Shown: positions 1 to 55,921 of the stretch, piece by piece | Layout: each line of letters starts with the position of its first letter | Numbering within the stretch: the first letter of the stretch is position 1 | Assembly (NCBI RefSeq): GCF_000337495.1 | Contig: NZ_AOIS01000027.1 | Span: forward strand, 52,781-108,701 | DNA from: Haloterrigena salina JCM 13891 | Lineage (GTDB): Archaea > Halobacteriota > Halobacteria > Halobacteriales > Natrialbaceae | DNA: 55,921 nt | Direction of reading: 5' to 3' | The notes under the pieces: model-generated | The model's input: the letters and a program-made list of their open reading frames with translations, nothing else | Databases searched by the model: none | What the model was told of the DNA's origin: nothing | Made by a program: the position numbers and the translations under genes

Positions 1-43
1 GATCGCAAACAGATACGCGAACCGGCACGCCGCCGCCATCGAT

Positions 44-526
44 TCACTCGAGGCCTTCGCCCTGATAACTCCCGTCGTAGACGCCCTCGTGGTCGGCTTC
101 CGCGAGAACCAGCTGGGCGATCCGGGCGCCGCGTTCGATCTCGATATCGTGGTGGACCTGCAACAGGCCCTCGCCGCGGCCCTCGTAGCCGGCGTCCCAG
201 ACGGCCGTGTTCAGCATACAGGAGTTGCGCATCAGCGACGAGCGAGGGTAGACGAAGCCGATGTGGCCCTCCGGAATTTCGATCCGCTCGCCGTAGCGGG
301 CGACGTAAGCGCCCTGCGGCAGGTAGTAGGTGTCGGGATCCTTCTGCTCGAGCTCCTCGAGGGGGCGGGCGACGCGGTCGCCGACCTGCTTGCCATCCCG
401 GCCGATTCGACCCGGCTCGAGCTGTTCGAAGACGACGTCCAGCGTGAGGTCGACGCCGTTGGGCTGGATCTGATCGGCGGCCGTCGGCGAGACGTGCTCG
501 GCGACGAACGTACCGGAGCGGAACAT
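44..526 (-). CDS. dut: dUTP diphosphatase, archaeal dUTPase/dCTP deaminase family
   Basis: A 160-aa protein of the dUTPase/dCTP deaminase fold, expected to hydrolyse dUTP to dUMP and pyrophosphate in the cytoplasm, keeping uracil out of DNA. The family signature is visible as QPNGVDLTL (residues 21-29), PRSSLMR (94-100) and DAGYEGRGEG (111-120), the segments that form the inter-subunit nucleotide pocket in this trimeric superfamily. The Gly-rich end near residues 151-158 fits the flexible C-terminal arm. The length is normal and the ATG start is clear. dCTP deaminase has the same fold and cannot be fully excluded; dUTPase is preferred because this form matches the haloarchaeal proteins I know under that name. 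Confidence 0.85.
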   Translation of the reverse strand: MFRSGTFVAEHVSPTAADQIQPNGVDLTLDVVFEQLEPGRIGRDGKQVGDRVARPLEELEQKDPDTYYLPQGAYVARYGERIEIPEGHIGFVYPRSSLMRNSCMLNTAVWDAGYEGRGEGLLQVHHDIEIERGARIAQLVLAEADHEGVYDGSYQGEGLE

Positions 527-734
527 GTACTCCAGACGCTTCGGGACGGAGAAAAGCGTACCGTTCGGGACGGCCCGTACGGGACGGCCACGCGTCCCAT
601 GCCGGGCGGTATCGGGCCCCGACGGACGCGGCCGCGCACCCCGCGTTGTCCGTCTGCTTGCTCGGCAATACTTACGGGAAAACTGTCGTGTTTGCTCCTC
701 TTACCCCTGCGCTGGCTCGTGGAAACACGCTGGA

Positions 735-740
735 TTTATC
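735..740 (+). promoter_or_regulatory. TATA-like box of aconitase gene
   Basis: TTTATC lies about 28-33 nt before the aconitase ATG at 768, the spacing expected for a leaderless haloarchaeal transcript. It supports the 768 start over the longer upstream reading frame. Confidence 0.5.
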
Positions 741-767
741 ACGACGGAAAGCCGAGTTTTGGGTGCT

Positions 768-2741
768 ATGGGACAGACTCTCACCGAGAAGATTCTCGAC
801 GACCACCTCGTCGAGGGCGAACTCGAGACCGGCGAGGAGATCGGGATCGAGATCGACCAGGTGCTCACACAGGACACGACCGGCACGATGGTCTGGCTCC
901 AGTTCGAAGCCATGGGACTGGACGAGGTCCAGACCGAAATCGCCGCCCAGTACTGTGACCACCAGACGTACCAGTTCGACTTTAAGAATACTGACGACCA
1001 CCGTTTCCTCCGTTCTGCGGCCGGTACCTACGGCGCATATTTCTCTCGCCCCGGTAACGGCATCTGTCACAACGTCCACCGCGAGAACTTCGCGGCCCCC
1101 GGCAAGACGCTGCTGGGTTCGGACAGCCACACGCCCACGCCCGGTGGACTCGGCGAACTCGCCATCGGCGCCGGCGGGATCGACGTCACCGTCGCCATGG
1201 GCGGCGCACCGTACTACATCGAGATGCCCGAGGTCGTCAACGTCCGCCTCGAGGGCGAGCTCCCCGACTGGGCGACCGCGAAAGACGTCATTCTCGAGCT
1301 GCTCCGCCGACTCAGCGTCAAAGGCGGCGTCGGCAAGATCCTCGAGTACACCGGTCCGGGCGTCGAGACCCTGACCGCACCCGAGCGCATGACCATCACC
1401 AACATGGGCACGGAACTCGGCGCGACCTCGTCGATCTTCCCGACCGACGAGCAGACCGAGGACTACCTCGAGCGCGTCGGCCGCGCCGACGAGTACGAGG
1501 AGCTCCAGCCCGACGACGATGCCGAGTACGACGACGAGATCGTCGTCGATCTCTCCGACCTCGAGCCGCTGATCGCTCAGCCCTCGATGCCGGACAAGGT
1601 CGTTCCCGTCCGCGAGGTCGAAGGCCAGTCCGTCGATCAGGTCATCGTCGGCTCCTGTACCAACGGCGGCTACGAGGACATCCTCCCGGCCGCAAAGATG
1701 CTCGAGGGCCGCGAGGTCAACAAGAAGACCGAGATGATCGTCGCACCCGGCTCCAAGCAGGCCTCCGAGATGCTCGCCCGCGAGGGCTGGGTCGCGGAGA
1801 TGATGGCCGCTGGCGTCAACTTCTCCGAGGCCACCTGCGGTGCCTGTATCGGCATCGGACACGTCCCCGCCAGCGACTCCGTCTCGCTGCGGACGTTCAA
1901 CCGCAACTTCGAGGGCCGCTCGGGCATCGAGGACGACAACGTCTTCCTCTGCTCGCCGGAGGTCGCCGCCGCCGCGGCGATCAAGGGCGAGATCGTCGAC
2001 CCGCGCGACCTCGCCGACGAACTCGGCGACCTCGAGGCGCCCGGCATCGAGCTCCCCGACGAGTACGACGGCTCGAAGACGGACCTCATCACGCCCGACG
2101 AGGCCGTCGACGACGAGCTCGTCAAGGGCCCGAACATCGGCGACGTCCCGCTGAAGGACCAGCTCGACGCCGATATCGCGGGTGAGGCCCTCCTGAAGAT
2201 GGAGGACAACATCACGACCGACCACATCATCCCGGCGACCCAGGACATCCTGATGTACCGGTCGAACATCGACAAGCTCTCCGAGTTCACCCTCTCCCGC
2301 GTCGACGACACGTTCGCCGAGCGCGCTCGAGAGGCCGACGGCGGCGTCCTCGTCGCCGGCGAGAACTACGGACAGGGCTCCTCGCGAGAGCACGCTGCGA
2401 TGTGTCCGATGTACCTCGGCATCGAGGCCGTCCTCGCACAGAGCTTCGCCCGGATCCACCGCGCGAACCTCTTCAACTTCGGTATCGTCCCGCTGACGAT
2501 CGACGAGGACACCTACGCCGACATCGACCAGGGCGACGAGGTCGAAATCGTCGACGACGTCTACGACGCCGTCACCTCCGGCCAGGAGGAGTTCACGGTC
2601 CGCGTCAACGGCGACGAGGAGTACACCGCGACGCTCGACGCCTCCGAGCGCGAACGCGACATCCTCGCGGCCGGCGGCAAGCTCGCCTGGACGAAAGAAC
2701 AGGCAGAGGGCGGCAGCGGCGCCGCGCCCGCCGACGACTGA
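768..2741 (+). CDS. acn: Aconitate hydratase
   Basis: Aconitase of the TCA cycle, isomerising citrate to isocitrate with a [4Fe-4S] cluster in the cytoplasm. The 657-aa chain carries both the three-domain catalytic part and the C-terminal swivel domain. Cluster cysteines are visible as C297 in GSCTNGG and C357/C360 in CGACIG. SDSHTPTPGGLG (early domain) and QGSSREHA (about residue 536, swivel) are substrate-binding motifs of the family. The reading frame is open upstream for another 81 codons, but that part has no family resemblance. The ATG at 768 begins the conserved sequence and sits behind a TATA-like box. Haloarchaeal aconitases are usually this long. Confidence 0.95.
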   Translation: MGQTLTEKILDDHLVEGELETGEEIGIEIDQVLTQDTTGTMVWLQFEAMGLDEVQTEIAAQYCDHQTYQFDFKNTDDHRFLRSAAGTYGAYFSRPGNGICHNVHRENFAAPGKTLLGSDSHTPTPGGLGELAIGAGGIDVTVAMGGAPYYIEMPEVVNVRLEGELPDWATAKDVILELLRRLSVKGGVGKILEYTGPGVETLTAPERMTITNMGTELGATSSIFPTDEQTEDYLERVGRADEYEELQPDDDAEYDDEIVVDLSDLEPLIAQPSMPDKVVPVREVEGQSVDQVIVGSCTNGGYEDILPAAKMLEGREVNKKTEMIVAPGSKQASEMLAREGWVAEMMAAGVNFSEATCGACIGIGHVPASDSVSLRTFNRNFEGRSGIEDDNVFLCSPEVAAAAAIKGEIVDPRDLADELGDLEAPGIELPDEYDGSKTDLITPDEAVDDELVKGPNIGDVPLKDQLDADIAGEALLKMEDNITTDHIIPATQDILMYRSNIDKLSEFTLSRVDDTFAERAREADGGVLVAGENYGQGSSREHAAMCPMYLGIEAVLAQSFARIHRANLFNFGIVPLTIDEDTYADIDQGDEVEIVDDVYDAVTSGQEEFTVRVNGDEEYTATLDASERERDILAAGGKLAWTKEQAEGGSGAAPADD

Positions 2742-2928
2742 TCGGACGCGACGACACGGCCGTACCAGCCGTTTGACTTCCTCTTTCTTTCGATGCGCGA
2801 CCTCGTCGCTCGAGCGTGAGCGCTCTCCGCGAGTTCCGGGTCGAGTGACACCACGGATCCGGCTCCGAAAGCGACCCCGCGGGTCGACAGCGTCACCGTC
2901 TTGGGCGAGCGGCCGATAACACGAGCGA

Positions 2929-3852
2929 ATGCCACCGGCAGGACACGAAAACACCGGCTACCGCCGTCTGTTCGACCGCGACGGCCTGACCTTCGGCGCC
3001 GGCTTCCCGCTGACGGGAGCGAACCGTTCGACCCCCGATATCGAGGCCGAACTACGCCTCGCCGAACACGCCGAGCGGGTCGGCTTCGACGGCCTCTGGG
3101 CGCGGGACGTCCCGACCTACTGGCCGAAGTTCGGCGACGCCGGCCAGACGTTCGACACGTGGCCGTGGCTCTCCCACGTCGCGGCTCACACGGACGAGAT
3201 CGCGCTCGGCACCTCGAGTATCGTCCTCACGCTGCGCCACCCGATCCACGTCGCCAAATCCGCCGCGACCGTCGACCGGCTCTCGGACGGCCGGCTCGTC
3301 CTCGGCGTCGCCTCCGGCGACCGCGACCCCGAGTACCCCGCCTTCGGCGTCGACCGCGAGGAGCGGGGCCGGGCGTTTCGCGACCGGTTCGAGGCCGTCC
3401 GCACCGTCTGGCGGGAGAACTTTCCGACCGTCGAGGGCGAGTGGGGCTCCCTATCAGGCGACCTCGAGGTCGTCCCCGACCCCACGACCGAGACGGTTCC
3501 GCTCCTCCCGACGGGCAACGCCCGTCAGTCCCGCGAGTGGATCGCCGAGCACGGCGACGGCTGGTTATTCTATCATCTCCCGGAACGCACACTGGAGGAG
3601 TACCTCGTCGAGTGGCGCGAGTCGGCCGGCGAGAAACCGTTCGCCATCGCGGTTCGCGTCGAGTTCGCCGACGATCCGACGGCCGACGCCGAACCGCTGC
3701 ACCTGGGCTTTCGGGCCGGCGTCAAATGGTTCCGGGACTACTTCCGGCGACTCGAGGAGTACGGCCTCGACCACGCCATCATCGGGTTCGAAAACGAGGA
3801 TCGCGAGGCGGCGCTGTCGACGTTCGCCGACGAAATCATCGAACCGCTGTAG
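2929..3852 (+). CDS. LLM class flavin/F420-dependent oxidoreductase
   Basis: A 307-aa protein of the luciferase-like monooxygenase superfamily (TIM barrel using FMN or F420). Visible marks are the N-terminal FGAGFPLTG strand, the AEHAERVGFDGLWARD segment (about residues 45-60), HPIHVAKSAATVDRLSDGR with LGVASGDRDPEYPAFG following (family nucleotide/phosphate region), and a C-terminal HAIIGFE barrel strand. The substrate cannot be read from sequence. It follows aconitase by 187 nt in the same direction, but a pyrimidine-rich stretch near 2770-2790 lies between them, so co-transcription is doubtful. Confidence 0.8.
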   Translation: MPPAGHENTGYRRLFDRDGLTFGAGFPLTGANRSTPDIEAELRLAEHAERVGFDGLWARDVPTYWPKFGDAGQTFDTWPWLSHVAAHTDEIALGTSSIVLTLRHPIHVAKSAATVDRLSDGRLVLGVASGDRDPEYPAFGVDREERGRAFRDRFEAVRTVWRENFPTVEGEWGSLSGDLEVVPDPTTETVPLLPTGNARQSREWIAEHGDGWLFYHLPERTLEEYLVEWRESAGEKPFAIAVRVEFADDPTADAEPLHLGFRAGVKWFRDYFRRLEEYGLDHAIIGFENEDREAALSTFADEIIEPL

Positions 3853-3885
3853 GATTCGGGTCCGCAGTCGCGACGCAGCGACCGA

Positions 3886-4815
3886 TCACGGGCGGTCCCG
3901 TGTCGCCTCGGCGGTGGCGCTGAATCCGGCATCGAACAGTTCGACCGTCGCACCCGTCGGGCGACCGGGTTGACCGCCCGGACTCGCCGGTCCGCCGGGT
4001 TCCGCGAGTACGAGTTCGACAGCGGCTCCGTCAAGTGCCAGCGCGTCCGCGAGCGCGACGGTGAGTCGGTTCGGCTCCAGCGTCTCGATCGTTGCCGAAC
4101 GGTCGGCGCCGTCGGCAGTGACCGAGACCGACGGCCCGTCCGCGTCGGTGAAGTCGATCGCGCCGGCGGTCTCGACGTCGCGGTAATCGAGTCGGAGCGC
4201 CTCGAGGCCGTGCGTCGTGGTGTCGACGCCCTCCAGTAGCCACCGGTGTTCGAAGACGCCGCCGCCTCGCTGGGACACCGACAGCAGCGCCCGTTCGACC
4301 GAAACGCCGGGAACCGAAAGCGAGAGGTCGCGCTCGGCGTCGATCCGAGTCCCCGCGCCCGTCGCCGTGACGTCGACGGTTCCGGTTATCGTCGAGCCGA
4401 CCAGAGATCCGATCGCTGCCGGCGTCGGCTCGACCGTAATCTCCGCGAGGCGGTCGCCCGGGTCCAGCGGATCGCCCGCGTCACCGCCGACGAGCAGTCT
4501 GTCTCCGTCGACAGCCGCCGCCTCGTCGGTCGTCCGAAGCCGAAATTGGTCGGACGCGAGGGTGAGCGCGATGGGCGCGGAGAGCCCGTTGACGACGGAG
4601 AACGTCGCGGGCGACGGCCGGGGGCCGTCTTCGAACAGGGTACCGCCGGCCTCGACGCCGTCCTCGGTCAGTCCCAGGTAGGCGGCGGCATCGCCGGCGG
4701 CGTCGACGGCCGCGTCTCGCCGGGCCGCAGACCGCGAGAGGCCGAGCGTCTCGACGGCAAGGGTACCGCTCGAGGCGGCCATCAACAGCAGCGCTGCGCG
4801 TCTGGTTCGCTTCAT
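3886..4815 (-). CDS. Exported protein related to the neighbouring DUF1102-type proteins
   Basis: A 309-aa predicted secreted protein. It has an Arg-rich N-terminus (MKRTRRAALLLMAASSG) with a short hydrophobic core, and near residues 44-52 the segment DAAAYLGL, matching DASAYLGI/DASAYLRL in the two exported proteins encoded divergently at 5955 and 6510. The rest looks like a beta-rich, Thr/Asp-rich extracellular domain with no catalytic motif. I chose the ATG at 4815 because the HTH gene upstream ends at 4817, leaving a 1-nt gap (tight coupling), and because the longer frame's extra 34 residues do not look like a signal peptide. Exact function unknown. Confidence 0.7.
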   Translation of the reverse strand: MKRTRRAALLLMAASSGTLAVETLGLSRSAARRDAAVDAAGDAAAYLGLTEDGVEAGGTLFEDGPRPSPATFSVVNGLSAPIALTLASDQFRLRTTDEAAAVDGDRLLVGGDAGDPLDPGDRLAEITVEPTPAAIGSLVGSTITGTVDVTATGAGTRIDAERDLSLSVPGVSVERALLSVSQRGGGVFEHRWLLEGVDTTTHGLEALRLDYRDVETAGAIDFTDADGPSVSVTADGADRSATIETLEPNRLTVALADALALDGAAVELVLAEPGGPASPGGQPGRPTGATVELFDAGFSATAEATRDRP

Positions 4816-4816
4816 C

Positions 4817-5440
4817 TCATCGCCCCCCTTCCGTTCGGTCCCGGTACTCGAGTTCCACGGCCGGCGGTTCGTCGGCGATACCGAGCCGGTTGCGCCGCGC
4901 GTAGTAGCGGTGTGCAAGCGCGGAGACGCCGAAGGCGACGACGACGAACACGCCCCACGCGTACGACGGGAGGTCGGCGAACGGCGGGAAGCCGGCGACG
5001 GTCGCCCCGAGCAACAGCGTGGCCACCGCCGTCAGCCCCAGATAGTAGTCGCTCCACGGGATCTCTCGCCCGCGAACGACGTCCATGTAGATCTCGACGT
5101 TCTCGAGCGCCGGGGTAGGTTCGACGACCCCCCGATCGCGGTCGAACTCGACGACGCCGGCCTTATCCAGCTTCGGTAGATGCGACTGCTGGAGCGCCGT
5201 ATAGACTCGCTTTCGATCGCTGCTCGAGACCTCCTCGTAGGCGAGCCCGTCCTCCGCCGCGGCGATCTCCTGCGAGAGGTCGCCGATGTCGACCGTCTCC
5301 GCCTCGTCCATCAGCGTGTGAAGGATGTGTCGCCGTCGTCGGTTCGACAGGAGTTCGAAGAGCTCGTCTTCGGTCAATTCGTCTCGGTTTCGTCGCGGGA
5401 CGTTCCGGTCCCGAGTCTGTTCCGCGTGGCATCCCCCCAT
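4817..5440 (-). CDS. Membrane-anchored HTH protein (DUF7344-type regulator)
   Basis: A 207-aa protein with an N-terminal winged-helix-like region (about residues 23-110). It includes ELFELLSNRRRRHIL at the start, and a second helix-turn segment near SSSDRKRVYTALQQSHLPKL is typical of haloarchaeal DUF7344 proteins. Two transmembrane segments follow (about 132-152 and 160-178) with a short polar tail. It probably senses an envelope condition and controls nearby genes. It is the first gene of a two-gene minus-strand unit with the exported protein ending at 3886, and is divergent from the exported-protein/signal-peptidase operon. An AT-rich box near 5468-5475 lies about 30 nt before its start. 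The regulatory role is inferred. Confidence 0.75.
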   Translation of the reverse strand: MGGCHAEQTRDRNVPRRNRDELTEDELFELLSNRRRRHILHTLMDEAETVDIGDLSQEIAAAEDGLAYEEVSSSDRKRVYTALQQSHLPKLDKAGVVEFDRDRGVVEPTPALENVEIYMDVVRGREIPWSDYYLGLTAVATLLLGATVAGFPPFADLPSYAWGVFVVVAFGVSALAHRYYARRNRLGIADEPPAVELEYRDRTEGGR

Positions 5441-5954
5441 TCAATCTAACGTGGGACGCGTGCAGAAATAAAACTATTGAAATCCTGAATTTCATTGATT
5501 AAATTATATTGCAGGAGATATATTTGTTCCCGTGATACGCTTCGACCGTCCGCAGATCGGCGGTCACGGACCCGATTTCGGGAGTTTCCCGGAACGGTCG
5601 TCGTCGCTCGATTCTCCCGCGATGCGGGTTCAGTCACCGGTTGACCGAGAGTCAATCGGATCGAGACCGCCTCCGAATCGTACTTAGGGGTCGATTGACC
5701 GAAAGCCACCGATGCGTCGATCGCAGTCTACGGACCGCTGACTCGCACGCGACTCGAGTCAATCGCCTCCATGCGACACACCACGTTCGCTCCACCGCTC
5801 GTTGATAGAAGGGAAACCAGTGGCAGAATTAATTCCACGGCTGTATTACAATATCCCCCGATGTCCATCGCTGAATCGTGGTCCCCGCGAGAAGCGGGGC
5901 GACGGGGTCTCGCGGACGGTCGTCCGCGAGGTTCCGCTCACCACACTACCAACC
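5441..5954. other. Divergent intergenic control region
   Basis: A 514-nt gap between the HTH gene and the first DUF1102-type gene. It holds AT-rich promoter-like stretches at about 5465-5530 (minus-strand gene) and near 5845-5860 (plus-strand gene), then a GC-rich leader with two hairpins directly before the 5955 start. I see no convincing gene: the frame open from 5802 upstream of 5955 encodes no signal-like or conserved sequence. Confidence 0.5.
5883..5930 (+). promoter_or_regulatory. Two stem-loops in the leader of the exported-protein operon
   Basis: Hairpin 1 (5883-5899) pairs CCCCGC with GCGGGG around a 5-nt loop. Hairpin 2 (5909-5930) pairs CTCGCGGAC with GTCCGCGAG around GGTC, nine perfect pairs. 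They end 24 nt before the ATG at 5955, which has no Shine-Dalgarno sequence at normal spacing. They could shape mRNA stability or translation of the leader if transcription starts near the AT-rich stretch at about 5850. Confidence 0.45.
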
Positions 5955-6494
5955 ATGCAACGACGCAAATTCGTCATCGGAATGGGCGCACTGGCATCCG
6001 GAACCGCCGCCGCGATCGGGACGGGGGCGTTCTCGAGCGTGAGCGCGAATCGTGACATCGACGTCGAAGTCGCCGACGACGCTTCGGCCTACCTGCGACT
6101 CGAGGGCACCGGCGGCGACAACGCGGACTACGTCACCGACGACGGGAACGACGGTACGCTGACGATTGACCTCAGCCCGAGCAACGACGGCGTCGCGGGC
6201 GGCGGCGAGGGCGTCAACCCCGATGCGGTCACGCAGATCGGGAACCTGTTCGACATCGAGAACCAGGGGACGCAGGAAGTCGACGTCACCGTGGCTAAAC
6301 ACGGCGATAACGCCGACCTCGTCGCGTTCTATCCGGACGGCGAGGCCTACGACGGCGACTCGCTGACCGACAGCGCGGTCACGCTCGGCGCCGGCGAGAG
6401 CACGACGATCTGTCTCGAAATCGATACCGAAGACAGCGGCCTCGGCGACGGCGACGAACTGCTCGACTCGGTGACCTTCAGCGCGACCGCGTAA
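5955..6494 (+). CDS. Exported DUF1102-type protein 1
   Basis: A 179-aa predicted exported protein, first of an operon with a second copy, a 41-aa protein and a signal peptidase. Its N-terminus MQRRKFVIGM, then a hydrophobic Gly/Ala stretch and GTGAFSSV (residues 22-29), is a Tat-like or SipW-dependent-type signal. DDASAYLRL (41-49) is the motif shared with the 6510 and 3886 products. The mature part is Asp/Gly-rich with predicted beta strands, including IENQGTQEVDVTV near 105-118, and one late cysteine. I place the start at the RRK-containing ATG because the 51 upstream codons lack any signal character. It may be a surface or matrix structural subunit; that is inference from context. Confidence 0.75.
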   Translation: MQRRKFVIGMGALASGTAAAIGTGAFSSVSANRDIDVEVADDASAYLRLEGTGGDNADYVTDDGNDGTLTIDLSPSNDGVAGGGEGVNPDAVTQIGNLFDIENQGTQEVDVTVAKHGDNADLVAFYPDGEAYDGDSLTDSAVTLGAGESTTICLEIDTEDSGLGDGDELLDSVTFSATA

Positions 6495-6509
6495 TCAGGT
6501 GGATAACAG

Positions 6510-7106
6510 ATGGAACGACGCAACTTCGTCCTGAGTATCGGCACGCTCGCGGCGGGCGGCGGGCTCGCCCTCGGTACCGGCGCGTTCAGCAGCGTCCAGG
6601 CCGAGCGCGACGTCGCCGTCACCGTCTCCGAGGACGCCAGCGCGTACCTCGGCATCCAGCCCGGCGACGGGCCGAACGGCAATTACGCGGACACGACCGA
6701 CAGCGACGCGCTCGCGATCAACCTGACCGGCGACAACGCCAACGTCGGCGACGGCATCGCCGGCGGCCAGGGCCTGAACGCCAACGCGGTCACGGGAATC
6801 GAGGACATCTTCCAGATCCAGAACCAGGGCACTCAGGAGGTCGAACTCCGGGTCACGCCGCTGGCGTTCGGCGACGTGGATTGGCAGGACTTCGACGGCG
6901 TGCTGGGTGTCCTGCTCGTGCCCCAGACCGGCGGGATCGAGATTGACCTCGAGTGGCCGCCGTGGGAGAGCAACTTCGTCTCGATCTCGACGCTGTCGCC
7001 CGGCGAGGAGATCGAGTTCAGTCTGGCGGCGTTCGCCCTCCCGGAGACGGCGGTGGACTCGGTCGCCGTCAACGACGAGATCGAAATCACCGCGGAGGAG
7101 GTCTAA
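6510..7106 (+). CDS. Exported DUF1102-type protein 2
   Basis: A 198-aa paralogue of the preceding gene, 15 nt downstream, with a GGTGGA-like ribosome-binding site (about 6498-6503) before its ATG. The N-termini correspond closely: MERRNFVLSIG, GTGAFSSV at 22-29, then EDASAYLGI. Both also share the IQNQGTQEVELRV-type strand in the middle. The C-terminal third differs, with an acidic, Trp-containing loop (EWPPWES). The tandem arrangement suggests major and minor subunits or successive components of one extracellular structure processed by the signal peptidase encoded at 7352. Function is unproven. Confidence 0.75.
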   Translation: MERRNFVLSIGTLAAGGGLALGTGAFSSVQAERDVAVTVSEDASAYLGIQPGDGPNGNYADTTDSDALAINLTGDNANVGDGIAGGQGLNANAVTGIEDIFQIQNQGTQEVELRVTPLAFGDVDWQDFDGVLGVLLVPQTGGIEIDLEWPPWESNFVSISTLSPGEEIEFSLAAFALPETAVDSVAVNDEIEITAEEV

Positions 7107-7109
7107 GAG

Positions 7110-7235
7110 ATGACGGACACGACACCGACGCTCGACGACTACGAGACGGTAGCGGGTATCGAATTCGACCTATCCGACGAGGAACTCGACCGGGAAACGA
7201 TCAACGCGGAGTTAGAGCGGCTCTTCTCCGCGTAG
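7110..7235 (+). CDS. Small acidic 41-aa protein
   Basis: A short open frame beginning 3 nt after the stop of the previous gene, with a strong GGAGGT ribosome-binding site (about 7097-7102) overlapping that gene's end. The product starts MTDTTPTLDDYETVAGIEF and continues with two acidic amphipathic stretches ending LERLFSA. It has no signal peptide and no transmembrane segment. Codon choice matches the neighbours (GC at third positions). Its place between the exported proteins and the signal peptidase suggests a cytoplasmic partner of this module. I do not recognise a family. Confidence 0.6.
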   Translation: MTDTTPTLDDYETVAGIEFDLSDEELDRETINAELERLFSA

Positions 7236-7323
7236 CGACGCGACGTCGATTTTCGCCGTAGCGAGCCGCGTTCGACTGCCACCGATACCGCAAACACATG
7301 TTATAAATCGAAATATACAAGTA

Positions 7324-7335
7324 ATTTTATAAAAT
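7324..7335 (+). promoter_or_regulatory. Palindromic AT-rich box before the signal peptidase gene
   Basis: ATTTTATAAAAT, a perfect 12-nt palindrome, lies 17-28 nt before the ATG at 7352, so it is probably the TATA box of an internal promoter. Its symmetry could also serve a dimeric repressor. Another AT-rich stretch (ATAAATCGAAATATA) lies just upstream. Confidence 0.45.
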
Positions 7336-7351
7336 TAGTCTAGGTGTACGA

Positions 7352-8509
7352 ATGATTCACCGGGGGGTGACGCGGGTGTTCCAGGGGCTCGTACTCGCGA
7401 GTATCCTCGCCCTGTTCGCGGGGCAGATACTCGGCCAGCCGATCCTGCTGGGGTTCGTCGAGACCGGCAGCATGGAGCCGACCATCGAGACCGGTCACGG
7501 GTTCGTCGCGGTTCCGGACGTCGTGACGGACGATCCGGAGCCCGGCGACGTGATCGTCTTCGAGGCCGAGGAGATCGACGGCGGCGGGCTGACGACTCAC
7601 CGGGTGGTCGAGGAGACCGAGCGAGGGTACGTCACGAAGGGCGACGCCAACCCGGTTACGGATCAGGACTCGGGGGAACCGCCCGTTCAGGACGGGCAGA
7701 TCGTCGCGAGCGCCTGGCGACCGACGGGCGAGGTCGTCACGGTCCCCCATCTCGGGACCGCCGTGATGACGGTCGGCGACGCCGTCGAGTCCGCCCAGAG
7801 CCGACTGGCGGTCGCGTTCGGGCTCGGATCCATCCGGGGAACGTCGGGGATCGCATATCTGGGTATCGGGCTATCAGGGGCTCTCTACACCATCGAGACG
7901 GTCCGCGAGCGCCGCAGCGTGTCCAACGAGTCGCGGTTGGGCGGCGACGACGGGACGGCGCTCGATCCGCGACTCCTCTGTGGCGCCTTCGCGCTGCTGG
8001 TCATCGTTGCCGCCGCGGGAGCGATGCTCGTCCCCGCCGGTACCCAGTCGTACGGCGTCGTCAGTGCGGAGTTCGACTCCGAGCAGGCGCTGGTGATCGA
8101 ACGGGGAACCACCGAGACGGTGCCGTACGTCGTGGCCAACGACGGGATCGTCCCCGTCGTCTCGTACGTCGAAACGGAAAGCGACCACGTCGCGATCGAC
8201 GAGGGTCCGGCGACCGTCGGTCCGCGGGACGACGCCGAGGTTCCCCTGTCGATCTCGGCGCCCGCCGAGACCGGCCACTACCCGGCCTACGTCACCGAGT
8301 ACCGGTACCTGCACGTGCTCCCGCTGCCGGTGATCGACGCCCTCCACGACGTCCATCCGTGGTCGCCCGTCGTCGTCATCGTCTCGCTGCTCGGCGGGCT
8401 CACGTACGGTGTCGGCCGCTGGCTCTGTGGCCCCCGCGATCCGCGCTCGCGGCGGGACGCGGCTCGCGACCGGCGGACGAAGACGCGCTCGCTCATCCGG
8501 AGACGCTAG
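7352..8509 (+). CDS. Signal peptidase I, archaeal/ER (SipW-like) type
   Basis: A 385-aa membrane protease of family S26B that removes signal peptides outside the membrane. After one N-terminal transmembrane helix (about 9-28) come the serine motif TGSMEPT (Ser40), the histidine motif TTHRVV (His83) in place of the bacterial lysine, and KGDAN (Asp98), the triad order of archaeal, ER and SipW enzymes. The C-terminal half is an extra extracellular domain between hydrophobic segments near 165-180, 210-230 and 335-360, so it is roughly twice the size of a minimal enzyme. It lies downstream of two exported proteins and 6 nt before the DUF5305-type gene, suggesting a dedicated rather than housekeeping peptidase. 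Confidence 0.88.
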   Translation: MIHRGVTRVFQGLVLASILALFAGQILGQPILLGFVETGSMEPTIETGHGFVAVPDVVTDDPEPGDVIVFEAEEIDGGGLTTHRVVEETERGYVTKGDANPVTDQDSGEPPVQDGQIVASAWRPTGEVVTVPHLGTAVMTVGDAVESAQSRLAVAFGLGSIRGTSGIAYLGIGLSGALYTIETVRERRSVSNESRLGGDDGTALDPRLLCGAFALLVIVAAAGAMLVPAGTQSYGVVSAEFDSEQALVIERGTTETVPYVVANDGIVPVVSYVETESDHVAIDEGPATVGPRDDAEVPLSISAPAETGHYPAYVTEYRYLHVLPLPVIDALHDVHPWSPVVVIVSLLGGLTYGVGRWLCGPRDPRSRRDAARDRRTKTRSLIRRR

Positions 8510-8515
8510 TAATAC

Positions 8516-10090
8516 ATGGTATCGCTACTGACGGACGCCGACGGCGACGAGACGGGGCGGGAGCGACGGCTGCGGCTTCGCGCCCTGTTCGCGGAGTATC
8601 GGACGGTGCTACTGATCGCGTTCGTCGTCCTGATCGGCCTCGGCGCGTGGCTGAGCTACGGCGCCTACGCCACCTCGGAGACGGCGACCGAGCAACAGCC
8701 CGGGCACCGCTGGACGGCGACGGGGGAGTTCTCCCACGGTGCCGTCGTCACCGAGTCCAACCCCGTCCATCCCGACGGGACGCGACTCGAGAACGAGTCG
8801 CTGTACTACGAGGGGATCGCGCCGACGGTCGACGGCGAGTTCGTCGGCGGATACGACGCCGGCGGCGGCGAGGACGTCCGCGTCTCGGTCGCGGTCGACC
8901 TCGTCTATCGTTCGGTCGACCCGAACGGCGACGGCGTCTACTGGAGCCGACGGGAGGAACTGGAGTCGGCGACGGCGACGGACGTCGCGCCGGGCGAGGG
9001 GGTCACCGCGTCGTTCGCCGTCAACGTCACGGCGGTCAGGGAGTCGATCGCCGAGATCGAGCGGGAGGTCGGGACCGGCCCCGGCGAGACCGAGATCGTC
9101 CTCGACCTCGAGCGGACGGTCGATGGCCGGATCGACGGCGAGCGCCGCTCGGCGAACCACAGCTACGAGGTGCCGATCACGACGGACGGGAAGGCGTACC
9201 GCCTCGAGGCCGACGGCTCGTACGACGAGCCACGAGAGGAGTACGAGTCCGTCGAGGTTCCCGTCTCGGCGGGGCCGCTTCGATCCGTCGGCGGACCCCT
9301 GTTGCTGGGGCTGGGCGCAGTCGGTATCGGTGCCGTGGCGGTCGTAACGCGCCGGTTCCCGGAGCTGACGGAGACCGAACGCGAGTGGCTGGCCTACCGG
9401 GCCGACCGCTCGGAGTTCGAGGAGGTGATCACGACGGTCAGTCTGCCCGCATCGGAGCTTGCGGAGCCTCGTGCGACGGTCGACTCGCTGGCGGCGCTCG
9501 CGCGCCTCGGAATCGATCTCGAGGCAGCGGTGCTCTTCGATTCGGACGAGAACCGCTACGTCGTCCGCGGCGACGGCGTCCGATACGTCTTCGAGCCGCC
9601 GCGGCCGCCGACCGGGGACGATCTGCTCGCCCCCGTGACGATGGGGGCCGATTCGACGGCGGACGACGATACCGACACCGGCCGCGAGGGACTCGCAGTC
9701 GGAGAGGCCGACGGATCCGCCGCGTCGCCGACCGACTCCGATACCGGGTCCGCGCCGGTGACTGTTCCCGACGGTCGCGACGCGGACTCCGACCGATCGG
9801 CGCGTCGGGAGACGACCGGGAACGCTGTCGAACCGACTGAGCCCGCCGTCGAATCCGCTGCAAGAGCGCCCCGCGGACGGTCGAGCGAGACGACCCGCGA
9901 GCCGCCGATCGAGTCGCCGGCGGAGTCGTCGGAGCCGGCGTCCGACTCGACTGCCGGCATCGACGACGAGGAGCTGCTCGCACTCGCCGGACTCGAGCCC
10001 AGGGACCTTTCGGAGCCTCCCCTGTTCGAGTCGACGGGAGGCGGCGACGAGGAGCGGGCGGATCGATCCGAAGGCGGGCCCGATCACTGA
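8516..10090 (+). CDS. DUF5305-type membrane protein
   Basis: A 524-aa protein with an N-terminal transmembrane segment (about 30-50), an extracellular beta-rich domain (about 60-265), a second transmembrane segment (about 270-290) and a cytoplasmic tail. The tail begins with a conserved-looking helical part (LTETEREWLAYRADRSEFE, about 285-305) and ends in a long Asp/Ser/Thr/Pro-rich low-complexity region. The architecture fits the DUF5305 family that I recall beside haloarchaeal S26 peptidases. It starts 6 nt after the peptidase stop, so the two are almost certainly co-transcribed and may work together at the membrane. Molecular activity unknown. Confidence 0.7.
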   Translation: MVSLLTDADGDETGRERRLRLRALFAEYRTVLLIAFVVLIGLGAWLSYGAYATSETATEQQPGHRWTATGEFSHGAVVTESNPVHPDGTRLENESLYYEGIAPTVDGEFVGGYDAGGGEDVRVSVAVDLVYRSVDPNGDGVYWSRREELESATATDVAPGEGVTASFAVNVTAVRESIAEIEREVGTGPGETEIVLDLERTVDGRIDGERRSANHSYEVPITTDGKAYRLEADGSYDEPREEYESVEVPVSAGPLRSVGGPLLLGLGAVGIGAVAVVTRRFPELTETEREWLAYRADRSEFEEVITTVSLPASELAEPRATVDSLAALARLGIDLEAAVLFDSDENRYVVRGDGVRYVFEPPRPPTGDDLLAPVTMGADSTADDDTDTGREGLAVGEADGSAASPTDSDTGSAPVTVPDGRDADSDRSARRETTGNAVEPTEPAVESAARAPRGRSSETTREPPIESPAESSEPASDSTAGIDDEELLALAGLEPRDLSEPPLFESTGGGDEERADRSEGGPDH

Positions 10091-10116
10091 TAGGGAGGGA
10101 TCGGGCGGCCATCGGC

Positions 10117-10517
10117 TCAATCCTCGCCGTCCGCGCGATCGCGAAGCTGTCGCTTCTGCCGGCGTTCGGTCACGTGATCGACGCCGTCGGCCAGTTCCTC
10201 GCGGACCTCGGTCTCGAAGGCGTCGACCTCCGCTACGAACTCCTCGGAGAACTCCTCGACGAGTTCGAAGGTCCACTGGTCGCTGACCGCGCCGGCCGGG
10301 AGGTGGTCGTCTCTGAGGGCGTCGGCCCACTCCTCGTGGCCGGCCTCGCGGAGGCGTCCTCGGCGTCGCCCATTCGGTCCATCGCGTGGCCCAGCTCGTG
10401 GTGGAACTCGAGTAAGGTCCCGTAAGCACGGTGGACGTACTCGATCCCGAGCTGGAGTTCGTGCAGCGCGTCCGCTTCGACGTCGCTCAACTCGAGGTCG
10501 TCCGGGTCGCGTTCCAT
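10117..10517 (-). pseudogene. Small conserved haloarchaeal protein, interrupted by a 1-nt frameshift
   Basis: Two overlapping frames make one sensible protein. The first runs from the ATG at 10517 (MERDPDDLELSDVEADAL) through ELQLGIEYVHRAYGTLLEF and HELGHAMDRMGDAED, down to about 10358. The second frame continues with LREAGHEEWADALRDDHL, AGAVSDQWTFELVEEF and a charged helical end to the stop at 10117. A single missing base near 10354-10360 would join them (the sequence would read AED/E-R-L-R-E-A-G-H). The intact protein would be about 133 residues, helical and cytoplasmic, of unknown function. Either a genuine pseudogene or a sequencing/assembly error; the good codon use on both sides favours a recent or artefactual change. 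Confidence 0.7.
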
Positions 10518-10634
10518 ACCGGTCGGACGCCGACCGCGACAAAAGCCCTTAGGCCAAACAGCGTCCGATTCTCGCGGCCGATACTGGAGCCGCAACACTC
10601 TCGGCGGTCGACTCGAGAGCGAGTCGTGAACGCG

Positions 10635-11996
10635 ATGGCGATACTCGACGATCTCTCGGGCTACGAGTTCGAGGACCTGATGGGGGACGTGTTTCGACAC
10701 TGCGGCTACGAGAACGTTCGCCAGTCGCGGCGGACGGCCGACGAGGGACGGGACATCCTGATGGAGGAAGTCGTCGACGGCCGCCGCCGGGCGGTCGTCG
10801 TCGAGTGCAAGCACACGGGGACCGTCAGCCGACCGGTCATCCAGAAACTCCACTCGGCGGTCGCGACCTACGACTACGACGGGCCGGTCCGCGGGATGGT
10901 CGTGACGACCGGCCGGTTTACCGAGCCCGCACGCGAGTACGCCGCGAATCTGGGGTCGAACCGGGAGGGCGGCGTCGAACTCCTCGACGGGCGGGACCTC
11001 CGGGAGATCGGCACGGAGATCGGTCTGGATCTCTACAACGGTCGGATCGAGATCCTCTGCGAGGAAGCGCTCCGGCCGACCCACCCCACCGCCGGCCGGG
11101 ACGCCCCGGTCTTCGAGGCCGTTCGCGAAATCGAGAACCTCGAGGCCGCGACGATTCCGACGCCCGAGACGACGGTCGCGCTCGAGCCGACGGTTACCGT
11201 CCGCGCGACGACGGACGCGACGTTCGAGACCTCCGTCGGCGTCATCCACTGGATCGACGAGACGACTGACCTCGCGATCCGCGCCGATCGCGACGAGCCG
11301 CGGGTCGCGACCGGCGACGTTCGCGACCTCGCCGCCAACCGCTCGGCGTCCCGCATCGACCTCGAGGCGGCCGATCTCGAGTCGACCTTCGACGGCGTCG
11401 AACGCCGCCGGTTCGGGCAGACCGAAACCGAGTACAAGGAGTGGGCGATCGACCGACTCCGGCAGGCGCAGACGGCGACGGTCCACTACACGGGCGACAA
11501 CAACGTCGACTACGAGAAGACCTGCACGCCCAAGCGGTCGGATATCTCGGTTCGCGATATCGACCCCGTCTACGTTCCGCACGCCCGGTCTCGCCTCTCG
11601 CTGGGCGAGTACGACTACCAGTACGCCTACCGCGCCGCCGGCCCCTCGCGGGCGACCACGCGAAACGACCTCCACGAATGCGTCCACTGCGAGACGGCGG
11701 GCGCGAGCGAGACCTACACCTACTGCGACAACTGCGGGAGCGTCAACTGCGAGGAGCACGCGAAAACGGAGCGCTTCGAAGGTGACCCCGTCTGTACCGG
11801 CTGTGCCGTAACCGAACGGTTCGCGCTCGAGACGAAGTACTTCTACGATGAGGCGAACCTCGAGGCCTTCCGCGAGGAGTACGCGGCCATGCCGATCCAC
11901 GAGAAGACCATGGAGAACGTCCCGCTGGCCGTCGGAAGCGCCCTCTGTGCGCTGTTCGCGGCGTTCTTCGTCGCGAGTTCGATCGGGCTCGTCTAG
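10635..11996 (+). CDS. Membrane-anchored Mrr-like restriction endonuclease with zinc finger
   Basis: A 453-aa protein. The N-terminal Mrr/PD-(D/E)xK nuclease domain shows GYEFEDLMGDVF, then the catalytic set D40 (EGRDIL) and E57-x-K59 (VECKH), with a following helix. A middle domain (about 150-340) has no motif I recognise. Residues 349-392 hold Cys/His pairs (CVHC, YCDNCG, CEEH, CTGC), consistent with a treble-clef or B-box-like zinc finger. The last ~22 residues form one transmembrane helix. A nuclease tied to the membrane suggests surveillance of incoming DNA, but no methyltransferase is next to it. An in-frame GTG at 10626 is an alternative start. Confidence 0.8.
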   Translation: MAILDDLSGYEFEDLMGDVFRHCGYENVRQSRRTADEGRDILMEEVVDGRRRAVVVECKHTGTVSRPVIQKLHSAVATYDYDGPVRGMVVTTGRFTEPAREYAANLGSNREGGVELLDGRDLREIGTEIGLDLYNGRIEILCEEALRPTHPTAGRDAPVFEAVREIENLEAATIPTPETTVALEPTVTVRATTDATFETSVGVIHWIDETTDLAIRADRDEPRVATGDVRDLAANRSASRIDLEAADLESTFDGVERRRFGQTETEYKEWAIDRLRQAQTATVHYTGDNNVDYEKTCTPKRSDISVRDIDPVYVPHARSRLSLGEYDYQYAYRAAGPSRATTRNDLHECVHCETAGASETYTYCDNCGSVNCEEHAKTERFEGDPVCTGCAVTERFALETKYFYDEANLEAFREEYAAMPIHEKTMENVPLAVGSALCALFAAFFVASSIGLV

Positions 11997-12337
11997 CTCG
12001 GATCCGTTGGCTGTCTCAGTCGAGACTCGAGAACTGTTCTCTCTCTCTTCGGCCTGATCGATCCACGTGCGGTGGCGCGCGCTGGATTGCGGTGCGTCAC
12101 GACGAACCGCAGTCCGAACTCGCGTGAGGGATGAGTGAGGGACCGGAAGCGCGGCACGAAGTGCCGCGGAACGGCGAGCGGCAAAGCCGCGAGCCGGGGA
12201 CCGAGCGAATCGGCTGGGGAGGGAGTGTTCTCCATGTTGCCAGCAATCGTCGTCGTCGTTTCGTCCCCACTTCCTCGAGCACACTCGAGCACTCCTTCTC
12301 ACCGATCGGAACCGAGAACCCGCCTCGAGCGACCGCC
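11997..12337. other. Convergent intergenic region
   Basis: A 341-nt gap between two converging genes. No gene seen. It contains the hairpin-rich element listed at 12150-12196 and otherwise looks like non-coding spacer. Confidence 0.4.
12150..12196. repeat. Tandem GC-rich hairpins, probable intergenic repeat
   Basis: Two adjacent stem-loops: CGCGGCAC/GTGCCGCG around GAA (12150-12168), then GCGGC/GCCGC around AAA (12178-12190). The second stem extends through a GA/GA internal step to CGGC/GCCG (12172-12196). It resembles small palindromic elements scattered between haloarchaeal genes, and could also act as a bidirectional terminator here. Confidence 0.4.
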
Positions 12338-14872
12338 TCACTCGTCGCCGACCAGTTCGCGCAGCGAGTTGCCGGCGATCGCCAGCCCGGTGACGGCCAG
12401 CGCGCCGGTCGTGACGGCCGGATTCAACAGGCCCGCCAGCGCGACGGGAATCACGATCGCGTTGTAGCCCAGCGCCAGACCGAGATTCTGGACGACCCGA
12501 CGGCGGGCGGCCCGCGCGAGGGCGAACGCGCGCTCGACCGCGGCGAGGTCGTCCTCGACGATCGCGAGGTCGGCCGCGTCGGCGGCCAGCGCCGTCCCGC
12601 CGCCAAGCGAGAGCCCCAGATCCGCCGCCGCCAGCGCCGGCGCGTCGTTGGTGCCGTCGCCGACCATCGCCACGCGCCCCTCGGTTCGCAGCCGACGGAT
12701 CGCCGCGGTCTTGCCCGTGGGCGGAACGTTCGCGAAGACCCGCGTGACGCCCGAGTGCTCCCGGAAACTGGCCGCCGCCGAGCCGTCGTCGCCGGTGAGG
12801 ACCACGACGTCGACGCCCGCGTCGGCCAGCGCCGTCACCGTCTCCGCCCACCCCTCTCGAGGCTCGTCGCCGACGACGATGACGCCCTCCGCGCGACCAT
12901 CTCGACCGACGACGACGGGCAGGTGGCCGGCATCCCGCGCCTCGGCGATGCGGTCCGTCAGTCCGTCCTCGAGGTCCCAGCCCCGTTCCCGGAAGAGGTC
13001 GGGGTGGCCGGCGAGGATTCGCCGCCCGTCGGCGACACCCTCGACGCCGGTAGCGTGGCGCTCGAACTCCCGGACCGTTCCGGATTCGACGCCCTCGCCA
13101 TCCGCGGCGTCCTCGGCGTCGTCGATGACGCCGCCGTCGGCTCGACCGTCCGACGGGGTGTCCGCCGAGTCGCCGAAGGCGTTCGCGATCGCCGCGGCCG
13201 CCGGATGCGACGCCCGGCGTTCGACCGCGGCGGCGGCCCGCAGGAGGTCTTCGGGCGCGTCGGCCTCGAGAACGGTCATCTCGCCGGTCGTCAGCGTCCC
13301 GGTCTTGTCGAAGACGACGACGTCGATCTCTCGCAGGCGCTCGAAGACGCTCTCGTCGAAGACGACGATCCCGCGCTCGAGGGCGTCGCGGATGCTCGAG
13401 GCGATCGAGATCGGCGTCGCGAACGCGAACGCCCACGGGCTGGCGGCGATGAGCGCCAGACAGACGGCCGCGGCGACCCCGAGCGCGGTCCCCCCGAGCA
13501 CGAGGGCAGCTAGTCCCGCGACGACCGCCGCGGCGACGACGATCGGAAGGGCGGTGCCGGCGAGCGCGTCGGCCCGGCGCTGGACGCCGTGGTCCGCGCT
13601 CTGGAGGTTCCAGACGGTCCGCGTCAGCCGGTCGATGCTGCTGGTCGTCTCGTCGTCGACGGCGACGACCGCGGCCCCGTCGGTGACGACCGAACCGCCG
13701 ATCACCGGATCGCCGTCGGTCTTCGAGACGGGCAGCGACTCGCCGGTGACGACCGCCTCGTCGACGGTACACGTCCCCTCGGCGAGGCGGCCGTCGACCG
13801 GGATGCGCTCGCCCGCGCGAACGAGCAGGCGGTCGTCGGCCGCGACGTCCGCGACCGGTACCTCCCGCGTCGCCCCGTCGGACTCGAGGACCCGGGCCGT
13901 GCCGACCTGCGAGATCGTGAGGTCGGTCAGCCGGTTCAAGGCGTCGCGTTTGACCGTCTCCTCGTAGAAGATCGCGCCCATCACGACCGCGGCGACGAGG
14001 ATCGTCAGGTCGAAGTAGAGGTCCGGCCCGCCGCGGACGAATGCGACCGCCCCGGCGGCGTAGGCGGCCACGATGGTCAGCGTCGCCAGCAGGTGCGTGC
14101 TCGGCTCGCGGAGCTTCAGGCTCACGTACGCCCCCCGCAGGAGCGGCCGGCCGGTCAGGTAGAGAATGGCGCCGGTCATCCCCATGAACAGCGGGGCGTA
14201 GAGGCTGACCTCGTCGCTGTTGAACTGCTGTGCGAACTGTTCGAACAGCCAGTAGTCGGTGAACGCGGCGAGGTACATCGGGTAGAACGTCGTGACGTAC
14301 GGCACCAGCAGGAACGAGCCGAAGACGATCCCGACGATGTAGCGCACCTCGAGGACGTTCTCCGAGCGGCGCTTCCGGACTCCCTGCATCTCGCGCGACC
14401 GGCGGGTCGTGCTCTCGTCGCCCGCCGCGTCGTCGTCCTCGGCCGCCTCCTCGCGGCGGTAGGCCGTGTAGCCGGTCGTGCTCAGCGCGTCCTCGAGCAC
14501 CTCGGCCGCGATCCGATCGGGATCGTGATCGACGCGGACCGTCTCAGTGACGTAACTGGCCGCCGCGTCCGCGACGCCGTCGCGACCCTCGGCGACCGAC
14601 TCGAGGTACGCTTCGCACTGCGCCGAGTGCATCCCGTCGATCCGGAAGAACGACCGCTCGAGGGCCGCGGAGCGATCGTCCTCGAGCGATTCGTCCGCGT
14701 CGGTCGTCCCGTCCGCACCGTCCTCGCCGACGCCGAGGTCCGCGGCGATATCCCGACACCCCGTCGAGCAGAACGGGCCGTCGGCTCCCGCGGAGACGGG
14801 CTCGCCCGGCGACTCCTCGAGCGCGGTTCCACAGAGGCGACACCGCTCCCGGTCCGTTCGCGTTTCGCTCAC
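12338..14872 (-). CDS. P-type heavy-metal ATPase with altered metal-site motifs
   Basis: An 844-aa P1B-type ATPase expected to move a metal ion across the membrane. The N-terminus has CRLCG ... FCSTGC, like the cysteine domain before CcoI/FixI copper ATPases, then an HMA-like domain whose motif reads GMHSAQC (coded 14615-14635) instead of GMxCxxC. The catalytic core is intact: TGES actuator loop, DKTGTLT phosphorylation site (about 13300), SHPAAA-type histidine of the nucleotide domain and GDGTNDAPAL hinge. The transmembrane metal motif is SPW (13433-13441) where CPC is normal, so substrate is uncertain. I chose the GTG at 14872 because TTATGT lies about 27 nt upstream; an ATG at 14911 gives 857 aa. 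Confidence 0.82.
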   Translation of the reverse strand: MSETRTDRERCRLCGTALEESPGEPVSAGADGPFCSTGCRDIAADLGVGEDGADGTTDADESLEDDRSAALERSFFRIDGMHSAQCEAYLESVAEGRDGVADAAASYVTETVRVDHDPDRIAAEVLEDALSTTGYTAYRREEAAEDDDAAGDESTTRRSREMQGVRKRRSENVLEVRYIVGIVFGSFLLVPYVTTFYPMYLAAFTDYWLFEQFAQQFNSDEVSLYAPLFMGMTGAILYLTGRPLLRGAYVSLKLREPSTHLLATLTIVAAYAAGAVAFVRGGPDLYFDLTILVAAVVMGAIFYEETVKRDALNRLTDLTISQVGTARVLESDGATREVPVADVAADDRLLVRAGERIPVDGRLAEGTCTVDEAVVTGESLPVSKTDGDPVIGGSVVTDGAAVVAVDDETTSSIDRLTRTVWNLQSADHGVQRRADALAGTALPIVVAAAVVAGLAALVLGGTALGVAAAVCLALIAASPWAFAFATPISIASSIRDALERGIVVFDESVFERLREIDVVVFDKTGTLTTGEMTVLEADAPEDLLRAAAAVERRASHPAAAAIANAFGDSADTPSDGRADGGVIDDAEDAADGEGVESGTVREFERHATGVEGVADGRRILAGHPDLFRERGWDLEDGLTDRIAEARDAGHLPVVVGRDGRAEGVIVVGDEPREGWAETVTALADAGVDVVVLTGDDGSAAASFREHSGVTRVFANVPPTGKTAAIRRLRTEGRVAMVGDGTNDAPALAAADLGLSLGGGTALAADAADLAIVEDDLAAVERAFALARAARRRVVQNLGLALGYNAIVIPVALAGLLNPAVTTGALAVTGLAIAGNSLRELVGDE

Positions 14873-14956
14873 TGTCCGAACAGTCGGACTCGAGGGACAT
14901 AACGCTGTCAACCTCGGGCGACGATCAGCTTCGACCTCGAGCGCGGTCGTTCGATC

Positions 14957-16414
14957 TCATCCTCGAGCGACGATCGTTCCGTCCTCGCCGACGGCGACTG
15001 CTCGCGTCTCGGCGAGCGAAACGGCCAGCAGCGCGCCGGCGGCGTCGATGTCGGTGCGTTCCCAGCCGGCGGCCGCGCCGGCGCGCTCGTGGACCGCCCC
15101 GTCGGCCGCACACGCCATCGCCCGTTCCTCGCGGCGGGCGACACCGGTCAGCGCGTCGTCGGCGACCCGCTCGGGCGTCCAGGTCGGGCCGTCGTAGCGG
15201 TGGACGACGCCGTCGTCCGCGCTCGCCAGACAGTCGTCCCGGCCCGCGGTCGCGACGTCGGTCAGCGTCCCGTCGGCGCCCTCGAGTCCGACTCGATCGA
15301 ACGACTCGCCGCCGTCGGTCGTCTCGAAGACGCCGTCGTTGGTGTCACAGCAGTAGCCGACCGCGTCGTCGGCGAACGCGACGCCGGAGAGACTCGAGCC
15401 GCTGCCGGGTTTCTCGGGGCCGGTCCACTCGAGGGCGCGGCCGTCGCCGTCAGTGCCGTACGTCCCGCGGAGCACGGCGCCGGAGCCGTTGATCAGGAGA
15501 ATCGTCTCCGCGCCGCTCGCGCCGCCGACGGCGACGCCCAGCCAGTTGTCGGTGATGTCCTCGGGGGCCGTGAAATCCGTGTGACGACCCGTCTCGGCGT
15601 CGATCCGTCCCAGCGCGCCGCTGTCGCCCGCGACCCAGACGGCCGCGCCGTCGGCCGTCGCGTCGACCCCGCGGAGGTCGTTGCCCCCCGCGGCGGGACC
15701 GTCCTCAAGGACGGCCGTCCACTCGTCGCCGTCGTCGGTGAGGACGATCCCGCCGTCGCCGACCGCGTAGGCGGCGCTCGAGTCCGCCGTGTCGTCTGCT
15801 GCGGCGACTGCCACGTCTCGAAGCGTCGCGTCCGTCGGTGCCTCGACTGTGTGCCACGCCTGCTCGGATTCGGGTTCCGGTTTCTCTCGAGCGTCTCGAG
15901 CCGCGGTCCCTGCCGTCTCATCGGCCGCGGTCGATTCCTCACCGTCGTCGCTCGAGGCCGGTGACTCGAGTTCGTCCGTCGTCTCTATCGTGCCCGTCGC
16001 GTCCGGTTCGGCGCGGCTCGATCCCGACGGTTCGGATTCCGGTTCGGCGTGGTTCGATTCGGATTTCGGTGTGTCGGGTTCCGGCTCAGATTCGGTCAGC
16101 GACTCGTCGCGTTCGGGCGCCGACGCCTCGTGGTCCGCGTCCGTCCGGTCGTCGTCTCGGCCGTGGCGCAGGTAGAGCACGATCGGCGGCACGACGTACG
16201 ACGCCAGCGCGAGCGCGGCGAACCAGCGGTGGACGATCGTCAGCGTCCCGAACGCGGTCAGGCCGGCCGTCGCGACGGCGTGGACCCACGTCTTCGTGTA
16301 GGACCGATAGAAGGGAACGAAGCCGCCGGTCTCGAGACGAGCGTTCTGTGATGACATCGGGTGTTCGGTCGCGGTGTCGGCGGATCGGCGTTCGGTCGGT
16401 CGGCTCGAGTCCAT
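14957..16414 (-). CDS. Membrane protein with BNR/propeller-like repeats
   Basis: A 485-aa protein. Near the N-terminus come two hydrophobic segments (about residues 42-60 and 63-83), then a long Glu/Ser/Asp-rich linker (about 90-190). The C-terminal half is built of repeats with the pattern AVGDGGIVLTDDGDEW or VAGDSGALGRID, suggesting a photosynthesis-factor/BNR-type beta-propeller. It lies in the same direction as the P-type ATPase and the LUD gene. The ATG at 16414 has a CTTTTG box about 25 nt upstream; the ATG at 16357 (MSSQN) is an alternative. Function unknown; the propeller may be a binding scaffold. Confidence 0.65.
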   Translation of the reverse strand: MDSSRPTERRSADTATEHPMSSQNARLETGGFVPFYRSYTKTWVHAVATAGLTAFGTLTIVHRWFAALALASYVVPPIVLYLRHGRDDDRTDADHEASAPERDESLTESEPEPDTPKSESNHAEPESEPSGSSRAEPDATGTIETTDELESPASSDDGEESTAADETAGTAARDAREKPEPESEQAWHTVEAPTDATLRDVAVAAADDTADSSAAYAVGDGGIVLTDDGDEWTAVLEDGPAAGGNDLRGVDATADGAAVWVAGDSGALGRIDAETGRHTDFTAPEDITDNWLGVAVGGASGAETILLINGSGAVLRGTYGTDGDGRALEWTGPEKPGSGSSLSGVAFADDAVGYCCDTNDGVFETTDGGESFDRVGLEGADGTLTDVATAGRDDCLASADDGVVHRYDGPTWTPERVADDALTGVARREERAMACAADGAVHERAGAAAGWERTDIDAAGALLAVSLAETRAVAVGEDGTIVARG

Positions 16415-16488
16415 CGTATCGGACTCGCGAGCAAAAGGGTGCTGCAGGCACGCGCCCGACGGATTTAGCGGTCGGCAACGGCGATCGA

Positions 16489-17154
16489 TCAGAAGCCGTG
16501 GTCGCCCTCGAGCAACACGAGTTGCGTCCGGTCGTCGACCCGCTCGTACTCCATCGAGACGAGTTTGCCGACGACGCTGCCCTGCCCGTAGACCTCCTCG
16601 GCGCGGGCGTCCTCGAGGGGGTAGGCGTACTCTCGGACGCGCTCGACGGCGGCGTCGAAGTCCGCGACGATCTTGTTGGTCGAGCCGACCAGCACGAGAT
16701 TCTTCGCGCCGAAGGCCCACGCGCCGACGCCGTTGCCCAGGGCGTTGGCGCCGAGCAGTTCGCCGGACTCGGCGATGGCGTTGACGCTGTCGAAGAAGAC
16801 GTCCGCCGTGGTCGCCTCGCGGCGGGCCTCGGCGCGCTCCTCGTCATCGGCGATCTCTTGGACCTTCGCCCCCAGGTACTCGAACCCGTCGCCGTCCTCG
16901 AGGTCGTCGGTGAAGCCGATCTCCTCCAAGGTCGTCGAGTGGCCGTCTATCACCGTCGCGCCGTCGGGGATCTGCTCGCGGAGGTGCTCGCGAGCCGCGT
17001 CGTCGTCGTCGAAGACATGGACATCGATGTTGCGGTCCTCGACGTTCGAGACGACCGTCTCGATCGTCTCCTCGTCCGGGGCGGTATCGAACCGCGAGGA
17101 GTCCACCTCGAGGTCGTCGACGAAATCGTCCTTCGTGTAGTAGTCGTCGCTCAT
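16489..17154 (-). CDS. LUD-domain protein (LutC-like)
   Basis: A 221-aa protein of the LUD/lactate-utilisation family. Visible marks are the charged helix AAREHLREQIPDGATVIDGHSTTLEEIGF (about 58-86, which the family uses for substrate/phosphate contacts), the middle GELLGANALGNGVGAWAFGAKNLVLVGSTNKIV region (Gly-rich strand) and a final strand. It has no iron-sulfur cluster motif, so it is the stand-alone small form. It may act in organic-acid metabolism, but no lutA/lutB genes are adjacent, so the role stays open. The ATG at 17154 is preferred: the extra 28 residues upstream are not conserved-looking. Confidence 0.78.
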   Translation of the reverse strand: MSDDYYTKDDFVDDLEVDSSRFDTAPDEETIETVVSNVEDRNIDVHVFDDDDAAREHLREQIPDGATVIDGHSTTLEEIGFTDDLEDGDGFEYLGAKVQEIADDEERAEARREATTADVFFDSVNAIAESGELLGANALGNGVGAWAFGAKNLVLVGSTNKIVADFDAAVERVREYAYPLEDARAEEVYGQGSVVGKLVSMEYERVDDRTQLVLLEGDHGF

Positions 17155-17594
17155 CCGTCCGATTGTTCGACCGCCCGACCGATCAAACGCCGGCCTTGCC
17201 TTGCAATACCGGTCTCGGGGCTCGAGCAGTTGGCTCACTTGTGCTCGGGTGCGATTCGATCGCCGCGGCTCGGTAGCGGCGAGCGGTTATCGCGTTCGCC
17301 GACGGTTCGACTCGAGCGCCAAACGTCTCCGCACGTACGACTGGCCGTTTGATAGGCCACGAGGAGCGGAGCGATCGACAGTTCGTGGGGTATCCGTGAA
17401 CCGTTATCTGACTTCGACGTCCGTCACTCCGACCACTTTACCCACAGACCGTCAGGCAGCGAACATCGCTATCGATGCAGTGACTGATTGCCGTTTGCTG
17501 TAACGCAGGTGAGCGTCCGTTGTTGTCGTCTCGAATCTGTACCTTGAGCAGCAGGTACGAGCGTGACCGATGAATTATTTAACCCATCCGAACC
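17155..17594. other. Intergenic region at left edge of AT-rich island
   Basis: A 440-nt gap. The first ~400 nt have normal GC and no convincing gene (an open frame at 17201-17503 has arginine/serine-rich shadow-like composition). From about 17560 the base composition switches to AT-rich, marking the island boundary. No tRNA or clear direct repeat was seen at the junction. Confidence 0.4.
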
Positions 17595-17834
17595 ATGGTA
17601 TATATATATATGAGAGAAAGGGTTAAAGCATATGGTTCAGTCCTAGTCTTAGTTGCATATGTAATAAGTGGTAGTATTGCAGCAGGTATGTTTATAAATG
17701 GGGCCTGGATATTGGATAAAATTGGGCTAGTAGGCCTCATTATAGAGATAATTGTAATCAACATCTGTGCGGTTTTATCCCTTCTATATGACATTTCAGG
17801 AAATGCTAAGAAGGTATTCGAAGGACAGGTATAG
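17595..17834 (+). CDS. Small hydrophobic protein in AT-rich island
   Basis: A 79-aa open frame (74 aa from the in-frame ATG at 17610) with two predicted transmembrane helices, about residues 14-35 and 43-65, and a charged C-terminus. Codons are strikingly AT-rich compared with the rest of the window, so it is either recently acquired or spurious. Its hydrophobic pattern is better organised than expected by chance. A TTATTTAA box lies at about 17574-17581. It may belong with the halocin-like gene 0.9 kb away, for example in immunity or export, but nothing shows this directly. Confidence 0.4.
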   Translation: MVYIYMRERVKAYGSVLVLVAYVISGSIAAGMFINGAWILDKIGLVGLIIEIIVINICAVLSLLYDISGNAKKVFEGQV

Positions 17835-18402
17835 TCACCAGAATTGCATCTATTAGTTGGTGAAAATTAATTTACCTTTCCGCAATCCGTAACTAAAATG
17901 GCTGTGTTTTCAAACTAAATACCGGACATCCGTTGAACAGGCACAATTCCACGATCTTTTGTCCATGGTATTGTGCCGTCGCTTAAGATCATGGCCTTCC
18001 AACGATCGCATTGCCTGTGGTTCTAATTCATCCGGCAATTCATAGGAAGGTTTATATCATGGCGAGGTTGGGTTGAACAGAGCAGATTTTGAACAACTTC
18101 GGAGAGGGTCTACCTGTCTACTTAACAAGGCACTGTCCAAGACATTGGCGTGATAGACACGAATCCTTGAAGGAGGTGTCTTTACGCCCTGTTATTTAAG
18201 CAAACCTACGATAACTCTATATCTATCGACATTCCAGCGACTCGTGGCAAAACAAGAAGCAGACTCAAGGTACCGAAGATACGAGCACCGTTAATTTGTA
18301 TAAGAGGAAGGATGAACCTAATATATATATATAGTAAGTAAGGAAATTTATGATTGGGAGCCCCAGAAATTTTTTATACAGAGTTCGCGTATAGATGAAA
18401 TA
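17835..18402. other. AT-rich gap with decayed coding traces
   Basis: A 568-nt gap without an intact gene. Two stretches look like gene fragments. On the minus strand, about 17894-18060, an open stretch includes ELPDELEPQAMRSLEG and MDKRSWNCACST. On the plus strand, about 18077-18199, an open stretch includes LPVYLTRHCPRHWRDR with no start codon, after a stop. I cannot assign either. An alternating TA tract is present at about 18321-18333. The gap is consistent with decay of mobile or acquired DNA. Confidence 0.25.
18373..18378 (+). promoter_or_regulatory. TATA box of 66-aa membrane protein gene
   Basis: TTTATA, inside a T-rich run, ends 25 nt before the ATG at 18403, the ideal distance for leaderless transcription. 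It supports the small gene downstream being real. Confidence 0.5.
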
Positions 18403-18603
18403 ATGCCCACTATTGATACTGGATTCGGGAATGAGGTCTCGATTGAACTCGGTGCACTCATCGTCGCAATCGCGAGTTCGACAGTATTGTTGGCATTTTT
18501 TCTCCTAATCGGACGGAATCCGGTCCTGAGCGTCTTCGAAGTAATCCTTAGCGGAGTTGTGATGGGGACAGCGTACTATCTCGGTCTCAGAAAACGCTCA
18601 TAA
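18403..18603 (+). CDS. Small two-helix membrane protein in AT-rich island
   Basis: A 66-aa protein: a polar start MPTIDTGFGNEVSIELG, two hydrophobic helices (about 16-37 and 42-60) and a basic tail LRKRS, giving both termini the charge expected for a small inner membrane protein. A well-placed TATA box lies upstream. It converges on the halocin C8-like gene with 122 nt between the stops. It could be an immunity or export helper, by analogy with small membrane proteins in bacteriocin loci; that is speculation. Confidence 0.5.
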   Translation: MPTIDTGFGNEVSIELGALIVAIASSTVLLAFFLLIGRNPVLSVFEVILSGVVMGTAYYLGLRKRS

Positions 18604-18725
18604 GAAAACGACATTTCTCACTTTTTAAGAACTTTCGGGTTGGTTACTAATTATTTCATCTGGCGAAATATGATTAAATACACTGATGTCTTATAGTAAA
18701 AATAACCTATAACTCCGTTTTGTTT

Positions 18726-19673
18726 CTATAATTGTGGAATATCGACGTCGAGCGGACTTCCGGGCTTCTCATTGGGCCCACAGATATCAAGTCCAGTTCC
18801 CTTACAGATGGTTGCAGCGACGGGTTCAGCGCACTGCGGAGCCTTGCTGGCCACCCAACATACAGCTCCGACGAAAGCTACGCAACTATATCCACCGATG
18901 AGAGTGATTCCGAGGAGACCACAGAGGAAACCACCACCTGCACCGCAGAGGTTCCGACAGACGAGAGTCGAAGCGTAATAGCAACCGTTACACGTACTAA
19001 TATCTAACTCAGCCGGGAAATCGTCTGGAATGCTGGCAGCGGGGGTGATTCCCTGAGCCGACGACCGCTGATCGAGTTCCGTAATGAATTGTTCCGTAAC
19101 ACGGGGATCAGATTCGATTACTTTTCGCTCGATTTCCTGTTCTGCATTATCCGCTGTGTTTCCTCCAAACGCTTGCACTTCTGTCCCCGCCTCAGCGCTT
19201 GAATCGGCGATCTCGAAACGGATAGTTTCCTCGGGGATACCGTTCCTGTCTAGATGCTCGATATCGAAATTAGCGAAAATTATATTATTGTCGCTCAGAT
19301 CGCGACCAATATGAATCGAGGCATGCTCATCACCATCGCCGCCAACCAAGTTGTAGGAAGCAACTTCACGTCGGAAGGAGCCAGCTTCAGTTTCCCCAGC
19401 ATAAATATTATTCGTTTCCCATTCGAGAGAATACCCTTCCGACTGAGCTCTATTTAGCAACTCACCGAATTCTGCCGTTCGAGCCAAGTCAGTGGCAAGC
19501 GAAAGTTTTCGATCACCTTCGAAAATTTCGACGGGATCTTCCTCAACGACATCCCCTTCAACTGCCTCGGCGGCTGCAACGTTAAGCGACATTGTTGAAA
19601 GGACACCAGTTACTGTTGCGCCTCCACCGATCTTTTTTAGCACGTTTCTCCTGTTGATGTCGTCTCCTGACAT
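18726..19673 (-). CDS. Halocin C8-like precursor (microhalocin with N-terminal immunity-type domain)
   Basis: A 315-aa preproprotein. Residues 8-15 (RRNVLKKI) and the following hydrophobic stretch to VAAAEA form a Tat signal peptide, as in halocin C8. Residues ~38-222 correspond in position to the HalI immunity portion of the ProC8 precursor. Residues ~224-298 form the peptide antibiotic part, with ten cysteines at 228, 231, 239, 243, 251, 264, 272, 281, 290 and 298, the same count and order I know for HalC8, and the shared core GGFLCGLLGIT (248-258). It extends 17 residues past the last cysteine, unlike HalC8. Expected action: release of a heat-stable secreted peptide that kills other haloarchaea. 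It lies alone in an AT-rich island without visible regulator or transporter genes. Confidence 0.85.
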   Translation of the reverse strand: MSGDDINRRNVLKKIGGGATVTGVLSTMSLNVAAAEAVEGDVVEEDPVEIFEGDRKLSLATDLARTAEFGELLNRAQSEGYSLEWETNNIYAGETEAGSFRREVASYNLVGGDGDEHASIHIGRDLSDNNIIFANFDIEHLDRNGIPEETIRFEIADSSAEAGTEVQAFGGNTADNAEQEIERKVIESDPRVTEQFITELDQRSSAQGITPAASIPDDFPAELDISTCNGCYYASTLVCRNLCGAGGGFLCGLLGITLIGGYSCVAFVGAVCWVASKAPQCAEPVAATICKGTGLDICGPNEKPGSPLDVDIPQL

Positions 19674-20220
19674 ACATGAATAAATCTATTACGCCACAAC
19701 TTAATATTTTCTAATTAAATTTATTTAAATAAATAATAAATTATATAATATAGCGTACGAATAAATTTCTATATTTATATTATATAATTCGATTATTTTT
19801 GATGGTTATGATATTCCCTTGAGTTATTCAGTTTGCTATCGAATACATAGGTATAGTGGCTTGACTCGAGACTGCAGTTCTCGACGACAGTCGCTCTCAG
19901 TCGAATAGGTCATTCTGTCGACATACTTCCCTTTCGCGTCGAGATCGAACTCAGGACTTCAACTCCGCCACCAATTACATTCGTAAAAACCGTTCTGTCG
20001 TGCAGTCCTAGAAGATTACTGCCGTCGTCTTCGGCATCTCTCTCAATCGATTTGCTCGGTACACTTGACCAATCCTCGTACGAGGTGTCTCGATCAGTAC
20101 GCTGCCGTTCGACCGAGCGACAGCACGCACCACTGTACGCCGAATCAACGAGTACAAACTGCCGATCGAAAGCGGGACTCGAGAACGCCGCAATCGCTAC
20201 CGAAACGAACGCGACCGGAC
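19674..20220. other. Intergenic region at right edge of AT-rich island
   Basis: A 547-nt gap. The first ~190 nt (to about 19860) are extremely AT-rich, with AATATTAA about 30 nt upstream of the halocin-like gene as a likely TATA region. The remainder returns to normal GC. Short open frames there have no recognisable content. No gene reported. Confidence 0.4.
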
Positions 20221-21747
20221 CTAGAGATACCCCAGATCCGCCAGTCGCTCCTTGGTCCCCTCGCGCATCTCGACCTCGCCGCTGTCGCCGGCCTCGGCGA
20301 GCGGGTCGAACCGCTCCTCGAGGCGCCGCTGCATCGCTCGCACCCGCTCGGGCTCCCGTGCGGCGATGTCGTCGCGCTCGAGCGGGTCGGTCTCGACGTC
20401 GTGGAGCCGGTCGTACCCGTCGTCGCCGCGGACGTACTTGGACTCCTTCGTGCGGACGGCCCGGAGGCGACGGTCGTAGTCGTAGACTCGATCGGGAATC
20501 TCCCCGAAGCGGGCCTCGAGGCGGTCGATCGAGGGTTGGGGAGCGACGTACTCCGCGAAGACGGCGTCTCGAGGGTCGTCGTCTGACGCGGGGTGGAACG
20601 AGCGGCTGGACCACTGCGCGCGCAGTTCGGGGTCGTCGATTCCGGCGGTCTCGAGCAGCGTGGCGGGAAGGTCGAGCAACTGAACGAGGTCCTCGCGCCG
20701 GCCGCCGTCGGTGAAGGGACCGCCGTGGCAGACCAGCGGGACGTTGATCAGGGTGTCATAGAGGTTGTACTGGTGGCCGAAGAAGCCGTGTTCGCCGATG
20801 TGCTCGCCGTGGTCGCCACAGACGACGAGCAGGGTGTCCTCCCACTCGCCGGCGTCCTCGAGGGCTTCTCGGAGCCGTCCGAGCTGTTCGTCGACGTAGG
20901 CGAGTTCGGCCCGGTAGAGCCCGCGGAGCAGGTCGAAGTCCCGTTCGGAGAGGTGGTAGTCCTCGCAGTCGTAGGCGCGGGGATCCTGCCGGACGGCGAG
21001 CGCCTCGTCGACGCTCGCGCCGTCGGGGAGGAACCGCTCGGCGTACTCGCGGGGCGGGTCGTACTCGACGTGGGGCTCGATGAAGTTACAGAACAGGAAG
21101 AACGGCCGGTCGTCGCGGCCGTCGAGCCAATCGGCGATCCAGGTCGTCGACCGGTCGGAGCCGTCGTCGCCTGCAGGCTGGAGGGCCTCGCTGTAGAGGA
21201 TGTTCGCGGCGTTGACCAGCGGGTTGCCGTCGAAGAGCCGGTTGCGGGTCGCCTGGAGTTTCTCCCGGAGGTCCTCGCCGCGAACGACGGCGCCCATGTC
21301 GGCGTCGGACTGGATGTACTGCCAGCCCTTCCGGAGGTCGTCGAAGCCCCGGTCGAAGCCGAACTCCTCGGTGATCCAGGTGTTGTTCGAGACGCCGATC
21401 GTCTCGTATCCGGAGTCAGCGAAGGACTCCGGGAGGGTCCGCAACTCGTCGTCGAGATAGGTGTGGCCGCCGTGGGTGCCGTGCTCGGAGGGGTAGGTCC
21501 CGGTGAACATCGAGGCGTGAGACGGGAGCGTCCAGGGGGCGGTCGCGAAGGCGGAATCGAAAACGGTACCGTCGTCGGCGAGTCGGTTCAGCGCCGGCGT
21601 CGTCTCCGGACCGGTGCTCGTCGAACGCGCCGTATCGAGGACGACGAGCGCGACGTTCCGCACGGTGGAATGTGACTTCGGATCACGTCCGTTGGCCGAC
21701 GCTGCGTCGACATCTGCAGAATCGGATGAATCAACTGACTCAGCCAT
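20221..21747 (-). CDS. Sulfatase-superfamily hydrolase lacking the formylglycine cysteine
   Basis: A 508-aa member of the alkaline phosphatase/sulfatase superfamily. After a Ser/Asp-rich N-terminus comes the metal-binding strand VALVVLDTAR (about 32-41). The nucleophile region reads WTLPSHASMFTG (about 72-83), where sulfatases that need formylglycine have C/S-x-P-x-R. Later come the second metal motif CGDHGEHIGEHGFFGH and the C-terminal KYVRGDDGYDRLHDV segment of the family. The ending RLADLGYL is typical of archaeal members. It may be a sulfatase, phosphoglycerol-type hydrolase or phosphodiesterase; its substrate may be a surface polymer. It is divergent from the next gene with a 164-nt shared spacer. 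Confidence 0.85.
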   Translation of the reverse strand: MAESVDSSDSADVDAASANGRDPKSHSTVRNVALVVLDTARSTSTGPETTPALNRLADDGTVFDSAFATAPWTLPSHASMFTGTYPSEHGTHGGHTYLDDELRTLPESFADSGYETIGVSNNTWITEEFGFDRGFDDLRKGWQYIQSDADMGAVVRGEDLREKLQATRNRLFDGNPLVNAANILYSEALQPAGDDGSDRSTTWIADWLDGRDDRPFFLFCNFIEPHVEYDPPREYAERFLPDGASVDEALAVRQDPRAYDCEDYHLSERDFDLLRGLYRAELAYVDEQLGRLREALEDAGEWEDTLLVVCGDHGEHIGEHGFFGHQYNLYDTLINVPLVCHGGPFTDGGRREDLVQLLDLPATLLETAGIDDPELRAQWSSRSFHPASDDDPRDAVFAEYVAPQPSIDRLEARFGEIPDRVYDYDRRLRAVRTKESKYVRGDDGYDRLHDVETDPLERDDIAAREPERVRAMQRRLEERFDPLAEAGDSGEVEMREGTKERLADLGYL

Positions 21748-21911
21748 ACTGCCATTACTCCCACCCTCGGAGGGAAGGTCATCAGCCCGGAGTATGCAGG
21801 TGGTTCACGATATTGGAACGCGTTCGCCCAATCGACACTCCGCCTCGAGAGAGGCTCTTCCGAACGGGCGCGTCCAAATCGTTACTCCCCTCGTCGCCGT
21901 AGACGGCGGTC

Positions 21912-23333
21912 ATGTCATCGCACATCGTGCTGGTTCACTGCCACGACCTGGGGCGGTACGTCGGATGTTACGGCGCGGCCGTCGACACCCCCAGGATCGA
22001 CGCGCTCGCGGCCGACGGCGTTCGGTTCGATCGGCACTTCGTGACCGCCCCGCAGTGTTCGCCGAGTCGCTCGAGTCTCATGACGGGACGGCACCCGCAC
22101 CAGAACGGGATGCTCGGACTCGCCCACGGCAACTGGGAGGTCGGCCCTCACGAACGGTTCCTGCCCGAACTCCTCGGCGAGGCCGGCTACGAGACCCACC
22201 GCTTCGGCCTCCAGCACGTCACCGAGTTCCCCGACCGACTCGGCTACGATCGGACGCACAACGAGGAGTCCCTGACAAGCGAGACCCCGACGTCGGTCCA
22301 CGAGGGCGCCCGCGCACGCACCGTCGCCGACGACGTTGCGGAGTGGCTCGAGGCGAGCGATCACGACGACCCGTTCTTCGCGTCGGTCGGCTTCTTCGAA
22401 CTCCACCGCGTCGAGGAAAACGGCGGGTTCAGCTTCGAGGGCGAGGGGTACGACGCCCCCGATCCCGACGCGGTCGAGCCCCTCGAGTTCCTCCCCGATC
22501 GGCTCGGAATCCGGTCGGATATCGCCGGAATGAACGGGATGGTTCGCGCGATCGACGACGGCGTCGGGGCGATCGTCGCCGCCCTCGAGAACGCGGGCCT
22601 CGCCGAGGACACCCTCCTCGTCTTCACGACCGAACACGGGCTGGCGATGCCCCGCGCGAAGGGCACCTGTTTCGACGCCGGCATCGAGGCGGCCCTGTTG
22701 ATGGCCCAGCCGGGAACCATCGAGTCGGGCCGGGTCGTCGACGACCTCGTGAGCAACGTCGACGTCTTCGCGACGCTGCTCGATATCGCGGACGCGCCGG
22801 TTCCCGGCGTCGACACCGACGGGGACGACATCGCGGGGCAGAGCTTCGCGCCGCTGTTGTTCGACGGGAACGGCGGCGGCGCGAACGAAGCCGCCGGTAA
22901 GGACGCGTACGAGCCGCGCGACCGGGTCTTCTCGGGGATGACCTGGCACGATCGATACAACCCGATCCGGTCGATCCGCACGGATCGGTGGAAGTACATC
23001 CGGAACTTCTGGCACCTGCCCGCGGTCTACCTGACGACGGACGTCTTCTGCAGCGCGGCCGGTCGCGAGGTCCACGAGGACTACTACGGCGTGCAGCGGC
23101 CCTACGAGGAGCTGTACGACCTCGAGGCCGACCCGCTCGAGCGGGATAACCTCGCGGCGGGAGACGATCCGACGGACCCGGCCACCGAGACCGTTCGCGA
23201 CGAGCTTCGAACGGACCTGCTCGGGTGGATGGACGCGACCGGCGATCCGCTGCTCGAGGGGCCGGTCCTGCCGAACAACTGGGAGACGGTCCACCCGCGG
23301 CTGGAGGACGACCGCGACGACATCCGACGGTGA
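21912..23333 (+). CDS. Type I sulfatase
   Basis: A 473-aa arylsulfatase/N-sulfoglucosamine sulfohydrolase-like enzyme. CSPSR (about residues 49-53) is the full formylglycine motif, so activity would need maturation by a formylglycine-generating enzyme not encoded here. The first metal strand reads HIVLVHCHDLGRYVGCYG, with His-Asp in place of the usual Asp-Asp. FTTEHGLAMPRAKGT (about 238-252) and the C-terminal ELYDLEADPLERDNLA are family hallmarks. There is no signal peptide, so it is probably cytoplasmic. It may desulfate sulfated glycans such as those on haloarchaeal S-layer proteins; the substrate is not readable from sequence. Confidence 0.88.
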   Translation: MSSHIVLVHCHDLGRYVGCYGAAVDTPRIDALAADGVRFDRHFVTAPQCSPSRSSLMTGRHPHQNGMLGLAHGNWEVGPHERFLPELLGEAGYETHRFGLQHVTEFPDRLGYDRTHNEESLTSETPTSVHEGARARTVADDVAEWLEASDHDDPFFASVGFFELHRVEENGGFSFEGEGYDAPDPDAVEPLEFLPDRLGIRSDIAGMNGMVRAIDDGVGAIVAALENAGLAEDTLLVFTTEHGLAMPRAKGTCFDAGIEAALLMAQPGTIESGRVVDDLVSNVDVFATLLDIADAPVPGVDTDGDDIAGQSFAPLLFDGNGGGANEAAGKDAYEPRDRVFSGMTWHDRYNPIRSIRTDRWKYIRNFWHLPAVYLTTDVFCSAAGREVHEDYYGVQRPYEELYDLEADPLERDNLAAGDDPTDPATETVRDELRTDLLGWMDATGDPLLEGPVLPNNWETVHPRLEDDRDDIRR

Positions 23334-23375
23334 TCCCGACCGATAGTACTCCCCCGCGGACGAATTCGAACGCGA

Positions 23376-23423
23376 ATGAGCGATGTCGTGAGTCTCGGCA
23401 GCGTCAACGTCGATCGGACATAG
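23376..23423 (+). pseudogene. Remnant of a pfkB-family (ribokinase-like) sugar kinase gene
   Basis: Fifteen codons from ATG read MSDVVSLGSVNVDRT and then hit TAG. That is the first strand of haloarchaeal PfkB kinases (the VSLGSVNVD-R pattern). After the stop the same frame goes on with ERIRDRRGVARDRPEF-like sequence before decaying. The rest of the gene is missing, and the nucleoside hydrolase gene lies on the other strand immediately beyond. Confidence 0.55.
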
Positions 23424-23593
23424 TACCTACCCGTCGAGCGGATCCGCGACCGTCGCGGGGTCGCTCGCGACCGACCCGAATTCAGGCCTCTGAGAGGGTA
23501 TTCACGGGATAACTCGAGCGGAGCGGGACGAAAACGAGTGTCCTGTCCCTGCTGGTGGCTGGGATTGCCACTCCCTCTCCAGCCGATTGCTGC

Positions 23594-24547
23594 TCACGGT
23601 TCCGCTTCGACCCGCTCGAGAACGCGCTCGAGCGACGTGCTCATCAGTTCTCGATACCGCTCGTAGTCGGCCTCGATCGCCACCTCGCCGTTGGCCGCGT
23701 CCCCGGTCACGCCGTTCTCGTCGACGACCAGCGCGCCCCGCGCGAGGTCGCCGTCCGCGCCGACCTCCATCGGATACGCTCGGGTCTCGAGCACGCCGTC
23801 GTCGATCAGCGCTGCGATCACGAGCGCGTCGTGGATCGCGGCCGACTCGATACCGTAGCGCTCGAGGCGGTCGGCGTCGTAGTAGGTGAGCCACTCGTAA
23901 AGCGACCGTCCCAGCGGCCCGTCCCGCTCGAGCCCGTCGACCCGCTCGGGCGGGACCGCGGCCCGCGCCGTCACGTCCAGCCCGACGATCGTCGGCTCGC
24001 AGTCCCGGACGACCCGGCGGGCGGCGTGGGGATCGGAGTGGAAGTTCGCCTCCGCCAGCGGCGTGACGTTCCCCGACGCGAAGGCCGCGCCGCCCATGAC
24101 GATCAGTTCGTCGAGTAACTCGGGCAAGGCGGGTTCCATCGCGTGGGCGAGCGCGACGTTCGTCAGCGGGCCGAGCGCCGCGAGCGCGAGGTCGCCCTCG
24201 TGGGCCCGTGCCTGCTCGACGATGCGCCGTGCGGCGTGGACGTCGCCCAGCTCGGTCGCCGGTCCCGGATCCGGGAGGTCGCCGCGGAGCCCGCCCTCGC
24301 CGTGGATCTCCTCGGACGTCTCGAGGTCGACCAGCAGCGGGCGGTCGGCGCCCCGCGCGACGGGGACGTCCGTCCGGTCGACCGCCTCGAGGATCGCCCG
24401 GGCGTTTCGCGTCGTGTCCTCGACCGGCGCGTTCCCGTGGACGGTCGTCAGCCCGACGACCTCGAGGGACGCGTGCTCGAGGGCGGCCAGGAGCGCCACG
24501 GCGTCGTCGCAACCCGGATCCGTATCGATCAGCACGGGGCGGCTCAT
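23594..24547 (-). CDS. Nucleoside hydrolase (IUNH family)
   Basis: A 317-aa enzyme that cleaves the N-glycosidic bond of ribonucleosides to base plus ribose. The N-terminal calcium-binding motif DTDPGCDDAVALL (8-20) is exact, and TVHGNA follows in the usual place. MGGAAFASGNVTPLAEANFHSDP (about 150-175) holds the active-site Asn/Glu region. IHDALVIAAL (about 243-252) supplies the conserved His-Asp near the leaving group. Length is normal. A CTTATCC box about 27 nt upstream supports the ATG. A pfkB kinase remnant beside it suggests an earlier nucleoside/ribose salvage unit. Confidence 0.92.
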   Translation of the reverse strand: MSRPVLIDTDPGCDDAVALLAALEHASLEVVGLTTVHGNAPVEDTTRNARAILEAVDRTDVPVARGADRPLLVDLETSEEIHGEGGLRGDLPDPGPATELGDVHAARRIVEQARAHEGDLALAALGPLTNVALAHAMEPALPELLDELIVMGGAAFASGNVTPLAEANFHSDPHAARRVVRDCEPTIVGLDVTARAAVPPERVDGLERDGPLGRSLYEWLTYYDADRLERYGIESAAIHDALVIAALIDDGVLETRAYPMEVGADGDLARGALVVDENGVTGDAANGEVAIEADYERYRELMSTSLERVLERVEAEP

Positions 24548-24631
24548 GCGGGATGTCTCGGGGCTTCCGGCGGATAAGCGGCCGGATCGCGGTCGCCGGG
24601 CGGTCCCGCCGCCGCGAGAGCGCCTCGTCGC

Positions 24632-25387
24632 TCAGTCCGTCAGCTCACCGGCGATGTCGCTCCCGCTCATGATCTCCGGGATGACCACGGTATCGGCGCC
24701 CGCGCGGCGGGCCGTCGACGCGTACGTCTGCTCGCCGACGCGGACGATGAGCGTCGCGTCGGGGGCGAGTTGGCTCGCGAGCACGCTGATCTGGAGGTTG
24801 ACGTTCGAGTCGTCGATCGCCGCGACGACCGTTCCCGCGTTCTCGATCCCGGCGCGCTCGAGGGTCGGCTCCTGGCGCGCGTCGCCGTCGACGACGAGGT
24901 GGCCGTCGCGTTCGACCTGACTCGCTTTGTCGTCGTCGCTCTCGATGACGACGACGTCCTTCCCCGCTCCGTTCAACTGGTATGCGATGGTCTCTCCGAA
25001 CATGCCGTAGCCGCAGATCACCACGTGGTCGGAGAACGTCGCTATCTTCTTCTCTTGGGTCACGCGTTTGAGTTCCTCCGTGAGCTGTCCCCCGAACAGG
25101 GCCGACGCGACGGTCTGGCCGATCCAGAGCCCGGTCACGATCTGGGCCAGTCGGGAGACCACCGCGAACCCCTTGGTCACCGTCTCCGGCCCCTCGTTGT
25201 CCCGGAAGTGGATCCCGATGTTCTCCGGCGTGATCAGCCAGTAGGCCGCTTCGACGATATCGATCCCGGCGAGCGCGACGAAGCCGGCGATCGTCACCGC
25301 GACCACCCCGACGAACACGACCATCGGCAACAGCGCTCGTCGCAACAGCGGCCGCTTCGACAGCGCCCCGCCCTCGGCGGAGGACAT
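24632..25387 (-). CDS. RCK/TrkA-N domain membrane protein, channel-like without a K+ filter
   Basis: A 251-aa protein. Two transmembrane helices (about 16-38 and 70-95) flank a short loop. Then comes an RCK domain beginning HVVICGYGMFGETIA (GxGxxG, NAD-binding), followed by an acidic end-of-strand VIESDDD and the rest of the Rossmann fold to the C-terminus. This is the layout of a prokaryotic K+ channel subunit, but the loop reads LITPENIGIHFRDNEG instead of the T-V-G-Y-G filter. It may be a channel-derived regulator or a channel of different selectivity. ATG at 25387 chosen; one at 25423 is also in frame. Confidence 0.75.
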   Translation of the reverse strand: MSSAEGGALSKRPLLRRALLPMVVFVGVVAVTIAGFVALAGIDIVEAAYWLITPENIGIHFRDNEGPETVTKGFAVVSRLAQIVTGLWIGQTVASALFGGQLTEELKRVTQEKKIATFSDHVVICGYGMFGETIAYQLNGAGKDVVVIESDDDKASQVERDGHLVVDGDARQEPTLERAGIENAGTVVAAIDDSNVNLQISVLASQLAPDATLIVRVGEQTYASTARRAGADTVVIPEIMSGSDIAGELTD

Positions 25388-25522
25388 ACCTGCAATAGCG
25401 GAAAAGGTGATCATGAACGTCACGACCGCGTCAATTATCGGGAGGACTCCGAATCGCGCGGATTCGGCGCAGGTCGGCGCGGGTCGACGGCCCTAACACG
25501 TTGGCCGCCCACCCTCGAGTCG

Positions 25523-26410
25523 ATGCCGACCCGCGCGTTCCGGATCGCCTACGACGGGACCGGCTACCACGGTTTCCAGCGCCAGCCCGACGTCCCAACC
25601 GTCGAGGACGCGATCTTCGACGCCCTGCGCGATCTCGAGGTGCTCGCCCCGGACGCCGATAGGCCCGACGGTTACGCCGCCGCGGGACGGACCGACGCCG
25701 GCGTCTCCGCGCTCGCCCAGACGGTCGCCCTCGAGGCGCCCGACTGGCTGACGCCGCGAGCCCTCAACGGCGAACTCCCGGCCGATATCCGCGCGTGGGC
25801 CGCCGCCGACGCGCCCCGGGAATTCCACGCGACCCACCACGCCGAGCGCCGCGAGTACGCGTATCACCTGTACGCGCCGCCGGCGGACTCGCGTCGACGC
25901 GACCGAGCCGCGCCGGCGGGCGATCGCGCCGACGATCGAGGCGCCTCCGGGCGAAACGCCGTCGACGACGACCGCTTTCGGGCCGCCTGCGAGGCTCTCT
26001 CCGGCAGCCACGACTTCCACAACCTCACGCCGGACGACCGAAACACCGAGCGCTCGCCGACCCTCGAGGCGACCCGCGACGGCGACTTTCTCGTCCTGAC
26101 CGTCACCGCCGGCGGCTTCGCCCGCGAACTCGTCCGCCGGCTGGTCTCGCTCGCCCGCGCGGTCGGAACCGGCGACGCGCCCCTCGAGAAGATCGACCGC
26201 GCGTTCGACCCCGAACCCCTGCCCGGCCACGAGGGAGTCGCGCCGGCGGCGCCGGAGCCGCTGGTCCTGACCGCCGTCGACTATCCCGACCTCTCCTTCG
26301 AGATCGACGAGACGGCGGCCGCGAGCGCCCGCGAGATCTTCCGCGAGCGCCGGATCGAGCGACGGACGAGGGCTCGAGTCGCGGGCCGGATCGCGGACGG
26401 CGTCCGGTGA
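25523..26410 (+). CDS. truA: tRNA pseudouridine(38-40) synthase
   Basis: A 295-aa TruA enzyme converting uridines 38-40 in the tRNA anticodon arm to pseudouridine. RIAYDGTGYHGFQRQP (about 7-22) and AAGRTDAGVSA (about 53-63, with the catalytic Asp) are diagnostic. HATHHAERREYAYHLY and GSHDFHNLTPDDRN follow in family order, and GFARELVRRLVSL is the conserved late helix. An Arg/Asp/Ala-rich insertion (about 118-148) enlarges one loop, which is common in halophilic versions. ATG at 25523 begins the conserved part. Confidence 0.95.
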   Translation: MPTRAFRIAYDGTGYHGFQRQPDVPTVEDAIFDALRDLEVLAPDADRPDGYAAAGRTDAGVSALAQTVALEAPDWLTPRALNGELPADIRAWAAADAPREFHATHHAERREYAYHLYAPPADSRRRDRAAPAGDRADDRGASGRNAVDDDRFRAACEALSGSHDFHNLTPDDRNTERSPTLEATRDGDFLVLTVTAGGFARELVRRLVSLARAVGTGDAPLEKIDRAFDPEPLPGHEGVAPAAPEPLVLTAVDYPDLSFEIDETAAASAREIFRERRIERRTRARVAGRIADGVR

Positions 26411-26464
26411 GCGCACCGGCCGTCGGACGGACGCTTTTTACGGTCGGGACCGACAGTCGGCCGT

Positions 26465-26707
26465 ATGGAACTGTCTCCCGACGAGTACGGCGCCTACTGG
26501 CGGGGCTCGATCCGCGTCGCGGCAGGCGTCTGTATCGTCGTCTTCGGCATGCAACTCGTCTCGCCGCTGCTGTCGGGGCCGACCGCCGGCGCGGTCGGGC
26601 TCGCGGTCTTCCTGCTGGCCGCGCTGATTCTCGCGGGCTCGTTCGTCGCGATGCTCGGCGTCGCCCGCGTCGTCCGGACCGCCATCGACGCCGAGATGCG
26701 CGGGTGA
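26465..26707 (+). CDS. Small two-helix membrane protein
   Basis: An 80-aa protein with a polar N-terminus (MELSPDEYGAYWRGSIR) and two transmembrane helices (about 16-36 and 41-66), ending in a short charged tail. TTTTTA lies 25-30 nt before the ATG, right for a leaderless transcript. It lies between truA and the NifU-like gene, all in the same direction. Function unknown; it resembles small haloarchaeal DUF-type membrane proteins. Confidence 0.65.
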   Translation: MELSPDEYGAYWRGSIRVAAGVCIVVFGMQLVSPLLSGPTAGAVGLAVFLLAALILAGSFVAMLGVARVVRTAIDAEMRG

Positions 26708-26792
26708 CGGTCGAGTCGACTCGGCTCCCGCTCCTCCGCGACCGAACCGATCGGTGAACAGAGATAAATCCGTCCGGATCCTCGACCCCGGT

Positions 26793-27107
26793 ATGAGCGA
26801 GTCCGCCCAGTCCCCGGAAGACGAGGTCCGCGAAGCCGTCTCGCTGTTCCTCCAGCGCAACTTCCCCCAGATTCAGGCCCACGGCGGCGACTCGTCGATC
26901 ACCGCCGTCGACCTCGAGGAGGGGTCCGTCGAGATCAACCTGACCGGCGCCTGTAGCGGCTGCGGCGTCAGTCCGATGACGACCCAGGCGATCCAGCGTC
27001 GCCTCCCCGGCGAGATCGACGAGATCGATTACGTCTCGGTGACGACCGGCTTCGACGGACTCACGGAGGGGACCTCCCGGGATATCTCGGACGACGTCCC
27101 GTTCTGA
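26793..27107 (+). CDS. NifU-like C-terminal domain protein (Fe-S scaffold)
   Basis: A 104-aa protein of the NifU C-terminal family, which binds and hands on iron-sulfur clusters. QIQAHGGDSS begins the domain and the cluster motif is GACSGCGVSPMT (CxxC, about residues 53-60). A short acidic extension follows. The ATG at 26793 is preferred over the in-frame ATG at 26754 because GATAAATC sits 23-30 nt upstream as a promoter. It is a plausible supplier for the aconitase elsewhere in the window, but no other Fe-S assembly gene is adjacent. Confidence 0.9.
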   Translation: MSESAQSPEDEVREAVSLFLQRNFPQIQAHGGDSSITAVDLEEGSVEINLTGACSGCGVSPMTTQAIQRRLPGEIDEIDYVSVTTGFDGLTEGTSRDISDDVPF

Positions 27108-27140
27108 TCCTCGCGGTTCCGCCTCGAGGCTCCGTTTCGG

Positions 27141-28526
27141 TCAGTCCCACGCGTCGGGCCAGATATCGGCGGCGCGCATCCCCGGCTCGTACTCCTGTTC
27201 TCGCAGCCGCTCGCGCAGGTCGTCCGCCTCGATCCGCGCCACGTCGGCTCGGGTGAGTTCTCGCACCAGTAGCGCGGTCAACACGGCGTGTTCGCGCAGG
27301 TTTCGCCGATCCACTTTGTCGCGCGTATCGGCCGTCGTGTGCGTCCAGCCGCGGCCGCGCTCGCCGCCCTCCGGGGGTTCGCTGTGGAGTTGCAGTGCCG
27401 GCACGCCCGCCCGCAGGAACGGCCAGTGGTCGCTGAACGGGTGGGGGTCCGGCTCGTGGACGACCGGCTGGCCGACGGCCGACGTCACGTCCTCGGTCAG
27501 TTCCTCGAGGTCCTCTGAGCCGTGGGAGAGCGCCCGCAGGTTGCGAAACCGGCCCGCGCCGTCGACGTTGACCACCGCGCGAACCGACTCGAGGTCGAGT
27601 TCCTCGGCCATCGCTTCGGCGCCCAGCAGGCCGATCTCCTCGCAGCCGACGCCCGCGATCCGGACCCGACGGTCGAGGTCGTCCTCGAGGGCCGAGAGGA
27701 TCGCCGTCGCGCCGGCGACGGTCGCGATCCCGCAGCCGTTGTCGAGCGCGCCCTCGGTGATGTCGTGGGCGTCGTAGTGGGCGACGACGAGCACCTCGTC
27801 GTCGGTATCCGGACCTACCACGCCGTGGACGTTTCGACTCGAGCCGTCCGTCGTCGTCGCGTCGACGCGGAGCCGGGCTCGAGCGCCCCGCTCGGCGTAG
27901 TCGGTCAACCAGTCGTGGGTTTCGGCGCTGACGCCGACGCCGGGAGCGGCGGCCTCGGCGTCGAACGCCAGCGCTCCCGTCGGGGGCAGTTGTCCGGACA
28001 CGTGGTTGGCGAAGACGAAGGCCTCCGCGCCCGCGGCGACGGCGTGGCCGAACTTCTCCATCCGATGGACGAACCGCTGGTCCCGCGGCGTCGTGGTGCT
28101 GGCGACGGCGATCGCCCCCTGCAACTCGGCGTCCGCGATCTCCTCGGGGGTGCCGTAGCCGACGTCGACCAGCGGGCCCCCGACGTCGCCGGCCGGCGAG
28201 TACGGGAGCGCGAGCGCCTCGAACGAGCGGTCGGGGATTTCGCGGCGGTCCGGTTCGTCGTCTTTCCCGTGCTCGCCGCCGACCACGGCGAACTCGGTCG
28301 AGCCACGTTCCCAGTACTGCATCGAGAACTCCTGTTCCCGCACGTCCTCGAGGCCCGCGTCCGAGAGCGTCTCGCGAACGATATCGGCCGCGTGGCGCTC
28401 GTTGGGCGAGCCGCCCATCCGGTGTGGCAGTTCGGTCAGCCGCGTCAGCAGCGTCCAGGCTCGGTCGTCGGTCCAGGCGCGGCCGAGCGCGCGCTCGAGC
28501 GCCGGCTCGCTCTCGCTCTCGTTCAT
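27141..28526 (-). CDS. M28 family zinc metallopeptidase
   Basis: A 461-aa di-zinc aminopeptidase-like enzyme with an inserted PA-type domain. Metal ligands can be followed in order: AHYDAHD (His and Asp), EGALDNGCG (bridging Asp), GCEEIG (catalytic and ligand Glu pair), VNVDGAG (Asp) and a late His in the HPFSDHWPF region. There is no signal peptide, so it probably trims peptides in the cytoplasm. The start at 28526 is supported by a GCTTTTTTC box about 25 nt upstream; 16 further codons upstream are open but read like spacer. It converges on the NifU-like gene. Confidence 0.9.
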   Translation of the reverse strand: MNESESEPALERALGRAWTDDRAWTLLTRLTELPHRMGGSPNERHAADIVRETLSDAGLEDVREQEFSMQYWERGSTEFAVVGGEHGKDDEPDRREIPDRSFEALALPYSPAGDVGGPLVDVGYGTPEEIADAELQGAIAVASTTTPRDQRFVHRMEKFGHAVAAGAEAFVFANHVSGQLPPTGALAFDAEAAAPGVGVSAETHDWLTDYAERGARARLRVDATTTDGSSRNVHGVVGPDTDDEVLVVAHYDAHDITEGALDNGCGIATVAGATAILSALEDDLDRRVRIAGVGCEEIGLLGAEAMAEELDLESVRAVVNVDGAGRFRNLRALSHGSEDLEELTEDVTSAVGQPVVHEPDPHPFSDHWPFLRAGVPALQLHSEPPEGGERGRGWTHTTADTRDKVDRRNLREHAVLTALLVRELTRADVARIEADDLRERLREQEYEPGMRAADIWPDAWD

Positions 28527-28598
28527 ATCCGCCTTTCGTCGGTGAGCGAAAAAAGCCGCGGGGCTGCACGCCATCGGGCGACCGTCTACCGCAGGCGC

Positions 28599-29714
28599 CT
28601 AGTCGTCCGCGTCCGCTGGTTCGGGCACCTCGGACTCGTCGATGGTGGCGTCCGGCTGGAGGATGCGCTGGAAGTCGAAGTCCGCGAGCGGCCGGTCCTC
28701 GGCGACGCGCTGGGGCCAGTCGGGGTTAGCGAGTGCGCCCTTCGCGAGGGTGATCAGGTCGGCGCCCGCTGCGACGGTCGCGCGCGCCGCGTCCGGGTCC
28801 TCGAGCGCGCCGTTGGCGATCACCGGAACGTCGCCGTACCGGTCGGCGAGTTCCGTGAGCGTCGGGCCGCTCTCGAAGGCGGGCGTCGTCACGTCCTCTT
28901 CGGTGACGTGGAGGTAGTCGGCGCTGGCGTCGGTGAGTCTCTCGAAGATGACTTCCGCATCGTCCTCGCCGCCGGGCCAGCGGTAATCGGGATCGTTGAC
29001 CTTGCTCTGGGAGATCCGAACGCCGACGACGAACTCGTCGGGCGTCGCGGCCTGGACCGCCTCGAGGACCTCCGCCGTCAGACGGATTCGGTTCTCGACA
29101 TCGCCGCCGTACTCGTCGTCGCGCTCGTTGGTGTACGTCGTGAGGAACTGGTCGAGCAGGTAGCCGTTCGCGCCGTGGACTTCGACGCCGTCGAAGTTCG
29201 CCTCGACCGCGCGCTCGGCGGCCGCGACGAACTTTTCGATTACGTCCTCGATGTCGTCCGTCGTCGCGGCGCGGGGCTCCGGAAACTCGCCGCTCCCGCC
29301 GTACATCTCGAGTTGCTCTCCCTTCGGTCGGACCGCCGACGGTGCGAGCCGCTCGTCGGTGTAGCGGTTCCCCTGCGAGAGCGCGCCGGCGTGCATCAAC
29401 TGGGCGACGATCGGCGCGCCCTCGTCGTGAACGGCGTCGGTAACCCGCCGCCACGCCTCGACGTGGTCGTCGTTCGCGATTCCCGGCTGGTCGTCGTATC
29501 CCTGACTGTACGCCTCGTCGGGATAGGTCCCCTCGGTGATGAGAAACGAGAAGCCGCCGCGGGCGAACTTCGCGTAGTAGCGCGCCATCTCGGTCGTCGC
29601 GCGGCCGTCCGCCGTCGCGCTGGTTCGGGTCATCGGTGCGAGACCGACCCGATTCGGCAGCGTTTCGTCGCCGAGGTCGACGGAATCGAACAGAATATCG
29701 TTGGAAGTGTTCAT
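28599..29714 (-). CDS. Old yellow enzyme-type NADH:flavin oxidoreductase
   Basis: A 371-aa FMN-dependent TIM-barrel ene-reductase. LPNRVGLAPMTRTSA (about 19-33) is the N-terminal FMN-binding segment. VAQLMHAG (about 104-111), FDGVEVHGANGYLLDQFL (about 174-191, with the substrate His-Gly-Ala-Asn) and YGGDVENRIRL (about 202-212) are the family's order of motifs. VIANGAL and an AGADLITLAKG strand near the end bind the FMN phosphate. The physiological substrate is unknown. CTTTTACGC lies about 25-32 nt upstream of the ATG. Confidence 0.92.
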   Translation of the reverse strand: MNTSNDILFDSVDLGDETLPNRVGLAPMTRTSATADGRATTEMARYYAKFARGGFSFLITEGTYPDEAYSQGYDDQPGIANDDHVEAWRRVTDAVHDEGAPIVAQLMHAGALSQGNRYTDERLAPSAVRPKGEQLEMYGGSGEFPEPRAATTDDIEDVIEKFVAAAERAVEANFDGVEVHGANGYLLDQFLTTYTNERDDEYGGDVENRIRLTAEVLEAVQAATPDEFVVGVRISQSKVNDPDYRWPGGEDDAEVIFERLTDASADYLHVTEEDVTTPAFESGPTLTELADRYGDVPVIANGALEDPDAARATVAAGADLITLAKGALANPDWPQRVAEDRPLADFDFQRILQPDATIDESEVPEPADADD

Positions 29715-29877
29715 CGAGCGCTGTTGACCGGCGACGCGTAAAAGCGGCGGGCCGTCGTGTATCGGCCGCGAAATAGCGATTATAAACCGAGACGGACCGG
29801 TGGCGTCTCACCGGCGCTGCCGCGGTCGGTTTTCCCTCTCCGATACGCTTTACCACCTACGTTCCGAAACGCGTCCT

Positions 29878-31689
29878 ATGAGTTCCGTTCCCGAACGCTC
29901 CGAGGTCGACGAAGAGTATACCTGGGACCTCGAGAGCATCTACGCGACCGACGACGACTGGGAGGCCGCCTACGAGGCGGTCGCCGAGCGCGTCGACGAG
30001 CTCGCGACCTACGAGGGCCAGGTCACCGACGACGCCGAAACGCTCCGTGACGTCCTCGAGTTGCGCGACGAGATCATGCGCGAGGTGTCGACCGTCGCCG
30101 CCTACGCCCGCATGCGCCGCGACGAGGACACGACCAACCAGCAGTACCAGGCGCTGACCGCCCGGTCGCAGTCGCTGGCCGCCGACGCCCAGTCCGCGGC
30201 GTCGTTCATCGACCCCGAAATCCAGGAGCTGACCCGCGAGGAGTTCGACGCGATGGTCGACGAGGTACCCGCCCTCGAGACCTACGACCACTATGTCGAC
30301 GACGTCCTCCGGATGAAGCCCCACACCCGCTCGGCGGAGGTCGAGGAACTGCTCGCCGACCTGAGCGAGGTGACCGGCGCGACGGGCGAGGTCTACAACA
30401 TGCTCGCGAACGCGGACATGGAGTTCCCCACCGTCGAGGATCCCGACGGCGAGGACGTCGAGATCACCCAGAGCAACTTCGTCAACCTGCTGAAGCGGCC
30501 CGACCGCGAGTTCCGTCGAACGGTCCACGAGGAGTACTACGACGAGTGGTCGGCCATGCGAAACACCGTCGCCTCGGCCTACAAGAACAGCGTCAAGGCC
30601 GACGTCAAGACCGCGCGAGCCCGAAACTACGACACCGCCCGCGAGGCCGCCCTCGACGGCCCCAACGTCCCCGTCGACGTCTACGACACCCTCGTCGAGA
30701 CGGTCCACGACAACATCGACAAACTCCACCGCCACGCCGAACTGAAGGAGCGGGCGCTGGGCACCGACGACCTGCAGATGTGGGACGTCTACATGCCCCT
30801 GACCGGCGACGAGGGCCCCGACCTCGAGTACGATCAGGCCACCGAGTACGTCGTCGAGTCGCTGGCGCCGCTGGGCGAGGAGTACCAGTCCCGCGTCGCC
30901 GAGGGACTGGAGTCGAACTGGGTCGACGTCTACGAGAACGAGGGCAAGCAAGCGGGCGCTTACTCGGGGGGCACCTACGACACCCAGCCGTTCATCCTGA
31001 TGAACTATCAGGACGACATCTCCTCGATGTACACGCTGGCCCACGAACTCGGCCACTCGATGCACTCCGAACTCACCAAGGAGGAACAGCCCTTCGTCTA
31101 CTCGAGCTACGAGATTTTCGTCGCCGAGGTCGCCAGCACGGTCAACGAGGCCCTGCTCACGAGCCACCTCCTCGAGACCGTCGACGACCCCGAGTTCAAG
31201 AAGCACGTCTTAAACGAGTTCTTGGAGCGCGTTCGTTCGACGCTCTACCGCCAGACCCTCTTTGCGGAGTTCGAACACGAGACCCACCGCCTGGAGGAGG
31301 AGGGCGAACCGCTGACGGCCGACCGACTGGACGACCTCTACCGCGGACTGAAAGAGGACTACTACGAGCCCGCGGTCGTCGACGACCGCATCGCCCGCGA
31401 GTGGATGCGCATCCCTCACTTCTACCGCGCGTTCTACGTCTACCAGTACGCGACCGGAATCTCCGCGGCGCTGGCCATCGTCGACAACGTGCTCCCCGAC
31501 GGCGCCGGCGGCGACCGGAACGCCGACGCCGCCGCGGACTATCTCGAGTTCCTCCGGCGGGGCTCCCGGGAGTACCCGCTCGAACTCCTGCGGATCGCCG
31601 GCGTTGACATGAGCAGTTCGGGACCGATCGACCGCGCCCTCGAGACCTACGGGCAGCGACTCGAGGAGATGGAAGCGCTGATGAAGTAG
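29878..31689 (+). CDS. pepF: Oligoendopeptidase F
   Basis: A 603-aa cytoplasmic M3B zinc endopeptidase that degrades short peptides. The zinc motif HELGH is at residues 389-393, with the downstream Glu ligand in EIFVAEVASTVNE (about 412-424). The N-terminal WDLESIYATDDDWEAAYE and the GAYSGGTYDTQPFILMNY stretch before HELGH are typical of PepF. YQYATGISAA near residue 525 is the conserved substrate-binding Tyr region. Length fits the family. The ATG at 29878 directly precedes the conserved sequence. Confidence 0.95.
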   Translation: MSSVPERSEVDEEYTWDLESIYATDDDWEAAYEAVAERVDELATYEGQVTDDAETLRDVLELRDEIMREVSTVAAYARMRRDEDTTNQQYQALTARSQSLAADAQSAASFIDPEIQELTREEFDAMVDEVPALETYDHYVDDVLRMKPHTRSAEVEELLADLSEVTGATGEVYNMLANADMEFPTVEDPDGEDVEITQSNFVNLLKRPDREFRRTVHEEYYDEWSAMRNTVASAYKNSVKADVKTARARNYDTAREAALDGPNVPVDVYDTLVETVHDNIDKLHRHAELKERALGTDDLQMWDVYMPLTGDEGPDLEYDQATEYVVESLAPLGEEYQSRVAEGLESNWVDVYENEGKQAGAYSGGTYDTQPFILMNYQDDISSMYTLAHELGHSMHSELTKEEQPFVYSSYEIFVAEVASTVNEALLTSHLLETVDDPEFKKHVLNEFLERVRSTLYRQTLFAEFEHETHRLEEEGEPLTADRLDDLYRGLKEDYYEPAVVDDRIAREWMRIPHFYRAFYVYQYATGISAALAIVDNVLPDGAGGDRNADAAADYLEFLRRGSREYPLELLRIAGVDMSSSGPIDRALETYGQRLEEMEALMK

Positions 31690-31883
31690 GTCGAGTCGGC
31701 CGGCGACTCGAGCGGTTGGTCCGCGCTTTCACGCTCTCGCTTCCGTTCCGTCTCGCTTTTCGCACTGCGCCTCTCGTGCTGTCGTATCCGCTCCCCCGAC
31801 GGTTTCACCATCCAGACAGACATGAAAGAGGTACAATCAAACCACAACCACTACTTGTATTGATAGGTATAGGGACGTAACGA

Positions 31884-32678
31884 ATGGTAGCGATCGAGAC
31901 GACGGGACTGACGAAACGGTACGGAGCGACGGTCGCCGTCGACGACCTCGAGCTCTCGATTCCCGAGGGATCCGTCTACGGCTTTCTCGGCCCGAACGGC
32001 GCGGGGAAGACGACGACGATGCGGCTGCTGACCAGTCTCACCCGGCCGACGGAGGGGAGCGGCGCCGTCGCCGGCGTTCCGATCACGGACCGGACCGCGC
32101 TCCGACCGCGCGTCGGCTACCTCCCGGAGACGCCGCCGCTGTACGAGCAGGCGACCGGCTTCGAGCAACTCGAGTACGTCGCCGGGCTGCGGGACCTCTC
32201 GTCGGCGGCCGCCCGGGAGCGGATCGAGTCGTTGCTGGCGGACCTCGACTTGCTGGCCGACGCCGACGCGCTCATCGACGACTACTCGACGGGGATGCGC
32301 CAGAAGGTCGCCTTCGTGCAGGCCGTGCTCCACGACCCCGACGTCGTCTTCCTCGACGAACCGACGTCCGGGCTGGATCCGCGAGCGGCCAAGACGATCC
32401 GGGAGCGAATTCGTAGCCTCGCGGACGGAGGCACGACCGTCTTTCTCTCGACGCACATCCTGCCGGTCGTCGAAACGGTCGCCGACGCGGTCGGTATCCT
32501 CTCGGACGGGCAACTGGTCGCCGAGGGTGCGCCCGACGCGCTCGTCCAACGGGCCGAAGCCGGCGACGACGGCACGCTCGAGGACGTCTTCTTCGAACTG
32601 ACCGACGCCGACCCTCTGGGCTCCGCTCGTGATGGTGCCCGCGGCGATACCGAAACTGCGGAGGCGACCCGTGACTGA
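31884..32678 (+). CDS. ABC transporter ATP-binding protein
   Basis: A 264-aa ABC-2-type ATPase. Walker A GPNGAGKT (36-43), Q-loop region LPETPPLYE, signature YSTGMRQK (about 134-141), Walker B VVFLDEPTSGLDPR (about 153-166) and the switch His in STHILP (about 190-195) are all present. It has the long C-terminal part of exporter-type subunits. Its stop overlaps the start of the permease gene (GTGACTGA), so the two form one transporter. Substrate unknown. Confidence 0.93.
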   Translation: MVAIETTGLTKRYGATVAVDDLELSIPEGSVYGFLGPNGAGKTTTMRLLTSLTRPTEGSGAVAGVPITDRTALRPRVGYLPETPPLYEQATGFEQLEYVAGLRDLSSAAARERIESLLADLDLLADADALIDDYSTGMRQKVAFVQAVLHDPDVVFLDEPTSGLDPRAAKTIRERIRSLADGGTTVFLSTHILPVVETVADAVGILSDGQLVAEGAPDALVQRAEAGDDGTLEDVFFELTDADPLGSARDGARGDTETAEATRD

Positions 32679-34434
32679 CTCGAGTTGGGCCCGGACGAGC
32701 CTCCGTATCGGCGTTCTCGAGTTTCGGCGGTCGGTCCGCGCGCTCCGCCGGAATCCGCTTCAGGCCGCCATGATCGGCTTCGGCATGCTCGTCCCGACGC
32801 TGATCGGCGGCTTGGTCGCGATCGCGTTTGCCGAGCAACTCGGGGACATCGAGACGTTCCCGGCCCCCGATTACGCTCGGGGACTGATCGCGCTCTTCTG
32901 GCTGTTCGGGGTGTTTCTCGTCGGTCAGCGCGTCGTCTCCGCGCGCACGCGAATCGAAGCCGAACCGTTCGTCCTGACGACCGTCCCGGAGCGAACGGCC
33001 GCAATCGGGTTGGTCGTGGCGGAGACGTTCCGATTGCTCGCCTATCTCGGCCCGCCGGCGGTACTCGTAACCGGAATCTGCGTCGTCCTGTTCGGCTCGC
33101 CGGCGGCCCTCGTTCTCGTGCCGCTGACGGCGTTGCTCTTCGCGGCGACCGTGGCCGTCACGGGGTCGGCCGCCGGCTACGCGGTGGCCCTGCTCGTGGC
33201 GACGTCGCCGTTCGTCGCCCGCCACCGGACCGTCCTCGGAACGGTCGCGTCGCTGCTCGGAATGGGAGGGTATTTCCTCGCCATGGGGATCGGTCCGTTC
33301 TCCTTCGACCAGTCGTCGCTCGCGTGGCTGCCGATCGGGTGGTTCGCCGACCTCGCGCTGGCCGGCTCCGGACTGCTATCGGCACCGCTGCGGTGGATCG
33401 GCTCCCTCTGTAGTAGCGCGGCGGTGCTGTCCGTCGGCGGACTCGCCGTCAACCGACTGACGGCGACGCTGTGGTTTATCGACCCGGTGGACGTCGTCGC
33501 GGACGAGTCGGACCGGAACGAGGACGGTGCGGCGGAACCGATCGCTCGTCGCGACGCGCTCGCGGCCGCCGCGGCGCCGCTGCCGGTGCCCCGACTGCTA
33601 TCGACGCCGACGCGACGCGTTGCAGAGTGGTCGCTCCTTCGAACGCGACGCGACCCCAACCGGTTGACGTTCCTCATGATTCCCCTCTTCGCCGGCGGGA
33701 GCGCGGTCGTCAATGCGGCCGTCCAGGCCGGCTCGATCAAGACGGTGGCCGCGCCGCTGTGTGCCGTCGCGCTCCCGTGGGCCGTCGGCTCCCTGTTCGC
33801 GATGAACCCCTTCGGCGACGAGGGCGCGGTGCTCCCGGTAACGCTGACGGCCGTCCCGGGCTGTCAGTACGTTCGCGGCCTTCTGGTGCCGGGCCTGCTG
33901 ATCGGCCTCCCGCTCGTCCCCCTCGCGACCGGGCTCGCGACGCTCGTCTCGCCGTACGCGCTGCTCGAGCGCGCCGGCCTGATCGCGCTAAGCGGTTTCT
34001 TGACCTGCGTCGCGGTCGCGATCACGCCGCTGATCGGGATGACGTTCCCACGGTTCAGCGCCATCTCCGTCGGACGGAGCCGCGACGTGATCCCGCCGCG
34101 GATGACCGCCGTGACTCTCCACGCCGCGCTGACGGTCGTCCCCGGAACCGTTCTCGCGGGACTCGTCCTCGCCCCGGAGCTGACGCGAGCGGCGCTGGCC
34201 GGCCTCTTCGGAAGCCTTCCGGCGGTCCTGTTGGAACTGCTCGCGGCCGCGACCGTCGACGTCGTCGCGGCGCCCGCCGACTGGTTCGCCGCGCTCGGCG
34301 ACTGGATCGGAAGCCTGGACCTCGCGGTCCTGCGATTCGGCGGTAGCGGTCTCGTTCTCTTCAGCGGCCTCCTCGTCGCGGCGCTCTCGTACCGCCGCGC
34401 GATCGGCCGTTTCGAGCGGTACACGACGGCCTGA
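32671..34434 (+). CDS. ABC transporter permease
   Basis: A 587-aa polytopic membrane protein with roughly ten to twelve hydrophobic helices, in two halves separated by a charged loop near residues 275-320. It starts VTDSSWARTSLRIGVLEFRR, an amphipathic entry helix like that of ABC-2 permeases, and is translationally coupled to the ATPase by the 8-nt overlap GTGACTGA. An ATG at 32629 in the same frame would give a 50-nt overlap and is less likely. The substrate (drug, lipid or peptide) is not apparent. Confidence 0.82.
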   Translation: MTDSSWARTSLRIGVLEFRRSVRALRRNPLQAAMIGFGMLVPTLIGGLVAIAFAEQLGDIETFPAPDYARGLIALFWLFGVFLVGQRVVSARTRIEAEPFVLTTVPERTAAIGLVVAETFRLLAYLGPPAVLVTGICVVLFGSPAALVLVPLTALLFAATVAVTGSAAGYAVALLVATSPFVARHRTVLGTVASLLGMGGYFLAMGIGPFSFDQSSLAWLPIGWFADLALAGSGLLSAPLRWIGSLCSSAAVLSVGGLAVNRLTATLWFIDPVDVVADESDRNEDGAAEPIARRDALAAAAAPLPVPRLLSTPTRRVAEWSLLRTRRDPNRLTFLMIPLFAGGSAVVNAAVQAGSIKTVAAPLCAVALPWAVGSLFAMNPFGDEGAVLPVTLTAVPGCQYVRGLLVPGLLIGLPLVPLATGLATLVSPYALLERAGLIALSGFLTCVAVAITPLIGMTFPRFSAISVGRSRDVIPPRMTAVTLHAALTVVPGTVLAGLVLAPELTRAALAGLFGSLPAVLLELLAAATVDVVAAPADWFAALGDWIGSLDLAVLRFGGSGLVLFSGLLVAALSYRRAIGRFERYTTA

Positions 34435-34443
34435 TGCGATTCG

Positions 34444-34462
34444 GACACCCACCTTAGGTGTC
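34444..34462 (+). terminator. Small stem-loop after the ABC permease
   Basis: GACACC pairs with GGTGTC around a 7-nt loop starting 10 nt after the permease stop. It is not followed by a T run, so a terminator role is only possible. Confidence 0.25.
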
Positions 34463-34634
34463 GATTCGCACGGTCGCTCGAGCGGATCGAATTCGAACCG
34501 TCCGGTTCGGGCCGACTCGAGACGCCCGCTCGAGTCGTCCTCGTCGCCCCTGCAGTTCGCTCTGAGTCCCCGTATATCGCGGGGTTGAGCCATCGTTCGT
34601 GGGGTTCGAAAACCATCCGGGACCCAAAGGCACA

Positions 34635-34640
34635 TTTATC
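34635..34640 (+). promoter_or_regulatory. TATA-like box of proteasome-activating nucleotidase gene
   Basis: TTTATC, 28-33 nt before the ATG at 34668, supports that start rather than the in-frame ATG at 34599. Confidence 0.5.
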
Positions 34641-34667
34641 GTCGGGGACTTACGAGCGTACGTCAGG

Positions 34668-35900
34668 ATGTCTCGAAGCCCGTCTATCCCCGACCGACCT
34701 CACCGCGATATCGATCCGGATCTCCCCGACGACGAGCGGCTCGAGGCGCTCCGCGATCACTACCAGGACCTCGTGGACGTCAACGACCAGCTGTCCGAAC
34801 AGCTGGACGACGCCGACGAACGCCGGGAGCAACTCCGCGAGCGCGTCGACCGCATCGAGCGCGAAAACGAGACGCTCAAGAGCTCCTCGCTGTACATCGC
34901 CACCGTCGAGGACGTCCTCGAGAACGAGGAGGTCATCGTCAAACAGCACGGCAACAACCAGGAGGTGCTGACCGACGTCTCGCCGCGGATCGTCGAGCAG
35001 ATCGAGCCCGGCGACCGCGTCGCCGTCAACGACTCCTTCGCGATTCAGACGGTGTTAAACGCCGAGACCGACGCGCGGGCCCAGTCGATGGAGATCACCG
35101 AGCGGCCCGAAGTCACCTACGCCGATATCGGCGGCATCGACGAGCAGGTCCGGGAGGTCCGCGAGGCCGTCGAGCAGCCGCTGGCCGAACCCGAACTGTT
35201 CACCGAGGTCGGGATCGAGCCGCCGAGCGGCGTCCTGCTGTACGGCCCGCCGGGGACGGGCAAGACGATGCTCGCCAAAGCAGTCGCCAACGAGACCGAC
35301 GCCACCTTCATCAAGATGGCCGGCTCCGAACTCGTTCGCAAGTTCATCGGCGAAGGCTCGCGGCTCGTCCGCGACCTCTTCGAGATGGCCCGCGAGCGCG
35401 AGCCCGCCATCATCTTCATCGACGAGATCGACGCCATCGCGACCCGCCGCTCCGAGTCCAAGACCTCCGGCGACGCCGAGGTCCAGCGGACCATGATGCA
35501 ACTCCTCTCGGAGATGGACGGCTTCGAGGCCCGCGGCGAGATCCGCATCATCGCCGCCACCAACCGCTTCGACATGCTCGACCGCGCGATCCTCCGGCCC
35601 GGCCGGTTCGACCGCCTCATCGAGGTGCCCGAACCCGACCGCGACGGCCGCGAGCAGATCCTCCAGATCCACACCCGCGGTATGAACGTCGCCGACGACG
35701 TCGACTTCGCCGCCCTCGCGGACGACACCGAGGGCTACTCCGGGGCCGAAATCGAGAGCCTCTCCACTGAGGCCGGCATGTTCGCCATCCGCAACGACCG
35801 CAACGAGGTCACCCACCAGGACTTCGTGGAGGCCCTCGAGAAGATCGAGGAGGACGACTCGAGCGACGTGGTTTCGTCGCCCGGGTACTTCTACCAGTAA
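34668..35900 (+). CDS. pan: Proteasome-activating nucleotidase (PAN)
   Basis: A 410-aa AAA+ unfoldase that feeds proteins into the 20S proteasome. An N-terminal coiled coil (about residues 20-75) is followed by an OB-fold region (about 80-140) and the AAA module with Walker A GPPGTGKT (193-200), Walker B IIFIDEID (Asp252/Glu253), the pore loop near KFIGEG, and arginine-finger region ILRPGRFDR. The chain ends GYFYQ, so its last three residues FYQ are the hydrophobic-Tyr-X motif that opens the proteasome gate. Haloarchaea often have two PAN copies; which this is cannot be told. Confidence 0.95.
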   Translation: MSRSPSIPDRPHRDIDPDLPDDERLEALRDHYQDLVDVNDQLSEQLDDADERREQLRERVDRIERENETLKSSSLYIATVEDVLENEEVIVKQHGNNQEVLTDVSPRIVEQIEPGDRVAVNDSFAIQTVLNAETDARAQSMEITERPEVTYADIGGIDEQVREVREAVEQPLAEPELFTEVGIEPPSGVLLYGPPGTGKTMLAKAVANETDATFIKMAGSELVRKFIGEGSRLVRDLFEMAREREPAIIFIDEIDAIATRRSESKTSGDAEVQRTMMQLLSEMDGFEARGEIRIIAATNRFDMLDRAILRPGRFDRLIEVPEPDRDGREQILQIHTRGMNVADDVDFAALADDTEGYSGAEIESLSTEAGMFAIRNDRNEVTHQDFVEALEKIEEDDSSDVVSSPGYFYQ

Positions 35901-36193
35901 CGAACTTTTCCTCTGCGGGCGCGGCTTCGCCGCACCCTCGGGAAAACTTCGATGAAAAGCACTCCTCCTTCCGTTCCGCTCACCGCGTTCGCTCCACATC
36001 AGTCGTCGGCCCGCTCGAGAGCGCCTGCGGCGCTCTCTCGCGGCCGGTGTCGGTGGACTGCCTGCCCTCCCCCGACTCGCGACGCCCTCACTTCTTCGGG
36101 CGTTGCTCGTGGCCACGAATTCGTTCTCGGTGTCATCGGTTCGAGCCACTCTCGGATCGCAACGCCTTACGCCGTCCGGTCCCGAACTCGGGT
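35901..36193. other. Intergenic region with haloarchaeal-type palindromes
   Basis: A 293-nt spacer. It includes a perfect 9-bp hairpin GAGAGCGCC/GGCGCTCTC around TGC (36017-36037) and a smaller one GCGGC/GCCGC around TTC near 35921-35935. The pyrimidine-rich composition in between resembles degenerate intergenic repeats. No gene seen. Confidence 0.4.
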
Positions 36194-36670
36194 ATGAGCA
36201 CGATTCGAGTCGTCTGGGGGTCCGCGTCGGCCCCGACGGCAATGGCCTCCTACGACGCCGCCCTCGCCGAGGCCGGCGTCGAGAACTACAATCTGGTTTC
36301 CGTCTCCTCGGTGATCCCGGCCGACGTCGACGTCGAGGCCGTCGGGACGGCGCCCGACCTCGGCCCCGTCGGCGACCGACTGACCGTCGTCGAGGCGCGG
36401 GCCACGATCGCGGGACCGGGACAGGTCAGCGCGGCGCTGGCGTGGGCCCAATCGGCCGAGGGGCCGGGGCTGTTCTACGAGACTGCCGGCGAGACGGATC
36501 AGGCCGACGTCGAACGCCGGGTTCGCGAGGGACTTCGCGCCGGCCAGGAGCTTCGGGACTGGCGGTTCGCCGATCCGCAGGTGGCCGTCGAGAGCCAGCG
36601 GGCCGAACCGGGAGAGCACACGACCGCCGTCGTCCTCGCGGTGTACGGCGAGAGCGAACCGATCTGTTGA
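36194..36670 (+). CDS. pdaD: Pyruvoyl-dependent arginine decarboxylase
   Basis: A 158-aa proenzyme that cleaves itself to make a pyruvoyl cofactor and then decarboxylates arginine to agmatine, used in polyamine synthesis and archaeal tRNA-Ile modification. The self-cleavage site is visible as LVSVSSVIPADV (about residues 35-46), the new pyruvoyl group arising from the second Ser of the SS pair. The acidic ETAGETDQADVE region follows. The length matches archaeal PdaD. The ATG at 36194 begins the conserved part, and TTACGCC about 27 nt upstream may be its promoter. Confidence 0.93.
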   Translation: MSTIRVVWGSASAPTAMASYDAALAEAGVENYNLVSVSSVIPADVDVEAVGTAPDLGPVGDRLTVVEARATIAGPGQVSAALAWAQSAEGPGLFYETAGETDQADVERRVREGLRAGQELRDWRFADPQVAVESQRAEPGEHTTAVVLAVYGESEPIC

Positions 36671-36741
36671 CGCGCTGTCGGAATTTCCCGAAAGCGAATC
36701 CTTTTGACGCGTCGGTGCGTTGCTACCAGTACACACTTCTC

Positions 36742-37140
36742 ATGAACGGAAATACGCCGTACGCCGGGCTGCCGGGAGAAACGGGTGCTGGTCAGCGTGC
36801 CGCGGCGGACGTTCCGGACCTCTCGCGGACGCAAAAGCGCTCCCTCCACCGCGACGTCTCCCGAATCGCCGCTCGAACCCGTGACTTCCTCCCCGACGAA
36901 TACGTCGTCGACTCCGAGGTTTCCCAGAGCATGACCGGCCCGCAGGTCACCGTCGCCGTCCGCCCGCCGATCGGTCACGCCGTCAGCGCCGGCTTCACGC
37001 CCGACTTAGAGGAGGTCGCGGCCGGCGACGCGGTGATCACCGCCGACGAACGCGACGAGGTGGCCCGCGGACTGGCGGCCAGCGCCGCCCTGCAGGTCAA
37101 GCAGGCGATCAGCGACAACGTGACGCCGACCGCGAAGTAA
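36742..37140 (+). CDS. Conserved haloarchaeal protein (DUF5811-type)
   Basis: A 132-aa soluble protein, with a Gly/Ala-rich start, then the helical segment LSRTQKRSLHRDVSRIAART (about 27-46), a beta-rich middle (VTVAVRPPIGHAVSAGFTP) and a helical end rich in Ala. It resembles the DUF5811 family restricted to haloarchaea. No catalytic motif is evident. It follows pdaD by 71 nt. Confidence 0.7.
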   Translation: MNGNTPYAGLPGETGAGQRAAADVPDLSRTQKRSLHRDVSRIAARTRDFLPDEYVVDSEVSQSMTGPQVTVAVRPPIGHAVSAGFTPDLEEVAAGDAVITADERDEVARGLAASAALQVKQAISDNVTPTAK

Positions 37141-37344
37141 CTCGAGCCAGCACGGACCCGCACGGCGGGCTCGTCTCGATTCTCGACTTCCACCAGCACG
37201 TAGCAGCCGGTATCGCTGCTCTCAGCACCGTACTCGGTTCGTCGATCGACCGAACTGGCGCGTAGGGTTCGGATTCACCGGCGGTTACAGGAATCAGCCG
37301 CTCCGCCTGTACTACTTGCTGGCCAAAGTCATACCGTAGAATCA

Positions 37345-37352
37345 CTTATAAT
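37345..37352 (+). promoter_or_regulatory. TATA box of small membrane protein gene
   Basis: CTTATAAT ends 21 nt before the ATG at 37373. It is a close match to the haloarchaeal box and supports the 71-aa gene. Confidence 0.5.
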
Positions 37353-37372
37353 ATCCGAGAGAAGAGTTCGAT

Positions 37373-37588
37373 ATGACATATCAACCGTCACGTCGGGAGT
37401 GGTGGGCGACCCTTCATCCGGCCGGTCGGCTCGCCGTGATCGGATTCGTCACGGCCGTGTTTTGGGCGGGCTATCTCATGATCGCCTACCCCATACCGCC
37501 GATAGCGGAGTTCTCGACCGTCGTACTACTTGCCGTTAGTTCGGGCGTGATTTTCCTCCTCGCCTGGAGCGGCGGTTTCGACTCCTGA
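37373..37588 (+). CDS. Small two-helix membrane protein
   Basis: A 71-aa protein with a Trp/Arg-rich cytoplasmic start (MTYQPSRREWWATLHPAGR) and two hydrophobic helices (about 20-41 and 47-65). It has a good promoter box and normal codon use, and stands alone between pdaD-side genes and the convergent DUF6276-type gene. Function unknown. Confidence 0.6.
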   Translation: MTYQPSRREWWATLHPAGRLAVIGFVTAVFWAGYLMIAYPIPPIAEFSTVVLLAVSSGVIFLLAWSGGFDS

Positions 37589-37702
37589 CTCGAGCCGTTA
37601 GCGCTTCCGTCCGACGAAAATAGCGGCGAAACGGTGATCACAACGGACAGCTGACTATCGTACGGTATTGTGTCCGGCTCGTCGTCCGGGTCGACGTACT
37701 CG

Positions 37703-38098
37703 TCAATACAACAGTTGCTCGAGTTGGTGTCGCCGTCGCTCGAGATCGATCGTCGGTTCGACGTCGGGATCGTCGACCAGTCGGTCGAGTACGAGCAGCG
37801 GGTCGGTCCCCGCGCGCTCGACGGCTTCGAGGAGGTCCTCGATCGCGGCCCGGTTCGTCGCCAGCGACGAACACAGGTCCACGGCGAGGGCGAACGGGAC
37901 CGCGGCGTCGGGGGCGGTCGGATACGTGTCGCTCACACGGGTAAAATTCGGTTCCTCGAGCGGGCTGCCACCTTCGGGATCGACGGTCAAACAGCGGGTA
38001 CAGAGCGTCCCGTTCGGCGACTCTCCCGGCGCGTGCTCGCGGTACTCTTCGGGGATCGAAAAGACGACCGTCGGTGAGCTACATGCTGTACAGGCCAT
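37703..38098 (-). CDS. Small zinc-binding-type protein (DUF6276-like)
   Basis: A 131-aa protein with CTAC at residues 3-6 and LCTRC at about 32-36, a CxxC...CxxC zinc ribbon at the N-terminus, then a helical acidic domain including LLEAVERAGTDPLLVLDRL. It resembles DUF6276 proteins found beside haloarchaeal ATP synthase genes. It starts 30 nt after atpD in the same direction, suggesting co-transcription. Function unknown. Confidence 0.7.
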   Translation of the reverse strand: MACTACSSPTVVFSIPEEYREHAPGESPNGTLCTRCLTVDPEGGSPLEEPNFTRVSDTYPTAPDAAVPFALAVDLCSSLATNRAAIEDLLEAVERAGTDPLLVLDRLVDDPDVEPTIDLERRRHQLEQLLY

Positions 38099-38128
38099 GG
38101 TCGTAGCAGGTGCGTGGGCCGCGTGCGA

Positions 38129-38890
38129 TCAGTCGCCGCCCGGCACGCCGCCCGCGGTCGACTGTTCCATGTCGGGTTCGGCCGTGTCGCCGCTCTCGTC
38201 GTCCGGGGCGACCTCGTCCTCGTCCTCGGCTTCCGCTTCTTCGGCCTCGCGTTCTTCCTTCTCGGCCTGTTCTTTCTTCTCCTTGATCTTCTTCAGTCGG
38301 AACGTCTCCTCGCGTTCTTGCTCCTCGAGTTTCTGCTCGATGTACTCCTGGCCCTCGTAGAGGTCGGGCAGGAGCTTGAACTCGAGGGCGTTGACGCGGC
38401 GCTTGGTGGTCTCGATCTCCCGGAGCATCTTCTTCATCGCCGTCTCGACCTCGGCGGCGAGGATGATGCTCTCGAGTAAGTCCTCGTAGGCCTCGGCGGC
38501 CTCGTCGATGCGGGCGGAGGTGCCCATGATCCCGTAGCCTCGCTGATCCAGACTCTTCGAGACGCGCGAGGACTCGATCTGGGGCACGACCACGCCCATG
38601 ATGTTCTTCGATTCGGTGGTGATCTCGGGGTGTTCCTGCAGCGCGGCGGCGGCCCCGCGGACCGCGACGTCGCCCTCCATGGCTCGGGCCATGTTGATCT
38701 TCTTCTGGGCGTTCTGGTAGTCCTGTGCGAGGTCCCCGCGGACGTCCTGGGCCTTGTCCAGGATATCCATGAACTCCATGATCAGCCCGTCCCGTTTCTT
38801 CTCGAGCGTCCCGTGTCCCCGCTCGGAGAGTTCGATCCGATCCTCGATCTCCATCAGGTTCTTGCGGGTGGGCTTGACGTCCTTGGCCAT
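38129..38890 (-). CDS. atpD: A-type ATP synthase subunit D
   Basis: The 253-aa central-stalk subunit D, which forms the rotor axle with subunit F. It begins [19 protein letters not shown], the archetypal start of this subunit, followed by long N- and C-terminal coiled-coil helices and the middle [30 protein letters not shown] region. The C-terminal ~50 residues are a highly acidic Glu/Asp/Lys tail, longer than in non-halophiles. It is separated from the other subunit genes by the acyl-CoA ligase and Zn-ribbon genes. A CAGTTATCC box about 30 nt upstream suggests its own promoter. Confidence 0.95.
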
Positions 38891-39023
38891 CTTGTGGAGG
38901 GTTTGCGCCCCCAGTCGGATAACTGTTTACAGTTTTGGCGGGTATCGGCCGACGGAAGGACCCTGCAGTGTGCGTGGGCCGTTCACGACCGAGCGACGAA
39001 CCGACTCGGCTCGGCACCCGACG

Positions 39024-39302
39024 CTACCCGAGGAAGGGATTGACCATGTTCCCCGACGATTGGCCGCGATAGAGCTCCGAGTAGCCGCAGTTCGTACAAC
39101 TTACGACCATGAACTGTCGATTCTGGATGTCGAAGAGCTTTGACAGCCCCGTCCCGCTGGCGCTCTGGGTTGCGATCGAGAACGAGACGTCGGATCCAAC
39201 CGTCGTCGACCGCGCGGAAGCCGAACGGATCGCGAAGGAACGCGGCGGCCGGAGTCGGTCCCGAACGGACTCGAGCGCCGATCCTCCTACGAGCGCAGAC
39301 AC
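39024..39302 (-). CDS. Zn-ribbon-like protein with one CxxC knuckle
   Basis: A 92-aa frame whose second half, GTGLSKLFDIQN then VVSCTNCGYSELYRG and a final FLG, matches the conserved Zn-ribbon nucleic-acid-binding proteins of haloarchaea (COG3478-like). Only the second CxxC is present: the region where the first pair is expected reads SASARSTTV. The start is uncertain, because the longest frame uses GTG at 39302 and no ATG precedes the conserved block. It may be a diverged copy. It lies between atpD and the acyl-CoA ligase, all on the minus strand. Confidence 0.55.
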   Translation of the reverse strand: MSALVGGSALESVRDRLRPPRSFAIRSASARSTTVGSDVSFSIATQSASGTGLSKLFDIQNRQFMVVSCTNCGYSELYRGQSSGNMVNPFLG

Positions 39303-39483
39303 GACTACCGACGACCGCGAGGAGAAATCCGACCGGCGGTCACGGACCGACGATCGATCCTCGACGGGGCGAGATGAACGGTGGGGAACCCACTCGGACG
39401 AGTCGGACCGCGACGATCGCTGACGATAGGTAGTTCCGAGACTATTCGGCGGCCTCGGACGAATAGGGCGTAACCGAACCGGA

Positions 39484-41145
39484 TTAGCCCTGCCCGACCA
39501 TCCGATCTTCGTCCTCCCACTCCTCCTGGCGGAGTTCGTACTTCTGGATCTTGCCGGTCGCCGTCGTCGGCAGTTCCTCGACGAACTCGACCTCTCGGAC
39601 GACCTTGTAGCCCGCGAGGTTGTCGCGGGTGAAATCGACGAGTTCGTCCCGCGTCACGCTCGGGTCGTCCGGATCGCCGTTACCTGGAACGACGAAGGCC
39701 TTCGGCGTCTCGCCCCACTCGTCGCTCGGCGCCGGGATGACGGCCACGTCCGAGACCTCGGGGTGGTCGAACAGCGTGTCCTCGAGTTCGATGCTCGAGA
39801 TGTTCTCACCGCCGGAGATGATGATGTCCTTCTTGCGATCCTGGATGGAGATCATCCCGTGTTCGTCGACGACGGCGAGGTCGCCGGTGTGGTAGTAGCC
39901 CTCGACGCGGTCGTTGAAGGCTTCCTCGGTGGCGTCGGGCTTGTTCCAGTACTTCTCCATGACCTGATTGCCGCGGACGACGATCTCGCCGATCGAGGCG
40001 TCGTCGCGAGGGACGTCGTTGCCGTCCTCGTCGACGACGCGGATTTCGGTGCCGAGATAGCCCAGTCCCTGGCGTTTCTTGATCGCGAAGCGGTCCGAAT
40101 CGTCGTCGTCGAACGTGCGCCGCGCGTCGGAGGTGGTGATCAGCGGCCCCGTCTCGGTCGCGCCGTAGACGTGTTTGAGGTACCAGCCGAACTCGTCCTC
40201 GACGGTGCGGATGGTGGCCTCCGGCGGCGCCGAGCCGGCGGTCGCGATTCGAACGCCGTTTTCCCCGGTCGTCTCGGGGTCGTTCTCTTCATAGTAGTCG
40301 ATCAGCAGATTCAGCACCGTCGGCGCGCCGCACATGTAGGAGACGTCCTCGGTCTGGACGGCCTCGAAGATGTCCCCGGCGTCGACGCCGCGCGTGCAGA
40401 CGTGTTTCGCGCCGATCCCCGTCACGGCGTAGATGTGGCCCCAGCCGTTGACGTGGAACATCGGCAGCGTCCAGAGGTAGACGTCGTCGTCGCGCAGTTC
40501 CTGGTGGGCCGTGATCAGATAGGCGTGGAGCGTCTCCGAGCGGTGGGTCCGACAGACCCCCTTCGGGTCACCCGTCGTCCCCGAGGTATAGTTCATCGTG
40601 ATGATCTCGTCCTCGCTCATCTCGGGGCGGTCGTACTCGGTGCCCGCGTCCTCGAGCACCGCGTCGAACTCCTCCCATTCTACGTCGGACGAGTCCGACG
40701 AGGATCGCCCGGCTTCGCCGGCCTCACCCCCTTCGACCGCGTCGGCGTCGTTCGTGATGAACGTCTCCGTCGGCACCTCGTCGCGGATCGGCTCGATCTT
40801 GTCGACGTACTCGTAGTCGGCGTAGATGGCGTCGACTTCCGCGTCCTCGAGCATGTAGGAGAAGTCCTCGGGCGTCAGCCGGTAGTTCAGCGGCGTGTGC
40901 ACCGCGCCGAGTTGCATGCTCCCGTAGGCCGCCTCGAGGTGGTAGTGCGTGTTGGGATCGAGCACGGCGACGCGGTCGCCCTTCTCGATTCCCCGTTCCT
41001 GCAGCGCCGCTGAGAATCGGTCGGCTCGCTCGCCGAGCTCGTCGTACGTGTACCGTTCCCCCGTGGTCGCGACGACGGCTTCCTCGTCCCCGTAGTGCTT
41101 GCGCGCCCGATCGAGGAAGTCCGTCACGAGTAGTGGTTTGTGCAT
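39484..41145 (-). CDS. Acyl-CoA synthetase (AMP-forming)
   Basis: A 553-aa ANL-superfamily ligase that activates a carboxylic acid with ATP and CoA. MNYTSGTTGDPKGV (about 184-197) is the P-loop. YGATETGP (about 311-318) is the A5 motif, YYHTGDLAVVDEHG (about 409-422) the A7 region and TGKIQK (about 532-537) the A10 lysine. An acidic insertion EGGEAGEAGRSSSDSSD lies before the P-loop. Sequence resembles medium/long-chain acyl-CoA ligases. It sits between atpB and atpD but probably has its own promoter (TTAATCATCGTTAAT near 41160-41178). Confidence 0.92.
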   Translation of the reverse strand: MHKPLLVTDFLDRARKHYGDEEAVVATTGERYTYDELGERADRFSAALQERGIEKGDRVAVLDPNTHYHLEAAYGSMQLGAVHTPLNYRLTPEDFSYMLEDAEVDAIYADYEYVDKIEPIRDEVPTETFITNDADAVEGGEAGEAGRSSSDSSDVEWEEFDAVLEDAGTEYDRPEMSEDEIITMNYTSGTTGDPKGVCRTHRSETLHAYLITAHQELRDDDVYLWTLPMFHVNGWGHIYAVTGIGAKHVCTRGVDAGDIFEAVQTEDVSYMCGAPTVLNLLIDYYEENDPETTGENGVRIATAGSAPPEATIRTVEDEFGWYLKHVYGATETGPLITTSDARRTFDDDDSDRFAIKKRQGLGYLGTEIRVVDEDGNDVPRDDASIGEIVVRGNQVMEKYWNKPDATEEAFNDRVEGYYHTGDLAVVDEHGMISIQDRKKDIIISGGENISSIELEDTLFDHPEVSDVAVIPAPSDEWGETPKAFVVPGNGDPDDPSVTRDELVDFTRDNLAGYKVVREVEFVEELPTTATGKIQKYELRQEEWEDEDRMVGQG

Positions 41146-41369
41146 ACGCGACGTACGACATTAACGATGATTAAGTTCATTGCGGTTCGTTCCGAACTGT
41201 GGCTTCGATCGATACGTTCGGCTACGGCTTCGCTTCGGTTCGAGCGACGCTCGGCTTCGTCACTAGGTGAGTAGCTGATGCAGTGTCACACGCTTGAATG
41301 AAGCGGCGAGCACAACGTGTCGCCGCTCGCCCCGATCGACGGACCGACGGCTCGCGTCTCGAGCGACAG

Positions 41370-41374
41370 AAAAA
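41370..41374 (-). terminator. T-run after atpB
   Basis: A run of five T on the minus strand about 27 nt after the atpB stop. Haloarchaeal terminators are often just T-rich tracts, so the main ATP synthase transcript may end here. Confidence 0.3.
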
Positions 41375-41400
41375 TCGAAACCGCAACCGCGATCGAGAGT

Positions 41401-42816
41401 TCAGTCGGCCTGAACGGCTTCCGGCTCCTCTTCGCGGTAGTGCTCCTCGATGAGGTCCTCGCCGATACGGTTGAGTTCCTCCTTGGGGAGCATCGAGAGC
41501 AGGTCCCAGCCGAGCTCGAGCGTCTCGTCGATCGAGCGGTTGGTGTCATAGCCCTGCTGGACGAACTCCTCCTCGAAGCGGTCGGCGAAGTCGAGGTACT
41601 TGTTGTCGCGCTCGGAGAGCGCTTCGCGACCGACAATGTTGACGAGGTCGCGCAGGTCCTCACCCTCGGCGTAGGCGGCGTACATCTGGTCGGAGACGTC
41701 GCCGTGATCCTCGCGGGTCAGACCCTCGCCGATCCCGTCGTCCATCAGCCGCGAGAGGCTGGGCAGGACGTTGACCGGCGGCTCGATCCCCTGGCTGTTT
41801 AAGTCCCGATCCATCATGATCTGGCCCTCGGTAATGTAGCCCGTCAGGTCCGGAATCGGGTGGGTCTCGTCGTCGCCGGGCATGGTCAGGATCGGAATCT
41901 GCGTCACCGACCCTTCCTGGCCCTCGATACGACCGGCACGCTCGTAGAGCTGTGCCAGGTCGGTGTACATGTACCCGGGGTAGCCACGGCGGCCCGGGAC
42001 CTCCTCGCGTGCGGCGCCGATCTCACGGAGCGCCTCGCAGTAGTTGGTCATGTCCGTCAGGATGACCAGCACGTGGTAGTCCTTCTCGAAGGCCAGGTAC
42101 TCGGCCGTGGTCAGGGCGAGTCGCGGCGTGACCTGTCGCTCGACTGCGGGGTCGTCCGCGAGGTTCATGAAGACGACCGAGCGCTCGAGCGCGCCCGTGC
42201 GTTCGAAGTCGTCCATGAACTCGTTTGCCTCTTCGGCAGTGATCCCCATCGCGCCGAAGACGACGGCGAACTCGGAGCCGTCGCCGTCGTCGCTGCCCTC
42301 GTCTTCCTCCGGCACGGTCGCCTGTCGAGCGATCTGTAGGGCGAGGTCGTTGTGGGGCAGCCCCGACGCGGAGAAGATCGGCAGCTTCTGGCCGCGGACC
42401 AGCGTGTTCATGCCGTCGATGGCTGAGACGCCGGTCTGGATGAACTCCTCGGGGTACTCCCGGGAGTAGGGGTTGATCGCTTTTCCGACGATGTCATGTC
42501 GTTCGTCGGGGACGATCTCCGGGCCGCCGTCGATCGGGTTCCCGGAGCCGTCGAGCACCCGCCCGAGCAGATCCTCGGTGACGGGCATCTTCATCGTCTC
42601 GCCTAAGAAGCGAACGGAGGCGTTGCGGTCGATACCGCCAGTGCCTTCGAACACCTGGATCGAGACGAGTCCGTCGCTCGATTCCAGCACCTGGCCGCGC
42701 AGCGTCCGCCCGTCCTCGGTCTCGATCTCGACGATCTCGTCGTAACCGACCGGTTCGTCGACCTCGGCGAACACCAGCGGACCGCTGATTTCCGTGATTG
42801 TCTGGTACTCTTTCAT
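41401..42816 (-). CDS. atpB: A-type ATP synthase subunit B
   Basis: The 471-aa non-catalytic nucleotide-binding subunit of the head. It begins [19 protein letters not shown] and contains [19 protein letters not shown], where subunit B has its degenerate P-loop, then [20 protein letters not shown] and [21 protein letters not shown]. The open frame runs ~85 codons further upstream, but that part overlaps atpA and is a shadow. Start 42816 is 2 nt after the atpA stop. No intein: the length is normal. Confidence 0.96.
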
Positions 42817-42818
42817 TG

Positions 42819-44582
42819 TTAGTACAGTGCTCGCAGTTGTTCCTGGAGGTCGTTCTCGATCTCCTCGATGAACGATTCCCACTCCTCGGCGGTGCCCATC
42901 CGGTTGAGCCGCGGGGCGGCGTCGACGTCGGTGATCTCCTCGACCGGGACACCGGCCTCGAGCGCTTCGAAGGCCTCGTCGTTGAACGTCTTGATGGCCT
43001 CGAGCATCCGGTAGGTCTTCTCGGGTTCGCAGTAGGTGTCGACGTCGTGGAGCGCGTTCTGCTGGAGCCACGCCTCACGCAGGAAGCGGGCGACCTCGAG
43101 GGTTAGCTGCTGGTCCTCCGGCAGGGCGTCCTTCCCGACGAGCTGAACGATCTCCTGGAGCTCGTCTTCCTCGTCTAACACGTCGACCGCCCACTGGCGG
43201 ATGTCCGACCAGTCGCCGGCGACGTTGCTCTCCCACCACGGGTCGAGCTGGTCCTTGTACAGCGAGTAGGACTCGTTCCAGTTGATCGACGGGAAGTGCC
43301 GACGTTCCGCGAGATCGGCGTCCAGCGCCCAGAACGTCTTGACGATACGCAGCGTGTTCTGGGTGACCGGCTCGGAGAAGTCGCCGCCCGGCGGCGAGAC
43401 TGCGCCGACGACCGAAATCGACCCTTCGCCGCCGTTCATCAGCTGGAACTTGCCGGCGCGCTCGTAGAACTCCGAGAGCGATGCGGCCAGGTACGCGGGG
43501 TACCCCTCTTCGCCGGGCATCTCCTCGAGTCGGGAGGAGATTTCGCGCATGGCCTCTGCCCACCGGGAGGTGGAGTCGGCCATCAGCGCGACGTCGTACC
43601 CCATGTCGCGGTAGTATTCCGCGATCGTGATTCCCGTGTAGATACAGGACTCGCGGGCCGCGACGGGCATGTTCGACGTGTTGGCGATGAGGCAGGTTCG
43701 AGCCATCAGCGGGTTCCCGGTCTGTGGGTCCGGCAGTTCCGGGAAGTCCTCGATGACCTCGGTCATCTCGTTGCCGCGCTCGCCGCAGCCGATGTAGACG
43801 ACGATGTCCGCGTCGGACCACTTGGCGAGTTGCTGCTGGGTGACGGTCTTCCCGGAGCCGAAGGGGCCGGGAATCGCCGCCGTTCCGCCCTTCGCGAGCG
43901 GGAAGAGACCGTCCTGAACGCGCTGGCCCGTCACCAGCGGCTCGGTCGGCGTTTCCTTGTCACCGGCGGGGCGGGCCTCTCGGACCGGCCACTCCTGGTG
44001 CATCTGGATCTCTTCGCCGTTGTCGAGTTCGACGACGGTCTCCTCGACCGTGAACTCGCCGGCCTCGATGGCCGTGACCTCGCCGCCCTCGTAGTCCGGC
44101 GGGACCATGACCTTGTGGTCGATCGTGACGGTCTCCTCGACGACGCCGACGATGTCGCCGGGTTCGACCGTATCGCCTTCCTCGACCTCGGGGGTGAACT
44201 CCCACTTCTTCTCGAGGTCGATACCGGGCGCGTCGACCCCGCGGTCGAGGAACGCCGTCCCCATCTTCCCCTCGAGAACGTCGAGCGGGCGCTGGACGCC
44301 GTCGTAGATGGAGTCCAACATACCGGGTCCGAGGTCGACGCTCAGGGGCTCGCCCGTGTTCTGGACGGGTTCGCCCGGGCCGACGCCGGAGGTTTCCTCG
44401 TAGACCTGAATGGTGGTCAGGTTTCCTTCGATCTCGATGACCTCGCCCATCAGTCCTTCGTCGCCGACGTAGACGACGTCGTTCATCCGGGCGTCGAGGT
44501 CCGTGGCGGTCACGACCGGACCGCTCACGCTTTCGATTACACCGTCTTCGTCGACGGATTCGATGTCTTCTGCCTGGCTCAT
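42819..44582 (-). CDS. atpA: A-type ATP synthase subunit A (catalytic)
   Basis: The 587-aa catalytic subunit making or hydrolysing ATP. P-loop [19 protein letters not shown], the adenine-pocket [26 protein letters not shown] region and the A-subunit-specific inserted domain (about 110-200, with [11 protein letters not shown]) are all visible. The stop is 2 nt before atpB. This subunit often carries an intein in archaea, but the normal length and unbroken P-loop show none here. Confidence 0.97.
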
Positions 44583-44585
44583 AGT

Positions 44586-44918
44586 TTACTCTTGTTCGTC
44601 CTCGTCCATCAGGTCGATACCGATCGCGCGTTTGATCTGCTCGCGCAGTCCGCCGCCACCGGTTCCGCTCCCGATCGTGACGACGACCGGTTCGACGCTC
44701 GTCTCGACTTCCTGGCGCACGTTGCGCGACAGGTGTTCGAGGTCGTCGTCGTGCATGACGACGATGCCGACGCCCTCGTCCTCGAGGACCGCCGTCGCCG
44801 CATCGTCCAGTCGGTCGTCCTTCTCGTCGTCCGGGACGTTCTCGAAGCGACGGACCCCCGCGAGGCGGAAGCCGGTCGTGAACTCCGGACTGCCGACGAC
44901 TGCGATTTCCTGGCTCAT
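44586..44918 (-). CDS. atpF: A-type ATP synthase subunit F
   Basis: The 110-aa rotor subunit F, a small CheY-like Rossmann fold that pairs with subunit D. It starts IAVVGSPEFTTGFRLAGV and ends in an acidic stretch. Its start overlaps the atpC stop by 4 nt, and it ends 3 nt before atpA. Confidence 0.93.
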   Translation of the reverse strand: MSQEIAVVGSPEFTTGFRLAGVRRFENVPDDEKDDRLDDAATAVLEDEGVGIVVMHDDDLEHLSRNVRQEVETSVEPVVVTIGSGTGGGGLREQIKRAIGIDLMDEDEQE

Positions 44919-45982
44919 AGGATCACCAGCTCCTCTTCGATCTCGGTTTCGTCGAGGCCGACCTCTCGACCGCGCGCGATCGCACGGATATTCTCGACCT
45001 CGCGCTCCTTCGCGAGGATGTACGAGAGCACGGCCGAAACGGAGGTCGGGTAGATGCTCGAGAGCGTATCGGCGTACTCGAGCAACGCAGCGTCTAGTGC
45101 GTGCTCGAACTGGATAAGGCTGTCAGCGTCTCGGAGCCGTTCCAGTGCCCCCGAGAGGCGGTCGCCGTAGCGTTTGTTCTCGGCGATGTGATCGACGAGC
45201 GCGTCGTAATCGCCGACGAGCCGACCCAGATCCGCCCGATCGAACAGGACGCCGCCATCGATGTAGTAGGCCGCGGGGTCGAGGTCCGCTCCGCTGCGGG
45301 CCAGCCGCAGGGCGTTCCGGACGTTCCGGAAGTCGATTTCCGCCTGCAGGAACTCGACGTACTTCGCCTCCGGCCCCTCCTGGGGTTCGGCGCTCGGGCC
45401 CCGCGAGACGTCCGCGAGCAGGTTCTCGTAGAACTCCCGGTCGAGGGCGTTTTCGAGCGGAACGAGCGCGCCGTGGTCCTCGAACTCCTCGTAGGCCACG
45501 GTCAGCGGCTCGTAGTAACTCGTGGCGCGCAGGAACTCGATCGCGTCCTCGATGGAGTCGGTCTCGAGGAGGCGCTCGATCGTCGCGTCCTCGAGTTCGC
45601 CGGCCCGGATCAGGTCCGTCCGGATCTCCTCGGGATCGGTGTCGGTGTAGATCCCGCGGAAGATCGTCTTCAGGTTCCAGACGTCGAACTTCCGGAGATA
45701 CCGGGCGATGTGGTCGTAGAGGCGCCCCTCAGACCAGTCCAGCAGGTCCTGGAAGTGTTTCGCGAGGTTACGGTTCAGGGCGTACTCGATCAGGTCGACA
45801 CCCGAGAACCGCGCGCCGAGCGCGTTGATCTCGCGCTCGTACTCCGTCTCTTCCATGAACCGCGCGATCTCGCTCGGCCCCATCCGGACCAGCTTCCGAT
45901 AGTCTTCGTCCGCGAACAGCGACGCTCGTCGGGACCGCACGCGAGCGTTCACGTATTCCGGATTCGAGGCACCTGCGCTCAT
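44915..45982 (-). CDS. atpC: A-type ATP synthase subunit C
   Basis: A 355-aa subunit C (V-type d), the funnel that links the central stalk to the membrane ring. Helical throughout, with NPEYVNARVRSRRASLF and KTIFRGIY (about 105-112) as family marks. Four-nucleotide overlaps with atpE upstream and atpF downstream indicate translational coupling. Confidence 0.93.
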   Translation of the reverse strand: MSAGASNPEYVNARVRSRRASLFADEDYRKLVRMGPSEIARFMEETEYEREINALGARFSGVDLIEYALNRNLAKHFQDLLDWSEGRLYDHIARYLRKFDVWNLKTIFRGIYTDTDPEEIRTDLIRAGELEDATIERLLETDSIEDAIEFLRATSYYEPLTVAYEEFEDHGALVPLENALDREFYENLLADVSRGPSAEPQEGPEAKYVEFLQAEIDFRNVRNALRLARSGADLDPAAYYIDGGVLFDRADLGRLVGDYDALVDHIAENKRYGDRLSGALERLRDADSLIQFEHALDAALLEYADTLSSIYPTSVSAVLSYILAKEREVENIRAIARGREVGLDETEIEEELVIL

Positions 45983-46560
45983 TGCTCGAAGAGTCGGTTA
46001 CTGATCTCCCGGAGGTTGTCTTCCCAGACGTCCTCGAGCACCGAGTCGAACGTGTTGTTGACCCGAACTCGAGACTGGTCGCTCTCGACGACGACGCCGC
46101 CGAGGCAATCGTACTCGCCGGCGTACTCGTAGCCGTCGTAGTCGGCGAGGATCGACTCGATCAGCTCCTCGTCGTCGGCGCGGCCGTAGACGTTGACGTC
46201 GTCGCCCTCGTCGAACTCGTCACTGGCGCCCTCGAGGAGCGCACGCGTCAGCTCCTCGCGGGTGTCCCCGTCGAGGGCGGCGAGCTCGTCTTCGACCTCC
46301 TCGCGGACGTCGCCGAGCACGTCGCGGCGAGCCTCCAGGCGCTTTTGCTTCGCCTCCAGTTTCGCGCTGGAGAGACGCTGTTCGCGCAACTGCTCGACCT
46401 CGCGGTCGGCCTCCCGATTGGCCTCGGTGCGAATCTCCTCGGCGTCCTCCTCGGCGGCCGATTCGATCTCGTCAGCGCGCGCTTCGCCCTCAGCGCGGAT
46501 ATCCTCCGCACGCGCGTGGGCCTCTTCTCGAATGTCTTCTACGACTGTGTCCAAACTCAT
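45979..46560 (-). CDS. atpE: A-type ATP synthase subunit E
   Basis: The 193-aa peripheral-stalk subunit E. The N-terminal half is a long acidic coiled coil with EAHARAEDIRAEGEARADEI; the C-terminal half is a globular domain with GGVVVESDQSRVRVNNTFD, typical of subunit E. It starts 22 nt after atpK and overlaps atpC by 4 nt. Confidence 0.93.
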   Translation of the reverse strand: MSLDTVVEDIREEAHARAEDIRAEGEARADEIESAAEEDAEEIRTEANREADREVEQLREQRLSSAKLEAKQKRLEARRDVLGDVREEVEDELAALDGDTREELTRALLEGASDEFDEGDDVNVYGRADDEELIESILADYDGYEYAGEYDCLGGVVVESDQSRVRVNNTFDSVLEDVWEDNLREISNRLFEQ

Positions 46561-46582
46561 TGTGAAAGAAGGGTGAATGCGG

Positions 46583-46852
46583 TTACGCGCCGACGATGAA
46601 GACGACGACCAGCGCCAGGATCACGAGCGTCTCCGGAAGAACGGTCATGATCAGGCCCTGAACGAACAGGCTGTCGTCCTCGGCGAGCGCGCCCACGGCA
46701 GCCGCACCGATACCACGCTCTGCATAGCCGGATGCCAGTGCGGCGAGGCCGACGGCGAGTGCGGCCGCGCCCGCGTCGGTCAGGAACGGACTCTCTTCGA
46801 CGGTCTGCTGAAGTGCGATACCAGCGTCAACTGCTGCGTTCTCAATTGCCAT
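46583..46852 (-). CDS. atpK: A-type ATP synthase subunit K (rotor ring)
   Basis: The 89-aa proteolipid of the membrane ring, two helices (about 26-48 and 64-88). The ion-binding Glu lies in the second helix within VLPETLVILALV. It is small (one hairpin), so a standard two-helix c subunit. It starts 2 nt after the atpI stop. Confidence 0.93.
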   Translation of the reverse strand: MAIENAAVDAGIALQQTVEESPFLTDAGAAALAVGLAALASGYAERGIGAAAVGALAEDDSLFVQGLIMTVLPETLVILALVVVFIVGA

Positions 46853-46854
46853 TG

Positions 46855-49104
46855 TTAGTAGTCCTCCGTGTGAGTTCGATCGTGTCCGAACGGTTCGTAG
46901 TTCTTCCCACCGCCTTCATAAAACTTGTTAAAGAATTCGACGTACTCGAGGCGCACAGCCTGTAAGCCGGCGCTCGTCACGCCAAGCGCTAGCACGACGA
47001 TGTGGCCGACGACGAGAATCACGAGGCCGCCGACAAGCGCTGCAGTCCCCGAGTGCATGAGGCCGCTGAAGATGACTTCAGCGCCCTCGCCGTAGTGTTC
47101 GGCGACGTAGCTCGGCTCGTGATTTCGAAGGAAGTGGAACGCGCCGTCGGGGTCCTGGTACCCGCCGAAGAACAGCAGGTTGACCACGAACGCCATGCCG
47201 GCCTTCGCGAGCAACACTGCGCCCATTCGGGTGTACGAGAAGACGTTGACGACGACGTCGAGCGCCTCGATCGCCTCGACGGGTTCGCTGACGATAAGCA
47301 GGACGAACCCGATCAGGAAGACGAGCAGCGGCGCCGAGAGCGGGAAGTCGGTGATTCCCAACGGAATCGTCACGAGCACCCACTCCGGGAACCCGGTGAA
47401 GCCGATCGGGAACGGCCCGTCGCTCGCGAACGTCGCGAACAGGAAGTCCGGCTTCGACGATCGGGCCTGCTGCGAGAAGATCCAGATCCAGACGCCGTTG
47501 AGCATCAGGATCCACGTCCCACTGTGCAGGACGGCGTCTTTGACGCCGTGGCTGAGGTTCTCGTAGAAGTCCAGGATGTACCCAATGTTCAGGTGGACGA
47601 TCCCGGCGAGCACGCTCACGACCATCCAGCCGAGCGCGAAGTCGGCGGCTGCCGGCTCGAGCCCCTTGTTCAGCGGAAGGAGCTCGGAGTGGAACATGTC
47701 GTGCCAGAGCACTTCTCCGAGCACGTGCAGTCCGAAGATCTCCCCGTAGATGATCCCGAACAGGACGGTGAACGCGCCGGCCCAGATGGCGACGCCGCCC
47801 AGGCTGGTGACGCCGTCGCTGTCGAACTGCGTGACCAGGTACGCGCCGATGGCCATGTACATGATCCCGTACCCGACGTCGCCGATCATGAAGCCGAAGA
47901 AGGCCGGGAACGTCAGGAACAGGAAGATCGTTGGATCGAGTTCGCTGTACTTCGGGCGGTTGACCGCCTGGACCAGCACCTCGAACGGTTTCGCCGGCCC
48001 CGCGTTGTCCTGGACCGTCGGGGGCTCGTCGCCCATCGTGACCGCCGATCCGCCGTCGGTGACGGCCTTTTGCTGTTGCTCGTCCTCGTCGGTCGCGGCG
48101 GGGGACGCGTCGTCCTCGGCGCCGGCCTCGGCCCCCTTCTGGATTTCCTCCGTGTGGGTGTGAGCGCCGTGGCGGTCGTAGTCCGCCCGCTCGAGTTCTT
48201 CGACCTCGACGCTGTCGCCGACCGCGTCGTTCAGGCCGGCGACGAGCCGGTCGTACTCCTCGGTCGGGAGCCACCCCTCCGCGACGAACGCGCGGTCGGT
48301 CGTCGCGAACTGCAGGGGCGCTTCCGCCTGCTGAACCTCGATGGTCAGCTGCTCCTCGACGCGCTGGAGGAACTCGCCGTGGTTCGCCTTGACCTCCTCG
48401 AGTTCCGCGTCGATCTCCTCGAGTTCGTACTCGAGTTCCTGTTGTCGCTCCTCGAGCTCGTTGACGTACGCACTCGGGGACTGTTCGGTCTCGGGCACCG
48501 CGTGGCGCGAGAACTCGACCCCGACCAGCGCGTCCTCGAGGGCGCCCTCGTCGGCGTCCTCGGCGGGCGCGGCCACGATGGCCACGACATCACCGCCGGT
48601 GAACGTCTCGAAGGCGCGGATGTCGTCCGACGCCGCGACGGCGTCTTCGATCGCGCCGACGTTCCCCTCGCCGACGACGACATCGACCGTCTCGTACCCG
48701 GACAGCAGGTCGAGGTCGATGCCGAGTTCGGCGAACGGCTCGACGCGGTCGATCTTCTCCGTGACCGATCGCAGGTCGTCGTTGACCGCTCCGCGGCGGT
48801 CGTCGAGTTCGGTGACTCGCTCGCGGACCTCCTCGAGTCGCTGCTCCCAGTCGTCCTCGAGGGCTCTCGGGTCGACGTCCTCGTCGGACAGCTCCAGGGA
48901 GCTCTCGAGGGAGCGGACGGTCACCAGCTTCTCGGACGCCTCGTCGGCGCCCTCGATCGGGTTCCCGTTATCGAACCCCTCCCAGGAGCCGTCGTAGTCC
49001 GAGAGGTGAACCAGGTTCAGTCCGTGGATCGTCTCGATGACCGTGGGCATGATGCCCTTGGAGCCGGTCACCGAGACCTTGCTCATCTGTTTAGGTCTGA
49101 GCAT
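46855..49104 (-). CDS. atpI: A-type ATP synthase subunit I
   Basis: A 749-aa membrane stator subunit (V-type a). The N-terminal ~370 residues are cytoplasmic with coiled coil (about 195-260) and an acidic loop. The C-terminal half has about seven or eight helices, including FSYTRMGAVLLAKAGMAF, where the conserved Arg faces the rotor. GGAGGA, 5 nt before the ATG at 49104, favours that start, giving a 14-nt overlap with atpH; the ATG at 49086 (MSKV) is the alternative. Confidence 0.94.
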   Translation of the reverse strand: MLRPKQMSKVSVTGSKGIMPTVIETIHGLNLVHLSDYDGSWEGFDNGNPIEGADEASEKLVTVRSLESSLELSDEDVDPRALEDDWEQRLEEVRERVTELDDRRGAVNDDLRSVTEKIDRVEPFAELGIDLDLLSGYETVDVVVGEGNVGAIEDAVAASDDIRAFETFTGGDVVAIVAAPAEDADEGALEDALVGVEFSRHAVPETEQSPSAYVNELEERQQELEYELEEIDAELEEVKANHGEFLQRVEEQLTIEVQQAEAPLQFATTDRAFVAEGWLPTEEYDRLVAGLNDAVGDSVEVEELERADYDRHGAHTHTEEIQKGAEAGAEDDASPAATDEDEQQQKAVTDGGSAVTMGDEPPTVQDNAGPAKPFEVLVQAVNRPKYSELDPTIFLFLTFPAFFGFMIGDVGYGIMYMAIGAYLVTQFDSDGVTSLGGVAIWAGAFTVLFGIIYGEIFGLHVLGEVLWHDMFHSELLPLNKGLEPAAADFALGWMVVSVLAGIVHLNIGYILDFYENLSHGVKDAVLHSGTWILMLNGVWIWIFSQQARSSKPDFLFATFASDGPFPIGFTGFPEWVLVTIPLGITDFPLSAPLLVFLIGFVLLIVSEPVEAIEALDVVVNVFSYTRMGAVLLAKAGMAFVVNLLFFGGYQDPDGAFHFLRNHEPSYVAEHYGEGAEVIFSGLMHSGTAALVGGLVILVVGHIVVLALGVTSAGLQAVRLEYVEFFNKFYEGGGKNYEPFGHDRTHTEDY

Positions 49105-49423
49105 GAATGTCCTCCTGGAACAGTTCGACGACGTGATCGGTCACTTCGTCGACCCGATCCCGGGCGAGCTCCGCGAGCGCCTCTCGCTCCTGCTCGCCCT
49201 CTTCGAGGATGCGTTCACACTCGGCGTCGATCTCCTCGCGTGCCTCTTCGAGGCGCTGCTCCTTGAGCTCGCGCGCCTCCTGTTCCGCTTCCGAGCGAAT
49301 TTCCTCGGCTCGTTCCCGGGCCTCGGCGATTCGCTCGTCGCGGTCGTTCTCTGCCAATGCGACGATCTCGTCGGCCTCTTCCTCCGCCGACTGTATTCGT
49401 TCGAGAACCTCTGGCCTCGGCAT
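49091..49423 (-). CDS. atpH: A-type ATP synthase subunit H
   Basis: The 110-aa peripheral-stalk subunit H, a long Glu/Ala/Arg-rich right-handed coiled coil (about 8-95). It is the first gene of the ATP synthase operon. GTATA-type sequence at about 49455-49460 on the minus strand lies about 32 nt upstream and is probably the operon promoter. Confidence 0.9.
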   Translation of the reverse strand: MPRPEVLERIQSAEEEADEIVALAENDRDERIAEARERAEEIRSEAEQEARELKEQRLEEAREEIDAECERILEEGEQEREALAELARDRVDEVTDHVVELFQEDIHAQT

Positions 49424-49580
49424 ACTCTAAGCGCTTGAAAGTTTGCGAGAGCGCGTATATGGTAGTTGCGAAAGTGCGCCAGCCCCGATTTGGATCGATC
49501 GGCCGGAATCTATCGGTTACTCGACGGCGGCGACCGGCCGAACAGTAGACATATCCCGATCGGTGCGAAAGCAGCCATTA

Positions 49581-50204
49581 ATGGGAATTCTCGAGAACAA
49601 GGCCCGGGCGCGACTGTTCTACAAGTACCTCTCGAAGGTCTACGACCAGGTCAACCCCTTCATCTGGAACGAGGAGATGCGGACCGAGGCGCTCGACCTG
49701 CTGGACCTCGAGTCCGAGATGACGGTCCTGGACGTCGGCTGTGGCACTGGCTTCGCGACCGAGGGATTGCTCGAGCATGTCGACGAAGTGTACGCGCTCG
49801 ACCAGAGCGAACACCAACTCGAGCAGGCCTACGCGAAGTTCGGGAAACGCGCTCCGCCGGTCCACTTCCACCGCGGGGACGCCGAACGCCTCCCCTTCGC
49901 CACTGATACGTTCGACGTCGTCTGGTCGTCGGGCTCGATCGAGTACTGGCCGAACCCCATCCTCGCGTTGCGGGAGTTCCGCCGCGTGCTGAAACCCGGC
50001 GGGCAAGTGCTCGTCGTCGGTCCGAACTACCCCGATGCGTTCCTCGCTCAGAAACTCGCCGACTCGATCATGCTCTTCTACGACGAATACGAGGCCGACC
50101 GCATGTTCAAGCGGGCCGGCTTCGAGGACGTCAAGCACGCCTTCATGGGGCCGTCCTACGACCCCGAGGTCGCGATTACGACGATCGGCCGTGCGCCCGA
50201 ATAG
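49581..50204 (+). CDS. Class I SAM methyltransferase, probable quinone methyltransferase
   Basis: A 207-aa methyltransferase. VLDVGCGTGFAT (about 47-58) is the SAM motif I, ALDQSEHQL the acidic loop, and FDVVWSSGSIEYW motif IV. The start MGILENKARARLFYKYLSKVYDQVNPFIW recalls the UbiE-like methylphytylbenzoquinol methyltransferases of haloarchaea, so menaquinone-type quinone methylation is likely. The open frame extends upstream, but ATG 49581 starts the conserved sequence. It is divergent from the ATP synthase operon. Confidence 0.82.
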   Translation: MGILENKARARLFYKYLSKVYDQVNPFIWNEEMRTEALDLLDLESEMTVLDVGCGTGFATEGLLEHVDEVYALDQSEHQLEQAYAKFGKRAPPVHFHRGDAERLPFATDTFDVVWSSGSIEYWPNPILALREFRRVLKPGGQVLVVGPNYPDAFLAQKLADSIMLFYDEYEADRMFKRAGFEDVKHAFMGPSYDPEVAITTIGRAPE

Positions 50205-50268
50205 GAAATACGGTACTGCGATCCTGTCGCACTGACCGACACCGATACGCTGCTGTCTTTCGACCGTA

Positions 50269-50787
50269 TTAATTTACTGTCGTCTCGAGCGTTGCTACCC
50301 GTCTCTCGTCGACCGCTAGAATGACGGTCACGGATTCACCCCGCTTGAGTTCAGGATCGTTCGTCTCCGCGACCGCTATCGATCCCCGCTCGCCGACTCG
50401 CCACTCGGAATCGGCTGCCGCGTTAAACGGTCCGGTCGGCGTCCCGTCGAATCCCTTCGCACCGACAAACGGAACGGGCGGCTGGTGCGTCAACTCTTTG
50501 CCACCTATCGCGACAGTCATCGAAAGTTCCGCCACGTCGATCGGATCGCCGCCAGCGTGGTCGATCGTGATCTCTGACTCGTTACTGTCAGCGGTCAGTT
50601 CGAACGTCGCGATCGGCCCTCCGGACTCGAGCGTCCACATCCCGGCGCCGAGAGTCACAGCCGTCGCCAACAGAACGGTAACCGCGACTAGCAGCAGGCT
50701 ACCGACGAGGGGATTGACGGCTCGATCGTCGATCCGACGAATGCTACTGTGATGGAGATAATCGCGTATTTTCGGGCGTTTAGACAC
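50269..50787 (-). CDS. Type IV pilin-like protein
   Basis: A 172-aa pilin-like protein of the haloarchaeal PilA class. A charged start with DDRAVNPLVG (residues 20-29) gives a class III signal peptide, cut by PibD before a hydrophobic helix (27-49: LVGSLLLVAVTVLLATAV) that would form the fibre core. The rest is a beta-rich domain. The start codon is GTG at 50787. It follows the secreted-protein gene by 39 nt in the same direction, suggesting one transcript. Confidence 0.8.
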   Translation of the reverse strand: MSKRPKIRDYLHHSSIRRIDDRAVNPLVGSLLLVAVTVLLATAVTLGAGMWTLESGGPIATFELTADSNESEITIDHAGGDPIDVAELSMTVAIGGKELTHQPPVPFVGAKGFDGTPTGPFNAAADSEWRVGERGSIAVAETNDPELKRGESVTVILAVDERRVATLETTVN

Positions 50788-50826
50788 GCTCGTTCTGAGC
50801 CGCCCGTTCTCGGATAAAGGTACGTC

Positions 50827-52113
50827 TCAGTCGCCGCTAACCGTCGCGTCGACGCTGCCGGCGTTCGACTGGACCTCCAAATTGTAGCCATCGACCGGGG
50901 GGAGTATCCATAGCGTACCGTCGTCGTCGGTCCGACCGATCTCTGTACCGTCGACCGTCACTGTTGCAGTGACCGGTTCGTTCGTCTCCGCGTCCGTAAC
51001 CGTCACTTTCGTCGGACCGTTCACTGGCGTCTCCGTAAGCGACACGTTGAGGCTCTCGTTGGTGTACGTTTCGTTGTTGACTTTTGGCAACGACTCGTGT
51101 GTGAGTTCCTGTCTCTCGCGGTAAACCTGACCGGTTCCGCCGTCGAGGTACACTTCGAGCTGCGTCTGATCGACTTCCAGATTGACGAAGTAGAGGTTTT
51201 CTTCTCCGTAGTCGTTGAACTCCGACCACCGCTTTTCTTCGCCTGCCCAGGGGTAGAACTCCGTTGCGGCCTGAATCGTCTCGGAGTTCGAATAGTCTTC
51301 GAACTGATTTACGGCATCAGCGCGACGGTTATCGAACCTGGTCGTCTCGAGGACATACGTGTCTCCATCGATCAACGAGAAGCTGTAGCCACCGTGCCAA
51401 CCCTTCGAATCAGTTGGGGTCTCAGTGTCGGCAAACGTTCGGATCCGGACGACGATTCCCGCGTCTTGCTGAGAGGATTGGCTCGCCTGTTCGAGTTCCG
51501 ATCGGAGCGAGGTTTGATAGAGTTCGAGTGATGCTTCGTCAGCGCGAACCTGCTGAGGAGAGAGCGAATAACCTGAAATTTCCTCCGTACGGCTGTCTCG
51601 GAGTTCTCTTAGTTCCTCCAACAACTTCTCCGCTTCGTTCTGGTTGCGAAGGAGCGTCCGGATCAACTCGGTGTCGGTCATATCGCCGGTTTCATGTTTC
51701 CTGATAGCTTCGCGTTCCCGCTCTTCGATCGCTTCCGTTCGGTTATTGATGCAATCGTAGGCCGCGCGGACCATATTCTTCCGCTCTTCGTGCGTCGCAT
51801 CATCGAACTCGCTGTCGATGATTGTGTACTGTTCGTGATCGACACGAAGCTGGTCGTCCACGCTTGCGAATGCCAACCCGATGTCGGACCCATACGTAGC
51901 ATATTCGTTCGTGACGTCACCGGTAAGCGGAAGACGGTTCGTCGTATTCTCGGCGTCGACCGTCCCTGACTGGTGGGATAGTAACTGAGGAGGTGCGGAG
52001 GAAATCGTCTCCTGCGTCGGCTCGGTAGTTTCCGGTCCCGCTGCGATGACCGGCATCGCGACGAGCGAGACCCCGAGCAACACTGCGAGGAGGGCGTGTG
52101 GCGCGCTCTTCAT
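50827..52113 (-). CDS. Secreted or surface protein (DUF7096/DUF7094-like)
   Basis: A 428-aa protein with a signal peptide (about 1-25: LLAVLLGVSLVAMPVIAAG), a helical region with charged coiled coil (about 110-205) and a beta-rich domain. A C-terminal Ig/carboxypeptidase-regulatory-like domain (about 355-425) includes PVTATVTVDGTEIG. This arrangement fits the haloarchaeal DUF7096/DUF7094 family. A TATAAG box lies about 24 nt upstream on the minus strand. It precedes the pilin and is divergent from the membrane winged-helix gene. Confidence 0.7.
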   Translation of the reverse strand: MKSAPHALLAVLLGVSLVAMPVIAAGPETTEPTQETISSAPPQLLSHQSGTVDAENTTNRLPLTGDVTNEYATYGSDIGLAFASVDDQLRVDHEQYTIIDSEFDDATHEERKNMVRAAYDCINNRTEAIEEREREAIRKHETGDMTDTELIRTLLRNQNEAEKLLEELRELRDSRTEEISGYSLSPQQVRADEASLELYQTSLRSELEQASQSSQQDAGIVVRIRTFADTETPTDSKGWHGGYSFSLIDGDTYVLETTRFDNRRADAVNQFEDYSNSETIQAATEFYPWAGEEKRWSEFNDYGEENLYFVNLEVDQTQLEVYLDGGTGQVYRERQELTHESLPKVNNETYTNESLNVSLTETPVNGPTKVTVTDAETNEPVTATVTVDGTEIGRTDDDGTLWILPPVDGYNLEVQSNAGSVDATVSGD

Positions 52114-52242
52114 CGGAGCACTGTATGAACTCCTTATACAAAAGACGGTCGGACCTTCGGATGCCGTTCTAAGAGATATTTAACCGTCTCCCTCTACATT
52201 CCACAACGATATTAACACCCCATTATTCGATGGAAAGTGTTT

Positions 52243-52256
52243 TTTCCCCGGGGAAA
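52243..52256. promoter_or_regulatory. Palindromic operator candidate
   Basis: TTTCCCCGGGGAAA, a perfect 14-nt palindrome 17-30 nt before the ATG at 52273. It occupies the expected TATA/transcription-start zone, where a dimeric regulator would block transcription. Confidence 0.4.
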
Positions 52257-52272
52257 CCACCGGTTGGTACGC

Positions 52273-53619
52273 ATGCGGTTATTCACCGCCACTACATTCG
52301 CCCTCATAGCCCTCCTCATAACGTCTTCCGTGGGGGCGACTGCTACGACGTCGTCCCCCGCTGTACTCGAGTCCGAGTCCACGCAGTCGGACGCCGTTCA
52401 GTTCTCACTCGATTCAGCCGAGTCAACCGCAGCTACTGCGACGACAGACAGGGCCTCCGACGGATCCCCCTTCCTCGCGTCTAGTATTCAATCCACAGAG
52501 AACAATCCAAAGCAGGTCTTTCGAATAACTATCGACGAAGATGGAACCGGCCATTGGGTTATCGAGAGTCGACTTCTTCTGTCTGACGACGAGGAGGTCG
52601 AGAAATTTCGCGATTACGCCGCTGCCGTCGCAGCCGGGGAGCGAGACGTCACGTACGATCCGGAACTCTTCCGATATTACGCCAGCGAAGCGACAGACCG
52701 AACCGGCCGCGAGATGTCGATCAAGAACGCTGGGTGGGACGATCCCCAGGTACACTCCGTCGAAAACGATTCAGTCGTCAATTCAGTAGACATCGAGAAC
52801 GACGTCCGTGTCGGTGTCATTAGATACTCGTTCACGTGGACTAACTTCGCGACCGTCGACGGCGATCGGTTACGCGTCGGTGACGCCTTCGAGACGGATT
52901 CCGGGGTCTGGTTCCGGCTCACTGAAACCCAACGACTTGTTCTCTCGCCGCCGGAGAATTATGCACTCGAGACGCCGACCCAACTCGAATGGGACGGCCC
53001 GGAGGAGTTCGACGAAGACGAACTCGATATCGTCTTCGTTCAAAGCGGTAGCGGCGAGGGTCCCTCTCCTGATCCAGAGTCCTCAAATTGGCTAGTCGAT
53101 CGAATCTTCCTTTTCGTGATCGGGGTAGGTGTCGGCGTAGGCAGCTATCTCCTCGCGCGTCGCAACCCCGACATAGATCTCTCCGCCTGGCGAGGACGCG
53201 TTCGCAATATCGCAGCGGCGATCGGTTTTGCCGGTCTCTTCGGCCAGACTCGCTCGCAAACGACGGATACCGACGAACGGCAGTCCGCGGCGCGGGCGAA
53301 CATCGACGGCGGCACGAATCGGTCACCCGCTGTGGACGGGGACGAATCGGTGGACGACATGATCCTCGAGTTCGAGGAAGAAGTCGATGAAGGGATCGAT
53401 CCCGAACTGCTGAGCGACGAAGAGCGCGTTCTCCGGATGATCAATCGAAACGGCGGCCGGATGAAACAGGCCTCGATCGTCAAAGAAACCGGTTGGTCGA
53501 ACGCTAAGGTTTCGCAGTTGCTCTCACAGATGGACGAGGACGGCGAGATTGAGAAGCTCCGTATCGGTCGCGAGAACCTAATTACACTGCCTGAAGTCGA
53601 TCCAACCGAACTCGACTAA
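52273..53619 (+). CDS. Membrane-anchored winged-helix regulator (DUF7345/DUF7343-like)
   Basis: A 448-aa protein with a signal peptide (1-21), an extracellular beta-rich domain (about 78-255), one transmembrane helix (276-295) and a cytoplasmic linker. A C-terminal winged helix (about 380-440) includes MKQASIVKETGWSNAKVSQLLSQMD. It looks like a one-component transmembrane sensor that could bind DNA directly. It is divergent from the secreted protein and pilin genes, and upstream of a secreted protease, which are natural targets. The ATG at 52273 gives a proper signal peptide; the longer frame from 52237 does not. Confidence 0.8.
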   Translation: MRLFTATTFALIALLITSSVGATATTSSPAVLESESTQSDAVQFSLDSAESTAATATTDRASDGSPFLASSIQSTENNPKQVFRITIDEDGTGHWVIESRLLLSDDEEVEKFRDYAAAVAAGERDVTYDPELFRYYASEATDRTGREMSIKNAGWDDPQVHSVENDSVVNSVDIENDVRVGVIRYSFTWTNFATVDGDRLRVGDAFETDSGVWFRLTETQRLVLSPPENYALETPTQLEWDGPEEFDEDELDIVFVQSGSGEGPSPDPESSNWLVDRIFLFVIGVGVGVGSYLLARRNPDIDLSAWRGRVRNIAAAIGFAGLFGQTRSQTTDTDERQSAARANIDGGTNRSPAVDGDESVDDMILEFEEEVDEGIDPELLSDEERVLRMINRNGGRMKQASIVKETGWSNAKVSQLLSQMDEDGEIEKLRIGRENLITLPEVDPTELD

Positions 53620-53729
53620 CGCTCCAGTTCTCGGGATTCGCCGATCACCTGCCCGTTTCTCGCTCCGTTTCCGGCACCCGATCTGAGACGATCCGCTACC
53701 AGCGGCTGATCGAACGGGCTGCCAGATTG

Positions 53730-53735
53730 CTTATG
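53730..53735 (+). promoter_or_regulatory. TATA-like box of subtilase gene
   Basis: CTTATG lies 26-31 nt before the ATG at 53761, supporting that start for a leaderless transcript. Confidence 0.4.
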
Positions 53736-53760
53736 GCCCGTGACTTTCTGGTAATAGGTA

Positions 53761-55889
53761 ATGTCTAAATTTCCGATAGGCAGGCGCCGCCTCTTCGCCC
53801 TTTCTCTAGTGGCGCTTCTGTGTACCTCGTTACTACTCCCGGTCGCCGTCGCGGCCGCAGGCGACTCCGTTGCGGACACGGTTGCAACAGGGAATACGGA
53901 TCGAAACGTTTCAACTGCTACCGAAACCGATGTAATCTCTCCCGAGCAATCGGGCTCGGCGCAGATCGATTCGACACTCGAGGGGACAGACGGTGTCGTT
54001 GAAGCTATCGTCCGCTTCGAAGCCGACGAGACTGCACCGACTTCGATATCGACTGACCAGACAGAACCAACGGCGTTGCGGATGACGGCGAACCGTTCGC
54101 AGTCGCCCCTCGAGCGCGCTGCCGAGACGACTGCCGGACTTGAGATCGAGCAGCAATTTTGGCTGACGAACGCCGCACAGGTGCGGATCGATACGGATCG
54201 GGTCAATCTCGAATCGGTCGCTGCGATCGACGGGGTCGTCGAGATCCACGCCGATGCGGCCGTCGAACTCACGACGGCTACGAACGCGACGGCGTCAACG
54301 GCCGAGCCAGCCGAAGCCGCGGGGCGGCTCGGAAGCTCGTACACCAACGGTCTCGAGCAGCTGTCGATCCCCGGAGTCCACGAGAAGTATGGCGCTCGCG
54401 GCGCGGGAGCAACGGTTGCCGTCCTCGACACGGGCGCCGACGACACCCATCCGGACGTACAGGTCGACGGGTGGCGGGACTTCTCCGGACGTTCGTCAAC
54501 GCCAATTGACTACAACACGCACGGTACCCACGTCGCCGGCACAGTCGCCGGCGGGGCGGCGAGCGGCACCCAAATCGGCGTCGCACCCGAGGCGACGCTA
54601 CTCGTCGGCGCCGTCCTGACGGACTGCAGCGACGGCAGCTGCGTCGGCCGGACATCCGACGTGATCGCCGGCATGGAGTGGGCCGTCGCCAACGGCGCCG
54701 ACGTCATCAGTCTGAGCCTCGGATCGGAGGGATACACGGCGAGCTACATCAGTGCCGTCCGGAACGCAGAGGCCAGCGGGACCGTCGTCGTCGCCGGCGC
54801 CGGGAACAGCGGCGACGGGATCTCTACGTCACCGGGAAACGTCTACGACGCGATAAGCGTCGGTGCCGTCGACGAGTACGGCCGCGTCACGGCGTTCTCG
54901 AGCGGCGAGACGATCGACACCTCCGATGCGTGGGGCCGGGACGCTCCCTCGGAGTGGCCGAGCAGCTATCTCGTTCCGACGGTTGTCGCGCCCGGTGATC
55001 GCGTCCTCAGTGCCGCTGCCGACGGCGGATACGTGCGAAAGCGGGGGACCAGTATGGCGACACCCCACGTTTCAGGGGTGATCGCACTGCTTCAGGGGGC
55101 GACTGACCGATCGCTCGAACCCGACGAGATCAAGACAGTATTGAGAGAGACGGCCGCGAAGTCGACCGGCGAACCGAATACCCGCTACGGTCACGGGATC
55201 GTCGACGCGATCGCCGCCCTCGAAGAAGCCGGTTCGTTCGCGACGGCAGAGGGTACGGTGTCCGATACAGTAACGGACAATCCGATCGAATCCGCGACCA
55301 TTACCCTCGAAGCTCCCGACGGAACCAGTTACGAGACGACGGCCAACTTCGTAGGCGAGTACGAGCTTAAAGGCGTTCCGGGGGACCGGAAGTATACGTT
55401 GACTGTGACTGCGCCCGGCTACGAGTCGACGAGCGAAACGGTGTTCCTCCCGGCCGACGAGAGGACGAGACGAGACGTCTCGCTCGCTGGGAACGGCGAA
55501 CTCGAGGCGGTCCTCGAGGACGCCCAGTTCGGCAACGGTCTCGCCAACGGGACTGTCAACGCGACTGCGTACGGTACGTATCCGCTAGTCTATCAGGGCG
55601 ATGGCGTCTACACCGCAGATCACGTCCCCAGTCGCGGACACGCGAACGAGTACACGCTGACCGCCACTGTACCGGGTTACGAGAGCGAACGGCGGACGGT
55701 CGCGGTGACGGACGGACAACGAGCGACAGAGCGGTTCGAACTCACCGGCGACGCGACGCTCGAGGTGGTCGCCGAGGATGCGGTGACGGGGACCGCCGTC
55801 TCGAACGCGAGCGTTACCATCGAACGGCCCGACGGAACCGCACTCGACGTCGACGAGTCGACCGCTGACGACGGCGTGCTCACGACACC
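53761..55889 (+). CDS. Secreted S8 family serine peptidase (subtilase), 3'-truncated by contig end
   Basis: About 709 codons of an open-ended subtilisin-like protease. Signal peptide at about 1-30 (RRRLFALSLVALL then VAVAAAG). A propeptide with an I9-like fold (about 75-190) is followed by the catalytic domain with Asp223 (VAVLDTGADD), His254 (HGTHVAG), oxyanion Asn349 (GAGNSGD) and Ser431 (GTSMATPHVSG). Carboxypeptidase-regulatory-like Ig repeats start near residue 497 (TAEGTVSDTV), at least three in tandem. The frame runs into adapter sequence at 55890, so the real C-terminus is missing. Acts outside the cell, probably in protein degradation or maturation of surface proteins. Confidence 0.92.
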
Positions 55890-55921
55890 CTGTCTCTTAT
55901 ACACATCTCTGATGGCGCGAG
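55890..55921. other. Sequencing adapter contamination at the contig end
   Basis: CTGTCTCTTATACACATCT (55890-55908) is the 19-nt Tn5/Nextera mosaic end. It is followed by CTGATGGCGCGAG (55909-55921), which matches the start of the reverse complement of the 454 primer A tail used with early transposase kits. These bases are not genomic. Confidence 0.95.

What the first reader, a model, noticed from the sequence alone, without database searches (positions are those of the whole stretch)
18726..19673. Halocin C8-like precursor with all ten cysteines and a C-terminal extension
The C-terminal ~75 residues keep the ten-cysteine order and the GGFxCGLLGIT core that I know from halocin C8, behind a Tat signal and an immunity-sized N-terminal region. 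Unlike HalC8, it continues 17 residues after the last cysteine (ending PLDVDIPQL), so the mature toxin may have a different C-terminus or need trimming. No halR-, transporter- or other halocin-cluster gene is recognisable beside it, so regulation and export may differ or depend on the neighbouring small membrane proteins.
Basis: partly seen in the sequence, partly recalled or inferred. Interest (0 to 1): 0.82.

Follow-up and report, generated by a model that had tools for sequence, protein, structure and literature searches.

The report
Tailed halocin C8-like toxin with companions
A salt-loving archaeon carries an intact gene for a secreted peptide antibiotic of the known halocin C8 family; it belongs to a distinct branch with a conserved 16-20-residue tail, and it sits beside two tiny membrane-protein genes that recur with this branch and with halocin C8 itself and may help protect the producer.

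Summary
Window 18726-19673 (-) encodes an intact 315-aa precursor: twin-arginine signal, Halocin-8-like N-terminal domain (Pfam PF22862, E 1.4e-21) and a ten-cysteine halocin C8 domain (NCBIfam TIGR04449, E 5e-11). It is a member of a known family. The C-terminal extension is real but not peculiar to this gene: it marks one well-supported branch (13 sequences, 100/99), sister to genuine HalC8; 12 of 13 tails carry [VI]DIP. The new part is the setting. Two small two-helix membrane-protein genes in the same AT-rich island (A 17610-17834, B 18403-18603) have homologues beside tailed halocins and near halC8 itself. In 72,556 plasmids, A and B occur only in the 13 carrying a tailed halocin. Both stay in three loci where the toxin is absent or broken. 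Across the family, two-helix mini-proteins lie just 3' of 18/42 halocin genes, against 7/201 control genes. I read A and B as likely self-protection or export helpers, which would qualify the 'single gene directs production and immunity' model; that function is inferred. The genome also holds a near-canonical halC8 and a second tailed copy with a stop codon in its signal peptide.

The parts
18726..19673 (-). Halocin C8-like precursor gene, 315 aa, intact
19569..19673 (-). Tat-type (RR) signal peptide, residues 1 to about 35 (end judged by eye)
   Evidence: NRRNVLKK...LNVAAA, aligned with other family members
19212..19526 (-). Halocin 8-like N-terminal domain (PF22862), residues 50-154, the region called HalI (immunity) in ProC8
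   Evidence: E 1.4e-21; confident helix-loop-helix plus beta sheet in the model
18780..18992 (-). Ten-cysteine halocin C8 domain (TIGR04449), residues 228-298
   Evidence: E 5.1e-11; cysteine spacing
18729..18779 (-). 17-residue C-terminal tail GPNEKPGSPLDVDIPQL, residues 299-315
   Evidence: conserved in one 13-member clade; Ka/Ks 0.055 on few changes
18403..18603 (+). Gene B: 66-aa two-helix membrane protein, convergent with the precursor gene
   Evidence: homologues beside tailed halocins and near halC8
17610..17834 (+). Gene A: 74-aa two-helix membrane protein (79 aa if the upstream start at 17595 is used)
   Evidence: homologues at the same loci, but also elsewhere
17500..20049 (.). AT-rich island holding A, B and the precursor (43.7% GC against about 69% on both sides)
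   Evidence: the part 18613-20048 is missing from the same-genus site L151

Best explanation
This is a functional archaeal bacteriocin gene of the halocin C8 family. Shown by sequence: a Tat-type export signal, a HalI-type N-terminal domain and a C-terminal ten-cysteine peptide domain in one precursor. Inferred from halocin C8 (ProC8 gives HalI + HalC8): the precursor is exported, an unknown protease cuts just before the cysteine domain (near residue 221), the disulphide-rich peptide is released to act on competitors, and the N-terminal part restrains it and protects the producer. Inferred, less certain: the conserved ...DVDIP.. tail is a working part of the toxins of this branch, either kept in a mature peptide of about 94 residues or removed as a second pro-region; and the two-helix membrane proteins A and B belong to the system and most likely act at the producer's membrane as extra self-protection (second choice: export helpers). 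My estimates: about 0.9 for a halocin C8-type precursor, 0.65 for the tail mattering in function, 0.6 for A/B belonging to the system, 0.4 for A/B giving immunity.
For: Both family models hit above cut-off; ten cysteines aligned with HalC8; purifying selection on precursor, A and B (Ka/Ks 0.20, 0.11, 0.19); tail present in one clade only, and in all its members; A and B in exactly the plasmids with tailed halocins, and A/B-type genes also near genuine halC8; 12 of 17 B places in 391 genomes beside a halocin gene; A/B kept at three loci where the toxin is absent or broken; other two-helix mini-proteins just 3' of halocin genes elsewhere in the family (18/42 against 7/201).
Against: No experiment. 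[quoted passage not shown]). A is found at many places without a halocin. Five tailed loci lack A, and four or so also lack B, so A/B are not indispensable. B at halC8 loci is only weakly similar at first pass (E 0.083 and 0.0022). The mini-proteins of other branches show no homology to B. The window gene has no transporter beside it.
Confidence: 0.7

Rival explanations
1. The precursor alone is self-sufficient, as described for ProC8. A and B are neighbours of the locus for another reason (regulation, membrane stress, transport of something else) and travel with it.
For: ProC8 is reported as a one-gene system (PMC3831642). A is much wider than the halocins. Several tailed loci have neither A nor B.
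Against: B is nearly confined to halocin loci. Arrangement of the three genes differs between window and plasmids, yet the set is kept. Plasmid co-occurrence is complete.
Confidence: 0.35
2. A and B are export or maturation helpers: small subunits working with a permease, such as the 534-aa permease-like protein next to B at halC8 loci, rather than immunity proteins.
For: At halC8 loci B lies 1 bp from the permease-like gene; permease-type genes of this superfamily lie beside several other halocins.
Against: The window and Haloferax larsenii loci have A and B but no permease gene near by; the signal is of Tat type, so no dedicated exporter is needed.
Confidence: 0.2
3. The tail is neutral: an inherited extension with no role in the mature peptide, removed by any extracellular protease.
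For: HalC8 itself ends at the last cysteine; hypersaline cultures are rich in extracellular proteases (PMC12893001).
Against: The tail is kept in 13 of 13 members of an old clade, with [VI]DIP in 12 of them; few non-synonymous changes.
Confidence: 0.25
4. The locus is a decaying, horizontally acquired relic that makes no active toxin.
For: The C13 copy has a stop in its Tat signal. The toxin is missing or broken in several relatives. The island is AT-rich.
Against: The window gene is intact with Ka/Ks 0.20 against its orthologue, and cysteines and tail are kept.
Confidence: 0.08

Closest known systems
Halocin C8 / ProC8 (TIGR04449, PF22862; Sun 2005 and Mei 2008 as cited in PMC11509114)
   Same: Tat-type signal, HalI-type N-terminal domain and ten-cysteine C-terminal peptide in one precursor; nearly the same cysteine spacing; A/B-type genes also occur near genuine halC8
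   Different: About 31-34% identical overall; conserved 16-20-residue tail after the last cysteine; A and B lie next to the precursor gene without the HTH regulator and permease found at halC8
Plasmid-borne 'halocin C8-like domain-containing proteins' of Halobacterium salinarum and Haloferax larsenii (e.g. WP_206536420, WP_229373313)
   Same: Same tailed branch, 39-40% identical over the whole length, with A and B homologues beside them
   Different: Gene order (A divergent upstream, B 19-24 bp downstream on the same strand); on plasmids
Bacterial class II bacteriocin immunity proteins (as a functional analogy for A and B)
   Same: A small membrane or hydrophobic protein encoded next to the peptide gene (general knowledge; contrast drawn in PMC3831642)
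   Different: No sequence match to any known immunity family above cut-off; archaeal, Tat-exported precursor with a built-in N-terminal domain
Halocin H4 and HFX_0892 (HmHapP) protease-activated precursors (PMC12893001)
   Same: Haloarchaeal antimicrobial released from a secreted precursor by proteolysis
   Different: Different precursors; the protease for HalC8-type precursors is not identified

Membership tests
Halocin C8 family | C-terminal halocin C8-like domain (TIGR04449 above cut-off) | tested here: met
   43.4 bits against cut-off 24
Halocin C8 family | Halocin 8-like N-terminal domain (PF22862 above cut-off) | tested here: met
   77.5 bits against cut-off 27
Halocin C8 family | Ten cysteines in the HalC8 order | tested here: met
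   All ten aligned, spacing nearly the same
Halocin C8 family | Tat signal peptide | tested here: met
   RR motif at residues 8-9 and hydrophobic stretch aligned with the family; judged by eye, no dedicated predictor run
Halocin C8 family | Mature peptide ends at or near the last cysteine | tested here: not met
   17 further residues are encoded. This holds for HalC8 proper, not for the family model; trimming is not testable here. It sets the gene apart as a variant rather than out of the family
Halocin C8 family | Antimicrobial activity of the C-terminal peptide and immunity by the N-terminal part | not testable with these tools
   needs expression and assay
Dedicated bacteriocin immunity proteins (for A and B) | Small protein gene adjacent to the toxin gene | tested here: met
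   B 122 bp from the precursor gene, A 0.9 kb away; recurrent at related loci
Dedicated bacteriocin immunity proteins (for A and B) | Sequence match to a known immunity family | tested here: inconclusive
   No family above cut-off in Pfam or NCBIfam; such proteins are diverse
Dedicated bacteriocin immunity proteins (for A and B) | Confers protection | not testable with these tools
   Retention of A/B where the toxin is absent or broken is consistent with protection but does not prove it

The most novel reading that the evidence does not exclude
The halocin C8 family is not a one-gene system: its members are generally paired with a dedicated two-helix membrane mini-protein (B-type, often with A) that protects the producer, and the tailed branch makes a longer peptide whose conserved DVDIP tail serves target recognition or controlled release.
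Probability: 0.3. Interest if true: 0.68.

Novelty: new variant of a known kind. Interest (0 to 1): 0.5.

Why it matters
[quoted passage not shown] the protease that releases it is still unknown (PMC12893001). A recurrent mini-membrane-protein partner, present near genuine halC8 too, is a concrete and testable missing component. The tailed branch is a natural variant for mapping where the active peptide ends and what it binds. One strain with an intact tailed gene, a near-canonical halC8 and a broken third copy is a convenient place to do it.

Tried and rejected
PDB sequence search of the precursor: only chance matches, E 0.035 or worse. Foldseek and VIA-align on the precursor model: nothing with E under 0.001, best Z 4.5; faint cystatin-like rows are not used. 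Folding of the C domain alone with four sequences: pLDDT 41, useless for the tail. Phage and viral-contig searches: no relative. PADLOC: nothing. Genome-contig scan with the single protein: nothing; with an alignment: three loci, which give names (Natrinema thermotolerans, Haloferax larsenii, Halorussus amylolyticus). The ABC pair at 31884-34434 as halocin exporter: rejected, it is 91-92% identical in two same-genus genomes, one of which (G192) lacks the tailed gene. One family for B and the mini-proteins of other branches: no support. Tail depending on A/B: rejected, the tailed genes of L069, L070, L079 and L080 have neither. No tRNA at 15-24 kb and no convincing repeats bounding the island.

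Full report
WHAT IS THERE. The minus-strand ORF 18726-19673 encodes 315 residues. It has an RR-type signal (NRRNVLKK...LNVAAA), a Halocin 8-like N-terminal domain at residues 50-154 (PF22862, E 1.4e-21), a linker, and a halocin C8 domain at 228-298 (TIGR04449, E 5.1e-11). The ten cysteines have almost the HalC8 spacing (2,7,3,7,12,7,8,8,7 against 2,7,3,7,13,7,8,8,5). Seventeen residues follow the last cysteine: GPNEKPGSPLDVDIPQL.

IS IT INTACT. The same-genus orthologue L040 (89% identical at protein level) keeps the same layout. Ka/Ks is 0.20 for the whole gene, 0.21 for the N part, 0.22 for the C domain and 0.055 for the tail; the tail value rests on only four synonymous changes and one non-synonymous change. 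This argues against both a frameshift and decay.

THE FAMILY. Among 391 genomes of the class, 43 carry TIGR04449 matches, and the window's own genome has three. One (contig 17) is nearly canonical HalC8; the domain of L082 (G004) reads, from memory, like the published HalC8 itself. Another (contig 13) is a tailed paralogue whose frame is interrupted by a stop inside the Tat signal. A maximum-likelihood tree of 41 precursors puts all 13 tailed sequences in one clade (100/99). Its sister is the HalC8 clade (the joining branch has 90/86), and the two plus L099 form a 19-member clade with 100/99. Tail length is 16-20 residues in the tailed clade and 0-10 elsewhere, and 12 of 13 tails carry [VI]DIP near the end. 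Many long branches lie outside the 19-member clade, so placements there are unsure.

THE NEIGHBOURHOOD. The precursor sits in an AT-rich island (43.7% GC, flanks about 69%) with two small genes on the opposite strand, A (17610-17834) and B (18403-18603). Each has two hydrophobic segments and no Pfam or NCBIfam match above cut-off. Homologues of both flank tailed halocins in Halobacterium and Haloferax larsenii plasmids in a different arrangement (A divergent upstream, B 19-24 bp downstream). In 72,556 plasmid records B has hits in 13 and A in 13, the same records, and these are the records with a tailed halocin; four of them, of the NRC-34001 type, give only a partial halocin match, and in the one examined the toxin domain is interrupted by ISH30. 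Profile searches then found A- and B-type genes near genuine halC8: at L034 and L082 the order is halC8, HTH regulator, A, a 534-aa permease-like gene, B. First-pass E-values there were 1.4e-8 and 4.7e-5 for A but only 0.083 and 0.0022 for B, so for B at halC8 the case rests partly on position and on iteration.

CLASS-WIDE TEST. B occurs at 17 places in 14 of 391 genomes. Twelve are beside a halocin gene, one is beside a broken HalC8 N-domain remnant (G034) and one is at the syntenic site of the window in G192, where the toxin is absent. The other three are weak matches without a detected halocin but next to an A. A occurs at 52 places in 45 genomes and is clearly wider; in several it sits beside an unrelated 132-aa membrane protein and a small HTH gene. 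So B is nearly specific to halocin loci and A is not. On the tree, 14 of the 19 clade members have A and/or B near by and 0 of the 22 others do; these rows are not independent of one another.

TOXIN LOST, PARTNERS KEPT. In G192 the DNA on both sides of the island aligns at 91-93%, A and B are present, and the stretch holding the halocin is missing. In G034 the permease, A and B are present while only a broken N-domain piece remains. In Halobacterium salinarum plasmid pHcu_235 an ISH30 copy lies inside the toxin domain after residue 264, with A and B intact. Orphan immunity genes would look like this, but so would genes with any other independent function.

BEYOND THE BRANCH. Other branches lack A and B, but taking the whole family, 18 of 42 halocin genes have a 45-110 aa ORF with two or three hydrophobic segments within 350 bp of the 3' end, against 7 of 201 other genes in the same loci (Fisher p about 1e-10, about 3e-8 after collapsing by hand to lineages). 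Thirteen are co-directional within 100 bp, against 3 of 201. The set includes the B genes of the window's branch; ten of the 18 lie outside it and show no homology to B in profile comparison. The recurrence is therefore one of position and architecture. ORF calling was mechanical, the hydropathy cut-off was my own choice, and one of the 42 anchors (L050) may be a distant member.

STRUCTURE. With only four sequences allowed in the alignment, the N-domain was modelled well (blocks up to 93 pLDDT): a helix-loop-helix (53-64, 67-78) followed by an antiparallel sheet. This fits the helix-loop-helix named in the title of the HalI study cited in PMC11509114; the study itself is not in the library. 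The cysteine domain and tail were not resolved.

HOW IT LIKELY WORKS. By analogy with ProC8, which is exported by Tat and matures to HalI plus the 76-residue HalC8 (PMC11509114) through an unidentified protease (PMC12893001): Tat export, cleavage before the cysteine domain, release of a disulphide-rich peptide, restraint and immunity by the N-domain. A and B I place at the producer's membrane as added self-protection (about 0.4) or export helpers (about 0.2). This paragraph is inference.

VERDICT. In kind the gene is an ordinary member of a known family, but it stands for a distinct branch with a conserved tail. The recurrent mini-membrane proteins, also near halC8 itself, are the part worth following up. 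Literature searches showed no open-access paper describing either the tail or these partners; most subscription papers were not searchable, so novelty is claimed only within that limit.

Noticed in passing
L033 4697-5599 (own genome, contig 13): A second tailed halocin C8-like copy whose reading frame is interrupted by a stop inside the Tat signal; probably a pseudogene.
   Followed up: partly
L034 9682-17185 (own genome, contig 17): A near-canonical halC8 with, next to it, an HTH regulator (HVO_A0261_N/FilR1-type), an A-type gene, a 534-aa permease-like protein without Pfam match and a B-type gene 1 bp from the permease gene.
   Followed up: partly
L066 8025-10810 (Halobacterium salinarum plasmid pHcu_235): An ISH30 copy lies inside the toxin domain of the tailed halocin; A and B are intact.
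   Followed up: partly
L151 5440-5986 (G192, same genus): Site syntenic with the window where A and B are kept and close together but the halocin gene is absent.
   Followed up: yes
L083 6424-6609, L084, L093, L096, L102, L046, L053, L062, L014: Tiny two-helix membrane proteins just 3' of other halocin C8-family genes, not detectably related to B.
   Followed up: partly
L168, L169, L175 around 5 kb: A-type gene beside a 132-aa membrane protein and a small XRE-type HTH gene, a context without halocin.
   Followed up: no
window 31884-34434: DrrA-like ABC ATPase plus 601-aa permease of the same superfamily as the permease-like protein at halC8; conserved in the genus with or without the tailed halocin.
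   Followed up: yes
L063 8001-8933 (Haloferax larsenii NCIM 5678 plasmid): The strain listed in PMC11509114 as producer of halocin HA3 (13 kDa) carries a tailed halocin C8-like gene with A and B; whether the two are connected is untested.
   Followed up: no
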